Origin: Streptococcus mitis
Lineage (GTDB): Bacteria > Bacillota > Bacilli > Lactobacillales > Streptococcaceae
Assembly (NCBI RefSeq): GCF_013305725.1
Contig: NZ_CP047883.1
Coordinates: 723,001-787,000, forward strand
Reading direction: 5' to 3'
Length of the DNA stretch: 64,000 nt
Shown: one piece after another, positions 1-64,000 of the stretch
Numbering within the stretch: the stretch's first letter is position 1
Layout of the letters: each line of letters begins with the position of its first letter
Position numbers and translations under genes: made by a program
The notes under the pieces: model-generated
What the model was told of the DNA's origin: nothing
Database searches by the model: none
The model's input: the letters and a program-made list of their open reading frames with translations, nothing else

Positions 1-1530
1 AAAAAAGTAAATGTTTCCGCTAGAGTCCTAAGTTCTTACATTTTTTCTAGTCTCTTGATGCTTTTCATGTTTATAAATATAGCCTTTCGTTTTCCTTTTG
101 AGGAAATGCCAAGTTTTTTTAGTAGCATGGTTGCTATTTTACTGGTGCTTGCCTTTTCAACTTCTTTCACTGCATTTTACAATGTCTTTTATGAGAGTAA
201 GGATTTGGTATCGTATAGACCCTATGCCTTTAAAGAATCAGAGATTATAATCGCTAAAGGACTGTCTGTCCTCTTGCCAGCTCTGCCTGGAATTGTACCA
301 ATCCTAGCTTATTTTCTAGTCCTCTACATTAGGCTAGCTCCTTCTCTGTGGCTGGGCTTGCCTTTGATGCTGCTGTCCTTGGCCCTATTAATTGTCTCTG
401 TTAGTTTAGTGATGGTAGTGGCAGTACATTTCTTGGCTCAGACTAGGGTCTTCAGAAAGTATCAGTCTATTTTTGCGAATGTGATGATTGGGATAGGAGT
501 TCTCATACCTTTAATATTTGTCTTCTTTCTACAGTCGACTTCTGGAGTTATAGTTGACAGAGTTAGAGACATTCCACCTCTTCTTTATCCTATTCATCTC
601 TTTTACAAAATAGCAGTGGAGCCTTTTTCGACAGAAGCCATCTTGGGTTTGCTCGCTTGGATAGGACTAACTCTCTTCCTGCTTTATCTGACCAAAAAGA
701 AGGTTTTGCCTCGTTTTTATGATGTGATCCTACTTAATAGTGAGGAGAAGGTCAAAAAAGAACGTCGCAGCAAGGAGAGGATTTCAACTACTAAAAAGGG
801 ATTTTTCCGCATGGTTTTGCGCTACAACCTCTCCCTCTTGGGACAGGGAACCGGCGTGGTTACAGTGCTTTTTACAAGTGCTTTCCTTCCTTATCTCATG
901 ATGATTGGTCTGATTTCCAAAATCCGAGATTCTCAGATAGTTCCAGACATTCATCCTCCATACTGGTTACCCTTGTTTTTTATAGCTCTCTTTATAGCAG
1001 TTGTCAATAACAATATCACCAGCCTGCATTCAATTGCCTTGTCTTTAGAGAGGGAAAATGTTGATTTTCTGAAGAGTTTACCCTTTGACTTTGCTCGTTA
1101 TGTGAAAGTGAAATTTTGGATTATCTTTGCTGTCCAGTCCTTTTTACCAATTCTGACTTTACTTGGTCTTTCTCTATATTTAGGTTTGCCCATCCTTTCG
1201 ATGATTTACCTTCTTGTGGCATGGTTCCTTGCCAGTGTCATCCTTTCTTGCCACCATTACCTTAAGGACGTGAAAAATTTGTCAACCAATTGGAGTAACA
1301 TTACGGACCTGGTGAACCGTTCAAATCGTATAGTAGCAATAGTTTTACTCTTAATTTATAGTGTTATCTTAATGATTTTAGTCATAGCAAGTTTGTTCTT
1401 GGTTCAGTCTCTCGCCCCTGTCCTTGCCATCAGCTTGGGAGTAGGAGCTCTTATCCTCTTACTTGGTCTTACTATTTTTGTCTATCATTACTACCTGTCA
1501 CGCATATTGGCAGAAATAGAAAAAAGATGA
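1..1530 (+). CDS. ABC transporter permease, 5' end outside window (partial)
   Basis: The reading frame is open from base 1, so the N-terminus lies upstream of the window. The visible ~509 residues are dominated by hydrophobic segments. They form one group over the first ~220 residues and a second group after ~270, separated by a basic cytoplasmic linker rich in K, E and R (around 725-800). This two-half layout is typical of ABC-2 type or exporter-like permeases that work with a separate ATPase, which would be encoded upstream. The substrate cannot be told from the sequence. The C-terminus is intact and ends at a TGA. Family assignment rests on topology and general resemblance, not on a catalytic motif. 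Confidence 0.65.
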   Translation, partial: KKVNVSARVLSSYIFSSLLMLFMFINIAFRFPFEEMPSFFSSMVAILLVLAFSTSFTAFYNVFYESKDLVSYRPYAFKESEIIIAKGLSVLLPALPGIVPILAYFLVLYIRLAPSLWLGLPLMLLSLALLIVSVSLVMVVAVHFLAQTRVFRKYQSIFANVMIGIGVLIPLIFVFFLQSTSGVIVDRVRDIPPLLYPIHLFYKIAVEPFSTEAILGLLAWIGLTLFLLYLTKKKVLPRFYDVILLNSEEKVKKERRSKERISTTKKGFFRMVLRYNLSLLGQGTGVVTVLFTSAFLPYLMMIGLISKIRDSQIVPDIHPPYWLPLFFIALFIAVVNNNITSLHSIALSLERENVDFLKSLPFDFARYVKVKFWIIFAVQSFLPILTLLGLSLYLGLPILSMIYLLVAWFLASVILSCHHYLKDVKNLSTNWSNITDLVNRSNRIVAIVLLLIYSVILMILVIASLFLVQSLAPVLAISLGVGALILLLGLTIFVYHYYLSRILAEIEKR

Positions 1531-1643
1531 GATAGTTGGTCGCTTGATTGATAAATTCAATTCGACAAACGCTTTTATAGTTTGTTAGAATGTAGTTGTA
1601 AATTATTAAGATTGGTAATCAAAAATATATAGGGAGGAACGTT

Positions 1644-1862
1644 TTGAATAAGAAATATAATATAGTTCTATTATTGTTGTTTATAGTTTATTTATTTGGA
1701 TATTTTTCAATTTCAAAAACGTTAATTCCTATAATGTGTGTGATCCAAGTATTTTTGATAGAACATATATTTAGAATTCGAAATAGAATTATTCAAATAG
1801 GTGAAATTATAATAATTGTTGCTTCTATAATATTATTTATTGATAGTATATTGAGTTTGTAA
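1644..1862 (+). CDS. small hydrophobic membrane protein, TTG start
   Basis: This 72-residue hydrophobic protein has two or three predicted membrane segments (about 5-25, 27-42 and 50-70) split by a short basic stretch (RIRNRI). A strong ribosome binding site (GGGAGGAA, 1632-1639) sits about five bases before a TTG codon, and no in-frame ATG is near, so TTG is the chosen start. It is more AT-rich than the flanking genes. I do not recognise the family. It stands alone between an ABC permease and a repeat-bearing intergenic region, so the context gives no function. Confidence 0.45.
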   Translation: MNKKYNIVLLLLFIVYLFGYFSISKTLIPIMCVIQVFLIEHIFRIRNRIIQIGEIIIIVASIILFIDSILSL

Positions 1863-2004
1863 CAAAAGGCTTCTCTATAAAATCAAATTTTCCAGATACC
1901 TGCTGAAGTCGATTTATATCCTCATATTTCTTCTACTATCTTCGTCACTAAATTTGACAGACATATTGCAGGTACAGCCTCTCTAGCTACAATCTCAAAG
2001 TTAA

Positions 2005-2107
2005 TACTCTTCGAAAATCAAATTCAAACCACGTCAGCTTTGCCTTGCCGTACTCAAGTACAGCCTGCGGCTAGCTTCCTAGTTTGCTCTTTGATTTTCA
2101 TTGAGTA
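2005..2107 (+). repeat. RUP interspersed repeat (copy 1)
   Basis: About 103 bp beginning TACTCTTCGAAAATC and ending GATTTTCATTGAGTA, with the internal CGTACTCAAGTACAGCCTGC block. The same unit recurs at 42861-42963 in this orientation, and inverted at 25124-25236 and 29831-30016. Known pneumococcal RUPs are ~107-bp elements thought to be mobilised by the IS630-Spn1 transposase and to insert at TA dinucleotides. The ends here fit that pattern. Confidence 0.85.
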
Positions 2108-2111
2108 TAAC

Positions 2112-2151
2112 CTGTGGCTAGTTTTCTAGTTTGTTCTTTGATTTTCGTTGA
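2112..2151 (+). repeat. partial RUP (right half only)
   Basis: A diverged copy of the right half of RUP: CTGTGGCTAGTTTTCTAG followed by TTTGATTTTCGTTGA. It lies directly after the complete copy 1, like a remnant of a tandem duplication or a second insertion. Confidence 0.6.
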
Positions 2152-2169
2152 ATTTTATTTGATAAAAAG

Positions 2170-2203
2170 AAATGCTCCTCCACGATGGAAGAGCATTTTT
2201 TAT
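2170..2203 (+). terminator. rho-independent terminator
   Basis: Inverted repeat AATGCTC-TCC / GGA-GAGCATT with a four-base loop, followed by a T run. It shields the downstream promoter from upstream transcription. Confidence 0.75.
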
Positions 2204-2293
2204 TGTGATTCTCACACAAATATTTCTAACTTTTTATTAGTATAGTATACTATTTTTTAAAATGAAAGTAAAAAAGCAAGGGTAGTTTCTTTT

Positions 2294-2322
2294 TTGAGAA
2301 TTGTCACAAAATTTGCTATAAT
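2294..2322 (+). promoter_or_regulatory. strong promoter for rlmI-like gene
   Basis: A -35 TTGAGA (2294-2299), a 17-bp spacer and a -10 TATAAT (2317-2322) preceded by TGC (extended -10). The ATG at 2330 is only seven bases past the -10, so the mRNA would be leaderless or nearly so. Confidence 0.75.
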
Positions 2323-2329
2323 AGGGACT

Positions 2330-3493
2330 ATGAATAAAATAAGAGTCAACAAAAGGGTTGAAAAGAAGCTCGCTAAAGGGCTAGTTTTACTAGAAGCTAG
2401 CGACCTTGCAGATGTTCATCTCAAGGATCAGGAAGTAGAAGTTCATAGTCAAAATGGCAACTTTCTTGGTACTGCCTACCTTTCTCAGCAAAACAAGGGC
2501 TTGGGCTGGTTTGTGAGCACAGACAAGGTGACCTTCAATCAAGCGTTCTTTGAAGCACTGTTTAGACAAGCTAAAGAAAAGAGAAGTGCCTACTATCAAG
2601 ATGAATTGACAACTGCCTTTCGTCTCTTCAACCAAGAGGGAGATGGCTTTGGCGGTCTGACAGTGGACCTTTATGGCGACTATGCTGTCTTTTCTTGGTA
2701 TAACTCTTATGTTTATCAGATTCGTCAGACCATCTCAGAAGCCTTTAGACAGGTTTTTCCTGAGGTGTTAGGGACATATGAGAAGATCCGCTTTAAGGGT
2801 TTGGACTATGAATCTGCCCATATTTATGGCCAAGAAGCACCTGATTTTTTCACTGTTCTGGAAAATGGTGTCTTGTATCAAGTCTTTATGAACGATGGCT
2901 TGATGACAGGGGTTTTCCTAGACCAGCATGAAGTTCGCGGTAGTTTGGTGGATGGATTGGCTATGGGTAAATCCTTGCTCAATATGTTTTCCTACACAGC
3001 AGCCTTTTCAGTGGCTGCGGCCATGGGAGGAGCAAGCCAGACTACTTCGGTTGACCTAGCTAAACGTTCACGAGAATTGTCTCAAGCGCATTTTCAGGCT
3101 AATGGAATCAGCACAGACGACCATCGTTTTATAGTTATGGATGTTTTTGAGTATTTCAAGTATGCCAAGCGAAAAGGCTTGACCTATGATGTGATTGTCC
3201 TAGATCCGCCTAGCTTTGCTCGGAACAAAAAACAAACTTTCTCTGTGGCCAAGGATTATCATAAGTTGATTTCCCAGAGTCTTGAGATTTTAAATCCGGG
3301 CGGTATTATTATTGCCAGCACCAATGCTGCCAATGTATCCCGCCAGAAATTTACAGAACAAATTGATAAAGGCTTTGCAGGAAGAAGTTACCAGATTTTA
3401 AATAAATACGGTCTTCCAGCAGATTTTGCCTATAATAAAAAAGATGAAAGTAGTAATTACCTCAAGGTGATTAGTATGAAGGTTAGTAAATGA
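2330..3493 (+). CDS. rlmI: class I SAM-dependent rRNA methyltransferase, RlmI-like
   Basis: 387 residues when started at the ATG at 2330; longer readings begin inside the promoter. The N-terminal ~75 residues look like a PUA RNA-binding domain. The middle domain carries [19 protein letters not shown]. The C-terminal Rossmann methyltransferase has [17 protein letters not shown] (SAM loop) and the catalytic [12 protein letters not shown] motif of RlmI/YccW-type 23S rRNA m5C methyltransferases. The exact target base is inferred from the family. The stop overlaps the aroD start by four bases (ATGA), so it is cotranscribed and coupled to the shikimate operon. There is no Shine-Dalgarno before 2330, consistent with leaderless translation. 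Confidence 0.8.
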
Positions 3494-4167
3494 AATTAAT
3501 TGTTTCAGTAATGCCCAGAAGTTTAGAGGAGGTCCAGGCTCTGGATGCCACGAGGTACCTAGATGCCGACATCATTGAATGGCGTGCCGACTATCTGCCT
3601 AAGGAAGCGATTTTGCAGGTGGCTCCAGCTATTTTTGAAAAATTCGCAGGCCGTGAGTTAGTTTTCACGTTGCGAACTCGCTCTGAAGGGGGAGAAATCG
3701 ACCTTTCTCCAGAAGAATATATCCATCTAATCAAGGAAGTGGCGCAACTCTATCAACCAGATTATATTGATTTTGAGTACTATAGCTACAAGGATGTTTT
3801 TGAGGAAATGCTGGACTTCCCAAATCTCGTTTTGAGTTACCATAATTTCCAAGAAACACCTGAGAACATGATGGAAATCTTGTCAGAGTTGACGAGCTTA
3901 AATCCAAAACTTGTTAAGGTTGCAGTTATGGCTCATACGGAGCAGGATGTCTTAGACTTGATGAACTATACACGAGGTTTTAAAACCCTCAATCCTGAGC
4001 AGGAATATGTGACCATTTCTATGGGCAAGGTGGGCAAGGTCTCTCGTATCACTGCGGATGTGACTGGTTCGAGTTGGTCTTTTGCCAGTCTAGATGAGGC
4101 AAGTGCCCCAGGTCAGATTTCCTTAGCTAACATGAAAAAAATTCGGGAGATTTTGGATGAAGCTTGA
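3490..4167 (+). CDS. aroD: 3-dehydroquinate dehydratase, type I
   Basis: 225 residues, full length for the type I class. It dehydrates 3-dehydroquinate to 3-dehydroshikimate, the third step of the shikimate pathway. The Schiff-base lysine is in [10 protein letters not shown] (about K143), and the general acid/base histidine is in [10 protein letters not shown] (about H118). The N-terminal [11 protein letters not shown] is typical. It overlaps the preceding methyltransferase by four bases and aroE by eleven, placing it in a translationally coupled operon. Confidence 0.95.
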
Positions 4168-5011
4168 TGGCTATACACGTTTAGCTGCCGTTGTTGCCAA
4201 TCCTATTAAGCATTCTATTTCCCCCTTTATTCACAATAGTGCCTTTGAGGCGACAGCTACCAATGGTGCTTACGTGGCTTGGGAGATTGAAGCGGGTGAT
4301 TTGGCAGAAACAGTGGCCAATATTCGTCGCTACCAGATGTTTGGCATCAACCTGTCCATGCCCTATAAGGAGCAAGTGATTCCATATTTGGATGAGCTGA
4401 GCGATGAAGCACGCTTGATTGGTGCGATTAATACGGTTGTCAATGAGAATGGCAATTTAATTGGATATAATACAGATGGCAAGGGATTTTTTAAGAGCTT
4501 GCCTTCTTTTACAATTTCAGGTAAGAAGATGACCCTGCTGGGTGCAGGTGGTGCGGCCAAGTCTATCTTGGCACAAGCTATTTTGGATGGTGTCAGTCAG
4601 ATTTCTGTCTTTGTTCGTTCAGTTTCTATGGAAAAAACAAGACCTTATCTAGACAAGTTACAGGAGCAGACAGGCTTTAAAGTGGATTTGTATGCTTTAG
4701 AAGATGTTCCTGAACTGCAAGCAAGGATTGCTGAGTCGGACTTACTAGTCAATGCGACAAGTGTAGGGATGGATGGTCAATCATCTCCAGTTCCTGAAAA
4801 CATTGTCCTATCAGAAACTCTTTTAGTAGCAGATATCATTTACCAACCCTTTGAAACACCATTTTTGAAATGGGCCAGAAGTCAGGGGAATCCAGTTGTC
4901 AATGGTCTGGGAATGTTGCTCTATCAAGCTGCAGAAGCCTTTCAACTATGGACAGGAAAGGAAATGCCAACAGAAGAGATTTGGCAGTCCTTAACAGAAA
5001 AATACCAATAA
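4157..5011 (+). CDS. aroE: shikimate dehydrogenase
   Basis: 284 residues. It reduces 3-dehydroshikimate to shikimate with NADPH. The substrate-binding N-terminal domain shows [13 protein letters not shown], the catalytic lysine is in [13 protein letters not shown], and the partner aspartate is in GYNTDGKGF. The NADP Rossmann motif is LGAGGAAKS (about residues 128-136). The start overlaps aroD by eleven bases. The following gene begins 18 bases downstream behind its own ribosome binding site. Confidence 0.95.
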
Positions 5012-5029
5012 AGAAAAGGAGACTCTCCT

Positions 5030-6097
5030 ATGAAAATCAGAATCGATATTCCTCATCATCCTTATGATATTCAGATTGAAAAAGGTTGTCTGGCTCAGGC
5101 TGGCCAATGGTTGCGAGAACTATGGCAACCACAAAAAGTGGTCATTGTAACAGACAATCATGTAGCCTCTCTCTATGCAGAGAAGGTCAAACTCAGCCTA
5201 GAAGATGCTGGTTTTCAGGTAGCAGTTTTTGACTTTTTAGAAGGGGAAGAAAGAAAGAATTTAACCACTGTCCAGAAAGTCTATGAATTTCTAGTTAAGC
5301 AGGGGTTGACTCGTAGCGATGGAATCGTGGCTCTTGGTGGCGGTGTCGTTGGGGACATGGCTGGTTTTGTAGCCTCTACCTATATGCGGGGCATTCATTT
5401 TGTTCAGATACCGACTAGCTTAACAGCCCAGGTGGATTCTTCTATCGGTGGAAAGACAGGTGTTAACACTCCATTTGCCAAGAATATGGTGGGGACCTTT
5501 GCCCAACCCGATGGGGTTCTGATTGACCCACTTGTTCTTGAAACCCTTGGAAAAAGAGAGTTGATTGAAGGGATGGGTGAGGTCATCAAGTATGGCTTGA
5601 TTGAGGATCCAGAACTGTGGGCTCTCTTGACGGAGCTAGATGGTTCTGTAGAGAGCATTCTGGAACATGCAGAGACTTTGATTGAACATTCTTGTCAGGT
5701 TAAACGCAAGATGGTAGTTGAGGATGAGTTGGACAATGGTGTACGCCTTTACCTCAACTTTGGCCACACTATTGGTCATGCCATTGAAGCAACGGCTGGT
5801 TATGGCAAGGTCATGCATGGAGAAGCTGTGGCAATGGGTATGGTACAGATTTCCAAGGTTGCTGAGGAAAAAGGTCTCATGTCAGCTGGCATAACTCAGT
5901 CCATTACAGATATGTGTCAGAAATTTGGCTTGCCTGTTGATTATGAAAACTGGGATGTTGACAAGCTTTATCAGGCTTTGACTCATGATAAGAAAGCGCG
6001 TGGCAATACCTTGAAATTGGTCTTGGTACCAGAGCTTGGTTCAGCGACTATTCACCCAGTTTCTCTGGAAGAGATGAAAGACTACTTGGTAAAATAA
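5030..6097 (+). CDS. aroB: 3-dehydroquinate synthase
   Basis: 355 residues. An NAD- and metal-dependent enzyme that closes DAHP to 3-dehydroquinate. Visible signatures are the glycine-rich [15 protein letters not shown], the [20 protein letters not shown] active-site block, and metal ligands in [21 protein letters not shown] and [17 protein letters not shown] precedes the ATG. No DAHP synthase gene is in this window, so the pathway entry enzyme is encoded elsewhere. Confidence 0.95.
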
Positions 6098-6106
6098 GGA
6101 GAGTGT

Positions 6107-7273
6107 ATGAGATATTTAACTGCAGGAGAATCACACGGCCCCCGTCTGACAGCTATCATTGAGGGAATTCCAGCTGGACTTCCTTTGACAGCTGAGGATA
6201 TCAATGAGGATTTGAAACGTCGTCAGGGTGGATACGGCCGCGGTGGTCGTATGAAGATTGAGAGCGACCAAGTTATCTTTACTTCGGGTGTTCGCCATGG
6301 GAGGACTACTGGGGCTCCCATTACCATGGATGTCATCAATAAGGACCACCAAAAATGGCTGGATATCATGTCTGCGAAGGACATTGAAGACCGCCTTAAA
6401 AGCAAACGGAAAATCACCCATCCACGTCCAGGTCATGCCGACTTGGTTGGGGGCATCAAGTACCGTTTTGACGATTTGAGAAATTCTTTGGAGCGTTCAT
6501 CTGCCCGTGAAACCACCATGCGGGTGGCAATTGGGGCAGTAGCCAAACGCCTCTTGGCTGAGCTGGATATGGAGATTGCCAACCATGTCGTAGTCTTTGG
6601 TGGCAAGGAAATCGATGTTCCTGAAAATCTAACAGTCGCTGAGATTAAGGAAAGAGCCGCCCAGTCTGAAGTTTCTATTGTCAACCAAGAGCGGGAACAG
6701 GAAATCAAGGATTATATTGACCAAATCAAACGTGACGGTGATACCATCGGTGGGGTTGTGGAGACAGTCGTTGGAGGTGTTCCAGTTGGTCTTGGTTCCT
6801 ATGTCCAATGGGACAGAAAATTGGATGCAAGATTGGCCCAAGCAGTTGTCTCTATCAATGCCTTTAAAGGGGTGGAATTTGGCCTTGGATTTGAAGCTGG
6901 TTACCGTAAAGGCAGCCAAGTTATGGACGAAATTCTCTGGTCTAAAGAAGACGGCTATACTCGTCGTACCAACAATCTAGGGGGCTTTGAAGGTGGTATG
7001 ACCAATGGGCAACCTATCGTTGTTCGTGGCGTCATGAAACCTATTCCTACTCTTTATAAGCCTCTTATGAGTGTGGATATTGAAACCCATGAACCCTATA
7101 AGGCAACAGTCGAAAGAAGTGATCCGACTGCTCTTCCAGCAGCAGGTGTGGTCATGGAAGCCGTTGTGGCAACGGTTCTGGCACAAGAAATCCTTGAAAA
7201 ATTCTCATCAGACAATCTAGAGGAATTAAAAGAAGCGGTAGCCAAACACCGAGACTATACAAAGAACTATTAA
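6107..7273 (+). CDS. aroC: chorismate synthase
   Basis: 388 residues. It converts EPSP to chorismate and requires reduced FMN. The N-terminus [12 protein letters not shown] holds the first family signature, [28 protein letters not shown] follows, and the [18 protein letters not shown] block is present. It starts nine bases after aroB behind AAGGAGAG and is followed nine bases later by tyrA, so it is part of one operon. Confidence 0.95.
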
Positions 7274-7282
7274 GGAGTTCCT

Positions 7283-8386
7283 ATGGCAAAAACAGTCTAT
7301 ATCGCAGGTCTTGGATTGATTGGAGCCTCTATGGCCCTAGGTATCAAACGCGATCATCCAGGTTATAAAATTTTAGGTTATAATCGCAGTCAAGCTTCGA
7401 GAGATATCGCCTTGAAAGAAGGCATGATTGACCGTGCAACGGATGATTTTGCCAGTTTTGCTCCTATGGCAGATATCATCATTCTCAGCTTGCCAATCAA
7501 ACAAACCATTGCTTTCATTAAGGTATTGGCCAACTTGGACTTGAAAGAAGGGGTCATTATTTCAGATGCTGGTTCGACCAAGTCAGCCATTGTGGATGCA
7601 GCGGAGCAGTATTTGACTGGCAAATCTGTTCGCTTTGTCGGGGCCCATCCCATGGCTGGTAGTCACAAGACAGGGGCTGCTTCTGCGGATGTCAATCTTT
7701 TTGAAAATGCCTATTATATCTTTACACCTTCAAGCCTGACAAGTCAGGACACGCTTGAGGAAATGAAGGACTTGCTTTCAGGTCTTCATGCCCGTTTTAT
7801 CGAGATTGATGCCAAGGAGCACGATCGAGTGACTTCTCAGATTAGCCATTTCCCTCATATTCTGGCTTCTAGTCTCATGGAGCAGACCGCGGTCTACGCT
7901 CAAGAACATGAGATGGCAAGGCGCTTTGCGGCAGGTGGTTTTCGAGATATGACTCGTATTGCGGAAAGCGAGCCGGGTATGTGGACCTCCATTCTCTTGT
8001 CCAATCGTGAAACTATCCTAGAGAGAATTGAGGATTTCAAGGAACGTTTAGATGAGGTTGGACAAGCTATCAGCAAGGGAGATGAAGAGCAGATTTGGAA
8101 CTTTTTCAACCAAGCGCGTGAGCAACGTCAGGCCATGGAAATTCATAAACGTGGCGGTGTGGATAGCTCTTATGACCTTTATGTCGATGTTCCTGATGAA
8201 GAAAACGTCATCCTGAGGATTTTGGAACTGCTACGTGGAACTTCCTTGGTCAATATTCATATCAACGAGGAAAACCGTGAGGATATTCACGGGATTCTAC
8301 AAATTTCATTTAGAAATGCTCAAGATTTGGAACGAGCCGAGCATCTCATAACAGAAAATACCGACTACACAGTCGTCATCAAATAA
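7283..8386 (+). CDS. tyrA: prephenate dehydrogenase with C-terminal ACT domain
   Basis: 367 residues. It oxidatively decarboxylates prephenate to 4-hydroxyphenylpyruvate for tyrosine. The N-terminal dinucleotide fold has [14 protein letters not shown]. The helical dimerisation domain carries [15 protein letters not shown] (catalytic histidines) and the [12 protein letters not shown] block. The last ~75 residues ([20 protein letters not shown] onward) form an ACT domain, expected to mediate tyrosine feedback. It is monofunctional with no chorismate mutase domain. Confidence 0.93.
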
Positions 8387-8396
8387 GGAGAAAATT

Positions 8397-10575
<2,179 letters not shown>

Positions 10576-10579
<4 letters not shown>

Positions 10580-11424
10580 AAATTGCTTATCTAGGTCCCA
10601 AGGGATCATTTTCACACCACGTTGTGCAGACAGCTTTTCCTCAGGAGGAATTGCAGGCCTTTGCCAATATTACAGATGTCATCAAGGCCTATGAGCAAGG
10701 CTTGGTGGACTATTCTGTGGTGCCAGTTGAAAATTCTATCGAGGGTAGTGTTCATGAAACCTTGGACTACCTTTTTCATCAGGCTCGTATCCAAGCAGTG
10801 GCAGAAATCGTTCAGCCTATTCATCAGCAGTTGATGGTGGTTCCAGGTCACACTAAGATTGAAAAGATTTTTTCACATCCACAGGCCTTGGCTCAAGGAA
10901 AGAAATTCATCGATGAACAATATCCAGAGGCCCAAATCGAGGTAACAGCTAGTACAGCTTATGCGGCCCGCTTTATTTCCGAACATCCAGACCAACCTTA
11001 TGCAGCGATTGCACCTAGAAGTTCTGCTGAAGAATATGGTTTAGAACTGATTGCCGAGGATATTCAGGAAATGGAAGCCAATTTCACACGTTTCTGGGTT
11101 TTGGGAGCTGAAAAGCCTAGTATTCCCTTGCAAGCACAAACTGAGAAAATGACTTTTGCCTTGACCTTACCTGACAACCTTCCAGGTGCACTTTATAAGG
11201 CCCTGTCGACCTTTGCTTGGAGAGGAATTGACCTGACAAAAATTGAAAGTCGACCACTCAAGACAGCACTGGGAGAATACTTTTTCATTATCGATGTGGA
11301 TTATGCCGATAAGGACTTGGTTAACTTTGCCCAAAAAGAATTAGAAGCGATTGGAATCCAGTATAAAGTACTGGGAGCCTATCCTATTTATCCAATATCA
11401 GACCACGGAAAGGAGATAAGATGA
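10576..11424 (+). CDS. pheA: prephenate dehydratase with ACT domain
   Basis: 282 residues. It converts prephenate to phenylpyruvate for phenylalanine. The catalytic domain shows VVPVENSIEGSVHETLDYL and the TRFWVLG motif with the catalytic threonine. The C-terminal ACT domain (about 190-275) holds PGALYKALSTFAWRGIDL and ESRP, the phenylalanine-binding signature, which predicts feedback inhibition. No chorismate mutase domain is fused. The start overlaps aroK, and the stop overlaps the LCP gene (ATGA). Confidence 0.94.
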
Positions 11425-12731
11425 GCAAAGAAAATCCCTTAAGCCATCACGAGCAGTTGCGTTATGACTATCTTTTTAAGAATATTCATTACCTCAATGA
11501 GCGAGAGAAAAAAGAGTTTGCTTACCTGCAAGGTAAGTTAAATATGGCTAGCAGTAGTAAAGCTTCTCCAGAAATTTATAATGAAAATCACGATATGGAA
11601 GAGTCTTTCAGGGAACCAGTCAATCAGTCTCCTCTTCCATCCTATGGTAACCGAAGTCGTGCAAAAAAATACCAGAAAACTCATTCTCATCCAAAGGTTA
11701 AGTCCAAAAAACGTAAGATTCGTTGGGGGCGCATTTTTGCAGGATTGCTTGCCCTTCTAGCCTGTGTCGGTTTTGGCATGATTTTTATGTTCCTAAAAGG
11801 CTATTCAAATGCGGATCCAAATAAACCTGCCAATGCTAAGGCAGCTCAAGTAGAAGTTTTTCATGGTCAAGATACCAAGGATGGGGTTAATATTTTGATT
11901 ATGGGGACGGATGGACGGATTGGCCAAAATAGTGCTGAGACGAGAACGGACTCTATTATGGTACTAAATGTTGGTGGTTCAGATAAGAAAATTAAGCTTG
12001 TCAGCTTCATGCGTGATAACTTAGTTTATATTGATGGATATAGTAAGATTATCAATGGGAAGAAACAAACAGATAACAAGTTAAATGTAGCCTATGAACT
12101 AGGGGAACAAGAAGGTCAAAAAGGGGCAGAAATGGTTCGCCAAGTATTGAAAGATAATTTTGACTTGGACATTAAGTACTATGCCTTGGTTGATTTCCAG
12201 GCCTTCGCAACTGCTATTGACACTCTGTTCCCTGATGGGGTGACGATTGATGCCAAATTCTCAACCTTAGAAGGTCAACCTTTAACCGAAGCTACGGTGG
12301 GAGATGACTTGCATGCTACAGAAACAGAGTCTCCAACCCAGACTATCAAAGTTGGGAAACAGCAGATGAATGGTTCAACCTTACTCAATTATGCTCGCTT
12401 CCGTGATGATGATGAAGGTGATTATGGTCGTACCAAGAGACAACAGCAAGTATTGACAGCTGTTCTGCAACAGCTCAAGGATCCAACCAAACTCTTTACT
12501 GGATCAGAAGCACTTGGTAAGGTCTTTGGGATGACCTCTACGAATGTTCCCTATAGTTTCTTATTGACAAATGGTTTATCCTTCCTAGATGGGGCGCAAA
12601 ATGGCATTGAGAGATTAACAGTTCCAGAACTAGGTGATTGGGTAGATGATTACGATGTTTATGGAGGACAGGCACTCTTAGTAGACCAAAATAAATATCA
12701 AACTAAACTATCTCAGATGAGGATGAGATAA
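11421..12731 (+). CDS. psr: LytR-CpsA-Psr family glycopolymer ligase (Psr-like)
   Basis: 436 residues: a ~95-residue basic cytoplasmic N-terminus, one membrane anchor (about 102-126, FAGLLALLACVGFGMIFMFL), then an extracellular LCP domain. Family motifs are NILIMGTDGR, TRTDSIMVLNV, SFMRDNLVYI and NYARFRDDDEGDYGRTKRQQQ, including the acidic and arginine residues that bind polyprenyl pyrophosphate. LCP proteins attach wall teichoic acid or capsule to peptidoglycan. It overlaps pheA by four bases yet borders the glycopolymer island, so it links the two regions. A strong terminator follows. Confidence 0.9.
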   Translation: MSKENPLSHHEQLRYDYLFKNIHYLNEREKKEFAYLQGKLNMASSSKASPEIYNENHDMEESFREPVNQSPLPSYGNRSRAKKYQKTHSHPKVKSKKRKIRWGRIFAGLLALLACVGFGMIFMFLKGYSNADPNKPANAKAAQVEVFHGQDTKDGVNILIMGTDGRIGQNSAETRTDSIMVLNVGGSDKKIKLVSFMRDNLVYIDGYSKIINGKKQTDNKLNVAYELGEQEGQKGAEMVRQVLKDNFDLDIKYYALVDFQAFATAIDTLFPDGVTIDAKFSTLEGQPLTEATVGDDLHATETESPTQTIKVGKQQMNGSTLLNYARFRDDDEGDYGRTKRQQQVLTAVLQQLKDPTKLFTGSEALGKVFGMTSTNVPYSFLLTNGLSFLDGAQNGIERLTVPELGDWVDDYDVYGGQALLVDQNKYQTKLSQMRMR

Positions 12732-12742
12732 GATAAGACAGA

Positions 12743-12794
12743 AAAAATCAAGGTTCGAATCACCAGTAAAATAGTGGTTTGAACTTTGATTTTT
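12743..12794 (+). terminator. rho-independent terminator after psr
   Basis: Long imperfect inverted repeat: AAAAATCAAGGTTCGAATCAC pairs with GTGGTTTGAACTTTGATTTTT around an AGTAAAATA loop. It ends the aro-psr transcript. Confidence 0.85.
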
Positions 12795-12827
12795 CTTAGT
12801 GTCAGATGGATTTTTAAGGCTATTTTA

Positions 12828-12836
12828 TGGTATAAT
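12828..12836 (+). promoter_or_regulatory. extended -10 promoter of the licD island
   Basis: TGGTATAAT (TGnTATAAT) forty bases before the first licD start, right after the psr terminator. The -35 region is weak, as is common with extended -10 promoters in streptococci. Confidence 0.65.
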
Positions 12837-12875
12837 AAAACGATATAACTCGTTATTGAACAGAAGAGGAGAGAC

Positions 12876-13712
12876 ATGAGTGATTTGAAAGCGATTCAGG
12901 CTCGTAGTCTGGAAATGGCTGAATATTTCGTCGCATTTTGTAAAGAACATGATTTGCTTTGTTATCTTTGTGGTGGAGGTGCTATTGGTGCCCTTCGAAA
13001 CAAGGGGTTCATTCCTTGGGACGACGACCTAGACTTTTTTATGCCCCGTAAGGATTATGAAAAATTGGCAGAATTATGGCCTCGTTATGCAGATGAACGT
13101 TACTTCTTATCAAAGAGTAATAAGGATTTTGTCGATCGTAATCTTTTTATTACCATTCGTGACAAGGAGACCACCTGTATCAAGCCTTATCAGCAGGATT
13201 TGGATTTGCCACATGGTCTGGCCTTGGATGTTTTGCCTTTGGATTATTATCCGAAAAATCCAGCTGAGCGGAAAAAACAGGTTCTTTGGGCACTGATTTA
13301 TTCACTGTTTTGTGCGCAAACTATTCCAGAAAAGCATGGCGCACTTATGAAATGGGGAAGCCGTATTTTACTGGGGGTGACTCCCAAATCTCTCCGCTAT
13401 CATATTTGGAAAAAAGCTGAAAAAGAAATGACCAAGTACAGTCTGGCTGAGAGCGATGGAATCACGGAGTTATGCTCAGGGCCTGGCTACATGAGAAATA
13501 AGTACCCAATCGCATCTTTTGAAGATAATCTTTTCTTGCCATTTGAAGAGACAGAGATGCCCATTCCAGTTGGCTACGATGCCTATCTCAGCACTGCTTT
13601 TGGTGATTATATGACACCTCCACCAGCAGATAAGCAGCTACCACATCATGATGCGATTATAGCAGACATGGATAAGAGTTATAGAGAGTACAAGGGAGAA
13701 TACGGAGTATGA
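12876..13712 (+). CDS. LicD family phosphotransferase (licD3-like)
   Basis: 278 residues. It carries the LicD nucleotidyltransferase-fold signature GGGAIGALRNKGFIPWDDDLDFFMPRKDYEKL (about residues 29-60, with the metal-binding WDDDLD) and the C-terminal FGDYMTPPPADKQLPHHD block. LicD proteins transfer phosphorylcholine, or related phospho-substituents, from CDP-activated donors to teichoic acid sugars. It has a good ribosome binding site (GAGGAGAG). It lies in a run with a glycosyltransferase and other LicD modules, matching the teichoic-acid region with an extra licD known next to the aro operon of pneumococci. The precise acceptor is unknown. Confidence 0.85.
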   Translation: MSDLKAIQARSLEMAEYFVAFCKEHDLLCYLCGGGAIGALRNKGFIPWDDDLDFFMPRKDYEKLAELWPRYADERYFLSKSNKDFVDRNLFITIRDKETTCIKPYQQDLDLPHGLALDVLPLDYYPKNPAERKKQVLWALIYSLFCAQTIPEKHGALMKWGSRILLGVTPKSLRYHIWKKAEKEMTKYSLAESDGITELCSGPGYMRNKYPIASFEDNLFLPFEETEMPIPVGYDAYLSTAFGDYMTPPPADKQLPHHDAIIADMDKSYREYKGEYGV

Positions 13713-14677
13713 TGGGAGAAAAAATAAGCGTTATCGTTCCAGTCTACAATGTAGAAAACTATCTGGAACGATGTGTGGAGTCAATTCTTCATCAGACTTA
13801 TACCAATTTTGAACTAATCCTAATAAATGATGGATCTACTGATTCTAGTGGACAAATCTGTGATCATTTAGCAAATCAGTATGAGAATATCAAAGTTTAC
13901 CATATCGAAAATGCTGGTGTTTCAAATGCTAGAAATATGGGAATTCAGCTAGCGACGGGTTCTTGGGTTACCTTTATTGATAGCGATGATTTTGCTACCC
14001 AAGATTACTTAGCTACTTTAGCAAGTGCAGTTGAAGGGTTGAATGTAGGCTTTGTAATTGCTCCTCTACACCATATCAAAAATGGCATTGTAACAGACCT
14101 ACCTCCACATTCTGGAAAAACAGAACTCTGGTCAACAGAAGAAACCATGAAGGAACTACTGATGACTAGCAGAACGTCATTTTTTCCAGTCGCAAAACTG
14201 TTTAAGAGAGACCTGCTTGCGGATGAAAAGTTTAATACAAATTATCACCTAGCTGAAGATGCCTTATTTTTAACGGAATTGTTACTAAAGACAAGATGTA
14301 GTAGTGTATTCATTGATAAACCAATTTATTATTATGATCATCGTGAGGGAAGTGCGACAACATCTGTTAATCGGCATGTATTTGACACTATAAAAGTTTA
14401 TACGAGAATTATTGCTCAAGTATCACAAGTCTTTCCTAATTTAAAATACGAATTAATAAACAGAGAATGTTGGTCGTACATCACAGTTTACGATAAGATT
14501 ATCTTTACTTCACGTGAAGAGTATCAAAAGGAGAAAGCCGAGCTGAGGACTTGGATTGTTCAGCATCGACGCGAAATATGGAAGGATGCTTATTTCACTA
14601 CTTTTCGCAAGGTAGCGATCTTTTCACTTGTCATTTCTCCATGGCTATATAAGAAAATTGTTGGATTAAAAAACTAA
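13709..14677 (+). CDS. family 2 glycosyltransferase
   Basis: 322 residues, GT-A fold. The N-terminal nucleotide-sugar domain shows ISVIVPVYNVENYLERCVESI, the LINDGSTDSSGQICD block, ENAGVSNARNMGI and the metal-binding FIDSDDF (about residues 90-96). The C-terminal part is hydrophobic and basic and may touch the membrane. It probably adds a sugar to a lipid-linked teichoic acid or related precursor; donor and acceptor are not visible. It overlaps licD by four bases (ATGATG), so the two are coupled. Confidence 0.85.
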   Translation: MMGEKISVIVPVYNVENYLERCVESILHQTYTNFELILINDGSTDSSGQICDHLANQYENIKVYHIENAGVSNARNMGIQLATGSWVTFIDSDDFATQDYLATLASAVEGLNVGFVIAPLHHIKNGIVTDLPPHSGKTELWSTEETMKELLMTSRTSFFPVAKLFKRDLLADEKFNTNYHLAEDALFLTELLLKTRCSSVFIDKPIYYYDHREGSATTSVNRHVFDTIKVYTRIIAQVSQVFPNLKYELINRECWSYITVYDKIIFTSREEYQKEKAELRTWIVQHRREIWKDAYFTTFRKVAIFSLVISPWLYKKIVGLKN

Positions 14678-14698
14678 TATCATGAGAAGGAGTTGAAA

Positions 14699-16858
14699 AT
14701 GAATTTTTCAAAATTGGATGAATACTTTGAAAAATCAAAACTATGGATTGCGTATCTATTTGTTTTTATTTCGATTTTAAGTATGAGTTCACTGGTTTAT
14801 AAGATAGCAAATCCCCTCTACAAGGGATTATCAGCGATTGTGGTGCTTTATATTTGCTATACCTTATTGTTTAAGTGGAAAGAAATCACAGTAGATCGCA
14901 AATTTCTATCCTTATTTGGACTCTTAGCTGGAAGTCATCTGCTATCAGCTATTTTCAATCGCTCTGGACATCTGATTGGAAATGTGATTGAAATCCTCTT
15001 CATGGTAACCTATGTTTTATTATTTACCATGTTACAATCAGGGAAACTTAAAAAATTATTTGACTGGATTGCTTATACGGTTCAAATTGTATCTTTTTCT
15101 TCAGCAATTTTTGCGTTTGGTTTATTGATAAGTAGAGTCCTTATCCTATTTAAGATTGGCGAACAATCTTATTACTATGGTGTTATGAATGGACGTCTGT
15201 GGGGGATTGTTAATCCAAATGCTAGTGCGATATTTTCATACATTAGCATTATTTTGGCTATGTATTTGATTCATAAAGGAAGTAAATATTCTGTCTATCT
15301 TAAACTGAATAATGTGATTCAATTAGTTTACTTCGCAACCATGCAAAGTAGAGGAGCTTTATTATCTTTAGTGTTAATGATTGGGTTTTATAGTTTCTTT
15401 ATTAACGGTGGCAAGTTAGCTAAGCGATTTCTAATCTTTATTGTTTCTGCTTTACTTGTTTCTGCTGCTAACATCGGATTGAGTTATGTAACCTCTATTT
15501 ACATATCCTCGGGGAAAGCGACTGTATTAGACTTAAATAAAGGACAATCTTATGCAGAAACGGATTCTTCAGTTATAAAAAAAACAGGTGAACTTCATCT
15601 AATAGAAACAACACCTAGTGGTAGAACTTATATTTGGAAAAATGCTATCAAAATGGGAAGCGAGAAACCAATTTTTGGTTATGGTGTACGGAATGTTCCA
15701 GATTATTATACAAAATATTTCAGTAAATTTGAGATTCAAAATTCTCTCATTGGTGGAAACTTCCATAACATTTTGGTAACGGTATTTGTTAGTTCTGGAA
15801 TTTTAGGTTTAGTATCCTTTCTACTTCTACTAGGATATATAATTAAGCGCTTTTTGACTTATTTGATTGTTTCTAAAAAGAACTCTGAAAAGTTTATTAT
15901 GATTCTTTTCTTTGGCATCTTGTTCGGTCAATTATTTGAAAGTCAGATTATGTACTCAACTAATTTTATTAATATTATCTTTTGGTTGATTATTGGTTAT
16001 GGATTAGTTGTTTGCAAACGTGATGAAGGTATTCGTTATCAGGAAGTAACTGATATTAGAGAGATTCAACAGATGGAACTAGGAATCATGGAATACATTC
16101 ATGAAACTTGTCAGAAAATTGGTGTCAAATATTTCCTAGCTTATGGCAGTCTTATCGGTGTGGTTCGTCATAAAGGTTTTATTCCTTGGGATGATGACAT
16201 GGATATCTGTATGTTACGAGAAGATTATGAAAAGTTGCAAGACTATCTTATTGCTAACCCTGATGAACGTTACGAAGCGATGTCTTATAAAAATAATCTC
16301 AACTATGTCTATCCCTTCATGAAAGTGCAGGATAACCATACCTACTTGCTAGAAGAAGATGTTCGCATTGATTCAAATATGGGGATTTATGTAGATATTT
16401 TCCCTGTAGATGGCTACGAGAATGATGCAAATTTCAAGAACAAGATGACGAAGCTGATAAAGAAACGTCAATTGAGTTGCTATACATTTAAAGGTATCAC
16501 CAATACGAAAAGTGCATTAAATTCACTGATACGCTATATTTCAGTTATTATTTTTTATTTCACAAATACAAATAAATACGTTGCACAAATTGAAGAACTT
16601 GCTAAATCACGTAAAGTGTCGGATTATGAGGAAGTGGATTATCTTATCTACAAGGATATGAACAAACCAGTGTGGAGACGCGAATGGCTAGAACAAGTTA
16701 CTACTGGAACATTTGAAGGTAAGAAATTTACCATTCCGAAAAAATATCATGAAATTTTGACCTCAGACTACGGAGATTATATGCAATTACCGCCAGTTGA
16801 ACAAAGAGTATCTCATCATGATTTTAAATTGTGGAAGATTATTAAAAGGTCTAAATGA
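14699..16858 (+). CDS. O-antigen polymerase/ligase-like membrane protein fused to LicD domain
   Basis: 719 residues from the ATG at 14699 (AAGGAG six bases upstream; the TTG at 14693 is less likely). Residues 1 to ~440 hold about 10-12 membrane segments and a large loop with PSGRTYIWKNAIKMGSEKPIFGYG, then NFHNILVTVFVSSGILGL, the pattern of Wzy/WaaL polymerases and ligases. Residues ~450-719 form a full LicD domain (FLAYGSLIGVVRHKGFIPWDDDMDICML, and FTIPKKYHEIL...DYMQLPPVEQR). The likely job is to polymerise lipid-linked repeat units and decorate them with a phospho-substituent. The fusion is continuous with no frameshift. Codon use is AT-richer than in the aro operon. Confidence 0.85.
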   Translation: MNFSKLDEYFEKSKLWIAYLFVFISILSMSSLVYKIANPLYKGLSAIVVLYICYTLLFKWKEITVDRKFLSLFGLLAGSHLLSAIFNRSGHLIGNVIEILFMVTYVLLFTMLQSGKLKKLFDWIAYTVQIVSFSSAIFAFGLLISRVLILFKIGEQSYYYGVMNGRLWGIVNPNASAIFSYISIILAMYLIHKGSKYSVYLKLNNVIQLVYFATMQSRGALLSLVLMIGFYSFFINGGKLAKRFLIFIVSALLVSAANIGLSYVTSIYISSGKATVLDLNKGQSYAETDSSVIKKTGELHLIETTPSGRTYIWKNAIKMGSEKPIFGYGVRNVPDYYTKYFSKFEIQNSLIGGNFHNILVTVFVSSGILGLVSFLLLLGYIIKRFLTYLIVSKKNSEKFIMILFFGILFGQLFESQIMYSTNFINIIFWLIIGYGLVVCKRDEGIRYQEVTDIREIQQMELGIMEYIHETCQKIGVKYFLAYGSLIGVVRHKGFIPWDDDMDICMLREDYEKLQDYLIANPDERYEAMSYKNNLNYVYPFMKVQDNHTYLLEEDVRIDSNMGIYVDIFPVDGYENDANFKNKMTKLIKKRQLSCYTFKGITNTKSALNSLIRYISVIIFYFTNTNKYVAQIEELAKSRKVSDYEEVDYLIYKDMNKPVWRREWLEQVTTGTFEGKKFTIPKKYHEILTSDYGDYMQLPPVEQRVSHHDFKLWKIIKRSK

Positions 16859-16915
16859 CGGGATTGGGATTAAGAAACGTTTAAAAATATAGTCAAATTT
16901 AGGAGAATAAAACCT

Positions 16916-17728
16916 ATGTCTGAAAGAACTTTAACTCTTGAAGAAATCAAACAAGTAGAATTAGATATTTTAAAGTATCTTCATGATCTTTGTGAACAAC
17001 ATCAAATCAAATATTTTATTGATTTTGGAACATTACTAGGAGCTGTACGCCATAAAGGATTTATACCTTGGGATGATGATACAGATATTTCCTTAGCGCG
17101 TGATGAATTTGAAAAACTGTATAAGGTTTTAAAAAATGAAAATCATCCCTACTACAAATTAATTTCATTTAGAGAAACAAAGGGGTATCCTTACAGTTAT
17201 ATGCGAGTCTATGATGTGAGGACACGTCGAGATGCTAATCTTATAGATAAAACGGTTGTATTGGGAACCTGCGTTGACATCTTTCCATATGATGGTGTCG
17301 TAACGAAAGAAAGTGACCAGAAGAAAATGAAGCTCTACAAATATTTCATTCGTCTTTCTTCTTTGAATTTTAAAGGGATTAAGTCTGAGAATGGTGGACT
17401 TAAAAATCTCCCTCGTTATATGGGATCAGCTATTTTTCGCTTAACTTCCCCACAGATATGGAACCAAAAATTAGAGAGTCTTGCTTTGAAGTATAGTGTG
17501 GATCAAGCAACAGATCTCACTTGTACTATCTATGATCCCTATTATCCAGATGGTATAAAAAAAGAATGGCTCTATGATTTGATTGATATGCCGTATGAAA
17601 ACATTGTGGTCAAGGTTCCGAGAAAATACCATGAATTACTTGTCTACGAATTTGGAGAAAAATATATGAGTCCGCCACCCATTGAGCAACAAGTGCCAGG
17701 AGGAGATAAAAATTATTGGATTGATTAG
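16916..17728 (+). CDS. LicD family phosphotransferase
   Basis: 270 residues, a stand-alone LicD protein. The active-site block is FIDFGTLLGAVRHKGFIPWDDDTDISLARDEFEKL, and the C-terminal motif is VPRKYHELLVYEFGEKYMSPPP. It resembles the LicD half of the upstream fusion more than the first LicD of the island (both share VRHKGFIPWDDD and a YHE-L block), suggesting duplication. AGGAGA lies seven bases before the ATG. It presumably adds phosphorylcholine or a similar group at another position of the same polymer. Confidence 0.85.
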   Translation: MSERTLTLEEIKQVELDILKYLHDLCEQHQIKYFIDFGTLLGAVRHKGFIPWDDDTDISLARDEFEKLYKVLKNENHPYYKLISFRETKGYPYSYMRVYDVRTRRDANLIDKTVVLGTCVDIFPYDGVVTKESDQKKMKLYKYFIRLSSLNFKGIKSENGGLKNLPRYMGSAIFRLTSPQIWNQKLESLALKYSVDQATDLTCTIYDPYYPDGIKKEWLYDLIDMPYENIVVKVPRKYHELLVYEFGEKYMSPPPIEQQVPGGDKNYWID

Positions 17729-17767
17729 TATAAGTTTCTTATCTTTTAAAATAAAGGGGTTTTCAAG

Positions 17768-20359
17768 ATGAAAAATAAACAGTTAATAAAATTAGTTGGG
17801 TATAGTTTTCTTGTATTCTTTCTAGCGCTGATTCAGTTATCGCAAGGAGTAAATGCAAATACTATCTCTGCAGGTTCGGGCAATCGTATCCATTTCATAA
17901 ATACTAAAGCAAAATCTGGGAGTGACGCCATCCTTCTGGAAAGCAATGGTCACTATGCTTTGATTGATATGGGAGAAGACTATGATTTTCCTGATGGGAG
18001 TGACCCACGCTATCCAAGTCGTTGGGGAATTTCTATGAGAAATTATCAAGTATTAGAGGATAGATTGATTCGCCACCTAGATGAAATAGGTGTTAAAAAA
18101 TTAGATTTTATCATAGGAACTCATGTTCATAGTGATCATATTGGTGGAGCAGACGAAATACTCAATCGTTATCAGGTTGGTAAGTTTTATCTGAAAAAAT
18201 ATTCAGATGATCGAATCACAGCAAAGTGGGGGCTATGGGATAATCTTTTCAATTATGATAATGCTTTGAGAGCAGCTCAAAAACGAGGAGTTACGCTTAT
18301 CCAGAATATTTCAGATGAGGATAGCCATATAAAATTAGGTGATATGGATATCCAGCTCTACAACTATAAGAATGAATATGATGCTGACGGGAATCTGAAA
18401 AAAGTTCGAGATGATAACTCCAACTCCATTGTTTCAGTAGTGACTGTGGCAGGAAAGAGAATCTATCTTGGTGGAGATTTGGATAATGCCGAAGGAGCAG
18501 AAGATAAGTTAGGTCCAGTTATCGGCAAGGTTGATATGATGAAATGGAACCACCATTATGATGCGACAATTTCAAATACGATTAATTTCCTTGAAAACTT
18601 ATCACCAAAAATGATTATTCAGACAACTGGTGGAGATATTAATGTTGCTTCAACTAGAGAATACCTTCAGAAGAAAAATATTCAGGTTCTTCGTGCTGCT
18701 AGCCAAACTCAAGACGCTACTGTTTTTGATATTAGCGATAAAGGATTTGCTAATGTTTCAAATACCTTCCCTGATATCCCAGTAGTTGACGAAAAATGGT
18801 ATCAAGAAGATGGCTATTGGAAATATCGTTTGTCTGACGGGGAAATGGCTATCGGCTGGAAAGAGATTGGCGGAGCCACTTACTTCTTTAATGGAAAAGG
18901 ACAAATGCAAGCAGGCCGCTGGCTTCACCTTAATGACGACTGGGGAGAAAATGCCAAGGGGAATGATTACTATCTGAACAAAAATGGTAAAATGCAAACT
19001 GGTGGATGGTTCAAGCTAGATAACTCTTGGTATTATATCCAGTCGAATGGTGCTAGACGATTTAGCGAGCTCTCTGAAATTGGAGGGAAAAAATACCTTT
19101 TTGCGGCAGATGGTAAGATGCTGACAGGACACCAAGTTTTTAATGGTAAGAAGATGTTCTTTAGCGAAAGTGGCGTACTACAAATTTCAGGTAAGCCTTC
19201 AACTTGGCAAAAGATTGATTCAGCTTGGTATTTCTATGATGAGGATGGTCTAAAGACTGTCGGTAAAAAGAATATCAATGGAAGCACATACTACTTTAAT
19301 CAAGAAGGTGTCATGCAAACTGGCTGGGCCTTTGTTGATGGTCACTGGAACTATTTTGCAAGTTCTGGAGCTATGAAAACTGGCTGGGTCAAGGATCAGG
19401 AAACATGGTATTATCTGGATAAAGATGGCATCATGTTAACTGGCAGACAAGATATAAAGGGTATTCGTTACTATTTGAATGCTAGTGGTGCCATGCAGAC
19501 TGGCTGGAAGTGGCAAGACAATAGCTGGTACTTCTATACGAACTCAGGTGCTATGAAAACTGGTTGGTTGAAAGATAAAGAATCATGGTATTATTTGGAT
19601 CCAGAAACAGGTATCATGGCCGTAGGCTCTAAAGCGATTGATGGAAAAACCTATTTCTTTAAATCCTCAGGTAACATGCAAGTTGGCTGGCAGTGGTCAA
19701 ATGATGTCTGGCATTATTACGCTGCATCTGGTGCACTTCAAACTGGTTGGCTAAAATATCATGATATGTGGTATTATCTTGAATCTAAGGAAGGCGCTAT
19801 GTTGGTTGGACTCAATCAAGTAGATGGCAAGCAATATTACTTTAGTGCATCTGGTGCCATGCAGACTGGCTGGAAATGGTTTGATAATCATTACCGTTAC
19901 TTTGAATCAAATGGAGCCATGAAAACTGGTTGGATAAAAGACAAAGGCGTCTGGTATTATCTAAATCCTGAAGATGGTATTATGTTGGTTGGCCTTCAAA
20001 AAGTCAATAGTGATCAATATTACTTTGATTCAACAGGAGCGATGCAAACTGGCTGGAAACAGGTTGATGGTAATTGGTACTATTTCCAAGCAGATGGTTC
20101 CTTATTGAAAAATTCTACCACACCTGATGGTTATAAAGTTAATGAAGAAGGTGTATGGAGACAAGTAGTTACTGTTGATAAGCAGCAAAATCATTCTACA
20201 AACAAACAGGAAACATCTACTCTAACTGATAAATCAGACAAGATTAATAAGGCAGAAAAGCAAGAAAAACAAAAAGAAATGAACTCTTCTAATTCAGAAA
20301 AACAAAAAGAGGACTCAATTATAGAGTCAAGTAGTTCCGACAAGAAAGAAAAGGAATAA
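17768..20359 (+). CDS. pce: choline-binding phosphorylcholine esterase, Pce/CbpE-like, long repeat array
   Basis: 863 residues. It has a signal peptide (residues 1-31, cleavage near VNAN) and a metallo-beta-lactamase fold esterase (about 35-330) with the zinc motif THVHSDHIGG. Further ligand regions are in YLGGDLDNAEG and WNHHYDATI. About 21 choline-binding repeats (W-YYF---G-M-TGW type) span ~350-800. The tail of ~60 residues is rich in K, E, S and N, with no LPXTG. Pneumococcal Pce removes phosphorylcholine from teichoic acid; it is ~627 residues with roughly ten repeats, so this is a long relative. Its place beside three LicD modules suggests it edits the same polymer that they decorate. 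Confidence 0.88.
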   Translation: MKNKQLIKLVGYSFLVFFLALIQLSQGVNANTISAGSGNRIHFINTKAKSGSDAILLESNGHYALIDMGEDYDFPDGSDPRYPSRWGISMRNYQVLEDRLIRHLDEIGVKKLDFIIGTHVHSDHIGGADEILNRYQVGKFYLKKYSDDRITAKWGLWDNLFNYDNALRAAQKRGVTLIQNISDEDSHIKLGDMDIQLYNYKNEYDADGNLKKVRDDNSNSIVSVVTVAGKRIYLGGDLDNAEGAEDKLGPVIGKVDMMKWNHHYDATISNTINFLENLSPKMIIQTTGGDINVASTREYLQKKNIQVLRAASQTQDATVFDISDKGFANVSNTFPDIPVVDEKWYQEDGYWKYRLSDGEMAIGWKEIGGATYFFNGKGQMQAGRWLHLNDDWGENAKGNDYYLNKNGKMQTGGWFKLDNSWYYIQSNGARRFSELSEIGGKKYLFAADGKMLTGHQVFNGKKMFFSESGVLQISGKPSTWQKIDSAWYFYDEDGLKTVGKKNINGSTYYFNQEGVMQTGWAFVDGHWNYFASSGAMKTGWVKDQETWYYLDKDGIMLTGRQDIKGIRYYLNASGAMQTGWKWQDNSWYFYTNSGAMKTGWLKDKESWYYLDPETGIMAVGSKAIDGKTYFFKSSGNMQVGWQWSNDVWHYYAASGALQTGWLKYHDMWYYLESKEGAMLVGLNQVDGKQYYFSASGAMQTGWKWFDNHYRYFESNGAMKTGWIKDKGVWYYLNPEDGIMLVGLQKVNSDQYYFDSTGAMQTGWKQVDGNWYYFQADGSLLKNSTTPDGYKVNEEGVWRQVVTVDKQQNHSTNKQETSTLTDKSDKINKAEKQEKQKEMNSSNSEKQKEDSIIESSSSDKKEKE

Positions 20360-20365
20360 TGAGAA

Positions 20366-20405
20366 AATCCCCTGCTAGTAGAATAGTCTATTAGCAGGGG
20401 ATTCT
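20366..20405. terminator. bidirectional terminator between pce and flippase
   Basis: AATCCCCTGCTAGTAG / CTATTAGCAGGGGATT with a six-base loop, flanked by A and T runs. It can serve both converging genes. Confidence 0.9.
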
Positions 20406-20406
20406 T

Positions 20407-21885
20407 TTAATTTCTTTTAATCCTAGCAAGAGCAAGATTGAGTGCATAATGGAATGTTTTATCTTTTGTGATAAAAAGTATCAAGAGATAGTAGATTCCA
20501 CAGGTTACAACAGTCGAGAGTACCATGAGTATCATATTGAGGTTGACTGTATAAGAGTTGATTTGGAAAAGAAATTTAAAAGTGAAATAAATTGGAATGA
20601 ATCCGAGCGATACAATAGTATAGCGTGTTAAAGTAGTAAAGATCTCTTTTAAATCAAGTAGCTGATGTTTCTTGATAAAGTAAATTTCCAGTAGAACAAC
20701 TACAGTTTCTGCAATAATAGTAGTAGCAATGTAGTACTCTGGTGCAAAAATATTATTGAAATACAAGAGACTGTTGAGTAGGATATTAGCTCCGCCACCA
20801 ATAAAGTAAAAGGCTGTTAAACGATTTTCGTGGTCGTTGATGAAGATAATTTGTTTACCGAGAATCAACTCAATAGCCCAAATGATAGTTCGAAAGGCGA
20901 AGACACTAGTCACAATACCAGCTTCAAGGTATTTTTCAGAAGAGTAGATGACTGCAGCGTAGTTTCCTAATACCATCATCCCAATACTGGTTGGAATGAT
21001 AAGGAAGTAAAAGAGGGCAGCTCCTTGGTTCAGAAGATTTTTATAAGATTCGTAGTCTTTCTTACCGAGATAGTAGCCGAGACGTGGAATACTGACGTTG
21101 ATAGCTCCACTCAGGACACTGGCAATCAACATAACGATGCTAGAAGCAATGGTATAGTAAGAAATGTAGTTTTCATCAGGCCCTTTGGTGATAAACATTC
21201 TATCAAGTAAGGTGTATAGCATATTGGCATTAGCTAGAAGCAACATGGTCAAGAGTGGCTTAGATGCTTTGATTAATTCCATGAGACCAATTTTGACAAA
21301 GGAAACTTCTCTCTTGATCCAAAGAAAACTGAGCAGGTAGTTAAGGATAGTGGTTGCACTCATGATGATTGCATAAGGTACGATATCATTTGGAGTTTTA
21401 ACAAAGGTGAAGATAGCGACCAACATGGCAATACGAATAACCAAGGTCTTGTAAAGGATGAAGGCATAGTTTTCATAAGCCTCGTTCATCCACTCGATAT
21501 AAAGGAATTGGAAGAGAGCCTGGACACCAAGTATATAGTAGAGTTCTTTCAAATTTTCAATACTATTATCTAGGTAAATAAACAAAAAGTAGATACTTGT
21601 TGTAAGGACAGAAGTAATTACAGATATATAGAATAACTTTGAGAAGACATAATTAATCTTATCTTTATCGTCCTTAACCTTACTGATAGCTCGAATCCCG
21701 TAGTTATATATTCCAAAGGCGGCTAAAGGAATGACAAAGCTAGCCCAGGTATTGGCGGTATTGAAATAACCGTAGTTGGATTTGCTGAGAATCCGCGTCA
21801 GATAAGGATTGGTTATCAGCGGAAAAACGATATTGAGAACATTGACTAGTAAGCTAGCCAGTGCATTAACTTTTATATTTTTCAT
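20407..21885 (-). CDS. Wzx-type polysaccharide/teichoic acid flippase
   Basis: 492 residues from the ATG at 21885 (MKNIKVNALASLL). A longer reading to 22083 would run through the mecA promoter and is rejected. It has about 14 membrane segments of the MOP/Wzx exporter type. The N-terminus (VFPLITNPYLTRILSKSNYGYFNTANTWASF) is typical for flippases of lipid-linked repeat units such as pneumococcal TacF. It converges on the LicD/polymerase island and probably carries the undecaprenyl-linked repeat outward, where the polymerase acts. It is transcribed divergently from mecA. Confidence 0.87.
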   Translation of the reverse strand: MKNIKVNALASLLVNVLNIVFPLITNPYLTRILSKSNYGYFNTANTWASFVIPLAAFGIYNYGIRAISKVKDDKDKINYVFSKLFYISVITSVLTTSIYFLFIYLDNSIENLKELYYILGVQALFQFLYIEWMNEAYENYAFILYKTLVIRIAMLVAIFTFVKTPNDIVPYAIIMSATTILNYLLSFLWIKREVSFVKIGLMELIKASKPLLTMLLLANANMLYTLLDRMFITKGPDENYISYYTIASSIVMLIASVLSGAINVSIPRLGYYLGKKDYESYKNLLNQGAALFYFLIIPTSIGMMVLGNYAAVIYSSEKYLEAGIVTSVFAFRTIIWAIELILGKQIIFINDHENRLTAFYFIGGGANILLNSLLYFNNIFAPEYYIATTIIAETVVVLLEIYFIKKHQLLDLKEIFTTLTRYTIVSLGFIPIYFTFKFLFQINSYTVNLNMILMVLSTVVTCGIYYLLILFITKDKTFHYALNLALARIKRN

Positions 21886-21949
21886 TGTACTTTCTTTCTT
21901 GTATTGTAAAATGGTCTCTAGTATTATATCACATTCTCGCTTCATTCTT

Positions 21950-21978
21950 TTGATAAAATCGTAAAAATCTAGTATAAT
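21950..21978 (+). promoter_or_regulatory. mecA promoter
   Basis: TTGATA (21950-21955), a 17-bp spacer and TATAAT (21973-21978), which is nearly consensus. It lies between the divergent flippase gene and mecA. Confidence 0.85.
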
Positions 21979-22009
21979 AGATAGAACTGAAAGTATGAGG
22001 TTACTAGCA

Positions 22010-22750
22010 ATGAAAATGAAACAAATCAGTGATACAACTTTAAAAATCACGATGTCTTTAGAGGATTTGATGGATCGTGGCATGGAGATTGCTGACTTTC
22101 TTGTCCCTCAAGAAAAAACAGAAGAGTTCTTTTATGCCATCTTGGATGAGTTAGAGATGCCTGAGAGCTTTTTGGATACAGGTATGTTGAGCTTCCGTGT
22201 GACTCCAAAACCTGATAAGGTTGATGTTTTTGTAACCAAATCAAAGATTGACCAAAATCTAGATTTTGAAGATTTATCAGATTTACCAGACATGGAAGAA
22301 TTGGCTCAAATGTCGCCAGATGAGTTTATTAAAACTTTAGAAAAAAGCATCGCGGACAAAACCAAAGATGATATCGAAGCCATTCAATCTCTAGAGCAAG
22401 TTGAAGCCAAGGAAGAAGAGGAAGAGCAGGCTGAACAAGAAGCTGAAAGCAAGAAAGAGCCTTACATCTACTACATCCTTTCTTTTGCTAAGTTGGCTGA
22501 CTTGGTAGCTTTTGCCAAGACAGTGACTTTTGAGATGGAAACTTCTGAACTCTACAAGATGAACGAGCGCTATTATTTGACTATTCTAGTGGATATTGAA
22601 AATCATCCAAGTCCATATCCAGCTTGGCTGTTGGCCCGTATGCGCGAGTTTGCGGACGATAGTGACATCAGTCGCTCAGTTTTGCAAGAGTATGGTCAAG
22701 TCTTGATGAATCACGATGCAGTGCTCAATTTGCAAAAGATTGGTTCATAA
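22010..22750 (+). CDS. mecA: adaptor protein MecA
   Basis: 246 residues from the ATG at 22010 (MKMKQISDTTLKITMSLEDL); TGAGG is correctly spaced, while the ATG at 21995 overlaps it. The N-terminal domain binds targets. The acidic linker (residues ~125-150, EEEEEQAEQEAESKKE) leads to the C-terminal ClpC-binding domain (EPYIYYILSFAKLADLVAFA). In streptococci MecA with ClpC degrades ComX (SigX) and shuts off competence. A terminator follows. Confidence 0.95.
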   Translation: MKMKQISDTTLKITMSLEDLMDRGMEIADFLVPQEKTEEFFYAILDELEMPESFLDTGMLSFRVTPKPDKVDVFVTKSKIDQNLDFEDLSDLPDMEELAQMSPDEFIKTLEKSIADKTKDDIEAIQSLEQVEAKEEEEEQAEQEAESKKEPYIYYILSFAKLADLVAFAKTVTFEMETSELYKMNERYYLTILVDIENHPSPYPAWLLARMREFADDSDISRSVLQEYGQVLMNHDAVLNLQKIGS

Positions 22751-22781
22751 TTTTAAAAATCAATTTTCATCTATCAAGAAA

Positions 22782-22808
22782 GACGAATCATGGGATTCGT
22801 TTTTTCTT
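22782..22808 (+). terminator. mecA terminator
   Basis: ACGAATC-ATGG-GATTCGT stem with a T-rich tail. Confidence 0.8.
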
Positions 22809-22856
22809 TTTATACTGAAATAGTGAATTACTATAATAGGAATTTTCACAAAATTC

Positions 22857-22865
22857 TGTTATAAT
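22857..22865 (+). promoter_or_regulatory. hom-thrB promoter
   Basis: Extended -10 TGTTATAAT about 30 bases before the hom start. A second TATAAT at 22832 may act as an alternative. Confidence 0.6.
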
Positions 22866-22896
22866 GGCTATATTAGAAAATTTCGAGGAGACAAAC

Positions 22897-24183
22897 ATGA
22901 CAGTTAAAATTGCTTTACTAGGATTTGGTACCGTTGCAAGTGGTGTGCCTTTCCTCCTAAAGGAAAATGGAGAAAAAATCAAACAATCAGCACATTCAGA
23001 GATTGAAGTTGCTAAGGTATTGGTCAAGGATGAAGATGAAAAGAATCGCTTGCTTGCAGCAGGGAATGACTTTAACTTTGTAACCAATGTGGATGATATT
23101 TTGTCAGACCAAGACATTACGATCGTAGTGGAATTGATGGGGCGTATCGAGCCTGCTAAGACCTTTATCACTCGTGCCTTGGAAGCTGGGAAACACGTTG
23201 TTACTGCCAACAAGGACCTTTTGGCTGTCCATGGCGCAGAATTGCTAGAAATCGCTAAAGCCAACAAGGTAGCACTTTACTATGAAGCAGCAGTAGCTGG
23301 TGGGATTCCAATTCTTCGCACTCTAGCAAATTCATTGGCTTCTGATAAAATCACTCGCGTGCTTGGTGTGGTTAACGGAACTTCTAACTTCATGATGACC
23401 AAAATGGTGGAAGAAGGATGGTCTTACGATGATGCTCTTGCGGAAGCTCAAAGACTTGGTTTTGCAGAAAGTGACCCGACAAATGACGTAGATGGGATTG
23501 ATGCAGCCTACAAGATGGTGATTTTGAGCCAATTTGCCTTTGGTATGAAGGTTGCCTTTGACGATGTAGCCCACAAGGGAATCCGCAACATCACACCAGA
23601 AGACGTAGCTGTAGCCCAAGATCTTGGCTATGTAGTGAAATTGGTTGGTTCTATCGAGGAAACTCCTTCAGGAATTGCTGCGGAAGTAACTCCAACCTTC
23701 CTACCTAAAGCGCACCCACTCGCTAGTGTGAATGGGGTGATGAACGCTGTCTTTGTAGAATCTATTGGTATCGGTGAGTCTATGTACTACGGACCAGGTG
23801 CTGGTCAAAAACCAACTGCAACAAGTGTTGTGGCGGATATTGTCCGTATTGTTCGTCGCTTGAATGATGGAACCATCGGTAAAGATTTCAACGAATATAG
23901 CCGTGACTTGGTCTTGGCAAATCCAGAAGATGTCAAAGCAAATTACTACTTCTCAATCTTGGCTCCAGACTCAAAAGGTCAAGTCTTGAAATTGGCTGAG
24001 ATTTTCAACGCTCAAGATATTTCCTTCAAGCAAATCCTCCAAGATGGCAAAGAAGATGACAAGGCGCGTGTTGTGATTATTACACATAAGATCAATAAAG
24101 CCCAGCTTGAAAATGTTTCAGCTGAATTGATGAAGGTTTCAGAATTCGACCTCTTGAATACCTTCAAGGTGTTAGGAGAATAA
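22897..24183 (+). CDS. hom: homoserine dehydrogenase
   Basis: 428 residues from the ATG at 22897, preceded by CGAGGAG. It reduces aspartate semialdehyde to homoserine for threonine and methionine. The NAD(P) motif is [11 protein letters not shown], the catalytic-domain signature is [20 protein letters not shown], and [10 protein letters not shown] is conserved. The C-terminal ~70 residues ([20 protein letters not shown]) form an ACT-like regulatory domain, fitting threonine feedback. It ends two bases before thrB, so the pair is one operon. Confidence 0.95.
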
Positions 24184-24184
24184 G

Positions 24185-25054
24185 ATGAAGATTATTGTAC
24201 CTGCAACCAGTGCCAATATCGGGCCAGGTTTTGACTCGGTCGGTGTAGCTGTAACCAAGTATCTTCAAATAGAGGTCTGTGAAGAACGAGATGAGTGGCT
24301 GATTGAACACCAGATTGGCAAATGGATTCCACATGACGAGCGCAATCTCTTGCTCAAAATCGCTTTGCAAATTGTACCAGACCTGCAACCAAAACGTTTG
24401 AAAATGACCAGTGATGTTCCCTTGGCGCGTGGTTTGGGTTCTTCTAGCTCGGTTATCGTTGCTGGGATTGAACTAGCCAATCAATTGGGTAAGCTCAACT
24501 TGACAGACCATGAAAAATTGCAGTTAGCGACAAAGATTGAAGGGCATCCTGACAATGTGGCTCCAGCCATTTATGGTAATCTCGTTATTGCAAGTTCCGT
24601 TGAAGGGCAAGTTTCTGCTATCGTAGCAGACTTCCCAGAGTGTGATTTCCTAGCCTACATTCCAAACTATGAATTGCGTACTCGAGACAGCCGTGGCGTC
24701 TTGCCTAAGAAATTGTCTTACAAGGAAGCTGTTGCGGCTAGTTCTATCGCCAATGTGGCGGTTGCAGCCTTGTTGGCAGGAGACATGGTGACCGCTGGGC
24801 AAGCAATCGAGGGCGACCTCTTCCACGAGCGCTATCGTCAGGACTTGGTGAGAGAATTTGCAACGATTAAGCAAGTAGCCAAAGAAAATGGTGCCTATGC
24901 AACCTACCTTTCTGGTGCTGGGCCGACAGTTATGGTTTTGGCTTCTCATGACAAGATGCCAACGATTAAGGCGGAATTGGAAAAGCAACCTTTCAAAGGA
25001 AAACTTCATGACTTGAAAGTTGATACCCAAGGTGTCCGTGTCGAAGCAAAATAA
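24185..25054 (+). CDS. thrB: homoserine kinase
   Basis: 289 residues, GHMP kinase family. It phosphorylates homoserine ahead of threonine synthase. The ATP-binding motif is [16 protein letters not shown] (about 79-94); the N-terminal [16 protein letters not shown] and the C-terminal [12 protein letters not shown] motifs are intact. It begins just after hom, with TTAGGAG inside the end of hom. A terminator follows. Threonine synthase is not in the window. Confidence 0.95.
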
Positions 25055-25063
25055 AGAATAGAA

Positions 25064-25110
25064 GATAGGATGGGGAAACTCTTGATCAGAGGGCTTCCTA
25101 TCCTTTTTTT
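25064..25110 (+). terminator. hom-thrB terminator
   Basis: GATAGGA / TCCTATC arms around a ~25-base loop with extra pairing, then TTTTTTT. Confidence 0.7.
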
Positions 25111-25123
25111 GAAAAGAAGTTTA

Positions 25124-25236
25124 TACTCAATGAAAATCAAAGAGCAAACTAGGAAGCTAGCCGCAGGCTGCTCAAAACACTGTTTTGAGGCTGCAGATGG
25201 AAGCTGACGTGGTTTGAATTTAATTTTCGAAGAGTA
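25124..25236 (-). repeat. RUP interspersed repeat (copy 2, inverted)
   Basis: Starts TACTCAATGAAAATCAAAG and ends TAATTTTCGAAGAGTA, the reverse complement of copies 1 and 4. It includes an extra palindromic block (CTCAAAACACTGTTTTGAGG) absent from copies 1 and 4 but shared with copy 3. It lies between the thrB terminator and msrAB. Confidence 0.85.
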
Positions 25237-25268
25237 TTAGTTAAAAACTTGATAAAGGAGAAATAAAG

Positions 25269-26207
25269 ATGGCAGAAATTTATCTAGCAGGTGGTTGTTT
25301 TTGGGGTCTAGAGGAATATTTTTCACGAATTTCTGGAGTGCTAACAACCAGTGTTGGCTACGCTAATGGTCAATTCGAAACGACCAATTACCAGTTGCTC
25401 AAGGAAACAGACCATGCAGAAACGGTTCAAGTGATTTACGATGAGAAGGCAGTGTCACTCAGAGAGATTTTACTTTATTATTTCCGTGTCATCGACCCTT
25501 TATCCATCAATCAACAAGGGAATGACCGTGGTCGCCAATATCGAACTGGGATTTATTACCAGGACGAAGTAGACTTGCCAACTGTCTACACTGTGGTGCA
25601 GGAGCAGGAGCGCATGCTGGGTCGAAAGATTGCAGTGGAAGTGGAGAAACTACGTCATTACATTCTGGCTGAAGACTACCACCAAGACTATCTTAAGAAA
25701 AATCCTTCAGGTTACTGTCATATCGATGTGACCGATGCTGATAAGCCATTGATTGATGCAGCAAGCTATGAAAAACCTAGTCAAGAGGTGTTAAAGGGCA
25801 GTTTATCTGAAGAATCCTATCGTGTTACCCAAGAAGCTGCCACAGAGGCTCCATTTACCAATGCCTATGATCAAACCTTTGAAGAGGGAATTTATGTAGA
25901 TATTACGACAGGTGAGCCACTCTTTTTTGCCAAGGATAAGTTTGCCTCAGGTTGTGGTTGGCCAAGTTTTAGCCGTCCGATTTCCAAGGAATTGATTCAT
26001 TATTACAAGGATCTCAGTCATGGAATGGAGCGAATTGAGGTTCGTTCTCGGTCGGGGAATGCTCACTTGGGTCATGTTTTCACAGATGGACCGCGTGAGT
26101 TTGGTGGCCTCCGTTACTGTATCAATTCCGCTTCCTTGCGCTTTGTGGCCAAGGATGAGATGGAAGAAGCAGGATATGGCTATCTACTGCCTTACTTAAA
26201 CAAATAA
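25269..26207 (+). CDS. msrAB: peptide methionine sulfoxide reductase MsrA-MsrB fusion
   Basis: 312 residues. The N-terminal MsrA domain carries [11 protein letters not shown] with the catalytic Cys (reduces the S-sulfoxide). The MsrB domain, from about residue 180, carries [15 protein letters not shown] and the catalytic [11 protein letters not shown] (reduces the R-sulfoxide). The usual CxxC zinc pair of MsrB is missing ([11 protein letters not shown]). There is no signal peptide or lipobox, so it acts in the cytoplasm, unlike the exported MsrAB of pneumococci. It is preceded by AAAGGAGAAA. Confidence 0.94.
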
Positions 26208-26267
26208 AACAGAGAGGGTGGGTGCTTCCCACTTTCTTCATTTCCAGAATACGAATAGAAGGGATTT

Positions 26268-27992
26268 ATGAAACACCTATTATCTTACTTCAAACCCTAT
26301 ATCAAGGAATCGATTTTAGCTCCCTTATTCAAGCTGTTAGAAGCTATTTTTGAGCTCTTGGTTCCCATGGTGATTGCTGGGATTGTTGACCAATCCTTGC
26401 CCCAAAGAAATCAAGGTCATCTATGGATGCAGATTGGCCTGCTCCTTATCTTTGCAGTAATTGGTGTTGTAGTGGCCTTAATAGCCCAATTCTACTCAGC
26501 CAAGGCTGCGGTGGGTTTTGCCAAGGAATTGACAAACGACCTCTATCGACATATTCTTTCCTTGCCTAAGGACAGCAGAGACCGTTTGACAACTTCTAGC
26601 TTGGTCACTCGCTTGACTTCGGACACTTACCAGATTCAGACTGGGATCAATCAATTCCTGCGTCTCTTTTTGCGAGCGCCTATTATCGTTTTTGGTGCCA
26701 TTTTTATGGCTTATCGCATCTCAGCTGAGCTGACTTTCTGGTTCTTGGTCATGGTTGTCATTTTGACCATTGTTATTGTAGGGCTCTCTAGACTGATTAA
26801 TCCTCTCTACAGTGTTCTCAGAAAGAAAACGGACCAACTGGTTCAAGAAACGCGCCAGCAATTACAAGGTATGCGGGTTATTCGTGCTTTTGGACAAGAA
26901 AAACGAGAGTTACAGATTTTTCAGACCCTTAACCAAGTTTATGCCAGATTGCAAGAAAAAACAGGTTTCTGGTCTAGCTTATTAACACCTCTGACCTATC
27001 TGATTGTTAATGGAACTCTCCTCGTTATTATCTGGCAGGGATATATTTCAATTCAAGGAGGATTGCTCAGTCAAGGTGCTCTCATTGCCCTTATCAACTA
27101 TCTCCTACAGATTTTGGTGGAATTGGTCAAGCTAGCTATGCTGATAAATTCTCTCAATCAGTCCTATATCTCTGCCAAGCGAATCGAGGAAGTTTTTGCT
27201 GAGGCTCCAGAAGATATCCACTCAGAGTTAGAACAAAAGCAAGCTACCAGTGATCAGGTTTTACAAGTCCAAGAATTGACCTTTACCTATCCTGATGCGG
27301 CCCAGCCTTCTTTGAGAGACATTTCCTTTGATATGCAGCAAGGGCAAATCCTTGGTATTATTGGGGGAACAGGTTCTGGTAAATCAAGCTTAGTACAACT
27401 CATCCTTGGACTTTATCCAGCAGATAAGGGGAGCATAGATCTTTATCGAGACGGATCTAGTCCTCGTAATCTTGAGCAGTGGCGGTCTTGGATTGCTTAT
27501 GTGCCCCAAAAAGTCGAACTCTTTAAAGGAACCATTCGTTCCAACTTGACTCTAGGTTTAGATCAAGAAGTAACTGATCAAGAACTCTGGCAGGCCTTGG
27601 AAATTGCGCAAGCAAAGGATTTTGTCAGTGAAAAGGAAGGGTTCTTGGATGCCCTAGTTGAGGCAGGAGGGAGAAATTTCTCAGGAGGACAAAAACAAAG
27701 ACTGTCGATCGCTCGAGCAGTCTTGCGCCAAGCTCCATTTCTCATCCTAGATGATGCGACCTCGGCCCTTGACACCATTACCGAGTCTAAACTCTTGAAA
27801 GCTATCCGAAAGAACTTACCAAATACAAGCTTAATCTTGATTTCTCAACGAACCTCGACTTTACAGATGGCAGACCAGATTCTCCTCTTGGAAAAAGGTG
27901 GGCTCCTAGCTATCGGCAATCACGAGGACTTGATGAAATCCAGTCAAGTCTATCGTGAAATCAATGCATCCCAACATGGAAAGGAGGACTAG
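26268..27992 (+). CDS. heterodimeric ABC exporter subunit with non-consensus catalytic site
   Basis: 574 residues: six membrane segments (about 1-300), then an ATPase domain with GGTGSGKSS (Walker A) and FSGGQKQRLS (normal signature). Walker B is FLILDDATSALD, with Asp where the catalytic Glu is expected, and the switch histidine is replaced (LILISQRTST). It pairs with the next gene one base downstream. It resembles the LmrC/BmrC-like half of multidrug exporters. The substrate is unknown. Confidence 0.88.
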   Translation: MKHLLSYFKPYIKESILAPLFKLLEAIFELLVPMVIAGIVDQSLPQRNQGHLWMQIGLLLIFAVIGVVVALIAQFYSAKAAVGFAKELTNDLYRHILSLPKDSRDRLTTSSLVTRLTSDTYQIQTGINQFLRLFLRAPIIVFGAIFMAYRISAELTFWFLVMVVILTIVIVGLSRLINPLYSVLRKKTDQLVQETRQQLQGMRVIRAFGQEKRELQIFQTLNQVYARLQEKTGFWSSLLTPLTYLIVNGTLLVIIWQGYISIQGGLLSQGALIALINYLLQILVELVKLAMLINSLNQSYISAKRIEEVFAEAPEDIHSELEQKQATSDQVLQVQELTFTYPDAAQPSLRDISFDMQQGQILGIIGGTGSGKSSLVQLILGLYPADKGSIDLYRDGSSPRNLEQWRSWIAYVPQKVELFKGTIRSNLTLGLDQEVTDQELWQALEIAQAKDFVSEKEGFLDALVEAGGRNFSGGQKQRLSIARAVLRQAPFLILDDATSALDTITESKLLKAIRKNLPNTSLILISQRTSTLQMADQILLLEKGGLLAIGNHEDLMKSSQVYREINASQHGKED

Positions 27993-27993
27993 C

Positions 27994-29742
27994 ATGAGAC
28001 GACAAACTGCAAACCAGACGCTCAAACGTTTGGCAAAAGATTTAGCAAGTCATCCGTTCCTTCTTTTTCTAGCCTTTCTAGGAACTATTGCCCAAGTTGG
28101 CTTATCAATTTATTTACCTATCCTGATTGGGCAGGTTATAGATCAAGTCCTAGTGGCTGGATCTTCACCAGTTTTTTGGCAAATTTTTCTCCAGATGCTC
28201 TTGGTAGTCATAGGAAATACTCTGGTACAATGGGCCAATCCTCTTCTTTATAATCGTCTAATCTTCTCTTATACCAGAGACTTGCGAGAGCGAATCATCC
28301 ATAAGCTCCATCGGCTACCGATTGCCTTTGTGGATCGGCAAGGCGGTGGCGAGATGGTCAGTCGTGTAACCACGGACATAGAACAGTTGGCAGCTGGTTT
28401 GACCATGATTTTTAACCAATTTTTCATTGGTGTTTTGATGATTTTGGTAAGTATTCTAGCCATGCTTCAAATTCACCTCCTCATGACCCTCTTAGTCTTG
28501 CTGTTGACGCCACTGTCTATGGTGATTTCACGCTTTATTGCTAAACGCTCCTATCATCTCTTTCAGAAGCAAACAGAGACGAGAGGCATTCAGACTCAGT
28601 TGATTGAAGAATCGCTTAGCCAGCAGACGATTATCCAGTCCTTCAATGCTCAGGAAGAGTTTATGAAAAGATTGCATGAGGCGAATGCCAACTACGCAGG
28701 CTATTCTCAGTCTGCCATCTTTTATTCTTCAACGGTTAATCCTTCGACTCGCTTTGTCAATGCACTCATTTATGCGCTTTTAGCTGGAGTAGGAGCTTAT
28801 CGTATCATGATGGGGTCCACCTTGACCATTGGGCGTTTAGTGACTTTTTTGAATTATGTCCAACAGTACACCAAGCCCTTTAACGATATTTCTTCAGTTC
28901 TAGCTGAGTTACAAAGTGCGTTAGCTTGTGCAGAGCGCATCTATGCTATCTTAGAAAGTCCTGAAGTGGCTGAAACAGGCAAGGAAGTTTTGACCAGTGA
29001 CCAGGTTAAGGGGGCTATTTCCTTTAAGCATGTTTCTTTTGGCTACCATCCTGAAAAGATTTTGATTAAGGATTTGTCTATCGATATCCCAGCTGGTAGC
29101 AAGGTAGCTATCGTTGGTCCGACAGGTGCTGGAAAATCAACTCTTATCAATCTCCTCATGCGTTTTTACCCTATTAACTCAGGAGATATCTTGTTAGATG
29201 GGCAATCTATTTATGATTATACCCGAGCGTCATTGAGACAGCAGTTTGGGATGGTGCTCCAAGAGACCTGGCTCAAGCAAGGGACCATTCATGACAATAT
29301 TGCCTTTGGGAATCCTGATGCCAGTCGGGAGCAGGTGATTGCTGCTGCAAAGGCAGCCAATGCAGACTTTTTCATCCAACAGTTGCCGCAGGGATACGAT
29401 ACCAAGTTGGAAAATGCAGGAGAATCTCTCTCTGTCGGTCAGGCTCAACTTTTGACCATTGCGCGTGTCTTTCTGGCTATTCCAAAGATTCTTATCTTAG
29501 ACGAGGCGACTTCTTCTATCGATACACGGACAGAAGTATTGGTTCAGGATGCCTTTGCCAAGCTCATGAAGGGACGTACAAGTTTTATCATCGCCCACCG
29601 CTTGTCAACCATTCAGGATGCGGATTTGATTCTTGTCTTGGTGGATGGCGACATTGTTGAGTATGGGAACCATCATGCCCTTATGGCTAAGAAGGGCAAG
29701 TATTACCAAATGCAGCAAGCTACAGCTTTTAGCTCTGAATAA
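27994..29742 (+). CDS. heterodimeric ABC exporter subunit with degenerate signature
   Basis: 582 residues from the ATG at 27994, which follows AAGGAGGA and lies one base after the previous stop. Six membrane segments, then an ATPase domain with GPTGAGKST, ILILDEATSSID (normal Walker B) and FIIAHRLST (normal switch His). The signature reads LSVGQAQLL instead of LSGGQ. Combined with the partner, this gives one complete and one degenerate ATP site, as in LmrCD, BmrCD and TM287/288. It probably exports drugs or lipophilic compounds. Confidence 0.88.
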   Translation: MRRQTANQTLKRLAKDLASHPFLLFLAFLGTIAQVGLSIYLPILIGQVIDQVLVAGSSPVFWQIFLQMLLVVIGNTLVQWANPLLYNRLIFSYTRDLRERIIHKLHRLPIAFVDRQGGGEMVSRVTTDIEQLAAGLTMIFNQFFIGVLMILVSILAMLQIHLLMTLLVLLLTPLSMVISRFIAKRSYHLFQKQTETRGIQTQLIEESLSQQTIIQSFNAQEEFMKRLHEANANYAGYSQSAIFYSSTVNPSTRFVNALIYALLAGVGAYRIMMGSTLTIGRLVTFLNYVQQYTKPFNDISSVLAELQSALACAERIYAILESPEVAETGKEVLTSDQVKGAISFKHVSFGYHPEKILIKDLSIDIPAGSKVAIVGPTGAGKSTLINLLMRFYPINSGDILLDGQSIYDYTRASLRQQFGMVLQETWLKQGTIHDNIAFGNPDASREQVIAAAKAANADFFIQQLPQGYDTKLENAGESLSVGQAQLLTIARVFLAIPKILILDEATSSIDTRTEVLVQDAFAKLMKGRTSFIIAHRLSTIQDADLILVLVDGDIVEYGNHHALMAKKGKYYQMQQATAFSSE

Positions 29743-29770
29743 GCCATTCTAATTTCGAACTCTTATAGAT

Positions 29771-29799
29771 AAAAAAGTTGCCTTCGGGTGACTTTTTTG
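29771..29799 (+). terminator. terminator after ABC exporter
   Basis: AAAAAAGTTGCC-TTC-GGGTGACTTTTTT, a stem with a T tail. Confidence 0.8.
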
Positions 29800-29830
29800 T
29801 TACAATAGCTAGAAAAATTGTTCACTGTAA

Positions 29831-30016
29831 TACTCAATGAAAATCAAAGAGCAAACTAGGAAGTTAGCCGCAGGTTGCTCAAAGCACTGCTTTGAGGTTG
29901 TAGATAAGGTTGACGAAGTCAGCTCAAAACACTGTTTTGAGGTTGTAGATAAGACTGACGAAGTCAGTAACCATATATCTACGGCAAGATGAATCTGAAG
30001 TGGTTTGAAGAGAGTA
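29831..30016 (-). repeat. expanded RUP (copy 3, inverted) with internal 45-bp tandem repeat
   Basis: Opens with TACTCAATGAAAATCAAAG and closes with TGGTTTGAAGAGAGTA. Between the ends are two 45-bp direct repeats (29877-29921 and 29922-29966), each starting GCTCAAA-CACTG-TTTGAGG and ending GACGAAGTCA. This makes the element ~186 bp instead of ~105 bp. Confidence 0.8.
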
Positions 30017-30045
30017 TAAATTGTCTTTTAGAAAAGGAGCCTAGA

Positions 30046-31305
30046 ATGAAAGTCTATCAGCATGTAAATATCGTGACTTGTGATCAAGATTTCCATGTTT
30101 ATCTGAATGGAATCTTAGCAGTTAAGGATTCTCAAATCGTCTATGTTGGTCAAGAGAAGTCAGAGATTTTAGAGCAAGCTGAGCAGATTATAGACTATCA
30201 GGGAGCCTGGATTATGCCTGGTTTGGTTAATTGCCACACACATTCTGCTATGACAGGATTGAGAGGAATCCGAGATGATAGCAATCTCCATGAATGGCTC
30301 AATGATTATATCTGGCCTGCAGAAGCAGGATTTACTCCCGACATGACAACAAGAGCGGTTAAAGAAGCTATGATAGAAATGCTCCAGTCGGTAACAACAA
30401 CCTTCAACGATATGTATAATCCCAATGGTGTGGATATTGAGCGGATTTATCAGGCAGTGAAAACTTCCAAGATGCGTTGTTATTTCTCACCGACTCTTTT
30501 TTCTTCGGAGACAGAGACAACTGCTGAAACTATAAGCAGAACTCGAGCAATCATTGAGGAAATTATTGGATATAAAAATCCAAATTTCAAGGTGATGGTA
30601 GCCCCACATTCTCCCTACAGCTGTGATAGAGACTTGCTGGAAACGAGCTTAGATATGGCGAAAGAGCTTGCTATTCCAATCCATATCCATGTGGCGGAGA
30701 CCAAGGAGGAATCAGGCATTATCCTGAAACGCTACGGCAAACGCCCCTTAGCCTTTCTAGAAGAACTGGGGTATTTAGATCATCCGTCTGTCTTTGCTCA
30801 CGGGGTCGAATTAAACGAGAGAGAAATTGAACGCTTGGCAACTTCTCAAGTGTCTATTGCCCACAATCCTATCAGTAACCTCAAATTGGAATCAGGGATT
30901 GCTCCTATCATTCAACTGCAAAAAGCAGGAGTGGCAGTAGGAATTGCGACAGATTCGGTTGCTTCCAATAACAATCTAGATATGTTTGAGGAAGGGCGGA
31001 CCGCAACTCTCCTACAGAAAATGAAGAGTGGGGATGCCAGCCATTTTCCAATCGAAACAGCCCTCAAAGCTCTAACGATAGAAGGTGCTAAGGTTCTTGG
31101 AATGGACGAACAGATAGGAAGTCTGGAAGTTGGCAAGCAGGCAGATTTTCTCGTTATTCAACCACAAGGGAAAATTCATCTCCAACCTCAGGAAAATATG
31201 CTTTCTCATCTCGTCTATGCTGTTAAATCCAGTGATGTTGATGATGTTTATATCGCTGGAGAACAGGTTGTTAAGCAAGGTCAAGTCCTGACAGTAGAAC
31301 TTTAG
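30046..31305 (+). CDS. amidohydrolase, MTA/SAH deaminase-like (Atz/Trz family)
   Basis: 419 residues from the ATG at 30046, which has AAAAGGAG upstream; an earlier ATG at 29989 lies inside the RUP and is unlikely. It is a metal-dependent TIM-barrel deaminase. Ligands are visible in VNCHTHSAMTGLRG (HxH), HIHVAETKEES, VFAHGVELN and GIATDSVASNNNLDM. APHSPYSC is typical of 5-methylthioadenosine/S-adenosylhomocysteine deaminases (MtaD). The exact substrate is not certain; other Atz/Trz hydrolases share these motifs. Confidence 0.85.
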   Translation: MKVYQHVNIVTCDQDFHVYLNGILAVKDSQIVYVGQEKSEILEQAEQIIDYQGAWIMPGLVNCHTHSAMTGLRGIRDDSNLHEWLNDYIWPAEAGFTPDMTTRAVKEAMIEMLQSVTTTFNDMYNPNGVDIERIYQAVKTSKMRCYFSPTLFSSETETTAETISRTRAIIEEIIGYKNPNFKVMVAPHSPYSCDRDLLETSLDMAKELAIPIHIHVAETKEESGIILKRYGKRPLAFLEELGYLDHPSVFAHGVELNEREIERLATSQVSIAHNPISNLKLESGIAPIIQLQKAGVAVGIATDSVASNNNLDMFEEGRTATLLQKMKSGDASHFPIETALKALTIEGAKVLGMDEQIGSLEVGKQADFLVIQPQGKIHLQPQENMLSHLVYAVKSSDVDDVYIAGEQVVKQGQVLTVEL

Positions 31306-31348
31306 AAGAAAAATCACGAAAAAATTTTAAAAAAAGTTTGCAAAAATC

Positions 31349-31377
31349 TTGCATTCTTTTTTTGACTATGCTATACT
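31349..31377 (+). promoter_or_regulatory. rplJL promoter
   Basis: TTGCAT (31349-31354), a 17-bp spacer and TATACT (31372-31377), just upstream of the L10 leader. Confidence 0.75.
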
Positions 31378-31383
31378 TATATA

Positions 31384-31540
31384 CGGTTTGAAAAAACTGC
31401 CTAAGACAGTAGGGGAGCTCGACTCATAAGTATCCTACCGAGGACAAAACGTATCATGTAAAAAGAAGCGTATTGTACTTTCGTGTCTAGGTTTGGGCGC
31501 GTTTTTCTTTTGGAAAAATTCCCCAAGCAAAATAATAACG
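31384..31540 (+). ncRNA. ribosomal protein L10 leader RNA
   Basis: The ~150-base 5' leader of rplJ shows the conserved L10-binding elements: GCCTAAGACAGTAGGGGAG, then AAGTATCCTACCGAGGAC pairing with the first part (GTAGG/CCTAC). A T-rich segment (GCGCGTTTTTCTTTT) follows that can end a hairpin with the upstream AAAAAGAAGCG. In this family excess L10, alone or bound to L12, binds the leader and reduces rplJL expression. Confidence 0.85.
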
Positions 31541-31555
31541 GAGGTGAACACACTA

Positions 31556-32056
31556 ATGAGTGAAGCAATTATTGCTAAAAAAGCGGAACTAGTTGACGTA
31601 GTAGCTGAAAAAATGAAAGCTGCTGCATCTATCGTCGTTGTGGATGCTCGTGGTTTGACAGTTGAGCAAGATACAGTTCTTCGTCGTGAGCTTCGTGGAA
31701 GCGAAGTTGAGTATAAAGTTATTAAAAACTCAATCTTGCGTCGTGCAGCTGAAAAAGCTGGTCTTGAAGATCTTGCATCTGTATTTGTTGGACCATCTGC
31801 AGTAGCATTTTCTAACGAAGATGTTATCGCACCAGCGAAAATCTTGAACGACTTTTCTAAAAACGCTGAAGCACTTGAAATCAAAGGTGGTGCAATCGAA
31901 GGCGCTGTCGCATCTAAAGAAGAGATTCTTGCTCTTGCAACTCTTCCAAACCGCGAAGGACTTCTTTCTATGCTCCTTTCTGTACTTCAAGCGCCAGTGC
32001 GCAACGTTGCTCTTGCAGTCAAAGCGGTTGCAGACAACAAAGAAGACGCAGCTTAA
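31556..32056 (+). CDS. rplJ: 50S ribosomal protein L10
   Basis: 166 residues from the ATG at 31556, behind GGAGGTG. The N-terminal [20 protein letters not shown] binds rRNA, and the C-terminal helix ([25 protein letters not shown]) anchors the L7/L12 dimers. Codon use is strongly biased, as for highly expressed genes. It forms the stalk with L11 and L12 and is autoregulated through the leader. Confidence 0.97.
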
Positions 32057-32128
32057 TCTTAAGCTACGCAGCGTAGCCTAGCTACAAAAATCTATTATAA
32101 ATTTAAAACATATTTGGAGGAAATAACA

Positions 32129-32497
32129 ATGGCATTGAACATTGAAAACATTATTGCTGAAATTAAAGAAGCTTCAATCCTTGAATTGAACGACCTTGTA
32201 AAAGCTATCGAAGAAGAATTTGGTGTAACTGCAGCTGCTCCTGTAGCTGTTGCTGCAGCTGGTGCTGCTGACGCTGGTGCTGCTAAAGATTCATTCGACG
32301 TTGAATTGACATCTGCAGGCGACAAAAAAGTTGGCGTTATCAAAGTTGTACGTGAAATCACTGGTCTTGGTCTTAAAGAAGCTAAAGAACTTGTTGACGG
32401 TGCACCAGCACTTGTTAAAGAAGGCGTTGCAACTGCAGAAGCTGAAGAAATCAAAGCTAAATTGGAAGAAGCTGGAGCTTCAGTTACTCTTAAATAA
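32129..32497 (+). CDS. rplL: 50S ribosomal protein L7/L12
   Basis: 122 residues from the ATG at 32129, behind GGAGG. It has an N-terminal dimerisation helix, an alanine-rich hinge ([18 protein letters not shown], about 35-52) and the C-terminal factor-binding domain ([25 protein letters not shown]). It recruits translation GTPases. Its last codons contain the 15-bp attachment core used by a family of integrative conjugative elements. Confidence 0.97.
32483..32497. other. attachment site of ICESa2603-family elements in the rplL 3' end
   Basis: GTTACTCTTAAATAA is the reverse complement of TTATTTAAGAGTAAC, the 15-bp direct repeat known as the rplL integration core of ICESa2603/ICESsu-type elements. 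It coincides exactly with the rplL stop region. The element-like genes start about 200 bases downstream. Confidence 0.75.
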
Positions 32498-32594
32498 GAG
32501 GTATATACCAATTAGAATTCGGAATACTATAGTATCAGCCTTTTAGAATCGTGAACACATTTTAGAAACTGATAAATAAATTTAGTTTCCTACC

Positions 32595-32637
32595 AAAAAC
32601 CCTACCAAAATTTAATTTGGCAGGGTTTTTCTTTTTA
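32595..32637 (+). terminator. rplJL terminator
   Basis: AAAACCCTACCAAA / TTTGGCAGGGTTTTT stem with a short AT loop and T tail. Confidence 0.88.
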
Positions 32638-32650
32638 ATAAAATTATTTT

Positions 32651-32683
32651 GGAGAACAGTTGAATATTGTTCTCCTTTTTTTT
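32651..32683 (+). terminator. second hairpin terminator upstream of the element remnant
   Basis: GGAGAACA / TGTTCTCC around an eight-base loop, followed by TTTTTTTT. It lies immediately before the ribosome binding site of the small ORF at 32700, so it may attenuate that gene. Confidence 0.75.
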
Positions 32684-32699
32684 ATTTTCAGGAGGAAAA

Positions 32700-32873
32700 A
32701 TGACAAAAGAATTACAATCATCACGCTATATTGTCATTTCATTTTTAATACGTGAAATGGGAATTGACATTATTGAGGCCATATCTCTTATGGCTGAATT
32801 AGAAAAAAGTGGCTTGGTTCGCTTGGAATCAAGTGGAGATTTAATACTCAAAGAACTTGGAGGAGTGCTATGA
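32700..32873 (+). CDS. small hypothetical protein of an integrative element
   Basis: 57 residues from the ATG at 32700, with a perfect CAGGAGG. It is helical (SRYIVISFLIREMGIDIIEAISLMAELEKSG), with no catalytic motif. It overlaps the RepA-like gene by four bases (ATGA), so it is coupled to it. A small ORF in front of repA is a common arrangement in streptococcal integrative conjugative elements, but I cannot assign a function. Confidence 0.55.
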   Translation: MTKELQSSRYIVISFLIREMGIDIIEAISLMAELEKSGLVRLESSGDLILKELGGVL

Positions 32874-33438
32874 AACGAATTACCGCAAATCAATACCAAA
32901 CTTCAGAACGGTATTACAAATTACCTAAAATTCTTTTTGAGGATGAGAATTATATGGATATGAAACTAGAAGTAAAGGTGGCTTATTCTATTTTAAAAGA
33001 TCGTTTAGAATTATCTCTCAGTCGTGGTTGGATAGATGAAGAAGGAGCAGTCTATTTAGTATTTTCTAATTCTAAACTGATGAAGCTATTAGGTTGTTCG
33101 AAGTCAAAATTACTGTCCATCAAAAAAATTCTTAAAGAATATGACTTAATTGATGAAGTCCAACAGTCTTCAAGTGAGAAAGGAAGACTAGCTAATAAGA
33201 TTTACTTAGGGGAATTATCTTCTACCCCAGTAGCTAATTCAAACAGGCCTAGTGTTAAAAAAGATTAGGGCAGGTCAAAAATGAAACGGCCCCCGTCTCA
33301 CATTCAGCCCCTAGTGAGACTGAAGTTAGTGAGACTAAATATAGTGAGATTGAATTTTTATTTATTGAGGATGAGAGGAACTCTCAACCTATCTTGAAAA
33401 GAAAAGTAGAAAAGGTTACATTTCTTTATCATTTTTAA
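32870..33438 (+). pseudogene. repA: RepA-type replication initiator, frameshifted remnant
   Basis: The first 132 residues (MKRITANQYQTSERYYKLPK..., then KVAYSILKDRLELSLSRGWIDEEG and LLGCSKSKLLSIKKILKEYDLIDE) match the winged-helix N-terminal domain of RepA_N-type initiators of ICEs and plasmids. The frame stops at 33268. Starting at the last base of that stop (33268), another frame continues the expected protein (GQVKNETAPVSHSAPSETEV, then SETKYSEIEF) to 33438. A one-base loss or two-base gain near 33266 therefore broke the gene. The C-terminal part usual in the family is missing. Confidence 0.75.
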
Positions 33439-33979
33439 CCTTGCTTTACTTGTCTTAGCATGCTGAACAGGATATAAGTGGAAGAGGGGATAGAAAATAA
33501 TCTGAACCAGTTCAAAACTTATTCTATTTTTTAGGACATTAAAAATTTTAGAAATTGATTCTTTCTTAAATTTGAATTTCACTAGTAGTGTAAAGATGAT
33601 TTTTTCTTTGAATAAAATCTGAATTTTCTCTGATACAATCTCAAATGTCAAGGTTCAATAATTGTTGCTTCAGTAGGTGATGATGGTCTAGATTAAAATA
33701 ATCAAGAAGCATTGAAACATTACGTTGGAGAACTTAAGGGGGAGGATTATTCACATATAGATGGGAAAGTTATGGTTATTTCTGCTGGATAAGAAATGAT
33801 ATTGATGGCACTCAAATTATATTATTAAATATTACGAATTTTGTTCAAGATAGTGTAAAATAGATTTATACTAGTTTCTAAAAATTTAATTTACATTACA
33901 AATTGATGTATTGAGACTATTCTTTGTCAGAAATACGGAGCTTTGCAGGTAGTTCTCTAAAATTTTTTGAGGTGATAGA
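33439..33979. other. degraded, AT-rich junction between element remnant and lantibiotic immunity genes
   Basis: No intact gene. A 97-residue reverse-strand reading (33358-33651) has no ribosome binding site or recognisable motif and is not called. From 33634 there is a decayed protease-like fragment. The last ~110 bases precede the response regulator gene and end in a GAGGTGA ribosome binding site. Confidence 0.55.
33634..33862 (+). pseudogene. decayed subtilisin-like protease fragment, LanP/NisP-like
   Basis: From 33634 one frame reads YNLKCQGSIIVASVGDDGLD, a stop at 33694, then NNQEALKHYVGELKGEDYSH and IDGKVMVISAG, a stop at 33790, with a shifted frame after that. GSIIVASVGDDG resembles the conserved strand and oxyanion-hole loop of subtilases (GSIVVAA-GND type). 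The following N-Q...GKV pattern recalls NisP as I remember it. In nisin-type clusters lanP directly precedes lanR-lanK, as here. It has no start codon, the catalytic Asp and His regions are missing, and there are in-frame stops. Confidence 0.4.
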
Positions 33980-34663
33980 ATGTATAAGATATTAGTTGTA
34001 GATGACGATTTTGAAATTTTGAAATTGATGCGAACTATTTTAGAGATGAAAAACTATCAGGTAACGACGTATCAAGAAGTGACCGTACCAATCAATATTA
34101 GTAATTTCAAAGGATTCGATTTGATTTTATTAGATGTAATGATGCCTAATATAGATGGTATGCAAATTTGTAAGCAGATTAGAAATAAAGTAAGCTCCCC
34201 TATTATTTTTGTTAGTGCAAAAGATACCGAAGAAGATATAGTATCAGGATTGAATTTAGGAGGAGATGACTATATTACAAAACCTTTCAGCATCAATCAA
34301 TTAATTGCTAAAGTTGCTGCAAATCTCAAACGAGAAGAACGATACAAACAAGGTGAATTAAGTAATCAAATTGTTCGAGAATTATCTCCAATAACGATTT
34401 ATTTACAAGAAAAAATTGTTTGTATTAATGGAGATAGTCTTGCCTTTACAAGTAGGGAATATGATATCATAGAGCTATTATCTAGCAATCCAAGAAAAAT
34501 TTTTACTGTACAAGATATATATGAAAACGTTTATGATGATGATGCTGAAACCCTCTTTCGTTCAATATCTGAGTATATCTATCAAATAAGATTAAAATTC
34601 TCATCCTATGGAATTAATCCTATAAAAACAGTTAGAGGTATGGGATACAAGTGGCATGATTAA
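33980..34663 (+). CDS. lanR: response regulator, OmpR family, LanR/SalR-like
   Basis: 227 residues. The receiver domain has the acidic pair in VVDDD, the phosphoacceptor Asp in FDLILLDVMMP (about residue 53) and the conserved Lys in YITKPF. The C-terminal winged helix (about 130-227) ends ISEYIYQIRLKFSSYGINPIKTVRGMGYKW. It overlaps the kinase gene by eight bases. Together with the transporter genes downstream it matches nisin, subtilin or salivaricin-type regulators, expected to sense a lantibiotic and induce the immunity genes. Confidence 0.88.
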   Translation: MYKILVVDDDFEILKLMRTILEMKNYQVTTYQEVTVPINISNFKGFDLILLDVMMPNIDGMQICKQIRNKVSSPIIFVSAKDTEEDIVSGLNLGGDDYITKPFSINQLIAKVAANLKREERYKQGELSNQIVRELSPITIYLQEKIVCINGDSLAFTSREYDIIELLSSNPRKIFTVQDIYENVYDDDAETLFRSISEYIYQIRLKFSSYGINPIKTVRGMGYKWHD

Positions 34664-35999
34664 GAAGAATACTACAATTAGAGGACGTATAATAAGGACT
34701 GTTTTAGAACTAGTAACAGGTACGTTACTGAGTATACTTTTATTTTTTATATTTACTTATTTACTTGTTTTTACAAGACAATTAAATGTATACGACTCTA
34801 AAATTGAAATTTCAGTGAGTGATACCAGCAATTTAAGTGATGTAGTTCAAGCAATGAATAACTCTATATTTGACTATGTTGTATTTAATCGCAAGACAGG
34901 TACAATTGAAGAGGGTAATTATCAAAAAAAGGATTTGCCTGCCTATCGAGAAGTTTTTGCTAAAAATGAATCTGTAAGTAATAGTGAGGTGTATTATGGG
35001 TATTATGCTAATTCAGAGATTGTACTTACTGTCAGGCAACCCATGATACCTGAGTTTGTTAATCCGAATTTGCGTCACATTTCATTTAATCTATTTTCTT
35101 ATTTATTTTTCTTCGTTTTCGAAACGATTTTACTCATTTGGTCACTTACAAGATTAATAAAAGAATTTTCAAAAAATTTTCTACTTATACAAAAAAAAGC
35201 TTTAAACATGGGGCAGTTAACATTTAAAGAAAAAAACATTCCCGCTCAAATACAAGAGTTCGATGAAATTCTCTCTGTATTATATCAAAAGGACGACGAG
35301 TTAACTAATTTACTCAAATCAGAGAGAAGGGAGAAGGAAGATTTATCTTTTCAAGTTGGTGCATTAGCTCATGATGTAAAAACTCCTTTAACAGTACTAA
35401 AGGGAAATTTAGAGTTGCTTGAATTAACTAACCTGACTGATCAACAGAAGGAATATACTCAGTCAATGAATAACAGTATAGTGATTTTTGAAAGATACTT
35501 TAGTTCAATGATTGATTATTCAAGATTACTAATTGAAGATAAAGATTATGGGGAACAGATATATTTACCTGATTTTTTAAGTGATCTGTCAGTAGAGGCG
35601 AAATCTGTAATGAATAATGCAAAGGTTGATTTCAAAATTATTAATACTACAAAATTAATATTTTTTAAGGGAAATCGCTTTAATTTAAATCGGGCATTAA
35701 TTAACATTTTAGCAAATGCAGCAAGATATAGTTCTGGAGAAAAAAAAGTTACGCTTACTATCATTGAGGAAACAGAGTATATTAATTTTGTAGTGTGGAA
35801 TAATGGTCTGCCTTTTACTGAACAGTCCTTATTAAATGCAGATAAGTTATTTTATACTGAGAATAAAGGTAGGAATAATAAGCACTATGGTTTAGGGTTA
35901 GCATTTGCTAAACAAGTTGCAACTAGACATTTAGGAGAATTGTTTTTATCAAATCCAGATAGAGGTGGCGCTCAAGTGACGTTGCTTATTAAAAAATAA
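34656..35999 (+). CDS. lanK: sensor histidine kinase, LanK-like
   Basis: 447 residues. Two membrane segments (about 12-36 and 145-168) enclose a ~110-residue extracellular sensor. The dimerisation box is FQVGALAHDVKTPLTVLKGN with the phosphoacceptor His. The ATPase domain has the N box NRALINILANAARYS, FVVWNNGLPF and GLGLAFAKQVATRHLG. The large extracellular domain fits lantibiotic-sensing kinases such as NisK rather than the short-loop BceS type. The ligand is inferred only. A terminator (36045-36086) separates it from the transporter genes. Confidence 0.85.
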   Translation: MIKKNTTIRGRIIRTVLELVTGTLLSILLFFIFTYLLVFTRQLNVYDSKIEISVSDTSNLSDVVQAMNNSIFDYVVFNRKTGTIEEGNYQKKDLPAYREVFAKNESVSNSEVYYGYYANSEIVLTVRQPMIPEFVNPNLRHISFNLFSYLFFFVFETILLIWSLTRLIKEFSKNFLLIQKKALNMGQLTFKEKNIPAQIQEFDEILSVLYQKDDELTNLLKSERREKEDLSFQVGALAHDVKTPLTVLKGNLELLELTNLTDQQKEYTQSMNNSIVIFERYFSSMIDYSRLLIEDKDYGEQIYLPDFLSDLSVEAKSVMNNAKVDFKIINTTKLIFFKGNRFNLNRALINILANAARYSSGEKKVTLTIIEETEYINFVVWNNGLPFTEQSLLNADKLFYTENKGRNNKHYGLGLAFAKQVATRHLGELFLSNPDRGGAQVTLLIKK

Positions 36000-36044
36000 T
36001 TCTGTAAGGATATATTAGATAGCTTCCATATAATAGTTATGTAT

Positions 36045-36086
36045 AAAAATAGATGGTTTTCTAAATTGAGGACTGTCTATTTTTTT
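36045..36086 (+). terminator. terminator between lanRK and lanFEG
   Basis: AAAAATAGA / TCTATTTTT arms around a ~20-base loop, then a T run. It makes the transporter operon a separate transcript. Confidence 0.65.
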
Positions 36087-36109
36087 AATTTTGTAAAATT
36101 GGAAATTCT

Positions 36110-36160
36110 GAACAAATTTTGAAAAATAAAGTATAACATACAAGTATAAAACAAGGAGGA
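36110..36160 (+). promoter_or_regulatory. candidate regulated promoter of the lanFEG-lanI operon
   Basis: An AT-rich stretch with a possible -10 (TATAAC at ~36132) and little -35 similarity, followed by ACAAGGAGG before lanF. Weak core elements are expected if activation depends on the neighbouring response regulator, but no defined operator repeat is certain. Confidence 0.35.
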
Positions 36161-36169
36161 ATTATAGTT

Positions 36170-36856
36170 ATGAATATACAAGTTCAAAAACTTAGAAAAT
36201 CATATAAGGATAGAGAAGTACTGAAAAATATTTCTTTTGAAATAAAAGAGGGGAGTATTTGTGGATTATTAGGTATTAATGGTGCAGGAAAATCAACAAT
36301 TATGAAGATTATTTTTGGTCTTGAAAATGCTGATAGTGGTACGGTTATTTTTAATGGGAAAAAAAATGCGGGTATATATGAGATTGGAGCGCTTATTGAA
36401 ACTCCAGCTATCTACATGAACTTATCTGCTTATGATAACTTAAAAACAAGAGCATTGTTATATGACATTTCTGACGAACGAATTAATGAAGTATTAAACT
36501 TGATTGGGCTATCTAATACGGGAAAGAAAAAAGCAGGGAGCTTTTCTTTAGGTATGAAACAACGTTTGGGATTAGGTATGGCAATAATTACTAGTCCAGA
36601 TTTGCTCATTTTAGATGAACCTACCAATGGATTGGATCCAGATGGTATAAAGGAATTGTTGAATTTAATGATTTCTTTAAAGAAATCAGGAATGACAATT
36701 CTTTTATCTAGCCATCAACTGTATGAAGTTAGTAAAGTGGCAGATAAAGTTGTTATTTTACATGATGGTCAAATTTTTTACGATGGTTCGAATGTTCAAA
36801 GTGATGATTTAGAATCTTTATTTATAAGAATTGTTCATGGAGGTGACGCAATATGA
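36170..36856 (+). CDS. lanF: lantibiotic immunity ABC transporter ATPase, LanF-like
   Basis: 228 residues. Walker A is GINGAGKST, the signature is FSLGMKQRLGLG, Walker B is LLILDEPTNGLD and the switch His is in LLSSHQL. The Q-loop position reads IGALIETPAIYMNLSAYDNL, with Glu replacing Gln. This E-loop variant marks LanF and related peptide-antibiotic protection transporters. It energises expulsion of lantibiotic from the membrane with the two permeases that follow, and overlaps the first by four bases. Confidence 0.9.
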   Translation: MNIQVQKLRKSYKDREVLKNISFEIKEGSICGLLGINGAGKSTIMKIIFGLENADSGTVIFNGKKNAGIYEIGALIETPAIYMNLSAYDNLKTRALLYDISDERINEVLNLIGLSNTGKKKAGSFSLGMKQRLGLGMAIITSPDLLILDEPTNGLDPDGIKELLNLMISLKKSGMTILLSSHQLYEVSKVADKVVILHDGQIFYDGSNVQSDDLESLFIRIVHGGDAI

Positions 36857-37593
36857 TAAAAATATTTAAATCAGAATGGTTAAAACAGCGAAAAAATACA
36901 TCCAAAAAATTCTTGATAATAGCTCCTGGATTGTCGATTTTAATAGCTGTATTACTTGTTGGACCGAGTATTCTAGAAAGTTTTTCAATATATTGGTGGG
37001 AAGCCGTCTTTTTGTACACGCTTATTGGATTGTTATTTTTATATGATTATAAAGCAGAAGAAGCTGCAGGAAACTTCCAGAATATATACTTTCGAAATGA
37101 TAGCATAAAAATATATATCGTAAAGATACTTTTAAAATTAAAAGATTTACTCATTTCGAACGTATGGTTTTTAGCTATATTATTATTTACAAGTAATTTT
37201 TTGTATGGCGACTTAATATCATTGAATATAATTGGTGACTTAATTTGTTTAGTACTTATTTCGATAACATCCATATGGGTATTGCCACTCTTGTATCTAT
37301 TTTCGAAACGGATCAACCCCTATATCTTAGTATCTATTAACTCCTTGATTTGTTTTTTGGTTGCACCTTTTATCGCTCAAAGTAGCTTTTGGTTCTTCTT
37401 TCCTTTTACATATCATTATAAAATTGCTTATAGTCTTATGTATATAAAACCGTCAGGAGATTTAGATTTAACAAATCATGTAACAGACGTTAAAATGGTA
37501 GTATTTACCGTATTTCTATCATTGATTCTATTTATTGTTTCTTTGTTAATGTTAAATTGGAGGTTAAGTAATGATCCAATTGCTAAAAAGTGA
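36853..37593 (+). CDS. lanE: lantibiotic immunity ABC permease, LanE-like
   Basis: 246 residues with six membrane segments. The N-terminus MIKIFKSEWLKQRKNTSKKFL is the typical start of MutE/EpiE/LanE permeases (short amphipathic KSE-LK motif before the first membrane helix). It overlaps lanF by four bases and the second permease by 23, so the three are translated in concert. It is strongly AT-rich compared with the housekeeping genes. Confidence 0.83.
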   Translation: MIKIFKSEWLKQRKNTSKKFLIIAPGLSILIAVLLVGPSILESFSIYWWEAVFLYTLIGLLFLYDYKAEEAAGNFQNIYFRNDSIKIYIVKILLKLKDLLISNVWFLAILLFTSNFLYGDLISLNIIGDLICLVLISITSIWVLPLLYLFSKRINPYILVSINSLICFLVAPFIAQSSFWFFFPFTYHYKIAYSLMYIKPSGDLDLTNHVTDVKMVVFTVFLSLILFIVSLLMLNWRLSNDPIAKK

Positions 37594-38233
37594 AATGATT
37601 AAATTTAAAGGTTCGTATCAACTATACATTATTTTGATTTTGTCTACTATACAACTATTGACAATTCCAATTTACATATTATCTGTAAATAACACAATTG
37701 TATTGGAAAATATTATCTTTTTACCCATGTTAGGCTATTGTATGATAACTACGATAATCACTTTATTAGTATCTGAACAAGAAATCAATGCTAATAATTA
37801 TCAGAATATTAAAGGCTCGAGAAATACAGCCAGTATATGGGGAGCGAAAATTTTTGTGTTAGATTTACTATTATCTTTACTTACTATTCCTTTATGGGTA
37901 GTTGTAGGTATAGAGTTAGAACACTTTTCATATTATTTTTACGTAGGAATAGTTAGTTGGTTATTACTAATATTGCTAAATCATTTCCACATGCTATTGA
38001 CATTGTTTATTGCGAAAGGTGGCAATTTACTTATTGCTGTTGTAGAAAGTTTATTTATATTATTTGCAACAAATAAAGTTTTTCTTAATATTTTTTGGAT
38101 TCCAGTAATTTTACCAGTTAATATAATTTTAGAAAATAATTTTAGAAGCACAACTAATTTATTAGCTTTAACTTTTTATGTTGTATTATTGTTTGTTGCT
38201 AATTTAGTAGTTGTAAGCAGAAAAGGTGTTTAA
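37571..38233 (+). CDS. lanG: lantibiotic immunity ABC permease, LanG-like
   Basis: 220 residues, about six membrane segments. The N-terminus MIQLLKSEMIKFKGSYQLYI repeats the KSE-K motif of its partner. Length and order (ATPase, permease, permease) match LanFEG systems. Its ribosome binding site, GGAGG, lies inside the end of the preceding gene. About 160 non-coding bases with no clear signal separate it from the lipoprotein gene. Confidence 0.83.
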   Translation: MIQLLKSEMIKFKGSYQLYIILILSTIQLLTIPIYILSVNNTIVLENIIFLPMLGYCMITTIITLLVSEQEINANNYQNIKGSRNTASIWGAKIFVLDLLLSLLTIPLWVVVGIELEHFSYYFYVGIVSWLLLILLNHFHMLLTLFIAKGGNLLIAVVESLFILFATNKVFLNIFWIPVILPVNIILENNFRSTTNLLALTFYVVLLFVANLVVVSRKGV

Positions 38234-38395
38234 TTATATATTCTGATGGAAATGAAGAAAGTGTTTAATTTTTCGATGGAAGTTTGGGAGTTGTTTTGAC
38301 TTTACTTTATAACCAAAATAAATCTGTAAAGACATATTGGAGAGAGGCGTTATTGATTTTTGATAATTTAACTATAGAAAATTAGGAGGAGAACT

Positions 38396-39058
38396 ATGAA
38401 ATTCAAAAAGATCTATCTTTCCGTAATTTTTTTCTTAAGTTTACTTGGATTGACTGGATGTACATATGAGAAGTATGATGTTAAATTTCTCGACTCAAGT
38501 TATAATCGATTTGATTATAAAGGAGAGCATTATGGTGTAACTAATCAATTAATTTCATATGAAGATATTGAAAGTAAAGTAAGCAATCATGATGATACTT
38601 ATGAAATATCTTACGATGATTCCAATAATGAAATAAAGAATGATTTGTTGGAGATTGGTGACTTATATCAGACCAAAAATAGAGAATTTGCCATAAAAAT
38701 TGATAGTACTTTCTATAAATGTAGACTAGTTGATAATATTTCTAAAGAAGAACTACTAAAAGTTTCTGACTTATTTAATGTTCATTTAGTAGGAGGATTT
38801 GCTATCAATGAGCAAGAAGCCAGAGAGTTGAAGATAGGGGAACAATCATTTACAATTACTGAAGAAATTATTCCTAAAGAAGAGCTTAGTGCTACAGTTG
38901 CTAACTTAGATAATCAAGTGAAGTCAGTCACTAGATTATCAGGGGAGCACGAAAGTTGGAAATATGGAGAAATTTGTTCTTTAAAAAATCAGTCTATCCA
39001 TGAGAAAGTAGCAGTTAAATTGAATGGAGAATATCATTTGGCTTTCTTAAGAAGTTAA
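38396..39058 (+). CDS. lanI: NisI-like lantibiotic immunity lipoprotein
   Basis: 220 residues with a lipoprotein signal peptide and lipobox LGLTGC (Cys about residue 21). The mature part shows two related halves: VKFLDSSYNRFDYKGEHYGVT near the start and a C-terminal block SWKYGEICSLKNQSIHEKVAVKLNG. Both resemble, from memory, NisI blocks (VRFDEGSYTNFIYDNKSYFV and WDYGEIHSIRGKSLTEAFAV). NisI binds nisin at the cell surface. An AGGAGGAG precedes the ATG. Position after lanFEG supports a role in lantibiotic protection. Confidence 0.8.
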   Translation: MKFKKIYLSVIFFLSLLGLTGCTYEKYDVKFLDSSYNRFDYKGEHYGVTNQLISYEDIESKVSNHDDTYEISYDDSNNEIKNDLLEIGDLYQTKNREFAIKIDSTFYKCRLVDNISKEELLKVSDLFNVHLVGGFAINEQEARELKIGEQSFTITEEIIPKEELSATVANLDNQVKSVTRLSGEHESWKYGEICSLKNQSIHEKVAVKLNGEYHLAFLRS

Positions 39059-39132
39059 ACTGGGCAAAAAGTCTTTAAAAGAAAAAACGCCAAATAATAG
39101 AGCGACTACATTAGTAGCTTAAAGACATGATT

Positions 39133-39168
39133 AAACCGCTATTCTTAGGAGTAGTGGTTTTTCTTTTT
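39133..39168 (+). terminator. terminator after lanI
   Basis: AAACCGCTATTC-TTA-GGAGTAGTGGTTT stem followed by TTCTTTTTG. Confidence 0.75.
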
Positions 39169-39213
39169 GTTTAAAAAGGGGGCGAGTAAGTAATTTTCTA
39201 ACTGTTTAACTCA

Positions 39214-39247
39214 ACCAAAAAATCCTCAATCGGAGCGATTGAGGATT
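39214..39247 (-). terminator. gdhA terminator
   Basis: On the reverse strand, AATCCTCAATCG-CTCC-GATTGAGGATT is followed by TTTTTTGG. Confidence 0.85.
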
Positions 39248-39260
39248 GAGCAAATAACTC

Positions 39261-40625
<1,365 letters not shown>

Positions 40626-40646
40626 TCATATTTTATTACGTGAGTC

Positions 40647-40675
40647 ATTATAGCAGAATTTTTTTTAACTGTAAA
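40647..40675 (-). promoter_or_regulatory. gdhA promoter
   Basis: On the reverse strand TTTACA, a 17-bp spacer and TATAAT, ending about 40 bases before the gdhA start. Confidence 0.75.
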
Positions 40676-40811
40676 GAGAAAAAACAAAAATTTTCTAAAA
40701 ATTCTTTCAATTTGATTTTTGGGATTGTTTTAAATTGGAATTTTTTATAATAGATAAAAATACGAACGTTTTTCTTATAAATGACTTTCTTAAAAAGAAA
40801 AGCTGAAAATA

Positions 40812-40820
40812 TGGTATAAT
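40812..40820 (+). promoter_or_regulatory. pyrDA promoter, extended -10
   Basis: TGGTATAAT 35 bases before the pyrDA ATG. No PyrR-type leader fits in the short gap. Confidence 0.65.
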
Positions 40821-40854
40821 ATTAGCAATAAAAGGAATCTGGAGGATCAGAATC

Positions 40855-41790
40855 ATGGTATCAACGAAAACGCAAATTGCTGGTTTTGAGTTTGATAATT
40901 GTTTGATGAATGCAGCAGGTGTGGCTTGTATGACGATAGAGGAGTTAGAGGGCGTTAAAAACTCAGCGGCAGGAACCTTTGTCACGAAGACAGCGACCTT
41001 GGACTTTCGTCAGGGAAATCCTGAGCCACGCTATCAAGATGTTCCCCTTGGTTCTATCAACTCTATGGGATTACCGAATAATGGCTTAGATTATTATTTG
41101 GACTATCTTTTGGATCTGCAGGAAAAAGAGCCGAACCGGACTTTCTTCTTATCTCTAGTTGGCATGTCTCCAGAGGAAACCCATACTATCTTGAAAAAAG
41201 TCCAAGAGAGTGAGTTTCGTGGTCTGACTGAGCTAAATCTTTCCTGTCCAAATGTTCCAGGGAAACCTCAGATTGCCTATGATTTTGAGACAACTGATCG
41301 AATTTTATCAGAAGTATTTGCCTACTTTACCAAACCTCTTGGAATTAAGCTCCCACCTTATTTTGATATTGTTCACTTTGACCAAGCGGCAGCTATTTTC
41401 AACAAGTACCCGCTCAAGTTTGTCAACTGTGTTAACTCTATCGGAAACGGCCTTTATATAGAAGATGAGTCCGTCGTTATTCGTCCTAAAAATGGTTTTG
41501 GGGGGATTGGTGGAGAGTATATCAAACCGACTGCTTTAGCTAATGTTCATGCCTTTTATCAACGCTTAAACCCTCAAATTCAAATTATTGGTACAGGTGG
41601 CGTTTTGACTGGTCGTGATGCCTTTGAACATATCCTCTGTGGAGCAAGTATGGTGCAGGTGGGAACCACCCTTCACAAAGAAGGAGTTGGTGCTTTTGAT
41701 CGTATTACTAATGAACTGAAAGCAATCATGGAGGAAAAAGGGTACGAAAGCCTAGAAGATTTCCGTGGGAAATTGCACTATATTGATTAA
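40855..41790 (+). CDS. pyrDA: dihydroorotate dehydrogenase A (fumarate-type, class 1A)
   Basis: 311 residues. A cytosolic FMN enzyme oxidising dihydroorotate to orotate with fumarate as acceptor. The catalytic cysteine is in [15 protein letters not shown] (about residue 130). FMN contacts are in [16 protein letters not shown] and [14 protein letters not shown]. The class 1A type of lactic acid bacteria is recognisable by length and by the absence of a PyrK partner. GGAGGA lies eight bases before the ATG. Confidence 0.94.
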
Positions 41791-41822
41791 ATGAACTAAA
41801 AAGTTAGAAGAAAGGAGAGAAG

Positions 41823-42860
41823 ATGCTAGCCATTGAAGAAAGTCAGAAGTTGACTTTATCAAATTTACCGAGCCTGAGCCTTTTTACAGGGACAGATCAG
41901 GGTCAGTTTGAAGTTATGAAGAGTCAAGTATTGAAACAGATTGGTTATGATTCTGCTGACCTTAACTTTGCCTACTTTGATATGAAAGAAGTAGCTTACA
42001 AGGATGTGGAACTGGAGTTGGTCAGCCTTCCTTTCTTTGCAGATGAGAAAATCGTGATATTAGATTATTTTGTCGATATCACAACTGCTAAAAAGCGCTT
42101 TTTGACAGATGATGAGCTCAAGTCGTTTGAAGAATACCTTGACAATCCTTCGCCAACAACCAAGTTGTTGATATTTGCGGAAGGAAAGCTGGATAGCAAA
42201 AGACGGTTGGTTAAATTACTTAAGCGTGATGCCAAGGTTTTTGATGCAGTAGAAGCTAAAGAACAAGAACTGCGCCAGTATTTTCAAAAGTGGAGTCAGG
42301 AACAAGGCCTGCAGTTTGCCAATAATTCTTTTGAAAATCTCCTTATCAAGTCGGGTTTTCAATTTAGTGAAATCCATAAAAATCTCCTTTTTTTACAGTC
42401 CTATAAGGAAGACTCTGTTATCGAGGAAGAGGATATTGTTAACGCAATTCCCAAGACCTTACAGGACAATATTTTTGATTTAACTCAGTTTATTCTGACT
42501 AAAAAGATGGATCAGGCGCGAGATTTGGTTAGAGACTTGACCTTGCAAGGTGAAGATGAAATCAAATTGATTGCAGTCATGCTAGGACAATTTCGGACTT
42601 TTACTCAGGTGAAAATTTTGGCGGAGTCTGGACAAACAGAATCGCAGATTGCAAGTAGTTTAGGCAGTTTTCTGGGACGAAATCCCAATCCCTATCAAAT
42701 AAAGTTTGCGCTGAGGGATTCGCGAGGACTTTCCTTGAGCTTTTTGAAGCAAGCTATTTCTTATTTAATTGAGACAGACTATCAGATTAAAACAGGTCTT
42801 TATGAAAAAGGTTTCCTTTTTGAAAAGGCACTCATACAGATTGCTAGTCAGGTAAATTGA
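41823..42860 (+). CDS. holA: DNA polymerase III subunit delta
   Basis: 345 residues. The clamp-loader delta subunit, which opens the beta clamp. N-terminal ATPase-like fold without a Walker lysine (LFTGTDQGQFEVMKSQVLKQ). Mid-region KLLIFAEGKLDSKRRLVKLLKR and the C-terminal RNPNPYQIKFALRDSRGLS, then ALIQIASQVN, are typical of Gram-positive HolA. A RUP repeat begins immediately after the stop codon. Confidence 0.9.
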   Translation: MLAIEESQKLTLSNLPSLSLFTGTDQGQFEVMKSQVLKQIGYDSADLNFAYFDMKEVAYKDVELELVSLPFFADEKIVILDYFVDITTAKKRFLTDDELKSFEEYLDNPSPTTKLLIFAEGKLDSKRRLVKLLKRDAKVFDAVEAKEQELRQYFQKWSQEQGLQFANNSFENLLIKSGFQFSEIHKNLLFLQSYKEDSVIEEEDIVNAIPKTLQDNIFDLTQFILTKKMDQARDLVRDLTLQGEDEIKLIAVMLGQFRTFTQVKILAESGQTESQIASSLGSFLGRNPNPYQIKFALRDSRGLSLSFLKQAISYLIETDYQIKTGLYEKGFLFEKALIQIASQVN

Positions 42861-42963
42861 TACTCTTCGAAAATCAAATTCAAACCACGTCAACGTCGCC
42901 TTGCCGTACTCAAGTACAGCCTGCGGCTAGTTTCCTAGTTTGCTCTTTGATTTTCATTGAGTA
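42861..42963 (+). repeat. RUP interspersed repeat (copy 4)
   Basis: 103 bp, TACTCTTCGAAAATC to GATTTTCATTGAGTA, same orientation as copy 1 and very similar to it. Its first base follows the holA stop codon directly. Confidence 0.87.
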
Positions 42964-42987
42964 TGATATTATTTTGGAAACTACAAC

Positions 42988-43020
42988 CCGCGTCAGGACT
43001 ATCTTGTCGTGGGTTTCTTA
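42988..43020 (+). terminator. terminator downstream of holA/RUP
   Basis: CAACCCGCG / CGTGGGTT arms with a ~14-base loop, then TTCTT. Moderate quality. Confidence 0.55.
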
Positions 43021-43048
43021 GTGATTTCTTCATCTATAAGCAAAAAAC

Positions 43049-43077
43049 TTGAAAAAAGTGAATGTTTGCGTTATCAT
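43049..43077 (+). promoter_or_regulatory. sodA promoter
   Basis: TTGAAA, a 17-bp spacer and TATCAT, 30 bases before the sodA start. Confidence 0.6.
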
Positions 43078-43108
43078 TTTCATATAGAAAGAAAAAGAGG
43101 TATTACAG

Positions 43109-43714
43109 ATGGCTATTATCTTACCAGATCTTCCATATGCATACGACGCTTTGGAACCATACATCGATGCGGAAACAATGCACTTGCACCATGACAAACA
43201 CCATCAAACTTATGTCAACAATGCTAATGCAGCTCTTGAAAAACACCCTGAAATCGGTGAAGATCTTGAAGCCTTGCTTGCTGATGTAGAATCTATTCCA
43301 GCTGATATCCGTCAAGCACTTATCAACAACGGTGGTGGACACTTGAACCACGCTCTTTTCTGGGAATTGATGACTCCTGAAAAAACAGCTCCATCAGCAG
43401 AACTTGCAGTAGCAATCGATGCAACATTTGGTTCATTTGAAGAATTCCAAGCAGCCTTCACTGCAGCAGCAACAACTCGTTTTGGTTCTGGCTGGGCATG
43501 GTTGGTTGTCAACAAAGAAGGGAAACTTGAAGTGACTTCAACAGCAAACCAAGACACACCAATCTCAGAAGGCAAAAAACCAATCTTGGGCTTGGACGTT
43601 TGGGAACATGCTTACTACGTGAAATACCGCAACGTGCGTCCTGACTACATCAAAGCTTTCTTCTCAGTGATCAACTGGAACAAAGTAGATGAATTGTACA
43701 CAGCTGCTAAATAA
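43109..43714 (+). CDS. sodA: superoxide dismutase, Mn/Fe type
   Basis: 201 residues. It dismutates superoxide; the Mn form is usual in streptococci. Metal ligands are visible as H27 in [14 protein letters not shown]81 in [14 protein letters not shown], and D163 and H167 in [14 protein letters not shown]. Codon bias is high. It stands alone between its promoter and two hairpins. Confidence 0.96.
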
Positions 43715-43766
43715 TGATAGTTGGAGGGAAGAATTGTTCTTCTCTTTTTAAGGTTATATTATTTTG

Positions 43767-43792
43767 GTCTGACAAAATCGTCAGACTTTTTT
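43767..43792 (+). terminator. sodA terminator
   Basis: GTCTGAC-AAAATC-GTCAGAC then TTTTTT. A smaller hairpin (GAAGAA/TTCTTC, 43730-43752) precedes it. Confidence 0.85.
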
Positions 43793-43870
43793 CATTTTTA
43801 TGAGAAACGTGCTAACTGCTAGAAATTATGGTAGAATAAAGTATTAAGTAATCGTGAAAAAAGGATATCT

Positions 43871-44401
43871 ATGCGAAAAGAAATTGCACCTGAATTATAC
43901 AACTATAACAAGTTTCCTGGTCCTGAGTTTCATTTACATGGGGACAAGGTCGAAACGGAAGGGATAGCTTTTTCCTTGGTGGAAAATATCAAGGATGCCT
44001 TTGATGTGACGGCTTTTAATCAGCGTTTTTCAGAAGTCTTAACCAAGTTTGATTATATCGTGGGAGATTGGAGCAACGAACAGCTTCGCCTACGAGGTTT
44101 TTACAAGGATGACCGAACAGAAGAAAAACTTGAAAAAATCAGTCGTTTACAAGACTACCTTTTAGAGTATTGTAGTTATGGTTGTGCTTATTTTGTCTTA
44201 GAAAATGAAGCCCCTAAGCGAGCATCGTTTGACAAGAAAATGCGTAAGAAGGAAGAAGAAACACCTTCTAAAAAAGGAAAGAAACCGGCTCAAACCAAAC
44301 GAAAACCGAATGCAGATAAGAAAAATAGACGTCGTCAGAAAGACCAGCATTCTCAGAAAGAGGACAAGGGACAACGTCATTTTGTCATTCGTCAGAAGTG
44401 A
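43871..44401 (+). CDS. YutD-like protein (DUF1027)
   Basis: 176 residues. The first ~115 residues form a conserved domain (FHLHGDKVETEGIAFSLVEN, then VGDWSNEQLRLRGFY and YCSYGCAYFVLEN) of the YutD family found across Firmicutes. The remaining ~60 residues are a lysine/arginine-rich low-complexity tail (KKGKKPAQTKRKPNADKKNR) that may bind nucleic acid. It lies 20 bases before rlmN and is probably cotranscribed with it. The function is unknown. Confidence 0.8.
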   Translation: MRKEIAPELYNYNKFPGPEFHLHGDKVETEGIAFSLVENIKDAFDVTAFNQRFSEVLTKFDYIVGDWSNEQLRLRGFYKDDRTEEKLEKISRLQDYLLEYCSYGCAYFVLENEAPKRASFDKKMRKKEEETPSKKGKKPAQTKRKPNADKKNRRRQKDQHSQKEDKGQRHFVIRQK

Positions 44402-44421
44402 GTAGAGAATAAGGAGAAGAA

Positions 44422-45507
44422 ATGAAACCGTCAATTTATAGTTTAACACGTCAAACCATGCAGGAATGGGTTTTGGAGCAGGGAGAAAAGAAATTCCGTG
44501 CAGATCAAATCTGGGAATGGCTTTACCGTAAACGTGTCCAGTCATTTGAAGAGATGACCAATCTTTCCAAGGATTTGATTGCTAAGCTTAATGACCAGTT
44601 CGTGGTCAATCCCTTGAAACAACGTATCGTTCAAGAGTCTGCTGATGGGACAGTTAAATATCTTTTTGAATTGCCTGATGGTATGTTGATTGAGACAGTA
44701 CTCATGCGTCAACACTATGGTTTGTCAGTCTGTGTGACCACTCAGGTTGGCTGTAATATCGGTTGTACCTTCTGCGCTTCTGGTTTGATTAAGAAACAAC
44801 GTGACCTCAATAATGGGGAAATCGTAGCGCAAATCATGCTGGTTCAGAAATACTTTGATGAGCGTGGTCAGGACGAACGCGTCAGCCATATCGTTGTCAT
44901 GGGTATCGGTGAGCCCTTTGATAACTACAACAATGTCTTGAATTTCGTCCGTACTATCAATGATGACAAGGGAATGGCAATCGGTGCTCGTCACATCACT
45001 GTTTCTACCTCAGGTTTGGCCCATAAAATTCGTGACTTTGCTAATGAAGGCGTCCAGGTCAATCTGGCTGTTTCCCTTCACGCACCCAATAATGAATTGC
45101 GCTCAAGCATCATGAAGATTAACCGTGCCTTTCCGATTGAAAAACTCTTTGCTGCTATTGAGTACTACATCGAAACAACAAATCGTCGTGTGACCTTTGA
45201 GTATATCATGCTCAATGAAGTCAATGATGGTGTAGAACAAGCCTTGGAATTGGCTGAATTGCTCAAGAATATCAAGAAATTGTCTTATGTAAACTTGATT
45301 CCTTATAACCCAGTTAGTGAGCATGACCAATATAGCCGTAGTCCTAAAGAGCGCGTCCTGGCCTTCTATGATACGCTTAAGAAAAAAGGGGTTAACTGTG
45401 TTGTTCGTCAAGAGCATGGTACTGATATTGATGCAGCTTGTGGACAATTGCGCTCTAATACAATGAAACGTGACCGCCAGAAAGCAGTTGCAGCAGTCAA
45501 TCCTTAA
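44422..45507 (+). CDS. rlmN: dual-specificity RNA methyltransferase RlmN
   Basis: 361 residues. A radical SAM enzyme that makes m2A2503 in 23S rRNA and m2A37 in some tRNAs. The [4Fe-4S] motif is [12 protein letters not shown] (CxxxCxxC). The C-terminal methyl-carrying cysteine is in [12 protein letters not shown]. The N-terminal [15 protein letters not shown] is the helical RNA-binding domain. The stop overlaps the next start by one base. Confidence 0.95.
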
Positions 45508-45989
45508 TGATGAAGAAGACTTATAATCATATTTTGGTCTGGGGAGTCATTTTCTATAGTATTTGTATCGTTTACTTTTGCTTTACTCCTCAAGAACATT
45601 CTCCCGTGGGGGTGGAAACTCCAGGTATTCAGCATCTTGGACGCCTGGTTTTTCTTTTGACTCCTTTCAATTCTTTCTGGAAACTGGGCGAAGTGAGTGA
45701 CATAGGACAATTATGTTGGCTTTTTCTACAAAATATCCTCAATGTCTTCTTGCTTTTTCCTCTGATTTTCCAACTCCTTTATCTCCTTCCAAACTTGCGG
45801 AAAACAAAAAAGGTCCTTCTTTTTAGTTTTCTAGTGAGTCTTGGAATCGAGTGTACGCAGTTAGTCTTGGACTTTTTCTTTGATTTTAATCGCGTCTTTG
45901 AAATTGATGATTTGTGGACCAATACCTTGGGTGGCTATCTAGCTTGGCTCCTCTATAAACGATTATATAAAAACAAGATAAGGAATTAA
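45507..45989 (+). CDS. VanZ-like membrane protein
   Basis: 160 residues with four or five membrane segments. It has the VanZ family pattern: an N-terminal helix followed by FTPQE, then LVFLLTPFNSFW, IECTQLVLDFFF and RVFEIDDLWTNTLGGYLAWLLY. VanZ confers low-level teicoplanin resistance in enterococcal vanA clusters, but chromosomal homologues have no known substrate. It is coupled to rlmN (ATG at the rlmN stop) and ends one base before the ABC-F gene. Confidence 0.82.
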   Translation: MMKKTYNHILVWGVIFYSICIVYFCFTPQEHSPVGVETPGIQHLGRLVFLLTPFNSFWKLGEVSDIGQLCWLFLQNILNVFLLFPLIFQLLYLLPNLRKTKKVLLFSFLVSLGIECTQLVLDFFFDFNRVFEIDDLWTNTLGGYLAWLLYKRLYKNKIRN

Positions 45990-45990
45990 A

Positions 45991-47532
45991 ATGAGTATTT
46001 TAGAAGTTAAAAATCTGAGTCACGGTTTTGGTGACCGTGCAATTTTTGAAGATGTGTCCTTCCGTCTCCTCAAGGGAGAACATATCGGTCTGGTCGGTGC
46101 CAATGGTGAAGGAAAATCAACCTTTATGAGCATCGTGACTGGTAAGATGTTGCCAGATGAAGGGAAGGTTGAGTGGTCCAAATATGTGACCGCTGGTTAC
46201 TTGGATCAGCACTCCGTCCTTGCTGAAGGGCAGTCGGTACGTGATGTTCTCCGTACAGCCTTTGATGAGCTTTTCAAAGCGGAAGCCCGTATCAATGACC
46301 TCTATATGGAAATGGCTGAAGACGGTGCGGATGTTGATGCTCTCATGGAAGAAGTTGGCGAACTGCAAGATCGTTTAGAGAGTCGTGATTTCTATACCTT
46401 GGATGCTAAGATTGACGAAGTAGCGCGTGCCCTTGGTGTCATGGACTTTGGCATGGATACAGATGTAACTTCTTTGTCAGGTGGGCAAAGAACCAAGGTG
46501 CTTTTGGCAAAACTCCTCCTTGAAAAGCCCGATATCTTGCTTTTGGACGAGCCAACCAACTACTTGGATGCTGAGCATATTGACTGGCTCAAGCGCTATC
46601 TCCAAAACTATGAGAATGCCTTTGTCCTTATTTCACACGATATTCCATTCTTGAACGATGTTATCAATATCGTCTATCATGTGGAAAATCAACAGCTGAC
46701 GCGTTACTCTGGTGACTACTACCAGTTCCAAGAAGTCTATGCTATGAAGAAATCTCAGCTAGAGGCAGCCTACGAACGTCAGCAGAAAGAAATTGCGGAC
46801 CTTAAGGACTTTGTTGCCCGAAACAAAGCGCGTGTTGCAACACGAAACATGGCCATGTCTCGTCAGAAGAAATTGGATAAGATGGATATTATCGAATTAC
46901 AAAGTGAGAAACCAAAACCATCCTTTGATTTCAAATCAGCTCGTACGCCAGGGCGCTTTATCTTCCAAGCCAAGGATTTGCAAATTGGTTATGATCGTCC
47001 TCTGACCAAGCCTTTAAATCTTACCTTTGAACGTAATCAAAAGGTTGCTATTATCGGGGCAAATGGTATCGGGAAAACAACTCTCTTGAAGTCCCTATTG
47101 GGCATTATTCCACCAATCGCTGGAGAGGTTGAACGTGGAGACTACCTAGAACTTGGCTACTTTGAACAAGAAGTAGAAGGTGGCAATCGTCAAACACCAC
47201 TAGAGGCTGTTTGGAATGCCTTTCCAGCTCTTAACCAAGCAGAAGTTCGTGCAGCCCTTGCCCGTTGTGGTTTGACAACTAAGCATATCGAAAGCCAAAT
47301 TCAGGTCTTGTCAGGTGGGGAACAAGCCAAGGTTCGTTTCTGTCTCTTGATGAATCGTGAAAACAACGTTTTAGTGCTGGACGAGCCGACCAACCATTTG
47401 GATGTGGATGCCAAGGATGAACTCAAACGCGCTCTCAAAGAATACAAGGGATCTATCCTTATGGTCTGCCATGAACCAGACTTCTATGAAGGCTGGATGG
47501 ACCAAATATGGGATTTTAATAATCTAACTTAA
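45991..47532 (+). CDS. ABC-F family ATPase (ribosome-associated type)
   Basis: 513 residues with two ATPase domains and no membrane segments. The first has GANGEGKST, LSGGQRTKVLLAK and LLLDEPTNYLD. The second has GANGIGKTT, LSGGEQAKVRFC and LVLDEPTNHLD. The inter-domain linker (about 250-300, AYERQQKEIADLKDFVARNK) is the charged helical hairpin that reaches the ribosomal P site in this family. It looks like a housekeeping YkpA/YbiT-type member rather than a dedicated resistance protein. Confidence 0.88.
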   Translation: MSILEVKNLSHGFGDRAIFEDVSFRLLKGEHIGLVGANGEGKSTFMSIVTGKMLPDEGKVEWSKYVTAGYLDQHSVLAEGQSVRDVLRTAFDELFKAEARINDLYMEMAEDGADVDALMEEVGELQDRLESRDFYTLDAKIDEVARALGVMDFGMDTDVTSLSGGQRTKVLLAKLLLEKPDILLLDEPTNYLDAEHIDWLKRYLQNYENAFVLISHDIPFLNDVINIVYHVENQQLTRYSGDYYQFQEVYAMKKSQLEAAYERQQKEIADLKDFVARNKARVATRNMAMSRQKKLDKMDIIELQSEKPKPSFDFKSARTPGRFIFQAKDLQIGYDRPLTKPLNLTFERNQKVAIIGANGIGKTTLLKSLLGIIPPIAGEVERGDYLELGYFEQEVEGGNRQTPLEAVWNAFPALNQAEVRAALARCGLTTKHIESQIQVLSGGEQAKVRFCLLMNRENNVLVLDEPTNHLDVDAKDELKRALKEYKGSILMVCHEPDFYEGWMDQIWDFNNLT

Positions 47533-47544
47533 AAATGAGGACAA

Positions 47545-47579
47545 AAAAATACAGTACCGAATGTGGATACTGTATTTTT
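47545..47579. terminator. bidirectional terminator between ABC-F gene and slrA
   Basis: AAAAATACAGTA / TACTGTATTTTT with an eleven-base loop. It serves both converging genes. Confidence 0.88.
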
Positions 47580-47584
47580 GGTTT

Positions 47585-48388
47585 TTAAGATTTAAAATCG
47601 TAGTCTTTCACCACTTCGATGCTGTCGATTGTGATAGCAGTAGTTGGCTTGTCTTTTTCATCTTTTTCGGCTTTGGCAATTTTATCTACAACATCCATAC
47701 CGTCAATCACTTGACCAAATACGGGGTGTTTGCCATCTAGACTAGGGTTTCCCCCTTCTTTATAGGCTTCGATGATTTTCTTTGGATACTTGTTTGTAGG
47801 GAGTTTAGCAGAGGTATCTGTAGAGTTTTGGTTGATGAAGAATTGGCTACCGTTGGTGTTTGGTTGACCAGTATTAGCCATAGAAAGAGCACCACGGATG
47901 TTATAGAGATAAGGAGTAATCTCGTTCTTGAAACCAGTTCCCTTATCTTTTGTCTTATCCTTGTCATGCCAGATGGACTGACCACCTGTACCGTCTCCCT
48001 TTGGATCTCCAGTTTGAACCATGAAGCCATCGATGACACGGTGGAAGGTAATGCCGTTATAGTAGCCTTCTTTGGCATGAGTGAGGAAGTTTTCAACCGC
48101 TAAAGGAGCGAGTTTAGGGAAGAGTTTGATACGGATATCTCCTTGATTTGTGTGGAGAATCACTTCAGCTTCATCTTCAGCAACTTCTTTAGATAGTTGT
48201 GGGAAATTGGCGTTTTCGTTTGTTAAAGCATCGTTTAACTCCTTGGCAGATTGGGCAGCTGCTTTGGAACTTTCTTCAGCAGCAAGACTGGAATCAACAT
48301 AGTCATCACCACGCAAACTACGTTGGATGTTGCTACATCCAGCTAGAGCTACAGTGGATAGTAAAAGAAGTGTTGCTATTTTTTTCAT
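47585..48388 (-). CDS. slrA: lipoprotein peptidyl-prolyl isomerase SlrA (cyclophilin)
   Basis: 267 residues. The signal peptide and lipobox are [18 protein letters not shown] (lipidated Cys18). After a ~55-residue spacer comes a cyclophilin domain ([55 protein letters not shown]). It catalyses proline isomerisation in exported proteins at the outer membrane face. In pneumococcus SlrA contributes to colonisation. Confidence 0.93.
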
Positions 48389-48692
48389 TCTATTCCTCTC
48401 AAAAATTCATTTCTACCATTGTACCCTAAAAGGAAGGGGATTTCAAATATTAGTGACAAGACAGTTTAAGAGGAAGCTAACCAGAAAGTCGCTTGCTTAG
48501 GGGCATCAATGCCATAAGTATACTCAAAGTATTTTGGAACCAGATCTTAAGAAAGCTCGTAAAGCATCACAATTAGTAAACGTTAATTCGAAAGAATTAC
48601 TATATTTTAAAAGAGCACATTTTCAAAGGATTTTTTCTTTTGCCTTCAATTCCTAATTAATCAATGAATTTAATACTAGGTCTCGAAAAGAA
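48389..48692. other. intergenic region, no supported gene
   Basis: Roughly 300 bases. The slrA promoter region lies at its left end (reverse-strand TACAAT near 48420). The rest has short open stretches with stops on both strands and no ribosome binding site. It may hold an old gene relic, but I cannot name it. Confidence 0.45.
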
Positions 48693-48917
48693 TTATGCTT
48701 CCTCTTTCTGTCTGAGTTCAAAGAGGTCTTCTACTTTCAGATTAAAAACTTGAGCAATTTTAAGAGCCATTTCTAGCGAAGGGTTGTAACGATTATTTTC
48801 CAAGTGCAGAATTGTCTCGCGTCGCATGCCGATGCGGTCGGCTAACTCCTGCTGGGTCATGCCTGTGGACTCACGAACAGATTTGAGATTAGTAATAATC
48901 TTGCTTTCTTTGGCCAT
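48693..48917 (-). CDS. XRE-family (Cro/CI-type) transcriptional regulator
   Basis: 74 residues, essentially only a helix-turn-helix DNA-binding domain: NLKSVRESTGMTQQELADRIGMRRETILHLENNRYNPSLEMALKIAQVFNL. It lies two bases after the membrane protein gene on the reverse strand. Such compact regulators are often paired with a small membrane protein and autoregulate. Two near-identical 25-bp AT-rich repeats upstream of the operon (49517-49570) are likely operators. Confidence 0.87.
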   Translation of the reverse strand: MAKESKIITNLKSVRESTGMTQQELADRIGMRRETILHLENNRYNPSLEMALKIAQVFNLKVEDLFELRQKEEA

Positions 48918-48919
48918 GC

Positions 48920-49480
48920 TTATCCTCTACGTTCCAAGATAAAATAGACAACCGCAAAGATGCAAATCAAGACAGCTATGTTAATAAATATCTGTCCCAT
49001 GTAAAGAGTGAGAGACCCCATATACCCAATGATAACTGCTAGGATCATCAGTGCGCCTAGTATAAAAACAAACATCAAGCTAGTTGCCTTGGCTAAATTA
49101 GCATAAAAGCGTTCGTCCGGAGTTTCCTTGACATTTTTTAAAGAGAAAAAACCAAATATAATCACTTCAATAACGAGGCTAATTCCCAAAATCCATTCTT
49201 TAATACCAGAACTTACGCTAGGGGTCGCAACCCAAATTCCTACTGTATAAAAAATGCTTGCTGCAAACACAAGTATCGTGTAAAGCTTAGCAGACAAGTC
49301 AAAAATAATCTTTCCCTTATCTTTCTGACTCTTATGTAGCCAGCTACAAATAGCTACAATTTGACCTGTCACTGAAATACCAGTAATAACTAACTTGGGT
49401 CCCCAACTAAGATTAGAACCAAATAAAACAGTAAAATCAATAAAGAGAGCTACGGCAATCACTGCAATGAGGCCACGCAT
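48920..49480 (-). CDS. membrane protein paired with XRE regulator
   Basis: 186 residues (from the ATG at 49480) with five or six membrane segments and no catalytic motif. Small proteins of this type are often encoded with XRE regulators in Firmicutes. The start is doubtful. The only good ribosome binding site (AAAGGAG) serves an ATG at 49497 that is out of frame by one base after two A runs (A7 and A6). One extra A would give MKKIKKMRGL in frame. This may be a slippery on/off start or a recent mutation. Confidence 0.7.
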   Translation of the reverse strand: MRGLIAVIAVALFIDFTVLFGSNLSWGPKLVITGISVTGQIVAICSWLHKSQKDKGKIIFDLSAKLYTILVFAASIFYTVGIWVATPSVSSGIKEWILGISLVIEVIIFGFFSLKNVKETPDERFYANLAKATSLMFVFILGALMILAVIIGYMGSLTLYMGQIFINIAVLICIFAVVYFILERRG

Positions 49481-49516
49481 TTTTTGATTTTTTTCATGAT
49501 AGACTCCTTTTTTATT

Positions 49517-49570
49517 TTATAAATATATAACACTTAAATTTTATGTTATAAATATATCACATTTAAATTT
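49517..49570. promoter_or_regulatory. tandem 25-bp operator-like repeats
   Basis: Two direct repeats (49517-49541 and 49546-49570) sharing TTATAAATATAT at the left and TAAATTT at the right, 23 of 25 bases identical, 29 bases apart. They lie just upstream of the membrane protein/XRE operon in the promoter position, so autoregulation by the XRE protein is likely. Confidence 0.55.
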
Positions 49571-49757
49571 AGAAAGCAAGAATTTATGTGCCAAGGTGGC
49601 AATTATTTGGAAAATCTAGATACTCTATGAATCTCTACTTTTTTCTTAGACTGTTATAAAGTCTGTCAGAATAAGCTTTGTAGGTGTAGAAGTTAGTTTT
49701 TACAGAACTAAATTATTCTCCTATTTAGAATCTATTAATTCATATTTTATAAATTAA

Positions 49758-49901
49758 TTAGTAGATATCGTTCTTAAAATCCTTGATATTTCGTTTGGGA
49801 ACGGGCTTAGGATTTAGGAGCCAAGTATTCAAATCTCGTTCAGGCGATATGAAGGGTTTGACTTGGTGGTCTTTATAAAATGTTTCTAAAAAAGGATTCA
49901 T
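49758..49901 (-). CDS. small 47-residue hypothetical protein
   Basis: The reverse strand encodes MNPFLETFYKDHQVKPFISP, then ERDLNTWLLNPKPVPKRNIK and DFKNDIY. The composition is protein-like (prolines, aromatic residues, balanced charge) and unlike random AT-rich DNA. There is an ATG with AAAGAGAA upstream. It has no signal peptide, membrane helix or known motif. Function unknown; it could also be the tail of an ancestral longer gene. Confidence 0.5.
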   Translation of the reverse strand: MNPFLETFYKDHQVKPFISPERDLNTWLLNPKPVPKRNIKDFKNDIY

Positions 49902-49984
49902 GACATTCTCTTTCTGATTTTTCTTTAAAAATATAACAAATTTCTAAAAGGTTTAAGAATTTTATAGTCTGTCAAGTTTTTTTC

Positions 49985-50012
49985 TTGACACCTGCCAGAA
50001 ATCTGCTATAAT
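49985..50012 (+). promoter_or_regulatory. rpsP promoter
   Basis: TTGACA (49985-49990), a 16-bp spacer and TATAAT (50007-50012) preceded by TGC. A strong near-consensus promoter. Confidence 0.85.
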
Positions 50013-50076
50013 AGAACATGTGCTAAATAGCTTAGCTATTTCACCGAAATAAAAAATAAGAAAAGAGACTTTAAAA

Positions 50077-50349
50077 ATGGCAGTTAAAATCCGTTTGACT
50101 CGTATGGGTTCTAAGAAAAAACCTTTCTACCGTATCAACGTAGCAGATTCACGTTCACCACGTGACGGACGTTTCATCGAAACAGTTGGAACTTACAACC
50201 CACTTGTTGCTGAAAACCAAGTAACTTTGAAAGAAGACCGCGTTCTTGCATGGTTGGCTGATGGAGCTCAACCTTCAGATACAGTTCGCAACATCCTTTC
50301 AAAAGAAGGTGTATTGAAGAAATTCCACGATTCTAAATTCTCAAAATAA
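50077..50349 (+). CDS. rpsP: 30S ribosomal protein S16
   Basis: 90 residues. The N-terminus [35 protein letters not shown] is the S16 signature, which binds 16S rRNA early in assembly. Codon use is strongly biased. It is the first gene of a classical rpsP-khpA-rimM-trmD neighbourhood, here interrupted by two unrelated genes between khpA and rimM. Confidence 0.97.
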
Positions 50350-50368
50350 GTTTAAAGTAGGTTGACAG

Positions 50369-50608
50369 ATGGATACGATTGAAAATCTCATTATTGCGAT
50401 TGTGAAACCCTTGATTTCACAACCAGATGCCTTAACTATCAAGATTGAAGATACACCAGAGTTTTTGGAATATCATTTGGATCTTGATCAAAGCGATGTG
50501 GGTCGTGTAATCGGTCGTAAGGGTCGCACTATTTCTGCGATAAGAACGATTGTCTACTCTGTCCCAACTGAAGACAAAAAAGTAAGAATCGTTATTGACG
50601 AAAAATAA
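50369..50608 (+). CDS. khpA: RNA-binding protein KhpA (KH domain)
   Basis: 79 residues, a single KH domain with the RNA-binding loop [20 protein letters not shown]. In pneumococcus KhpA forms a complex with KhpB (Jag/EloR) that controls cell elongation and binds many RNAs. It follows rpsP by 19 bases. A G-C rich hairpin (50613-50638) ends the transcript. Confidence 0.93.
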
Positions 50609-50612
50609 GAAG

Positions 50613-50640
50613 GGCGGGACGGATGTCTCGCTTTTTTTGT
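50613..50640 (+). terminator. rpsP-khpA terminator
   Basis: GCGGGAC-GGAT-GTCTCGC followed by a run of Ts. Confidence 0.78.
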
Positions 50641-50721
50641 GTGGAGAAGTGTAAAATAGCATCCATCAAGTAACAGCATAATCGGGATTTGGAAGGATTT
50701 TTGAAGGGGGACTGGAAAAGA

Positions 50722-51273
50722 ATGAACATTGATTGTATTTTAAACATAGATTGGGCAATGTACATTGATTGGTTATTGCGAATTTTACAGATTTCGACTT
50801 TTATAGGTGTAATTTTAAAAATTAGTTTTCAGAATAAGGCCTATATCAATAATATCGAAATTCAGGTAATTAAACCAATCGAATTTGATTCCTTACATAC
50901 GAGATTTCATCATATATATGAGTTTAAACATGATGAAAATGATAAACATTATAACCATTTGATTTTTTATCCAAAGGAAGTTGATATTGAAATTATAGAA
51001 TTTTATTCTTTAATCTATGATTCAAAAAGTAATCGTTTAGTTGATAATGATAAACTGCATACAGTTAAAAATTTAAAGAATTATACATGCTTATTGATTC
51101 ATACAAATTTACCAGAGAATATGCCTAGTTTAAGAATGAAATGGAAAACAAGTCAGGGTGAAATTGGCGAGTATACATTTTATAGTAATATGTATAATGG
51201 GAATGTGAATATCTCATCTTTCAAATATAAATTAACATTAAAGAGGAAACTATTAGCACTTTTTGGACTATAG
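50722..51273 (+). CDS. hypothetical protein with one N-terminal membrane segment
   Basis: 183 residues from the ATG at 50722 (a TTG at 50689 in frame is possible). One membrane helix near residues 13-33 (WLLRILQISTFIGVILKI), then ~150 residues with mixed strand character and many aromatic residues. I recognise no family or catalytic motif. It is AT-richer than rpsP and rimM and sits between khpA and rimM together with a hydrolase gene. It looks like an accessory insertion into a conserved operon neighbourhood. Confidence 0.55.
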   Translation: MNIDCILNIDWAMYIDWLLRILQISTFIGVILKISFQNKAYINNIEIQVIKPIEFDSLHTRFHHIYEFKHDENDKHYNHLIFYPKEVDIEIIEFYSLIYDSKSNRLVDNDKLHTVKNLKNYTCLLIHTNLPENMPSLRMKWKTSQGEIGEYTFYSNMYNGNVNISSFKYKLTLKRKLLALFGL

Positions 51274-51300
51274 CGACCCCTCTATGTATCTTCCTCCAAC

Positions 51301-51329
51301 TTGAGAAAATCCTTGGAACGTGTTAAAAT
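51301..51329 (+). promoter_or_regulatory. promoter of the alpha/beta hydrolase gene
   Basis: TTGAGA, a 17-bp spacer and TAAAAT preceded by TGT. Confidence 0.6.
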
Positions 51330-51380
51330 AAAGGATAAGGATTTTTAATAATTCATTATATAGAACGAGTGGATTTCTTT

Positions 51381-52169
51381 ATGAAGAGGATTGAAGTATC
51401 TACAGAAATTGGTAGTCTCTCTGTTACTTATCAAAAGCAAAAGAAAATGCTAGTTTGTTTAAGTGGCGCAGGTTTGCTACCAAGTTATGAAAATTTTTCA
51501 CTTATACTTGAAAAACTTCCTCCTACAATTGGTTATTTGACTATTGATTTTCCGAACACAGGTAGGAGTCCGATGAATGACCAAGCTGGAAAAAATCTGG
51601 ATAATCTTGCAGATGCAGTTTATGAAGTACTTGAAGAATTGGCGATTTCTGAATATATACTTTGTGTACATAGTTTGAGTGGAATTTTAGCTTGTAAATT
51701 GCTCAAGAAACCAATTAAGTGTCAGGCTTTAGTAGCAATTGAACCGACAACTAAAAACGTCATGTTTGCTGATTTTTCAGAAAATTCTTATCCAGAAATG
51801 GAAGAGCAGATGAGGCTGATTGACGAGTGTGGTCCTGAACTTTATTTTAAGAACTTAACTCAAGCAACATTTAGACCTGAAATTAATAAAGAAATCTGGG
51901 AAATAATGCAGGGAAAAGGCTCAGAGTTGGAAAATCAAGATCCAGGATTTCAAATATCTGGAGAGATTACTGAGGAAGATTTTGAGAATTTGTCGATAGA
52001 AACTTGTACCCCTGTATTTATTTTTTGTCAGCCTTATAGAGAAAAAGAGTACAGAGAATCAGAATATTGGACTTCCAATACTAAACTCATTTTAGGAGGG
52101 AATCACCATTATTTACAATGGTCAGAATCAGAAAAAATTGCGACTATTATTCGAGAATTGTTAGAATAA
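51381..52169 (+). CDS. alpha/beta hydrolase-fold protein
   Basis: 262 residues from the ATG at 51381 (a GTG at 51369 in frame is also possible). It has the hydrolase layout: oxyanion region LVCLSGAGLLPSYENF, a strand IGYLTIDFPNTGRSP, the nucleophile elbow ILCVHSLSGILAC (serine), an acidic region around TPVFIFCQP, and the C-terminal histidine in GNHHYLQWSE. The elbow lacks both usual glycines (V-H-S-L-S). The substrate is unknown. It is probably cotranscribed with rimM, 30 bases downstream. Confidence 0.75.
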   Translation: MKRIEVSTEIGSLSVTYQKQKKMLVCLSGAGLLPSYENFSLILEKLPPTIGYLTIDFPNTGRSPMNDQAGKNLDNLADAVYEVLEELAISEYILCVHSLSGILACKLLKKPIKCQALVAIEPTTKNVMFADFSENSYPEMEEQMRLIDECGPELYFKNLTQATFRPEINKEIWEIMQGKGSELENQDPGFQISGEITEEDFENLSIETCTPVFIFCQPYREKEYRESEYWTSNTKLILGGNHHYLQWSESEKIATIIRELLE

Positions 52170-52199
52170 GATGGATAGAAATAAAGTACAGGAGACAAG

Positions 52200-52718
52200 A
52201 TGAACTACTTTAATGTTGGGAAAATCGTCAATACGCAAGGATTGCAGGGTGAGATGCGAGTCTTGTCTGTGACGGATTTTGCAGAAGAACGGTTTAAAAA
52301 AGGTACTGAGCTGGCTTTGTTTGATGAAAAAGATCAGTTTGTTCAAACAGTGACCATCGCTAGCCACCGTAAACAGAAGAACTTTGACATTATTAAATTC
52401 AAAGATATGTACCATATCAACGCTATCGAAAAGTACAAGGGATACAGTCTCAAGGTTGCTGAGGAAGATTTAAACGATTTAGATGATGGTGAATTTTATT
52501 ATCACGAGATTATCGGTTTGGAAGTCTATGAGGGTGATAATTTGATTGGAACCATCAAGGAAATCCTACAACCAGGTGCCAACGATGTCTGGGTAGTCAA
52601 GCGAAAAGGTAAACGTGACTTGCTCTTGCCTTATATCCCACCAGTAGTTCTCAATGTTGATATTCCAAATAACCGCGTCGATGTGGAAATCTTAGAAGGG
52701 TTAGACGATGAAGATTAA
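52200..52718 (+). CDS. rimM: ribosome maturation factor RimM
   Basis: 172 residues. The N-terminal RimM domain ([20 protein letters not shown]) and C-terminal PRC-barrel ([20 protein letters not shown]) are present; [14 protein letters not shown] is a conserved end motif. It assists 16S processing and S19 assembly into the 30S head. It overlaps trmD by eleven bases. Confidence 0.95.
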
Positions 52719-53427
52719 TATTTTAACCCTTTTTCCAGAGATGTTTTCTCCGCTAGAGCACTCAATCGTTGGAAAGGCACGTGAAAAAGGGCTCTTGGAT
52801 ATCCAGTATCATAATTTTCGAGAATATGCTGAAAAGGCCCGCCATGTCGACGATGAGCCCTACGGAGGCGGTCAGGGGATGTTGCTCCGAGCGCAACCTA
52901 TTTTCGATGCCTTTGATGCTATTGAAAAGAAAAATCCGCGCGTCATTCTCCTCGATCCTGCTGGAAAGCGGTTCGATCAGGCTTATGCTGAGGATTTGGC
53001 TCAAGAGGAAGAGCTAATCTTTATCTGTGGGCACTATGAGGGTTATGATGAGCGAATTAAGACCTTGGTGACAGATGAGATCTCCCTGGGCGACTATGTC
53101 TTGACTGGTGGAGAGTTGGCGGCTATGACCATGATTGATGCTACGGTACGCCTGATTCCAGAAGTGATTGGCAAAGAGTCTAGCCACCAAGATGATAGTT
53201 TTTCTTCAGGCCTTCTTGAATACCCTCAGTACACACGTCCCTATGATTATCGAGGAATGGTCGTGCCAGATGTATTGATGAGCGGACACCATGAAAAGAT
53301 TCGTCAGTGGCGATTGTATGAGAGTTTAAAGAAAACCTACGAACGCAGACCGGATTTGCTTGAACATTATCAACTGACAGCAGAAGAAGAAAAAATGCTG
53401 GCAGAAATTAAAGAAAACAAAGAATAA
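52708..53427 (+). CDS. trmD: tRNA (guanine-N1)-methyltransferase TrmD
   Basis: 239 residues, a SPOUT-class enzyme methylating G37 of tRNAs. The trefoil knot residues are visible as [12 protein letters not shown] and [17 protein letters not shown], with [13 protein letters not shown] in the N-terminal part. An essential gene. It is coupled to rimM by an 11-base overlap and followed 11 bases later by an ATP-cone gene. Confidence 0.96.
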
Positions 53428-53438
53428 AGGAGATACCT

Positions 53439-53777
53439 ATGCAAGTAATCAAACGTGATGGAGAAATTGCTGAATTTAATCCAGATAAGATTTACCAAGC
53501 TATCTTAAAAGCAGCCCAGACTGTCTATGTATTAACAGATGATTTGCGTCAAAACCTTGCACAAGTCACTAAGAAAGTGGTTTTGGATTTGGAAGAGGCC
53601 AAGGTGGAACGTGCTACCATCAGCATGATTCAGTCTATGGTTGAACATCGTCTACTGGGTGCAGGTTACATTACCATTGCAGAACACTACATTTCCTATC
53701 GTCTACAACGTGACTTGGAAAGAAGTGGTTATGGAGACCATATCGCTGTTCATTTACATTTTGAACAAATTCGCTAA
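53439..53777 (+). CDS. stand-alone ATP-cone domain protein
   Basis: 112 residues, nearly all ATP-cone: MQVIKRDGEIAEFNPDKIYQAILKAA at the start, then VERATISMIQSMVEHRLL and the IAEHYISYRLQRDLER helix. ATP-cones sense ATP/dATP and normally form the N-terminus of ribonucleotide reductases or part of NrdR. Here no reductase domain or zinc ribbon is attached. It may modulate a reductase in trans or be a relic of one. It is cotranscribed with trmD. Confidence 0.8.
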   Translation: MQVIKRDGEIAEFNPDKIYQAILKAAQTVYVLTDDLRQNLAQVTKKVVLDLEEAKVERATISMIQSMVEHRLLGAGYITIAEHYISYRLQRDLERSGYGDHIAVHLHFEQIR

Positions 53778-53806
53778 GAAAAAGAGTGGGATGAAGCAAC
53801 TACATC

Positions 53807-54127
53807 TCACTCTTTCTTAAATCTATTTTTTTGAGCTGTTTGGACAGTTGAAGGGACAAATCGCAGGCGTTGAATATCGCTTATGCGGATAATACGGCTT
53901 ACATTTTTAGCAAAATTTTTCACTATAATTTGCTGGCGTTGCTGATCGTATTTGATGATGTCACCTGTAAAACTTGTCTCTGACAAGATAAGGTGAACAG
54001 CGGTTTGTTTCTGGATAGCCTCTTCAATAGTGGCTGTAAGGGAGTTGCTTTCAGTATGGTCAGGTTGATCATGTCCATTTAAAAAGTCATGTATTTTATC
54101 TAGAACTTGCTGGAATTTATGTCTCAT
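53807..54127 (-). CDS. hypothetical protein with Sm/YolD-like segment
   Basis: 106 residues. It has a helical, acidic N-terminus (KFQQVLDKIHDFLNG), then a small beta-rich part (VHLILSETSFTGDIIKYDQQ and IRISDIQRLRFV) that resembles Sm-like or YolD-like folds, and a basic tail. A good ribosome binding site (GGGAGG) precedes the ATG. Convergent with the ATP-cone gene. Function unknown; the fold suggestion is tentative. Confidence 0.6.
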   Translation of the reverse strand: MRHKFQQVLDKIHDFLNGHDQPDHTESNSLTATIEEAIQKQTAVHLILSETSFTGDIIKYDQQRQQIIVKNFAKNVSRIIRISDIQRLRFVPSTVQTAQKNRFKKE

Positions 54128-54225
54128 AGTGGCCTCCCTTCTTTTATATCAATATTATATAAAATTTTCCTAAAATCTACAAGATTTTACGAATAAACTA
54201 ATGAAAGCTAAAAAAGGAGAAGAAA

Positions 54226-54441
54226 ATGGCAGAATTTACATTTGAAATCGAAGAGCACTTGTTGACTCTTTCTGAAAACGAAAAAGGTTGGACCAAGGAA
54301 ATCAACCGTGTGAGCTTTAATGGTGCTCCTGCAAAGTTTGATATTCGTGCTTGGAGTCCAGATCATACTAAAATGGGCAAAGGGATTACTCTCTCCAATG
54401 AAGAATTTCAAACGATGGTGGATGCCTTTAAAGGCAATTAA
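54226..54441 (+). CDS. ydbC: YdbC/PC4-like ssDNA-binding protein
   Basis: 71 residues. The sequence FEIEEHLLTLSENEKGWTKEINRVSFNGAPAKFDIRAWSPDHTKMGKGITLSNEEF matches YdbC-type proteins, whose Lactococcus member has a PC4-like fold and binds single-stranded DNA. AAAGGAGAA precedes the ATG. A small monocistronic gene closed by a strong hairpin. Confidence 0.83.
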   Translation: MAEFTFEIEEHLLTLSENEKGWTKEINRVSFNGAPAKFDIRAWSPDHTKMGKGITLSNEEFQTMVDAFKGN

Positions 54442-54455
54442 GTTTTCAAAATGAA

Positions 54456-54496
54456 AGAAAAGGATATTGAGTCATGACAACTCGATATCCTTTTTT
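54456..54496. terminator. bidirectional terminator between ydbC and bioY
   Basis: AAAGGATATTGAGT / ACTCGATATCCTTTTTT with a short loop. A tail is present on both strands. Confidence 0.88.
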
Positions 54497-55031
54497 AGTT
54501 AGCAAAGTAAGCCTGATTTTTAAGGCGTTGAAGTAATGGACGGCTAATAAAACTAATAGCAATAATTTTACCAAGGTCTGGGATGATAAAGGGAAATACC
54601 CCCACAATAAGAGCTTTTTCAAATGCCATTCCAGCTAGGAAATGTAAGCTGAGAATCCCTCCGACAAAGACAAGGGCATCACCCAAGAGGTTTGCAAGAA
54701 AAATATTGACAATCCCACTCTTGCTGTTGGTTAGAGAGGAAGTAAGTCCAGAGTAAATGAGATAAAACCAAAGATAGCCTGCAGTGGGGCCAACTAAAGC
54801 CTGAAAACCAGCTCCACCTCCTGCAAAGACAGGAAGACCGATAGCACCTAGAAGAAGATAGAGTCCAACAGAAAGTACAGCCTCTCTCGGTCTGAAGACA
54901 GTAGCAATCAAGCCGATTGCAAAGTTTTGAAGAGTGAAGGGAACGGGTCCAATTGGAAGACTGATTTGTGCCAAAACAGCAATGAGAGCAGCCCCAATAG
55001 CAGGGATAGCATAAACGTGAGCTTTTTTCAA
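54495..55031 (-). CDS. bioY: biotin transporter BioY (ECF S component)
   Basis: 178 residues with six membrane segments. Family features are LAQISLPIGPVPFTLQNFAIGL near the N-terminus and the GAGFQALVGPTAGYLWFYLI block with the conserved GPTxGY. It captures biotin and works with the shared EcfA-EcfA'-EcfT energising module encoded elsewhere. A near-palindrome (55054-55071) overlaps its -10 box and may be an operator. Confidence 0.93.
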   Translation of the reverse strand: MKKAHVYAIPAIGAALIAVLAQISLPIGPVPFTLQNFAIGLIATVFRPREAVLSVGLYLLLGAIGLPVFAGGGAGFQALVGPTAGYLWFYLIYSGLTSSLTNSKSGIVNIFLANLLGDALVFVGGILSLHFLAGMAFEKALIVGVFPFIIPDLGKIIAISFISRPLLQRLKNQAYFAN

Positions 55032-55064
55032 AATAGTTAACCTCTTTTCTGATGTATAGTAACT

Positions 55065-55092
55065 ATTATACTCGTAGAGGAATTATTGTCAA
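55065..55092 (-). promoter_or_regulatory. bioY promoter
   Basis: Reverse strand TTGACA, a 16-bp spacer and TATAAT. The -10 lies inside a near-palindrome, GTATAGTAACTATTATAC (55054-55071, 14 of 18 bases symmetric). Confidence 0.7.
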
Positions 55093-55183
55093 CCTATTTA
55101 TAAACTCAAGGTAACAAAAACTGTAACGGCCGATTTTGCTCACTAGTTAAGTTGGATAATTGTTTTGTAGATTTGTAAGACAT

Positions 55184-55222
55184 TAAAAAAAGAAGCAGAC
55201 ACATTTGTATCAGCTTCTTTTG
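55184..55222 (-). terminator. gor terminator
   Basis: On the reverse strand AAAAGAAGC / GCTTCTTTT arms close a ~15-base partly paired loop, followed by a T run. Confidence 0.8.
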
Positions 55223-55228
55223 TTTCGA

Positions 55229-56575
55229 TTAACGCATGGTTACAAATTCTTCGGATGCAGTTGGGTGAATCGCCACAGTTGCGTCAAAGTCAGCCTTGGT
55301 TGCTCCCATTTTGATAGCAACAGCAAATCCTTGAATCATTTCATCAACGCCGTAGCCAATTCCATGAAGTCCGACAACTTTTTCTTCTGAACCAGCTGTG
55401 ATCAATTTGAAACGGGATTCTTGTCTATTGCTAGTAACGGCAGAGTACATAGATGCAAAGCTTGATTTGTAAACCTTGATTTGGTCTTGACCATATTCTT
55501 TGATAGCTTGTTCTTCTGTCAAACCAACAGTTCCGATAGCAGGGTGTGAAAAGACGACAGTTGGAATAGTTGAGTAGTCCATTTTAGCAGTAGTTTTTCC
55601 GTTAAAGAGACGTTCAGATAGGGTACGCCCAGCCTTGATTGCAACTGGAGTCAGTTCTTTCTCTCCCGTTACATCACCTAGAGCGTAGATTTCCTCAACA
55701 ACAGTATTTTGGTATTCATCCACTTGGATAAAGCCACGTTCGTTCAGAGTTACTCCAGCTTTTTCAAGTTGCAAGCCCTTAACGTTTGGACGGCGACCAG
55801 TAGCCCAGATAACTTGACTAGCTGTGTGACTAGTACCATCCTCGAAATGAATGGTAATGCCATCAGTAGTTTTTTCTAACTTGACAGGGACTTTGTGAGT
55901 ATGAAGTGGCAAGTTTGTTCTTTCCATTTCCTTTACCAGACCTTCAACGATGTAAGAATCAAAACTACGTAAAGGACGATCACGACGAACAAAGAGGTCT
56001 GTCTTGACACCAAAGGTGTGGAGTACTCCAGCCAATTCAACGGCGATATAACCCGCGCCTAGAATAGCAACTGACTCTGGTAATCCTTCCCAAGCAAATA
56101 CATCATCAGAAGAGCCACCTAGCTCAGCACCAGGAATATTTGGAATACTTGGATGGGCACCAGTAGCAATCACGATATGTTTAGCACGAATCAGTTCACC
56201 ATTTACGCTGACAGTATGAGAATCTACAAATTCAGCATGGCCTTCAATCAAGTCTACTCCGTTGCGTTTAAAACTGCCATCATAAGAAGAACGAGCACGA
56301 TCAATATAGGCTTCACGATTGCGACGTAGGGTAGCAAAGTCAAAGTTAAGATCAGTAGTCTTAAAGCCGTAGTCTTCTCCAAATTGATGGAAAGTCTCAG
56401 CGATTTGCGCCCCGTACCACATGATTTTTTTAGGAACACAACCGACGTTGACACAGGTTCCACCTAATTTCTTTTCCTCAATAACGGCCGCTTTGGCTCC
56501 GTGTTCACCAGCACGGTTCATGGTAGCAATTCCTCCGCTACCTCCACCGATAGCAATGATATCGTATTCTCTCAT
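55229..56575 (-). CDS. gor: glutathione-disulfide reductase
   Basis: 448 residues, FAD flavoenzyme. The FAD motif is [15 protein letters not shown], the redox-active disulfide is [16 protein letters not shown] (Cys about 41 and 46), the NADPH motif is [12 protein letters not shown], and the C-terminal catalytic block is [10 protein letters not shown]. It keeps imported glutathione reduced. An AAAGGAGTT ribosome binding site precedes the ATG. Confidence 0.95.
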
Positions 56576-56866
56576 TGAAAACTCCTTTATACTCTGTGAA
56601 ATAGTAGAGTGTCATTTTTTGATAGTCATATTCTATCTTTTTTTTGATTTGATTGCAAAAATCTGCTACGTTCAAAAAAATTAAAGAAAAGGCTTGCAAA
56701 AAGGAAAAATAAAGTGTATTATATAACTAGTACAATGACAAAAAATAAAATCCGAACAATAATTAAATCCTGAAATGTCATTATTTCGTTCTGAACTGTT
56801 ATTGTTTTAAATTGATAATTTTTGTATAATATTGTTAAGAACTTTAAATCAAAAAGGAGTTTCATT
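56576..56866. other. divergent promoter region between gor and the MacAB-like operon
   Basis: About 290 AT-rich bases. It holds a promoter for the rightward operon (TTGTTT 56802, 17 bp, TATAAT 56825). A second set (TTGCAA 56693, then TATTATATAAC) may also initiate rightward. No gene is supported. Confidence 0.55.
56802..56830 (+). promoter_or_regulatory. promoter of the MacAB-like exporter operon
   Basis: TTGTTT (56802-56807), a 17-bp spacer and TATAAT (56825-56830), 37 bases before the adaptor gene. Confidence 0.65.
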
Positions 56867-58072
56867 ATGAAGAAGAATGGTAAAGCTAAAAAGTGGCAAT
56901 TGTATGCAGCAATCGGTGCTGCCAGTGTAGTTGTATTAGGTGCTGGGGGGATTTTGCTCTTTAGACAACCATCTCAGACCACGGTAAAAGATGAGCCTAC
57001 TCATCTTGTTGTTGCCAAGGAAGGAAGCGTGGAGTCCTCTGTTTTATTGTCAGGGACAGTAACAGCAAAAAATGAACAATATGTTTATTTTGATGCTAGT
57101 AAGGGAGATTTAGATGAAATCCTTGTTTCTGTGGGTGATAAGGTCAGCGAAGGACAGGCTTTAGTCAAGTACAGTAGTTCAGAAGCCCAGGCGGCCTATG
57201 ATTCAGCTAGCCGAGCAGTAGCTAAGGCAGATCGTCATATCAATGAACTCAATCAAGCACGAAATGAAGCTGCTTCAGCTCCGGCTCCACAGTTGCCAAC
57301 GCCAGCAGGAGGCGAAGGAGCTGCAGGGCAAACTCCAGCTCCAGTCTCAGGAAATGCAGTGTCATCTATTGATGCACAACTAGGTGATGCTCGTGATGCT
57401 CGTGCAGATGCAGCAGCACAATTAAGCAAGGCTCAAAGTCAGTTGGATGCAATGACGGTTCTCAGTACCTTAGAGGGAACTGTGGTCGAAGTCAACCGTA
57501 ATGTTTCTAAATCTCCAACTGGAGCTAGCCAGGTGGTAGTTCATGTCGTTAGCAATGAAAACTTGCAAGTTAAGGGGGAACTATCTGAATATAACCTTGC
57601 CAACCTCTCTGTAGGACAAGAAGTAACCTTTACTTCTAAAGTTTACCAAGATAAGAGCTGGACCGGTAAGATTAGCTACATTTCTGACTACCCTAAAAAC
57701 AATGGTGAAGCAGCAAGTGCAGCTACTGCCGCAGCAGGTGGTAATTCTGGTTCTAAATATCCATATACCATCGATGTTACAAGTGAAATCGGTGACTTGA
57801 AACAAGGATTCTCAGTAAGTGTTGAGGTTAAGAATAAGAGTAAAGCTATTCTGGTTCCTTTAACAAGTGTTGTGACTGAAAATGATAAGAACTATGTCTG
57901 GGTACTTGACGAGCAGAAAAAGGCCAAGAAAGTGGAAGTTGGTTTGGGCAATGCTGATGCAGACAACCAAGAAATCACTTCAGGTCTGACAAATGGAGTC
58001 AAGGTCATCAGTAACCCAACGTCTTCTCTAGAGGAAGGAAAAGAGGTGAAGGCTGATGAAGCAACTAATTAG
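56867..58072 (+). CDS. MacA-like membrane-fusion adaptor of ABC exporter
   Basis: 401 residues from the ATG at 56867, behind AAAAAGGAG. One N-terminal membrane anchor (about 11-31), a lipoyl-like hairpin (VLLSGTVTAKNEQYVYFDASKGDLDEILV) and a helical hairpin (~100-205) interrupted by an Ala/Pro/Gly-rich loop (APAPQLPTPAGGEGAAGQTP). Beta-barrel and membrane-proximal domains follow. It matches the Spr0693-type adaptor of pneumococcus, which pairs with a MacB-like transporter. It overlaps the ATPase gene by 17 bases. Confidence 0.88.
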   Translation: MKKNGKAKKWQLYAAIGAASVVVLGAGGILLFRQPSQTTVKDEPTHLVVAKEGSVESSVLLSGTVTAKNEQYVYFDASKGDLDEILVSVGDKVSEGQALVKYSSSEAQAAYDSASRAVAKADRHINELNQARNEAASAPAPQLPTPAGGEGAAGQTPAPVSGNAVSSIDAQLGDARDARADAAAQLSKAQSQLDAMTVLSTLEGTVVEVNRNVSKSPTGASQVVVHVVSNENLQVKGELSEYNLANLSVGQEVTFTSKVYQDKSWTGKISYISDYPKNNGEAASAATAAAGGNSGSKYPYTIDVTSEIGDLKQGFSVSVEVKNKSKAILVPLTSVVTENDKNYVWVLDEQKKAKKVEVGLGNADADNQEITSGLTNGVKVISNPTSSLEEGKEVKADEATN

Positions 58073-58757
58073 TCTAAAAAATATCTGCAGAAGCTACCGT
58101 AACGGTGACCAAGAACTGCAGGTTCTCAAAAATATCAACCTAGAAGTGAATGAGGGTGAATTTGTTGCCATCATGGGACCATCCGGTTCAGGTAAGTCAA
58201 CCCTCATGAACACCATTGGGATGTTGGATACACCAACCAGTGGAGAGTATTATCTTGAAGGCCAAGAAGTGGCTGGACTTGGTGAAAAACAACTAGCCAA
58301 AGTTCGAAATCAAGAGATTGGATTTGTTTTTCAACAGTTCTTTCTCTTGTCTAAGCTTAATGCTCTTCAAAATGTAGAATTACCCTTAATTTACGCAGGA
58401 GTTTCGGCTTCAAAACGTCGCAAGTTAGCTGAGGAATATCTAGATAAGGTTGAATTGACTGAGCGTAGTCACCATTTACCTTCGGAATTATCTGGTGGTC
58501 AAAAGCAACGTGTCGCTATTGCGCGTGCCTTGGTAAACAATCCTTCTATTATCCTAGCGGACGAACCGACAGGAGCCTTGGATACCAAAACAGGTAATCA
58601 AATCATGCAACTATTGGTTGAACTAAATAAAGAAGGAACAACCATTATCATGGTAACGCATGAGCCTGAGATCGCTGCTTATGCCAAACGCCAGATTGTC
58701 ATTCGAGATGGAGTTATTTCATCTGATAGTGCTCAGTTAGAAAAGGAGGAAAACTAA
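58056..58757 (+). CDS. MacB-like ABC exporter ATPase
   Basis: 233 residues of the LolD/MacB ATPase type. Walker A is GPSGSGKST, the signature is LSGGQKQRVAIARAL, Walker B is IILADEPTGALD and the switch His is in TIIMVTHEPE. It begins inside the adaptor gene and ends one base before the permease gene. It corresponds to the Spr0694-type component of an adaptor-ATPase-permease system implicated in resistance to peptide antibiotics. Confidence 0.93.
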   Translation: MKQLISLKNICRSYRNGDQELQVLKNINLEVNEGEFVAIMGPSGSGKSTLMNTIGMLDTPTSGEYYLEGQEVAGLGEKQLAKVRNQEIGFVFQQFFLLSKLNALQNVELPLIYAGVSASKRRKLAEEYLDKVELTERSHHLPSELSGGQKQRVAIARALVNNPSIILADEPTGALDTKTGNQIMQLLVELNKEGTTIIMVTHEPEIAAYAKRQIVIRDGVISSDSAQLEKEEN

Positions 58758-58758
58758 G

Positions 58759-60018
58759 ATGCAGAATCTGAAATTTGCCTTTTCATCCATTATGGCCCAC
58801 AAGATGCGTTCTTTCTTAACCATGATTGGGATTGTTATCGGTGTTTCCTCAGTTGTTGTGATTATGGCTCTAGGTGATTCCATGTCTCGTCAGGTCAATA
58901 AAACCATGACCAAGTCACAGAAGAATATTCATGTTTTTTTCTCGCCAATTAAAAGTAAAGATGGTTCTTTTACCCAAAAACAATCAGCTTTGACAGTTTC
59001 TGGGAAAGAAGAGGAAGTTTTTGTTGAACCACCAAAACCTCAAGAAGCTTGGGTCAAGGAAGCTGCTAATCTCAAGGGAGTGGATAGCTACTATTTAACC
59101 AACTCGACGAATGTTACCTTAACCTATAAGGATAAAAAGGTCGAACACGCTAACATGACAGGTGGAAATGTCACTTATATGGATGCGGTCGAAAATGAAA
59201 TCATTGAAGGTCGTGGTCTTAGAGAGCAAGATTATAAAGATTTTGCAAGTGTGATTATCCTAGATGATGAACTAGCCAAGAGCCTTTTTGGTTCAGCAAA
59301 AGATGCACTCAATCAGATTGTTGAAGTAAATGAAATCAGCTACCGTGTTATTGGTGTCTATGAAAGTAAAGAAGCTAAGGCTGCAAAAACCTTTGGAGTC
59401 GGAGGACTACCAATTACGACTAATATTTCTCTTGCGGTCAATTTTAACACAGACGAGATTTCAAATATTGTCTTTCGTGTTAATGATACCAGCTTGAGCC
59501 AGACTTTGGGGCCAGAGTTGGCAAGAAGAATGACGGAGATTGCTGGTCTCCAACAAGGGGAGTATCAGGTAGCAGATGCAACAGAAGCCTTCAACGAAGT
59601 TCAACAAATGTTCGGCTTTATAACTACGATTATTAGTGCCATTGCGGGGATTTCCCTCTTTGTTGGTGGGACTGGTGTTATGAACATCATGCTGGTTTCG
59701 GTGACGGAGCGTACGCGTGAGATTGGTCTCCGTAAGGCTTTGGGTGCAACGCGTGCCAATATTTTAATTCAGTTTTTGATTGAATCCATGATTTTGACTT
59801 TGCTAGGCGGAGTTATTGGTCTAACCATTGCGACAGGCTTAACAGCTATAGCTGGTCTACTCTTGCAAGGATTGATAGCTGGTATAGAAGTAGGAGTGTC
59901 AATCCCGGTTGCCCTATTTAGTCTTGCAGTTTCGGCTAGCGTGGGTATGATTTTTGGTGTTTTGCCAGCCAACAAGGCATCGAAACTTGATCCAATTGAA
60001 GCTCTTCGTTATGAATAG
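58759..60018 (+). CDS. MacB/FtsX-like ABC exporter permease
   Basis: 419 residues: one N-terminal membrane helix (about 16-40, MRSFLTMIGIVIGVSSVVVIMALG), an extracellular domain of ~250 residues, and three C-terminal membrane helices (about 285-410) with the FtsX motif VTERTREIGLRKALGA. MacB-type transporters couple ATP use to movement of the extracellular domain. It is the last gene of the operon; a hairpin (CAAGATGG..CTATCTTG, 60028-60048) follows. Confidence 0.93.
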   Translation: MQNLKFAFSSIMAHKMRSFLTMIGIVIGVSSVVVIMALGDSMSRQVNKTMTKSQKNIHVFFSPIKSKDGSFTQKQSALTVSGKEEEVFVEPPKPQEAWVKEAANLKGVDSYYLTNSTNVTLTYKDKKVEHANMTGGNVTYMDAVENEIIEGRGLREQDYKDFASVIILDDELAKSLFGSAKDALNQIVEVNEISYRVIGVYESKEAKAAKTFGVGGLPITTNISLAVNFNTDEISNIVFRVNDTSLSQTLGPELARRMTEIAGLQQGEYQVADATEAFNEVQQMFGFITTIISAIAGISLFVGGTGVMNIMLVSVTERTREIGLRKALGATRANILIQFLIESMILTLLGGVIGLTIATGLTAIAGLLLQGLIAGIEVGVSIPVALFSLAVSASVGMIFGVLPANKASKLDPIEALRYE

Positions 60019-60025
60019 AATCAAC

Positions 60026-60056
60026 AAGATGGACACTCGTCTATCTTGTTTTTGTA
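60026..60056 (+). terminator. terminator after MacAB-like operon
   Basis: ACAAGATGG-ACACTCG-TCTATCTTGT stem with one mismatch, then TTTTTG. Confidence 0.65.
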
Positions 60057-60087
60057 TGGATTTCTCTATCGAAAATCACTAAAAATA

Positions 60088-60096
60088 TGGTATAAT
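60088..60096 (+). promoter_or_regulatory. metG promoter, extended -10
   Basis: TGGTATAAT about 45 bases before the metG ATG. No T-box leader fits in the gap. Confidence 0.7.
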
Positions 60097-60141
60097 GAAG
60101 TGTTAGAAAAACAGGTTTCATTAGCCTGGAAAGGAAATATT

Positions 60142-62139
60142 ATGTCTGAAAAGAATTTTTATATTACAACACCGATTTACTATCCATCTGGTAAACTTCA
60201 TATCGGTTCTGCCTACACAACTATCGCATGTGATGTCTTAGCACGTTACAAACGCTTGATGGGCTACGATGTCTTTTATTTGACAGGTCTTGATGAGCAC
60301 GGCCAAAAAATCCAGCAGAAAGCGGAAGAAGCTGGCATTACACCACAAGCCTATGTTGATGGAATGGCAGTTGGAGTTAAAGAACTCTGGCAATTACTCG
60401 ATATCTCATACGATAAATTTATCCGTACAACGGATGATTACCATGAAAAAGTAGTGGCTCAAGTATTTGAGCGCTTGCTTGCTCAAGATGATATCTATTT
60501 GGGTGAATACTCTGGTTGGTATTCAGTCTCAGATGAGGAATTCTTTACAGAAAGCCAGCTTGCGGAAGTTTTCCGTGATGAAGCTGGAAATGTAACTGGT
60601 GGTATTGCTCCATCAGGACACGAGGTTGAATGGGTATCTGAAGAATCATATTTCCTTCGTCTTAGCAAGTACCAAGACCGTTTGGTCGAATTTTTCAAGT
60701 CCCATCCTGAATTTATCACTCCAGATGGCCGTCTGAATGAAATGCTTCGCAACTTCATTGAGCCAGGTTTAGAGGATTTGGCAGTTTCTCGTACAACCTT
60801 TACATGGGGTGTGCCAGTGCCATCTAATCCAAAACACGTTGTCTATGTTTGGATTGATGCCCTTCTTAACTATGCTACAGCTCTTGGCTACGGTCAAGAT
60901 GAACATGGTAACTTTGACAAATTCTGGAATGGAACGGTCTTCCATATGGTTGGAAAAGACATCCTTCGTTTTCACTCAATCTACTGGCCAATCCTTCTTA
61001 TGATGTTGGATATCAAATTGCCAGATCGTTTGATTGCCCATGGTTGGTTTGTCATGAAAGATGGCAAAATGTCTAAGTCTAAAGGGAATGTGGTCTATCC
61101 TGAAATGTTGGTAGAGCGCTATGGACTAGATCCGCTTCGTTACTACCTCATGCGTAGCCTTCCAGTTGGTTCAGACGGAACCTTTACTCCAGAAGACTAC
61201 GTTGGCCGTATCAACTACGAATTGGCAAATGACCTTGGGAACCTCCTCAACCGTACGGTTTCTATGATTAATAAGTACTTTGGCGGGCAAGTCCCTGCCT
61301 ATGTAGAGGGTGTAACAGAGTTTGACCATGCTCTTGCTGACGTTGCAGAACAATCAATCGCTGACTACCACACCTACATGGAAGCAGTTGACTACCCACG
61401 TGCTTTAGAAGCAGTCTGGACTCTGATCTCTCGTACTAACAAATACATCGACGAGACAGCTCCATGGGTCTTGGCTAAGGATGAAGCTCTTCGTGACCAA
61501 TTGGCAAGTGTCATGAGTCATTTGGCAGCTAGCCTTCGTGTCGTTGCTCACTTGATTGAGCCGTTTATGATGGAAACCAGTCGTGCAGTCTTGAATCAAC
61601 TTGGCTTGGAAGAAGTAGCAAGCCTTGAAAACTTGAGCTTGGCTGACTTCCCAGAAGATGTGACTGTAGTTGCCAAAGGAACACCAATCTTCCCACGTCT
61701 GGATATGGAAGAAGAAATCGCCTATATCAAGGAACAAATGGAAGGCAACAAACCAGCAGTCGAAAAAGAGTGGAACCCAGACGAAGTTGAACTCAAACTA
61801 AACAAGGAAGAAATCAAGTTTGAAGACTTTGACAAGGTCGAAATCCGTGTTGCAGAAGTCAAAGAAGTGTCTAAAGTAGAAGGTTCAGATAAGTTGCTTC
61901 AATTCCGCTTGGATGCTGGTGATGGTGAAGATCGTCAAATCCTCTCAGGAATTGCAAAATACTATCCAAACGAACAAGAATTGGTCGGCAAGAAAGTTCA
62001 AATCGTTGCTAACCTCAAACCTCGTAAAATGATGAAGAAATATGTCAGCCAAGGGATGATCCTATCAGCTGAACATGATGGAAAATTAACCCTTCTCACA
62101 GTTGATCCAGCTGTACCAAACGGAAGTGTAATTGGGTAA
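60142..62139 (+). CDS. metG: methionyl-tRNA synthetase
   Basis: 665 residues from the ATG at 60142 (AAAGGAAA upstream); earlier in-frame starts overlap the promoter. The class I HIGH motif appears as [11 protein letters not shown] and the second signature as KMSKSKGNV. The connective-peptide region ([19 protein letters not shown]) has no CxxC zinc knuckle. The C-terminal ~110 residues ([20 protein letters not shown]) are a Trbp111/EMAPII-type tRNA-binding domain that supports dimerisation. Confidence 0.95.
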
Positions 62140-62155
62140 AAGTAAAAGACCAACG

Positions 62156-62689
62156 TTATCCACGTTGGTTTTTCTTGTTATGTGCGAGATTTTCTAAGAA
62201 GTGGTCTATCTCTTTTTGTGATCTGAGGATGACCACTTTATATGGATAGGTTTCTTGAACCCACTTGTAGCGTTCCTTAGCGGATTTGCTCCGTCCGTCC
62301 CAAAGAATCCATCGGATAAACTCCCAATTAAACTGTTCTTGACAACCAACTGCCATACTTTCTCTGACCTTGCCTCGGTATTTGAGGTATCGTTTAAAGG
62401 CTCGAAAGAGACAGGTCAATGGCGAAAAATTAAGAAAGATGATTTGGTCAGCATCCTGCATTCTTTCCTCATAGAAACACCAAGAATAATTTCCATCAAT
62501 AACCCAAGCTTCATGCTTGGTGAGAAAATTTTTCATCTCATCCAACATCCATTCACGGTCACTGTCTTGCCAACCGGGTTGAAATTGGAGTGTGTCCATG
62601 TGAAGTTTTGGGATGGAGTAGCAGTGAGACAATTTTTCGGCTAGAGTTGACTTACCAGCACCAGAATATCCGATAATTGCGATTTTCAT
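62156..62689 (-). CDS. P-loop NTPase, FlaR/topology-modulation or adenylate kinase-like
   Basis: 177 residues. Walker A is GYSGAGKST (residues 7-15). The substrate region is PKLHMDTLQFQPGW, then WVIDGNYSW, DADQIIFLNFSPLTCLFRAF, and RWILWDGRSKSAKERY as the lid-like segment. This is the pattern of FlaR, the DNA-topology-modulation protein, and related small nucleotide kinases. The true substrate is unknown. It converges on metG. Confidence 0.82.
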   Translation of the reverse strand: MKIAIIGYSGAGKSTLAEKLSHCYSIPKLHMDTLQFQPGWQDSDREWMLDEMKNFLTKHEAWVIDGNYSWCFYEERMQDADQIIFLNFSPLTCLFRAFKRYLKYRGKVRESMAVGCQEQFNWEFIRWILWDGRSKSAKERYKWVQETYPYKVVILRSQKEIDHFLENLAHNKKNQRG

Positions 62690-62713
62690 TTTCTACCTTT
62701 TCCTATTTGAGGA

Positions 62714-62746
62714 CAAAAAAACAGCCTCTATGGACTGTTTCTTATT
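62714..62746 (-). terminator. rpsT terminator
   Basis: On the reverse strand AAACAGTCCATAGAGGCTGTTT is followed by TTTTT, overlapping the end of the gene. Confidence 0.75.
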
Positions 62747-62978
62747 TAGCAAGTTTAGCTGAAAGACGAGCTTTGTCGCGGCTTGCTTTGTTTTTGTGAA
62801 TCAAACCTTTAGTTTCTGCTTTATCGATAGCTGAGCTAGCAGCACGGAAAAGTTCTTCAGATGGGTTTGCTTCGAAAGCTTTGATAGCAGTACGCATAGC
62901 TGATTTTTGAGCTGAGTTCTTTTCGTTTTGTTTAACGTTCAATTCAGCGCGTTTGATAGCTGATTTAATGTTTGCCAA
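62742..62978 (-). CDS. rpsT: 30S ribosomal protein S20, TTG start
   Basis: 78 residues from a TTG at 62978 (protein [20 protein letters not shown]). The ribosome binding site GGAGGT lies seven bases upstream of this TTG; starting further upstream would consume it. The protein is helical and basic ([18 protein letters not shown] at the end), as for S20, which binds the bottom of 16S rRNA. A non-ATG start is known in E. coli rpsT, where it is tied to translational autoregulation. Confidence 0.95.
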
Positions 62979-63045
62979 TGTTCTTACCTCCATATTTACT
63001 AACTATACCATTATATCTGAAAACTGACGTTTTGACAAGGGAAAA

Positions 63046-63966
63046 TTATTTTTTTAAGTAAATTTCATCGATTTCATGGTTCTTTGTTTTATGAAGAATC
63101 ACTTCTGCACGATTTCTCGTTGGTTCAATATAATTTTGTAGATTTGTGAGATTGATACTGGTCCAGACCTGATGGGCAAAGGATTCCACTTCCCCAATCG
63201 GCATTTGAGTAAAACGATAATAGTAGCTATCAGGGTCGTTTTGGGCTAGGCTCAGCATTTTCAAGAAACGGTCCAGATACCAACTCTCGATGTCATCGAC
63301 TGCAGCATCAACATAGATGGAAAAGTCAAAGAAGTCAGTAATGTAGAGACGCTCGTTTTGTGGATTTTGAAAGACATTTATTCCCTCAACAATGACAAAA
63401 TCAGCAGCTTTGACGCTCTGCTTTTCCTCAGGTACGATGTCGTAGACTTCATGAGAATAGACAGGAATATCTACATCTTGTCCATTTTTGATGCGATCCA
63501 GGAAGTTGAGAAGAGCTTCCATATCATAGCTTTCAGGAAATCCCTTGCGATTTAAAATCCCTTGTTCAATCAAGGTCTGGTTGGGATAGAGAAAGCCGTC
63601 AGTTGTTACCAACTCAACCCTAGCATCTGTAAGTGTACGGGACAGTAGGATTTGAAGTAGGCGACTGGTTGTGGATTTTCCAACAGCAACACTCCCAGAA
63701 ACCCCAATGATAAAAGGCTGGGATTTACTTTCACGTTGGAGGAAAATTCCTTTAGAAAAGGCCAAATCATCCTTGGTACGCTTGTAAATCTGGATGAGAT
63801 GGGCTAGGGGGAGATAGACATCGGTAACATCCTGCAAACTAATCTGGTCATTAAAACTCTTGATGGACTCTAATTCCTCTTCTGTCAAAGGAGGTGTTGT
63901 CTTTCGATGTAACGATTGCCAAGTCTGGCGGCTGATTTTTTCAAAATGTAAAAATTCGTTGGTCAT
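63046..63966 (-). CDS. coaA: pantothenate kinase, type I
   Basis: 306 residues from the ATG at 63966 (AGGGGAAAA upstream; an in-frame start at 63996 is unlikely). It phosphorylates pantothenate, the committed step in CoA synthesis. Walker A is [13 protein letters not shown] (about residues 90-102). Further motifs are [36 protein letters not shown] and [10 protein letters not shown]. An extended -10 (reverse-strand TGGTATGAT) is visible at the window edge. Confidence 0.94.
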
Positions 63967-64000
63967 TTGTTTTCCCCTAGATATTTTGTTTATCATACCA

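Follow-up and report, generated by a model that had tools for sequence, protein, structure and literature searches.

Orphan genes for lantibiotic immunity have been described before, but where they came from is frequently unclear. In Streptococcus infantarius subsp. infantarius BAA-102, which like the strain studied here is a non-producer though of another species, the genes spiFEG form an orphan LanFEG related to that of nisin U, and their expression in L. lactis is described to result in nisin U resistance (PMC4985645). Within the mitis group, the pldFEKR fragments of S. mitis are reported as leftover immunity and regulation genes of a lantibiotic operon (PMC5729180); unlike the locus presented here, they are of the pneumolancidin type and occupy a different locus, and the passages describing them do not mention LanI. 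Partial bacteriocin clusters are also described in the related species S. pneumoniae, where the reading as "cheaters" rests on streptococcin partial clusters; the Results text of that report contains no description of a class I cluster of the nisin type that includes NisI, and does not mention rplL (PMC6120550). At rplL itself, the 89K-type ICEs of S. suis, which belong to the ICESa2603 family, contain remnant nisin ORFs together with the two-component system SalK/SalR (PMC4735348); in contrast to the LanRK pair discussed below, SalK/SalR has been characterized as an orthologue of the salivaricin system and a regulator of virulence (PMC2358977). Finally, in nisin P and nisin U the genes PRKFEG are reported to precede the structural gene (PMC7048740).

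The locus analyzed here lies in a 64-kb stretch of Streptococcus mitis DNA, hereafter called the window, in which positions 33980–39058 contain lanR, lanK, lanF, lanE, lanG and the gene of a NisI-like lipoprotein, all intact and flanked by rplL and gdhA (features are on the forward strand unless stated otherwise). The first gene, lanR (33980–34663), encodes an OmpR/PhoB-type response regulator of 227 residues with Response_reg and Trans_reg_C domains, 76% identical to the regulator of nisin-P-type loci; the precursor of the nisin-P-type reference cluster we take to be nisin P. It is followed by lanK (34656–35999), encoding a sensor histidine kinase of 447 residues with HisKA and HATPase_c domains (54–55% identity to nisin-P-type kinases). 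These domains bear out the two-component system of the original prediction but not its large extracellular sensor, as the extracellular part spans by eye about 100 residues and is not unusually large. A terminator-like hairpin of 17 pairs with a T run is located 3' of lanK (36045–36084). The downstream group consists of lanF (36170–36856, an ABC ATPase of 228 residues), lanE (36853–37593, a permease of 246 residues), lanG (37571–38233, a permease of 220 residues) and lanI (38396–39058, a lipoprotein of 220 residues of the NisI/SpaI family with, by eye, the lipobox LTGC), and the hairpin search places a second terminator-like structure downstream of lanI (39133–39160). The block is AT-rich as previously noted, with a GC content of 0.276–0.304 in 2-kb windows against about 0.38–0.43 on both flanks; low GC by itself is not special, because the same 64 kb contain two further AT-rich stretches with minima of 0.320 and 0.334.

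When compared with family models, LanI reaches the cut-offs of NF033433 NisI/SpaI (93.4 bits, cut-off 35) and of Pfam Spa1_C (38.6 bits, cut-off 26.4), and a phmmer search in the PDB retrieves NisI (5xhb, E=1.2e-4); its AlphaFold2 prediction from 11 close sequences has a mean pLDDT of 33 and is unusable. The best match of LanF is the lantibiotic-protection ABC family TIGR03740 (271.5 bits, below the cut-off of 309.75) and the sole family match of LanE is TIGR03732 MutE/EpiE (92.5 bits, below the cut-off of 145.2). These misses say little, because the corresponding proteins of a complete nisin-P-type cluster used as control also remain under the cut-offs (LanF 278.3, LanE 95.0). The E-loop proposed for LanF is present as an E in the Q-loop (GALIETPAIY), a residue that also occurs in another aligned ABC ATPase (L031, 3294–4202) and is not exclusive to LanF in the alignment. 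LanG, which matches no NCBIfam or Pfam family, is 52–60% identical to LanG of nisin-P-type loci. All six genes are present as first described, and a BceAB/NsrFP-type module was rejected since it needs one large permease of ~650 residues where the block has two, of 246 and 220 residues. Relative to the nisin-P-type set, LanK (about 55% identity) and LanI (23–26%) diverge faster than LanR and LanF (76% each), and with such a distant LanI the peptide recognized may be other than a known nisin.

A genome-wide search of the assembly (G000) for the LanC-like/LanM domain, LanB, LanM and P0082-type LanA, in which only the PF05147 and LanC searches had matches elsewhere as positive control, recovered only a lanC stub; the orphan character of this nisin-type LanRK, LanFEG and LanI set is upheld at this level. 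In the window there is no lanA or lanB, lanC is present as a stub only, and no lanT lies beside the module. The biosynthesis genes had been described as not visible in the window, yet traces of them remain. The stub (38239–38382), comprising the last 48 codons of lanC with an internal stop (85% identity over 48 residues), is fused by deletion to the end of lanG, and upstream of lanR two pieces of lanP were found by tblastn, corresponding to residues 275–322 (33646–33789, 83% identity) and 430–455 (33783–33860, 88% identity) of the 455-residue LanP of M334. The surviving order P', R, K, F, E, G, C', I is that of nisin U/P, P-R-K-F-E-G-A-B-T-C-I; relative to those clusters, the window has no A, B or T, C is almost completely gone and P is not intact. 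The block is apparently a remnant of a nisin U/P-ordered cluster after a deletion that took out A, B and T together with almost the whole of C. The junction between the end of lanG and the stub is common to five genomes (the window, G079, G177, G230 and G093), and in two nisin-P-type genomes the same result was reached through two different junctions. In addition to the deletion, lanP has decayed. No LanC relative was found in viral contigs.

The left border of the block is not simply a housekeeping gene as had been stated: rplL and gdhA do enclose the region, but a RepA_N replication-initiator ORF of 132 residues (32870–33268; Pfam PF06970, 107.5 bits) sits between rplL and the block. Its counterpart in G230 (L084) has 191 residues, and the shortened gene is presumably a mobile-element remnant. 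The att sequence of ICESa2603-family ICEs is described at the 3' end of rplL (PMC4735348), where the window contains an exact match to its 15 bp (TTATTTAAGAGTAAC, 32483–32497, reverse strand). A second, flanking copy was not found in the window; a right-hand candidate at 39254–39268 was rejected, as it has three mismatches, overlaps the gdhA stop codon and is at chance level (6 matches with up to three mismatches found, 4.62 expected). The ORFs listed from rplL to gdhA are those of the module and the RepA_N pair; integrase, relaxase and T4SS genes are not among them, so that an ICESa2603-family element is at most a remnant here. The cluster most likely arrived at rplL on an integrative element.

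NisR recognizes a consensus box of the TCT-N8-TCT type. Upstream of lanF, a putative LanR box of the form TCT-N8-TTT (TCTGAACAAATTTTGAA, 36107–36123) is the only exact box in the window. As the pattern was drawn up after viewing this very sequence, the match alone is circular and the other clusters constitute the test: the box precedes lanF in 15 of the 15 regions of a first set, nisin P/U clusters having it at the same place, and in 4 of 9 further regions (absent from 5). Between lanG and lanI there is no terminator-like site, and lanI is probably transcribed from the lanF promoter. A weak promoter-like match at 38338–38367, one of 46 in the region against 39 expected, leaves room for a possible promoter of its own.

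We consider it probable that the block is the regulation and immunity half of a nisin-type cluster whose producer genes were deleted and which now serves as a peptide-sensing resistance module; the best reading of these data would be a LanRK-controlled resistance module retained by non-producers. The proposed scenario starts with a nisin-type cluster entering the rplL site, most likely via an integrative element. A deletion covering lanA-B-T and the greater part of lanC, with lanP decaying alongside, would then have brought lanI up to lanFEG and under the lanF promoter with its LanR box. LanK would detect a peptide of the nisin family outside the cell, most probably the product of a P0082-like lanA of neighbours, upon which LanR would bind the box and switch on lanF-E-G-(C stub)-I. 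LanFEG would clear the membrane of the peptide, LanI would capture it at the surface, and the cell would gain resistance without the cost of making the peptide. The suggestion that the cell eavesdrops on and resists lantibiotics of its neighbours agrees with the intactness of the genes, the retained box and the purifying selection reported below.

A candidate source of the peptide is found among relatives. In a draft genome of S. pseudopneumoniae (G255), P-R-K-F-E-G lie on one contig, and a second contig has full-length B (987 residues), T (591) and C (425) with lanI (220); its lanI is 96% identical to that of the window and its lanK is nearly the same too. P0082, an intact nisin-family LanA precursor representing a cluster of 31 public sequences, passes the cut-offs of TIGR03731 and PF02052, and the strings SVSLCTPGC and CTPGCVTGV are not mentioned in the literature text searched, a scope outside which figure text falls. 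These data bear on the idea that the module confers broad resistance to antimicrobial peptides, comparable to CprABC of C. difficile, and not specifically to the peptide of the ancestral cluster. LanFEG orthologues with a wide substrate range in non-producers are described in a review (PMC4239024), and LanK (~55%) and LanI (~24%) are far less similar to the nisin-P-type set than LanR and LanF; a cognate ligand is nevertheless at hand, because the relative above, whose lanI and lanK are almost those of the window, has the biosynthesis genes, and the box is of the nisin type. We regard broad resistance as unlikely.

Somewhat less likely still is a neutral remnant, now functionless and decaying like lanP and RepA. 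Decay is real in part: lanP, lanC and RepA are broken or shortened, lanK is frameshifted within the same module in S. mitis SK564 (G093), lanE has decayed in G005, and S. xiaochunlingii has retained R, K and I but lost F-E-G, the G093 and S. xiaochunlingii cases indicating that the whole gene set is not always needed. Against it stand the six intact ORFs of the window, the 1739 sequences represented by the LanI cluster P0001 and the substitution pattern. Comparison of the window with G079 gives Sd 62.5, Nd 47.5 and pN/pS 0.20 (binomial P 2.5e-16), four window comparisons give P from 2.5e-16 to 4.7e-8, and pooled per-gene pN/pS among the junction-sharing genomes is 0.07–0.28 with G093 lanK excluded (counting this frameshifted gene inflates the pooled lanK value to 0.405). 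These values show purifying selection on the retained genes among genomes that share the deletion, one genome having a frameshifted lanK; if there was recombination of segments with complete clusters, some of the differences seen in the junction group may be older than the loss, and low pN/pS alone does not prove a lantibiotic role. It is very improbable that the orphan LanRK chiefly controls other host genes, with FEG and I being secondary, as for S. suis SalK/SalR, which lies in a hot spot of 89K, an ICESa2603-family element, is regarded as a nisin lantibiotic operon's regulatory module (PMC4735348) and upon deletion leaves 26 genes less expressed and virulence reduced (PMC2358977): within the window scanned the sole exact box sits at lanF, for which a SalKR-like system was dropped as main reading, and FEG and I are constrained too.

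The proposed resistance module of non-producers appears to have arisen several times in related streptococci. Any LanE match was obtained in 61 genomes, and 29 with at least 36% identity were followed up, leaving out a 54-residue fragment of G223 (49%) and weaker matches; 20 of 30 related streptococcal LanE loci have neither lanB nor full lanC nearby, and the LanE tree, from which G005 with its broken lanE is excluded, requires at least five state changes. It is conceivable, if slightly short of an even chance, that nisin-type clusters in streptococci repeatedly end up, under selection, without exactly their producing half (A-B-T-C) and with lanI moved beside lanFEG and under the LanR promoter, giving a "listen and resist" module that spreads and for which the P0082-type, nisin-family peptide of a living neighbour would be the cue. 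If so, each producer lineage would keep seeding its own immune non-producers.

The origin of the orphan genes is unusually clear here: the scars, the junction of five genomes and the two other nisin-P-type junctions reveal the event, and the relative with biosynthesis genes together with the intact precursor names a candidate ligand. In streptococci of the mouth and nasopharynx, the bacteriocin cheater idea thereby becomes open to direct test, and the finding bears on how far nisin-like drugs would encounter resistance already in place among these bacteria.

Six intact genes in succession on the forward strand at 33980–39058 (taken from the ORF list), in the window corresponding to positions 723001–787000 of a 2.087-Mb, single-contig Streptococcus chromosome, form the module lanR, lanK, lanF, lanE, lanG and lanI. 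Close lanI genes occur in Streptococcus sp. SK643, S. mitis SK564, Streptococcus sp. M334, S. pseudopneumoniae 75_SPSE and S. xiaochunlingii E24, which suggests that the window comes from a mitis-group species. Comparison with family profiles bears out the proposed lantibiotic assignment for LanI, which passes both the NCBIfam and the Pfam cut-offs and matches the solved NisI structure 5xhb (E 1.2e-4), while LanF and LanE score below the curated cut-offs, as do those of a complete nisin-P-type cluster used as control, by nearly as much. Structure prediction for LanI gave no usable model (pLDDT 33). Other NisI-like proteins, 25–29% identical to the window LanI, are encoded in three other stretches, L039 (9041–9451, 136 aa), L040 (4984–5367, 127 aa; about 7 kb from rplL) and L041 (9015–9848, 277 aa), next to an ABC ATPase, a 656–661-aa ORF and a response regulator, in L040 also a kinase match, an arrangement with a BceAB/NsrFP-like layout.

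The original prediction that producer genes are missing agrees with the genome-wide search. The full-length LanC record P0078, representing 192 sequences, matches a stub and nothing else in the window's genome; the LanB of a draft S. pseudopneumoniae (G255) and the LanA precursor P0082 as queries, run without control, found nothing there. The profile PF05147 (LanC-like, also forming part of LanM) is absent from this genome and positive in 1 of 14 control genomes; PF04738 and PF13575 are each absent from it and from all control genomes. For the window itself the statement does not hold for lanC, the last 48 codons of which are kept between lanG and lanI, with 85% identity to P0078 and an internal stop. 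The lanG–lanC stub junction is identical in the window, G079, G177, G230 and SK564 (G093). In strain M334 (L044) the parts matching the window lanG and the stub are separated by 2.9 kb, within which a lanA-type promoter box runs straight into the central part of lanC. The same strain has, just upstream of lanR, a 455-aa subtilase (Peptidase_S8, 155.7 bits) of which residues 275–322 and 430–455 remain in the window. Full-length lanP-like subtilase genes were also seen in two other streptococci (L078 4822–6186, L080 4525–5898), with no lanR, lanK, lanE or lanG matches within the stretches read. In S. xiaochunlingii (L046, 7606–10663) R, K and I are present, F-E-G are gone, and a lanF promoter box lies about 60 bases upstream of the lanI start. 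The public protein P0074 joins the start of a response regulator to the later part of LanI.

A relative retaining the biosynthesis genes is G255. Its contig C123 carries P-R-K-F-E-G, while B (987 aa; Lant_dehydr_N, 316.5 bits), T (591), C (425) and I (220 aa, 96% identical to the window LanI) are found on contig C128; the contigs break within lanA, the leader half being on one and the core half on the other. An intact 60-aa precursor of the gallidermin/nisin family, P0082 (31 member sequences; TIGR03731, 68.7 bits vs a cut-off of 29.3), is found in public data, where it and P0078 are protein records without genome context. M334 and G255 carry a two-gene insert after lanG (L044 7129–8288) that is absent from the window; its 202-aa ORF, which we presumed to be DUF4065-like, has no Pfam match at 1e-4, and this identity was not borne out.

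The exact 15-bp att sequence of ICESa2603-family elements, given also in PMC4735348, lies at the rplL 3' end in the window. Its presence alone is no proof of insertion, because the site is described in passages of that paper as conserved across the genus; lantibiotic operons, intact or remnant, are reported there as cargo of the family. The site is followed by a RepA_N gene (132 aa in the window vs 191 aa in G230). Between rplL and gdhA the ORF list shows neither integrase nor conjugation genes, and the search for att found no further copy. The cluster adjoins a Toprim-like protein in M334 and 75_SPSE, and an epsilon/zeta pair in M334, 75_SPSE and SK643. Elsewhere in the window, a 721-aa ORF with a TTG start (14693–16858, forward strand) combines two domains in one protein, O-antigen ligase (Wzy_C, 69.8 bits) and LicD (156 bits); it lies in AT-rich DNA (14000–17000), flanked by ORFs that are LicD-like by eye (12876–13712 and 16916–17728).

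A box of the type TCTGAACAAATnnTGA, which we take to be NisR-type (TCT-N8-TCT), lies upstream of the window lanF (36107–36123). Since the pattern was first seen in the window, its test rests on other loci. A slightly looser pattern is found in all 15 regions of a first survey, of which 14 lie upstream of lanF (the window included) and one upstream of lanI in S. xiaochunlingii; it is also present in 4 of 5 lanA regions, but upstream of neither lanR nor lanI in the window. A second survey read 16 lanF regions, seven repeated and nine new; the box occurs in four of the new ones (G131, G205, G210, G096) and is missing from five (G061, G211, G165, G083, second locus of G114). First-order resamples of the same lanF regions contain it in 9 to 162 of 5000. 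Across these surveys several regions are near-copies of one another and hence not independent. Terminator-like hairpins lie between lanK and lanF, within lanE (a small one) and 3' of lanI. The scan gave none between lanG and lanI, where there is one weak promoter-like match (region total 46 vs 39 expected), which suggests that, as a result of the deletion, lanI probably came under LanR together with F-E-G.

Selection was assessed over the five genomes with the common junction, leaving out the lanK of G093, which is frameshifted; this frameshift counts against a need for the sensor in that strain. Pooled pN/pS is 0.07 for R, 0.28 for K, 0.10 for F, 0.27 for E, 0.26 for G and 0.25 for I, with single-pair values up to 0.64 (lanG against G230). 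Between the window and G079 there are 62.5 synonymous and 47.5 non-synonymous differences (P 2.5e-16); the corresponding P values are 4.4e-12 for G230, 4.7e-8 for G177 and 8.0e-15 for G093. Recombination with complete clusters could have brought older differences into this group.

No publication on the module was found in the library of openly licensed papers that was searched. Orphan LanFEG-like clusters in non-producers, able to confer resistance, are described in passages of two reviews (PMC10257480, PMC4239024), and an excerpt of PMC4985645 states that spiFEG gives resistance to nisin U. For partial pneumococcal bacteriocin clusters, sections of PMC6120550 put forward the cheater idea and report up-regulation of the remaining genes in two of them.

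The window LanE matches 61 of 284 Streptococcus genomes, of which 29 (30 loci; LanE identity at least 36%) were followed up. LanB and lanC genes are linked at eight loci (G012, G014, G120, G121, G057, G110, the first locus of G114, and G255 across two contigs). Contig ends cut into two more, G245 and G279, counted in neither class; G245 has a partial lanC after lanG, without lanB or lanT between. Counting one genome per species and scoring on lanB and lanC in stretches of mostly 15–20 kb (less for G005), 20 of the 30 loci lack lanB and a full lanC: G000 (the window's own genome), G079, G177, G230, G093, G258, G122, G107, G180, G010, G205, G131, G061, G211, G165, G210, G096, G083, the second locus of G114, and G005. 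G114 has a complete cluster elsewhere; among the other 19 genomes, the LanC search found the stub alone in five genomes, one half of lanC in G258, a shortened copy in G180, and nothing in the remaining 12. G122 and G107 are of nisin-P type (P-R-K-F-E-G-I), with proteins 99–100% identical to complete clusters; their deletion junctions differ from each other, and by eye about the last dozen lanC codons remain before lanI. A LanE tree of 29 rows requires, given its well-supported branches, at least five changes between orphan and other states, against a mean of 6.8 with shuffled labels; the orphan state is weakly clustered, because 47 of 500 shuffles are as low. Deep losses may be shared between loci.
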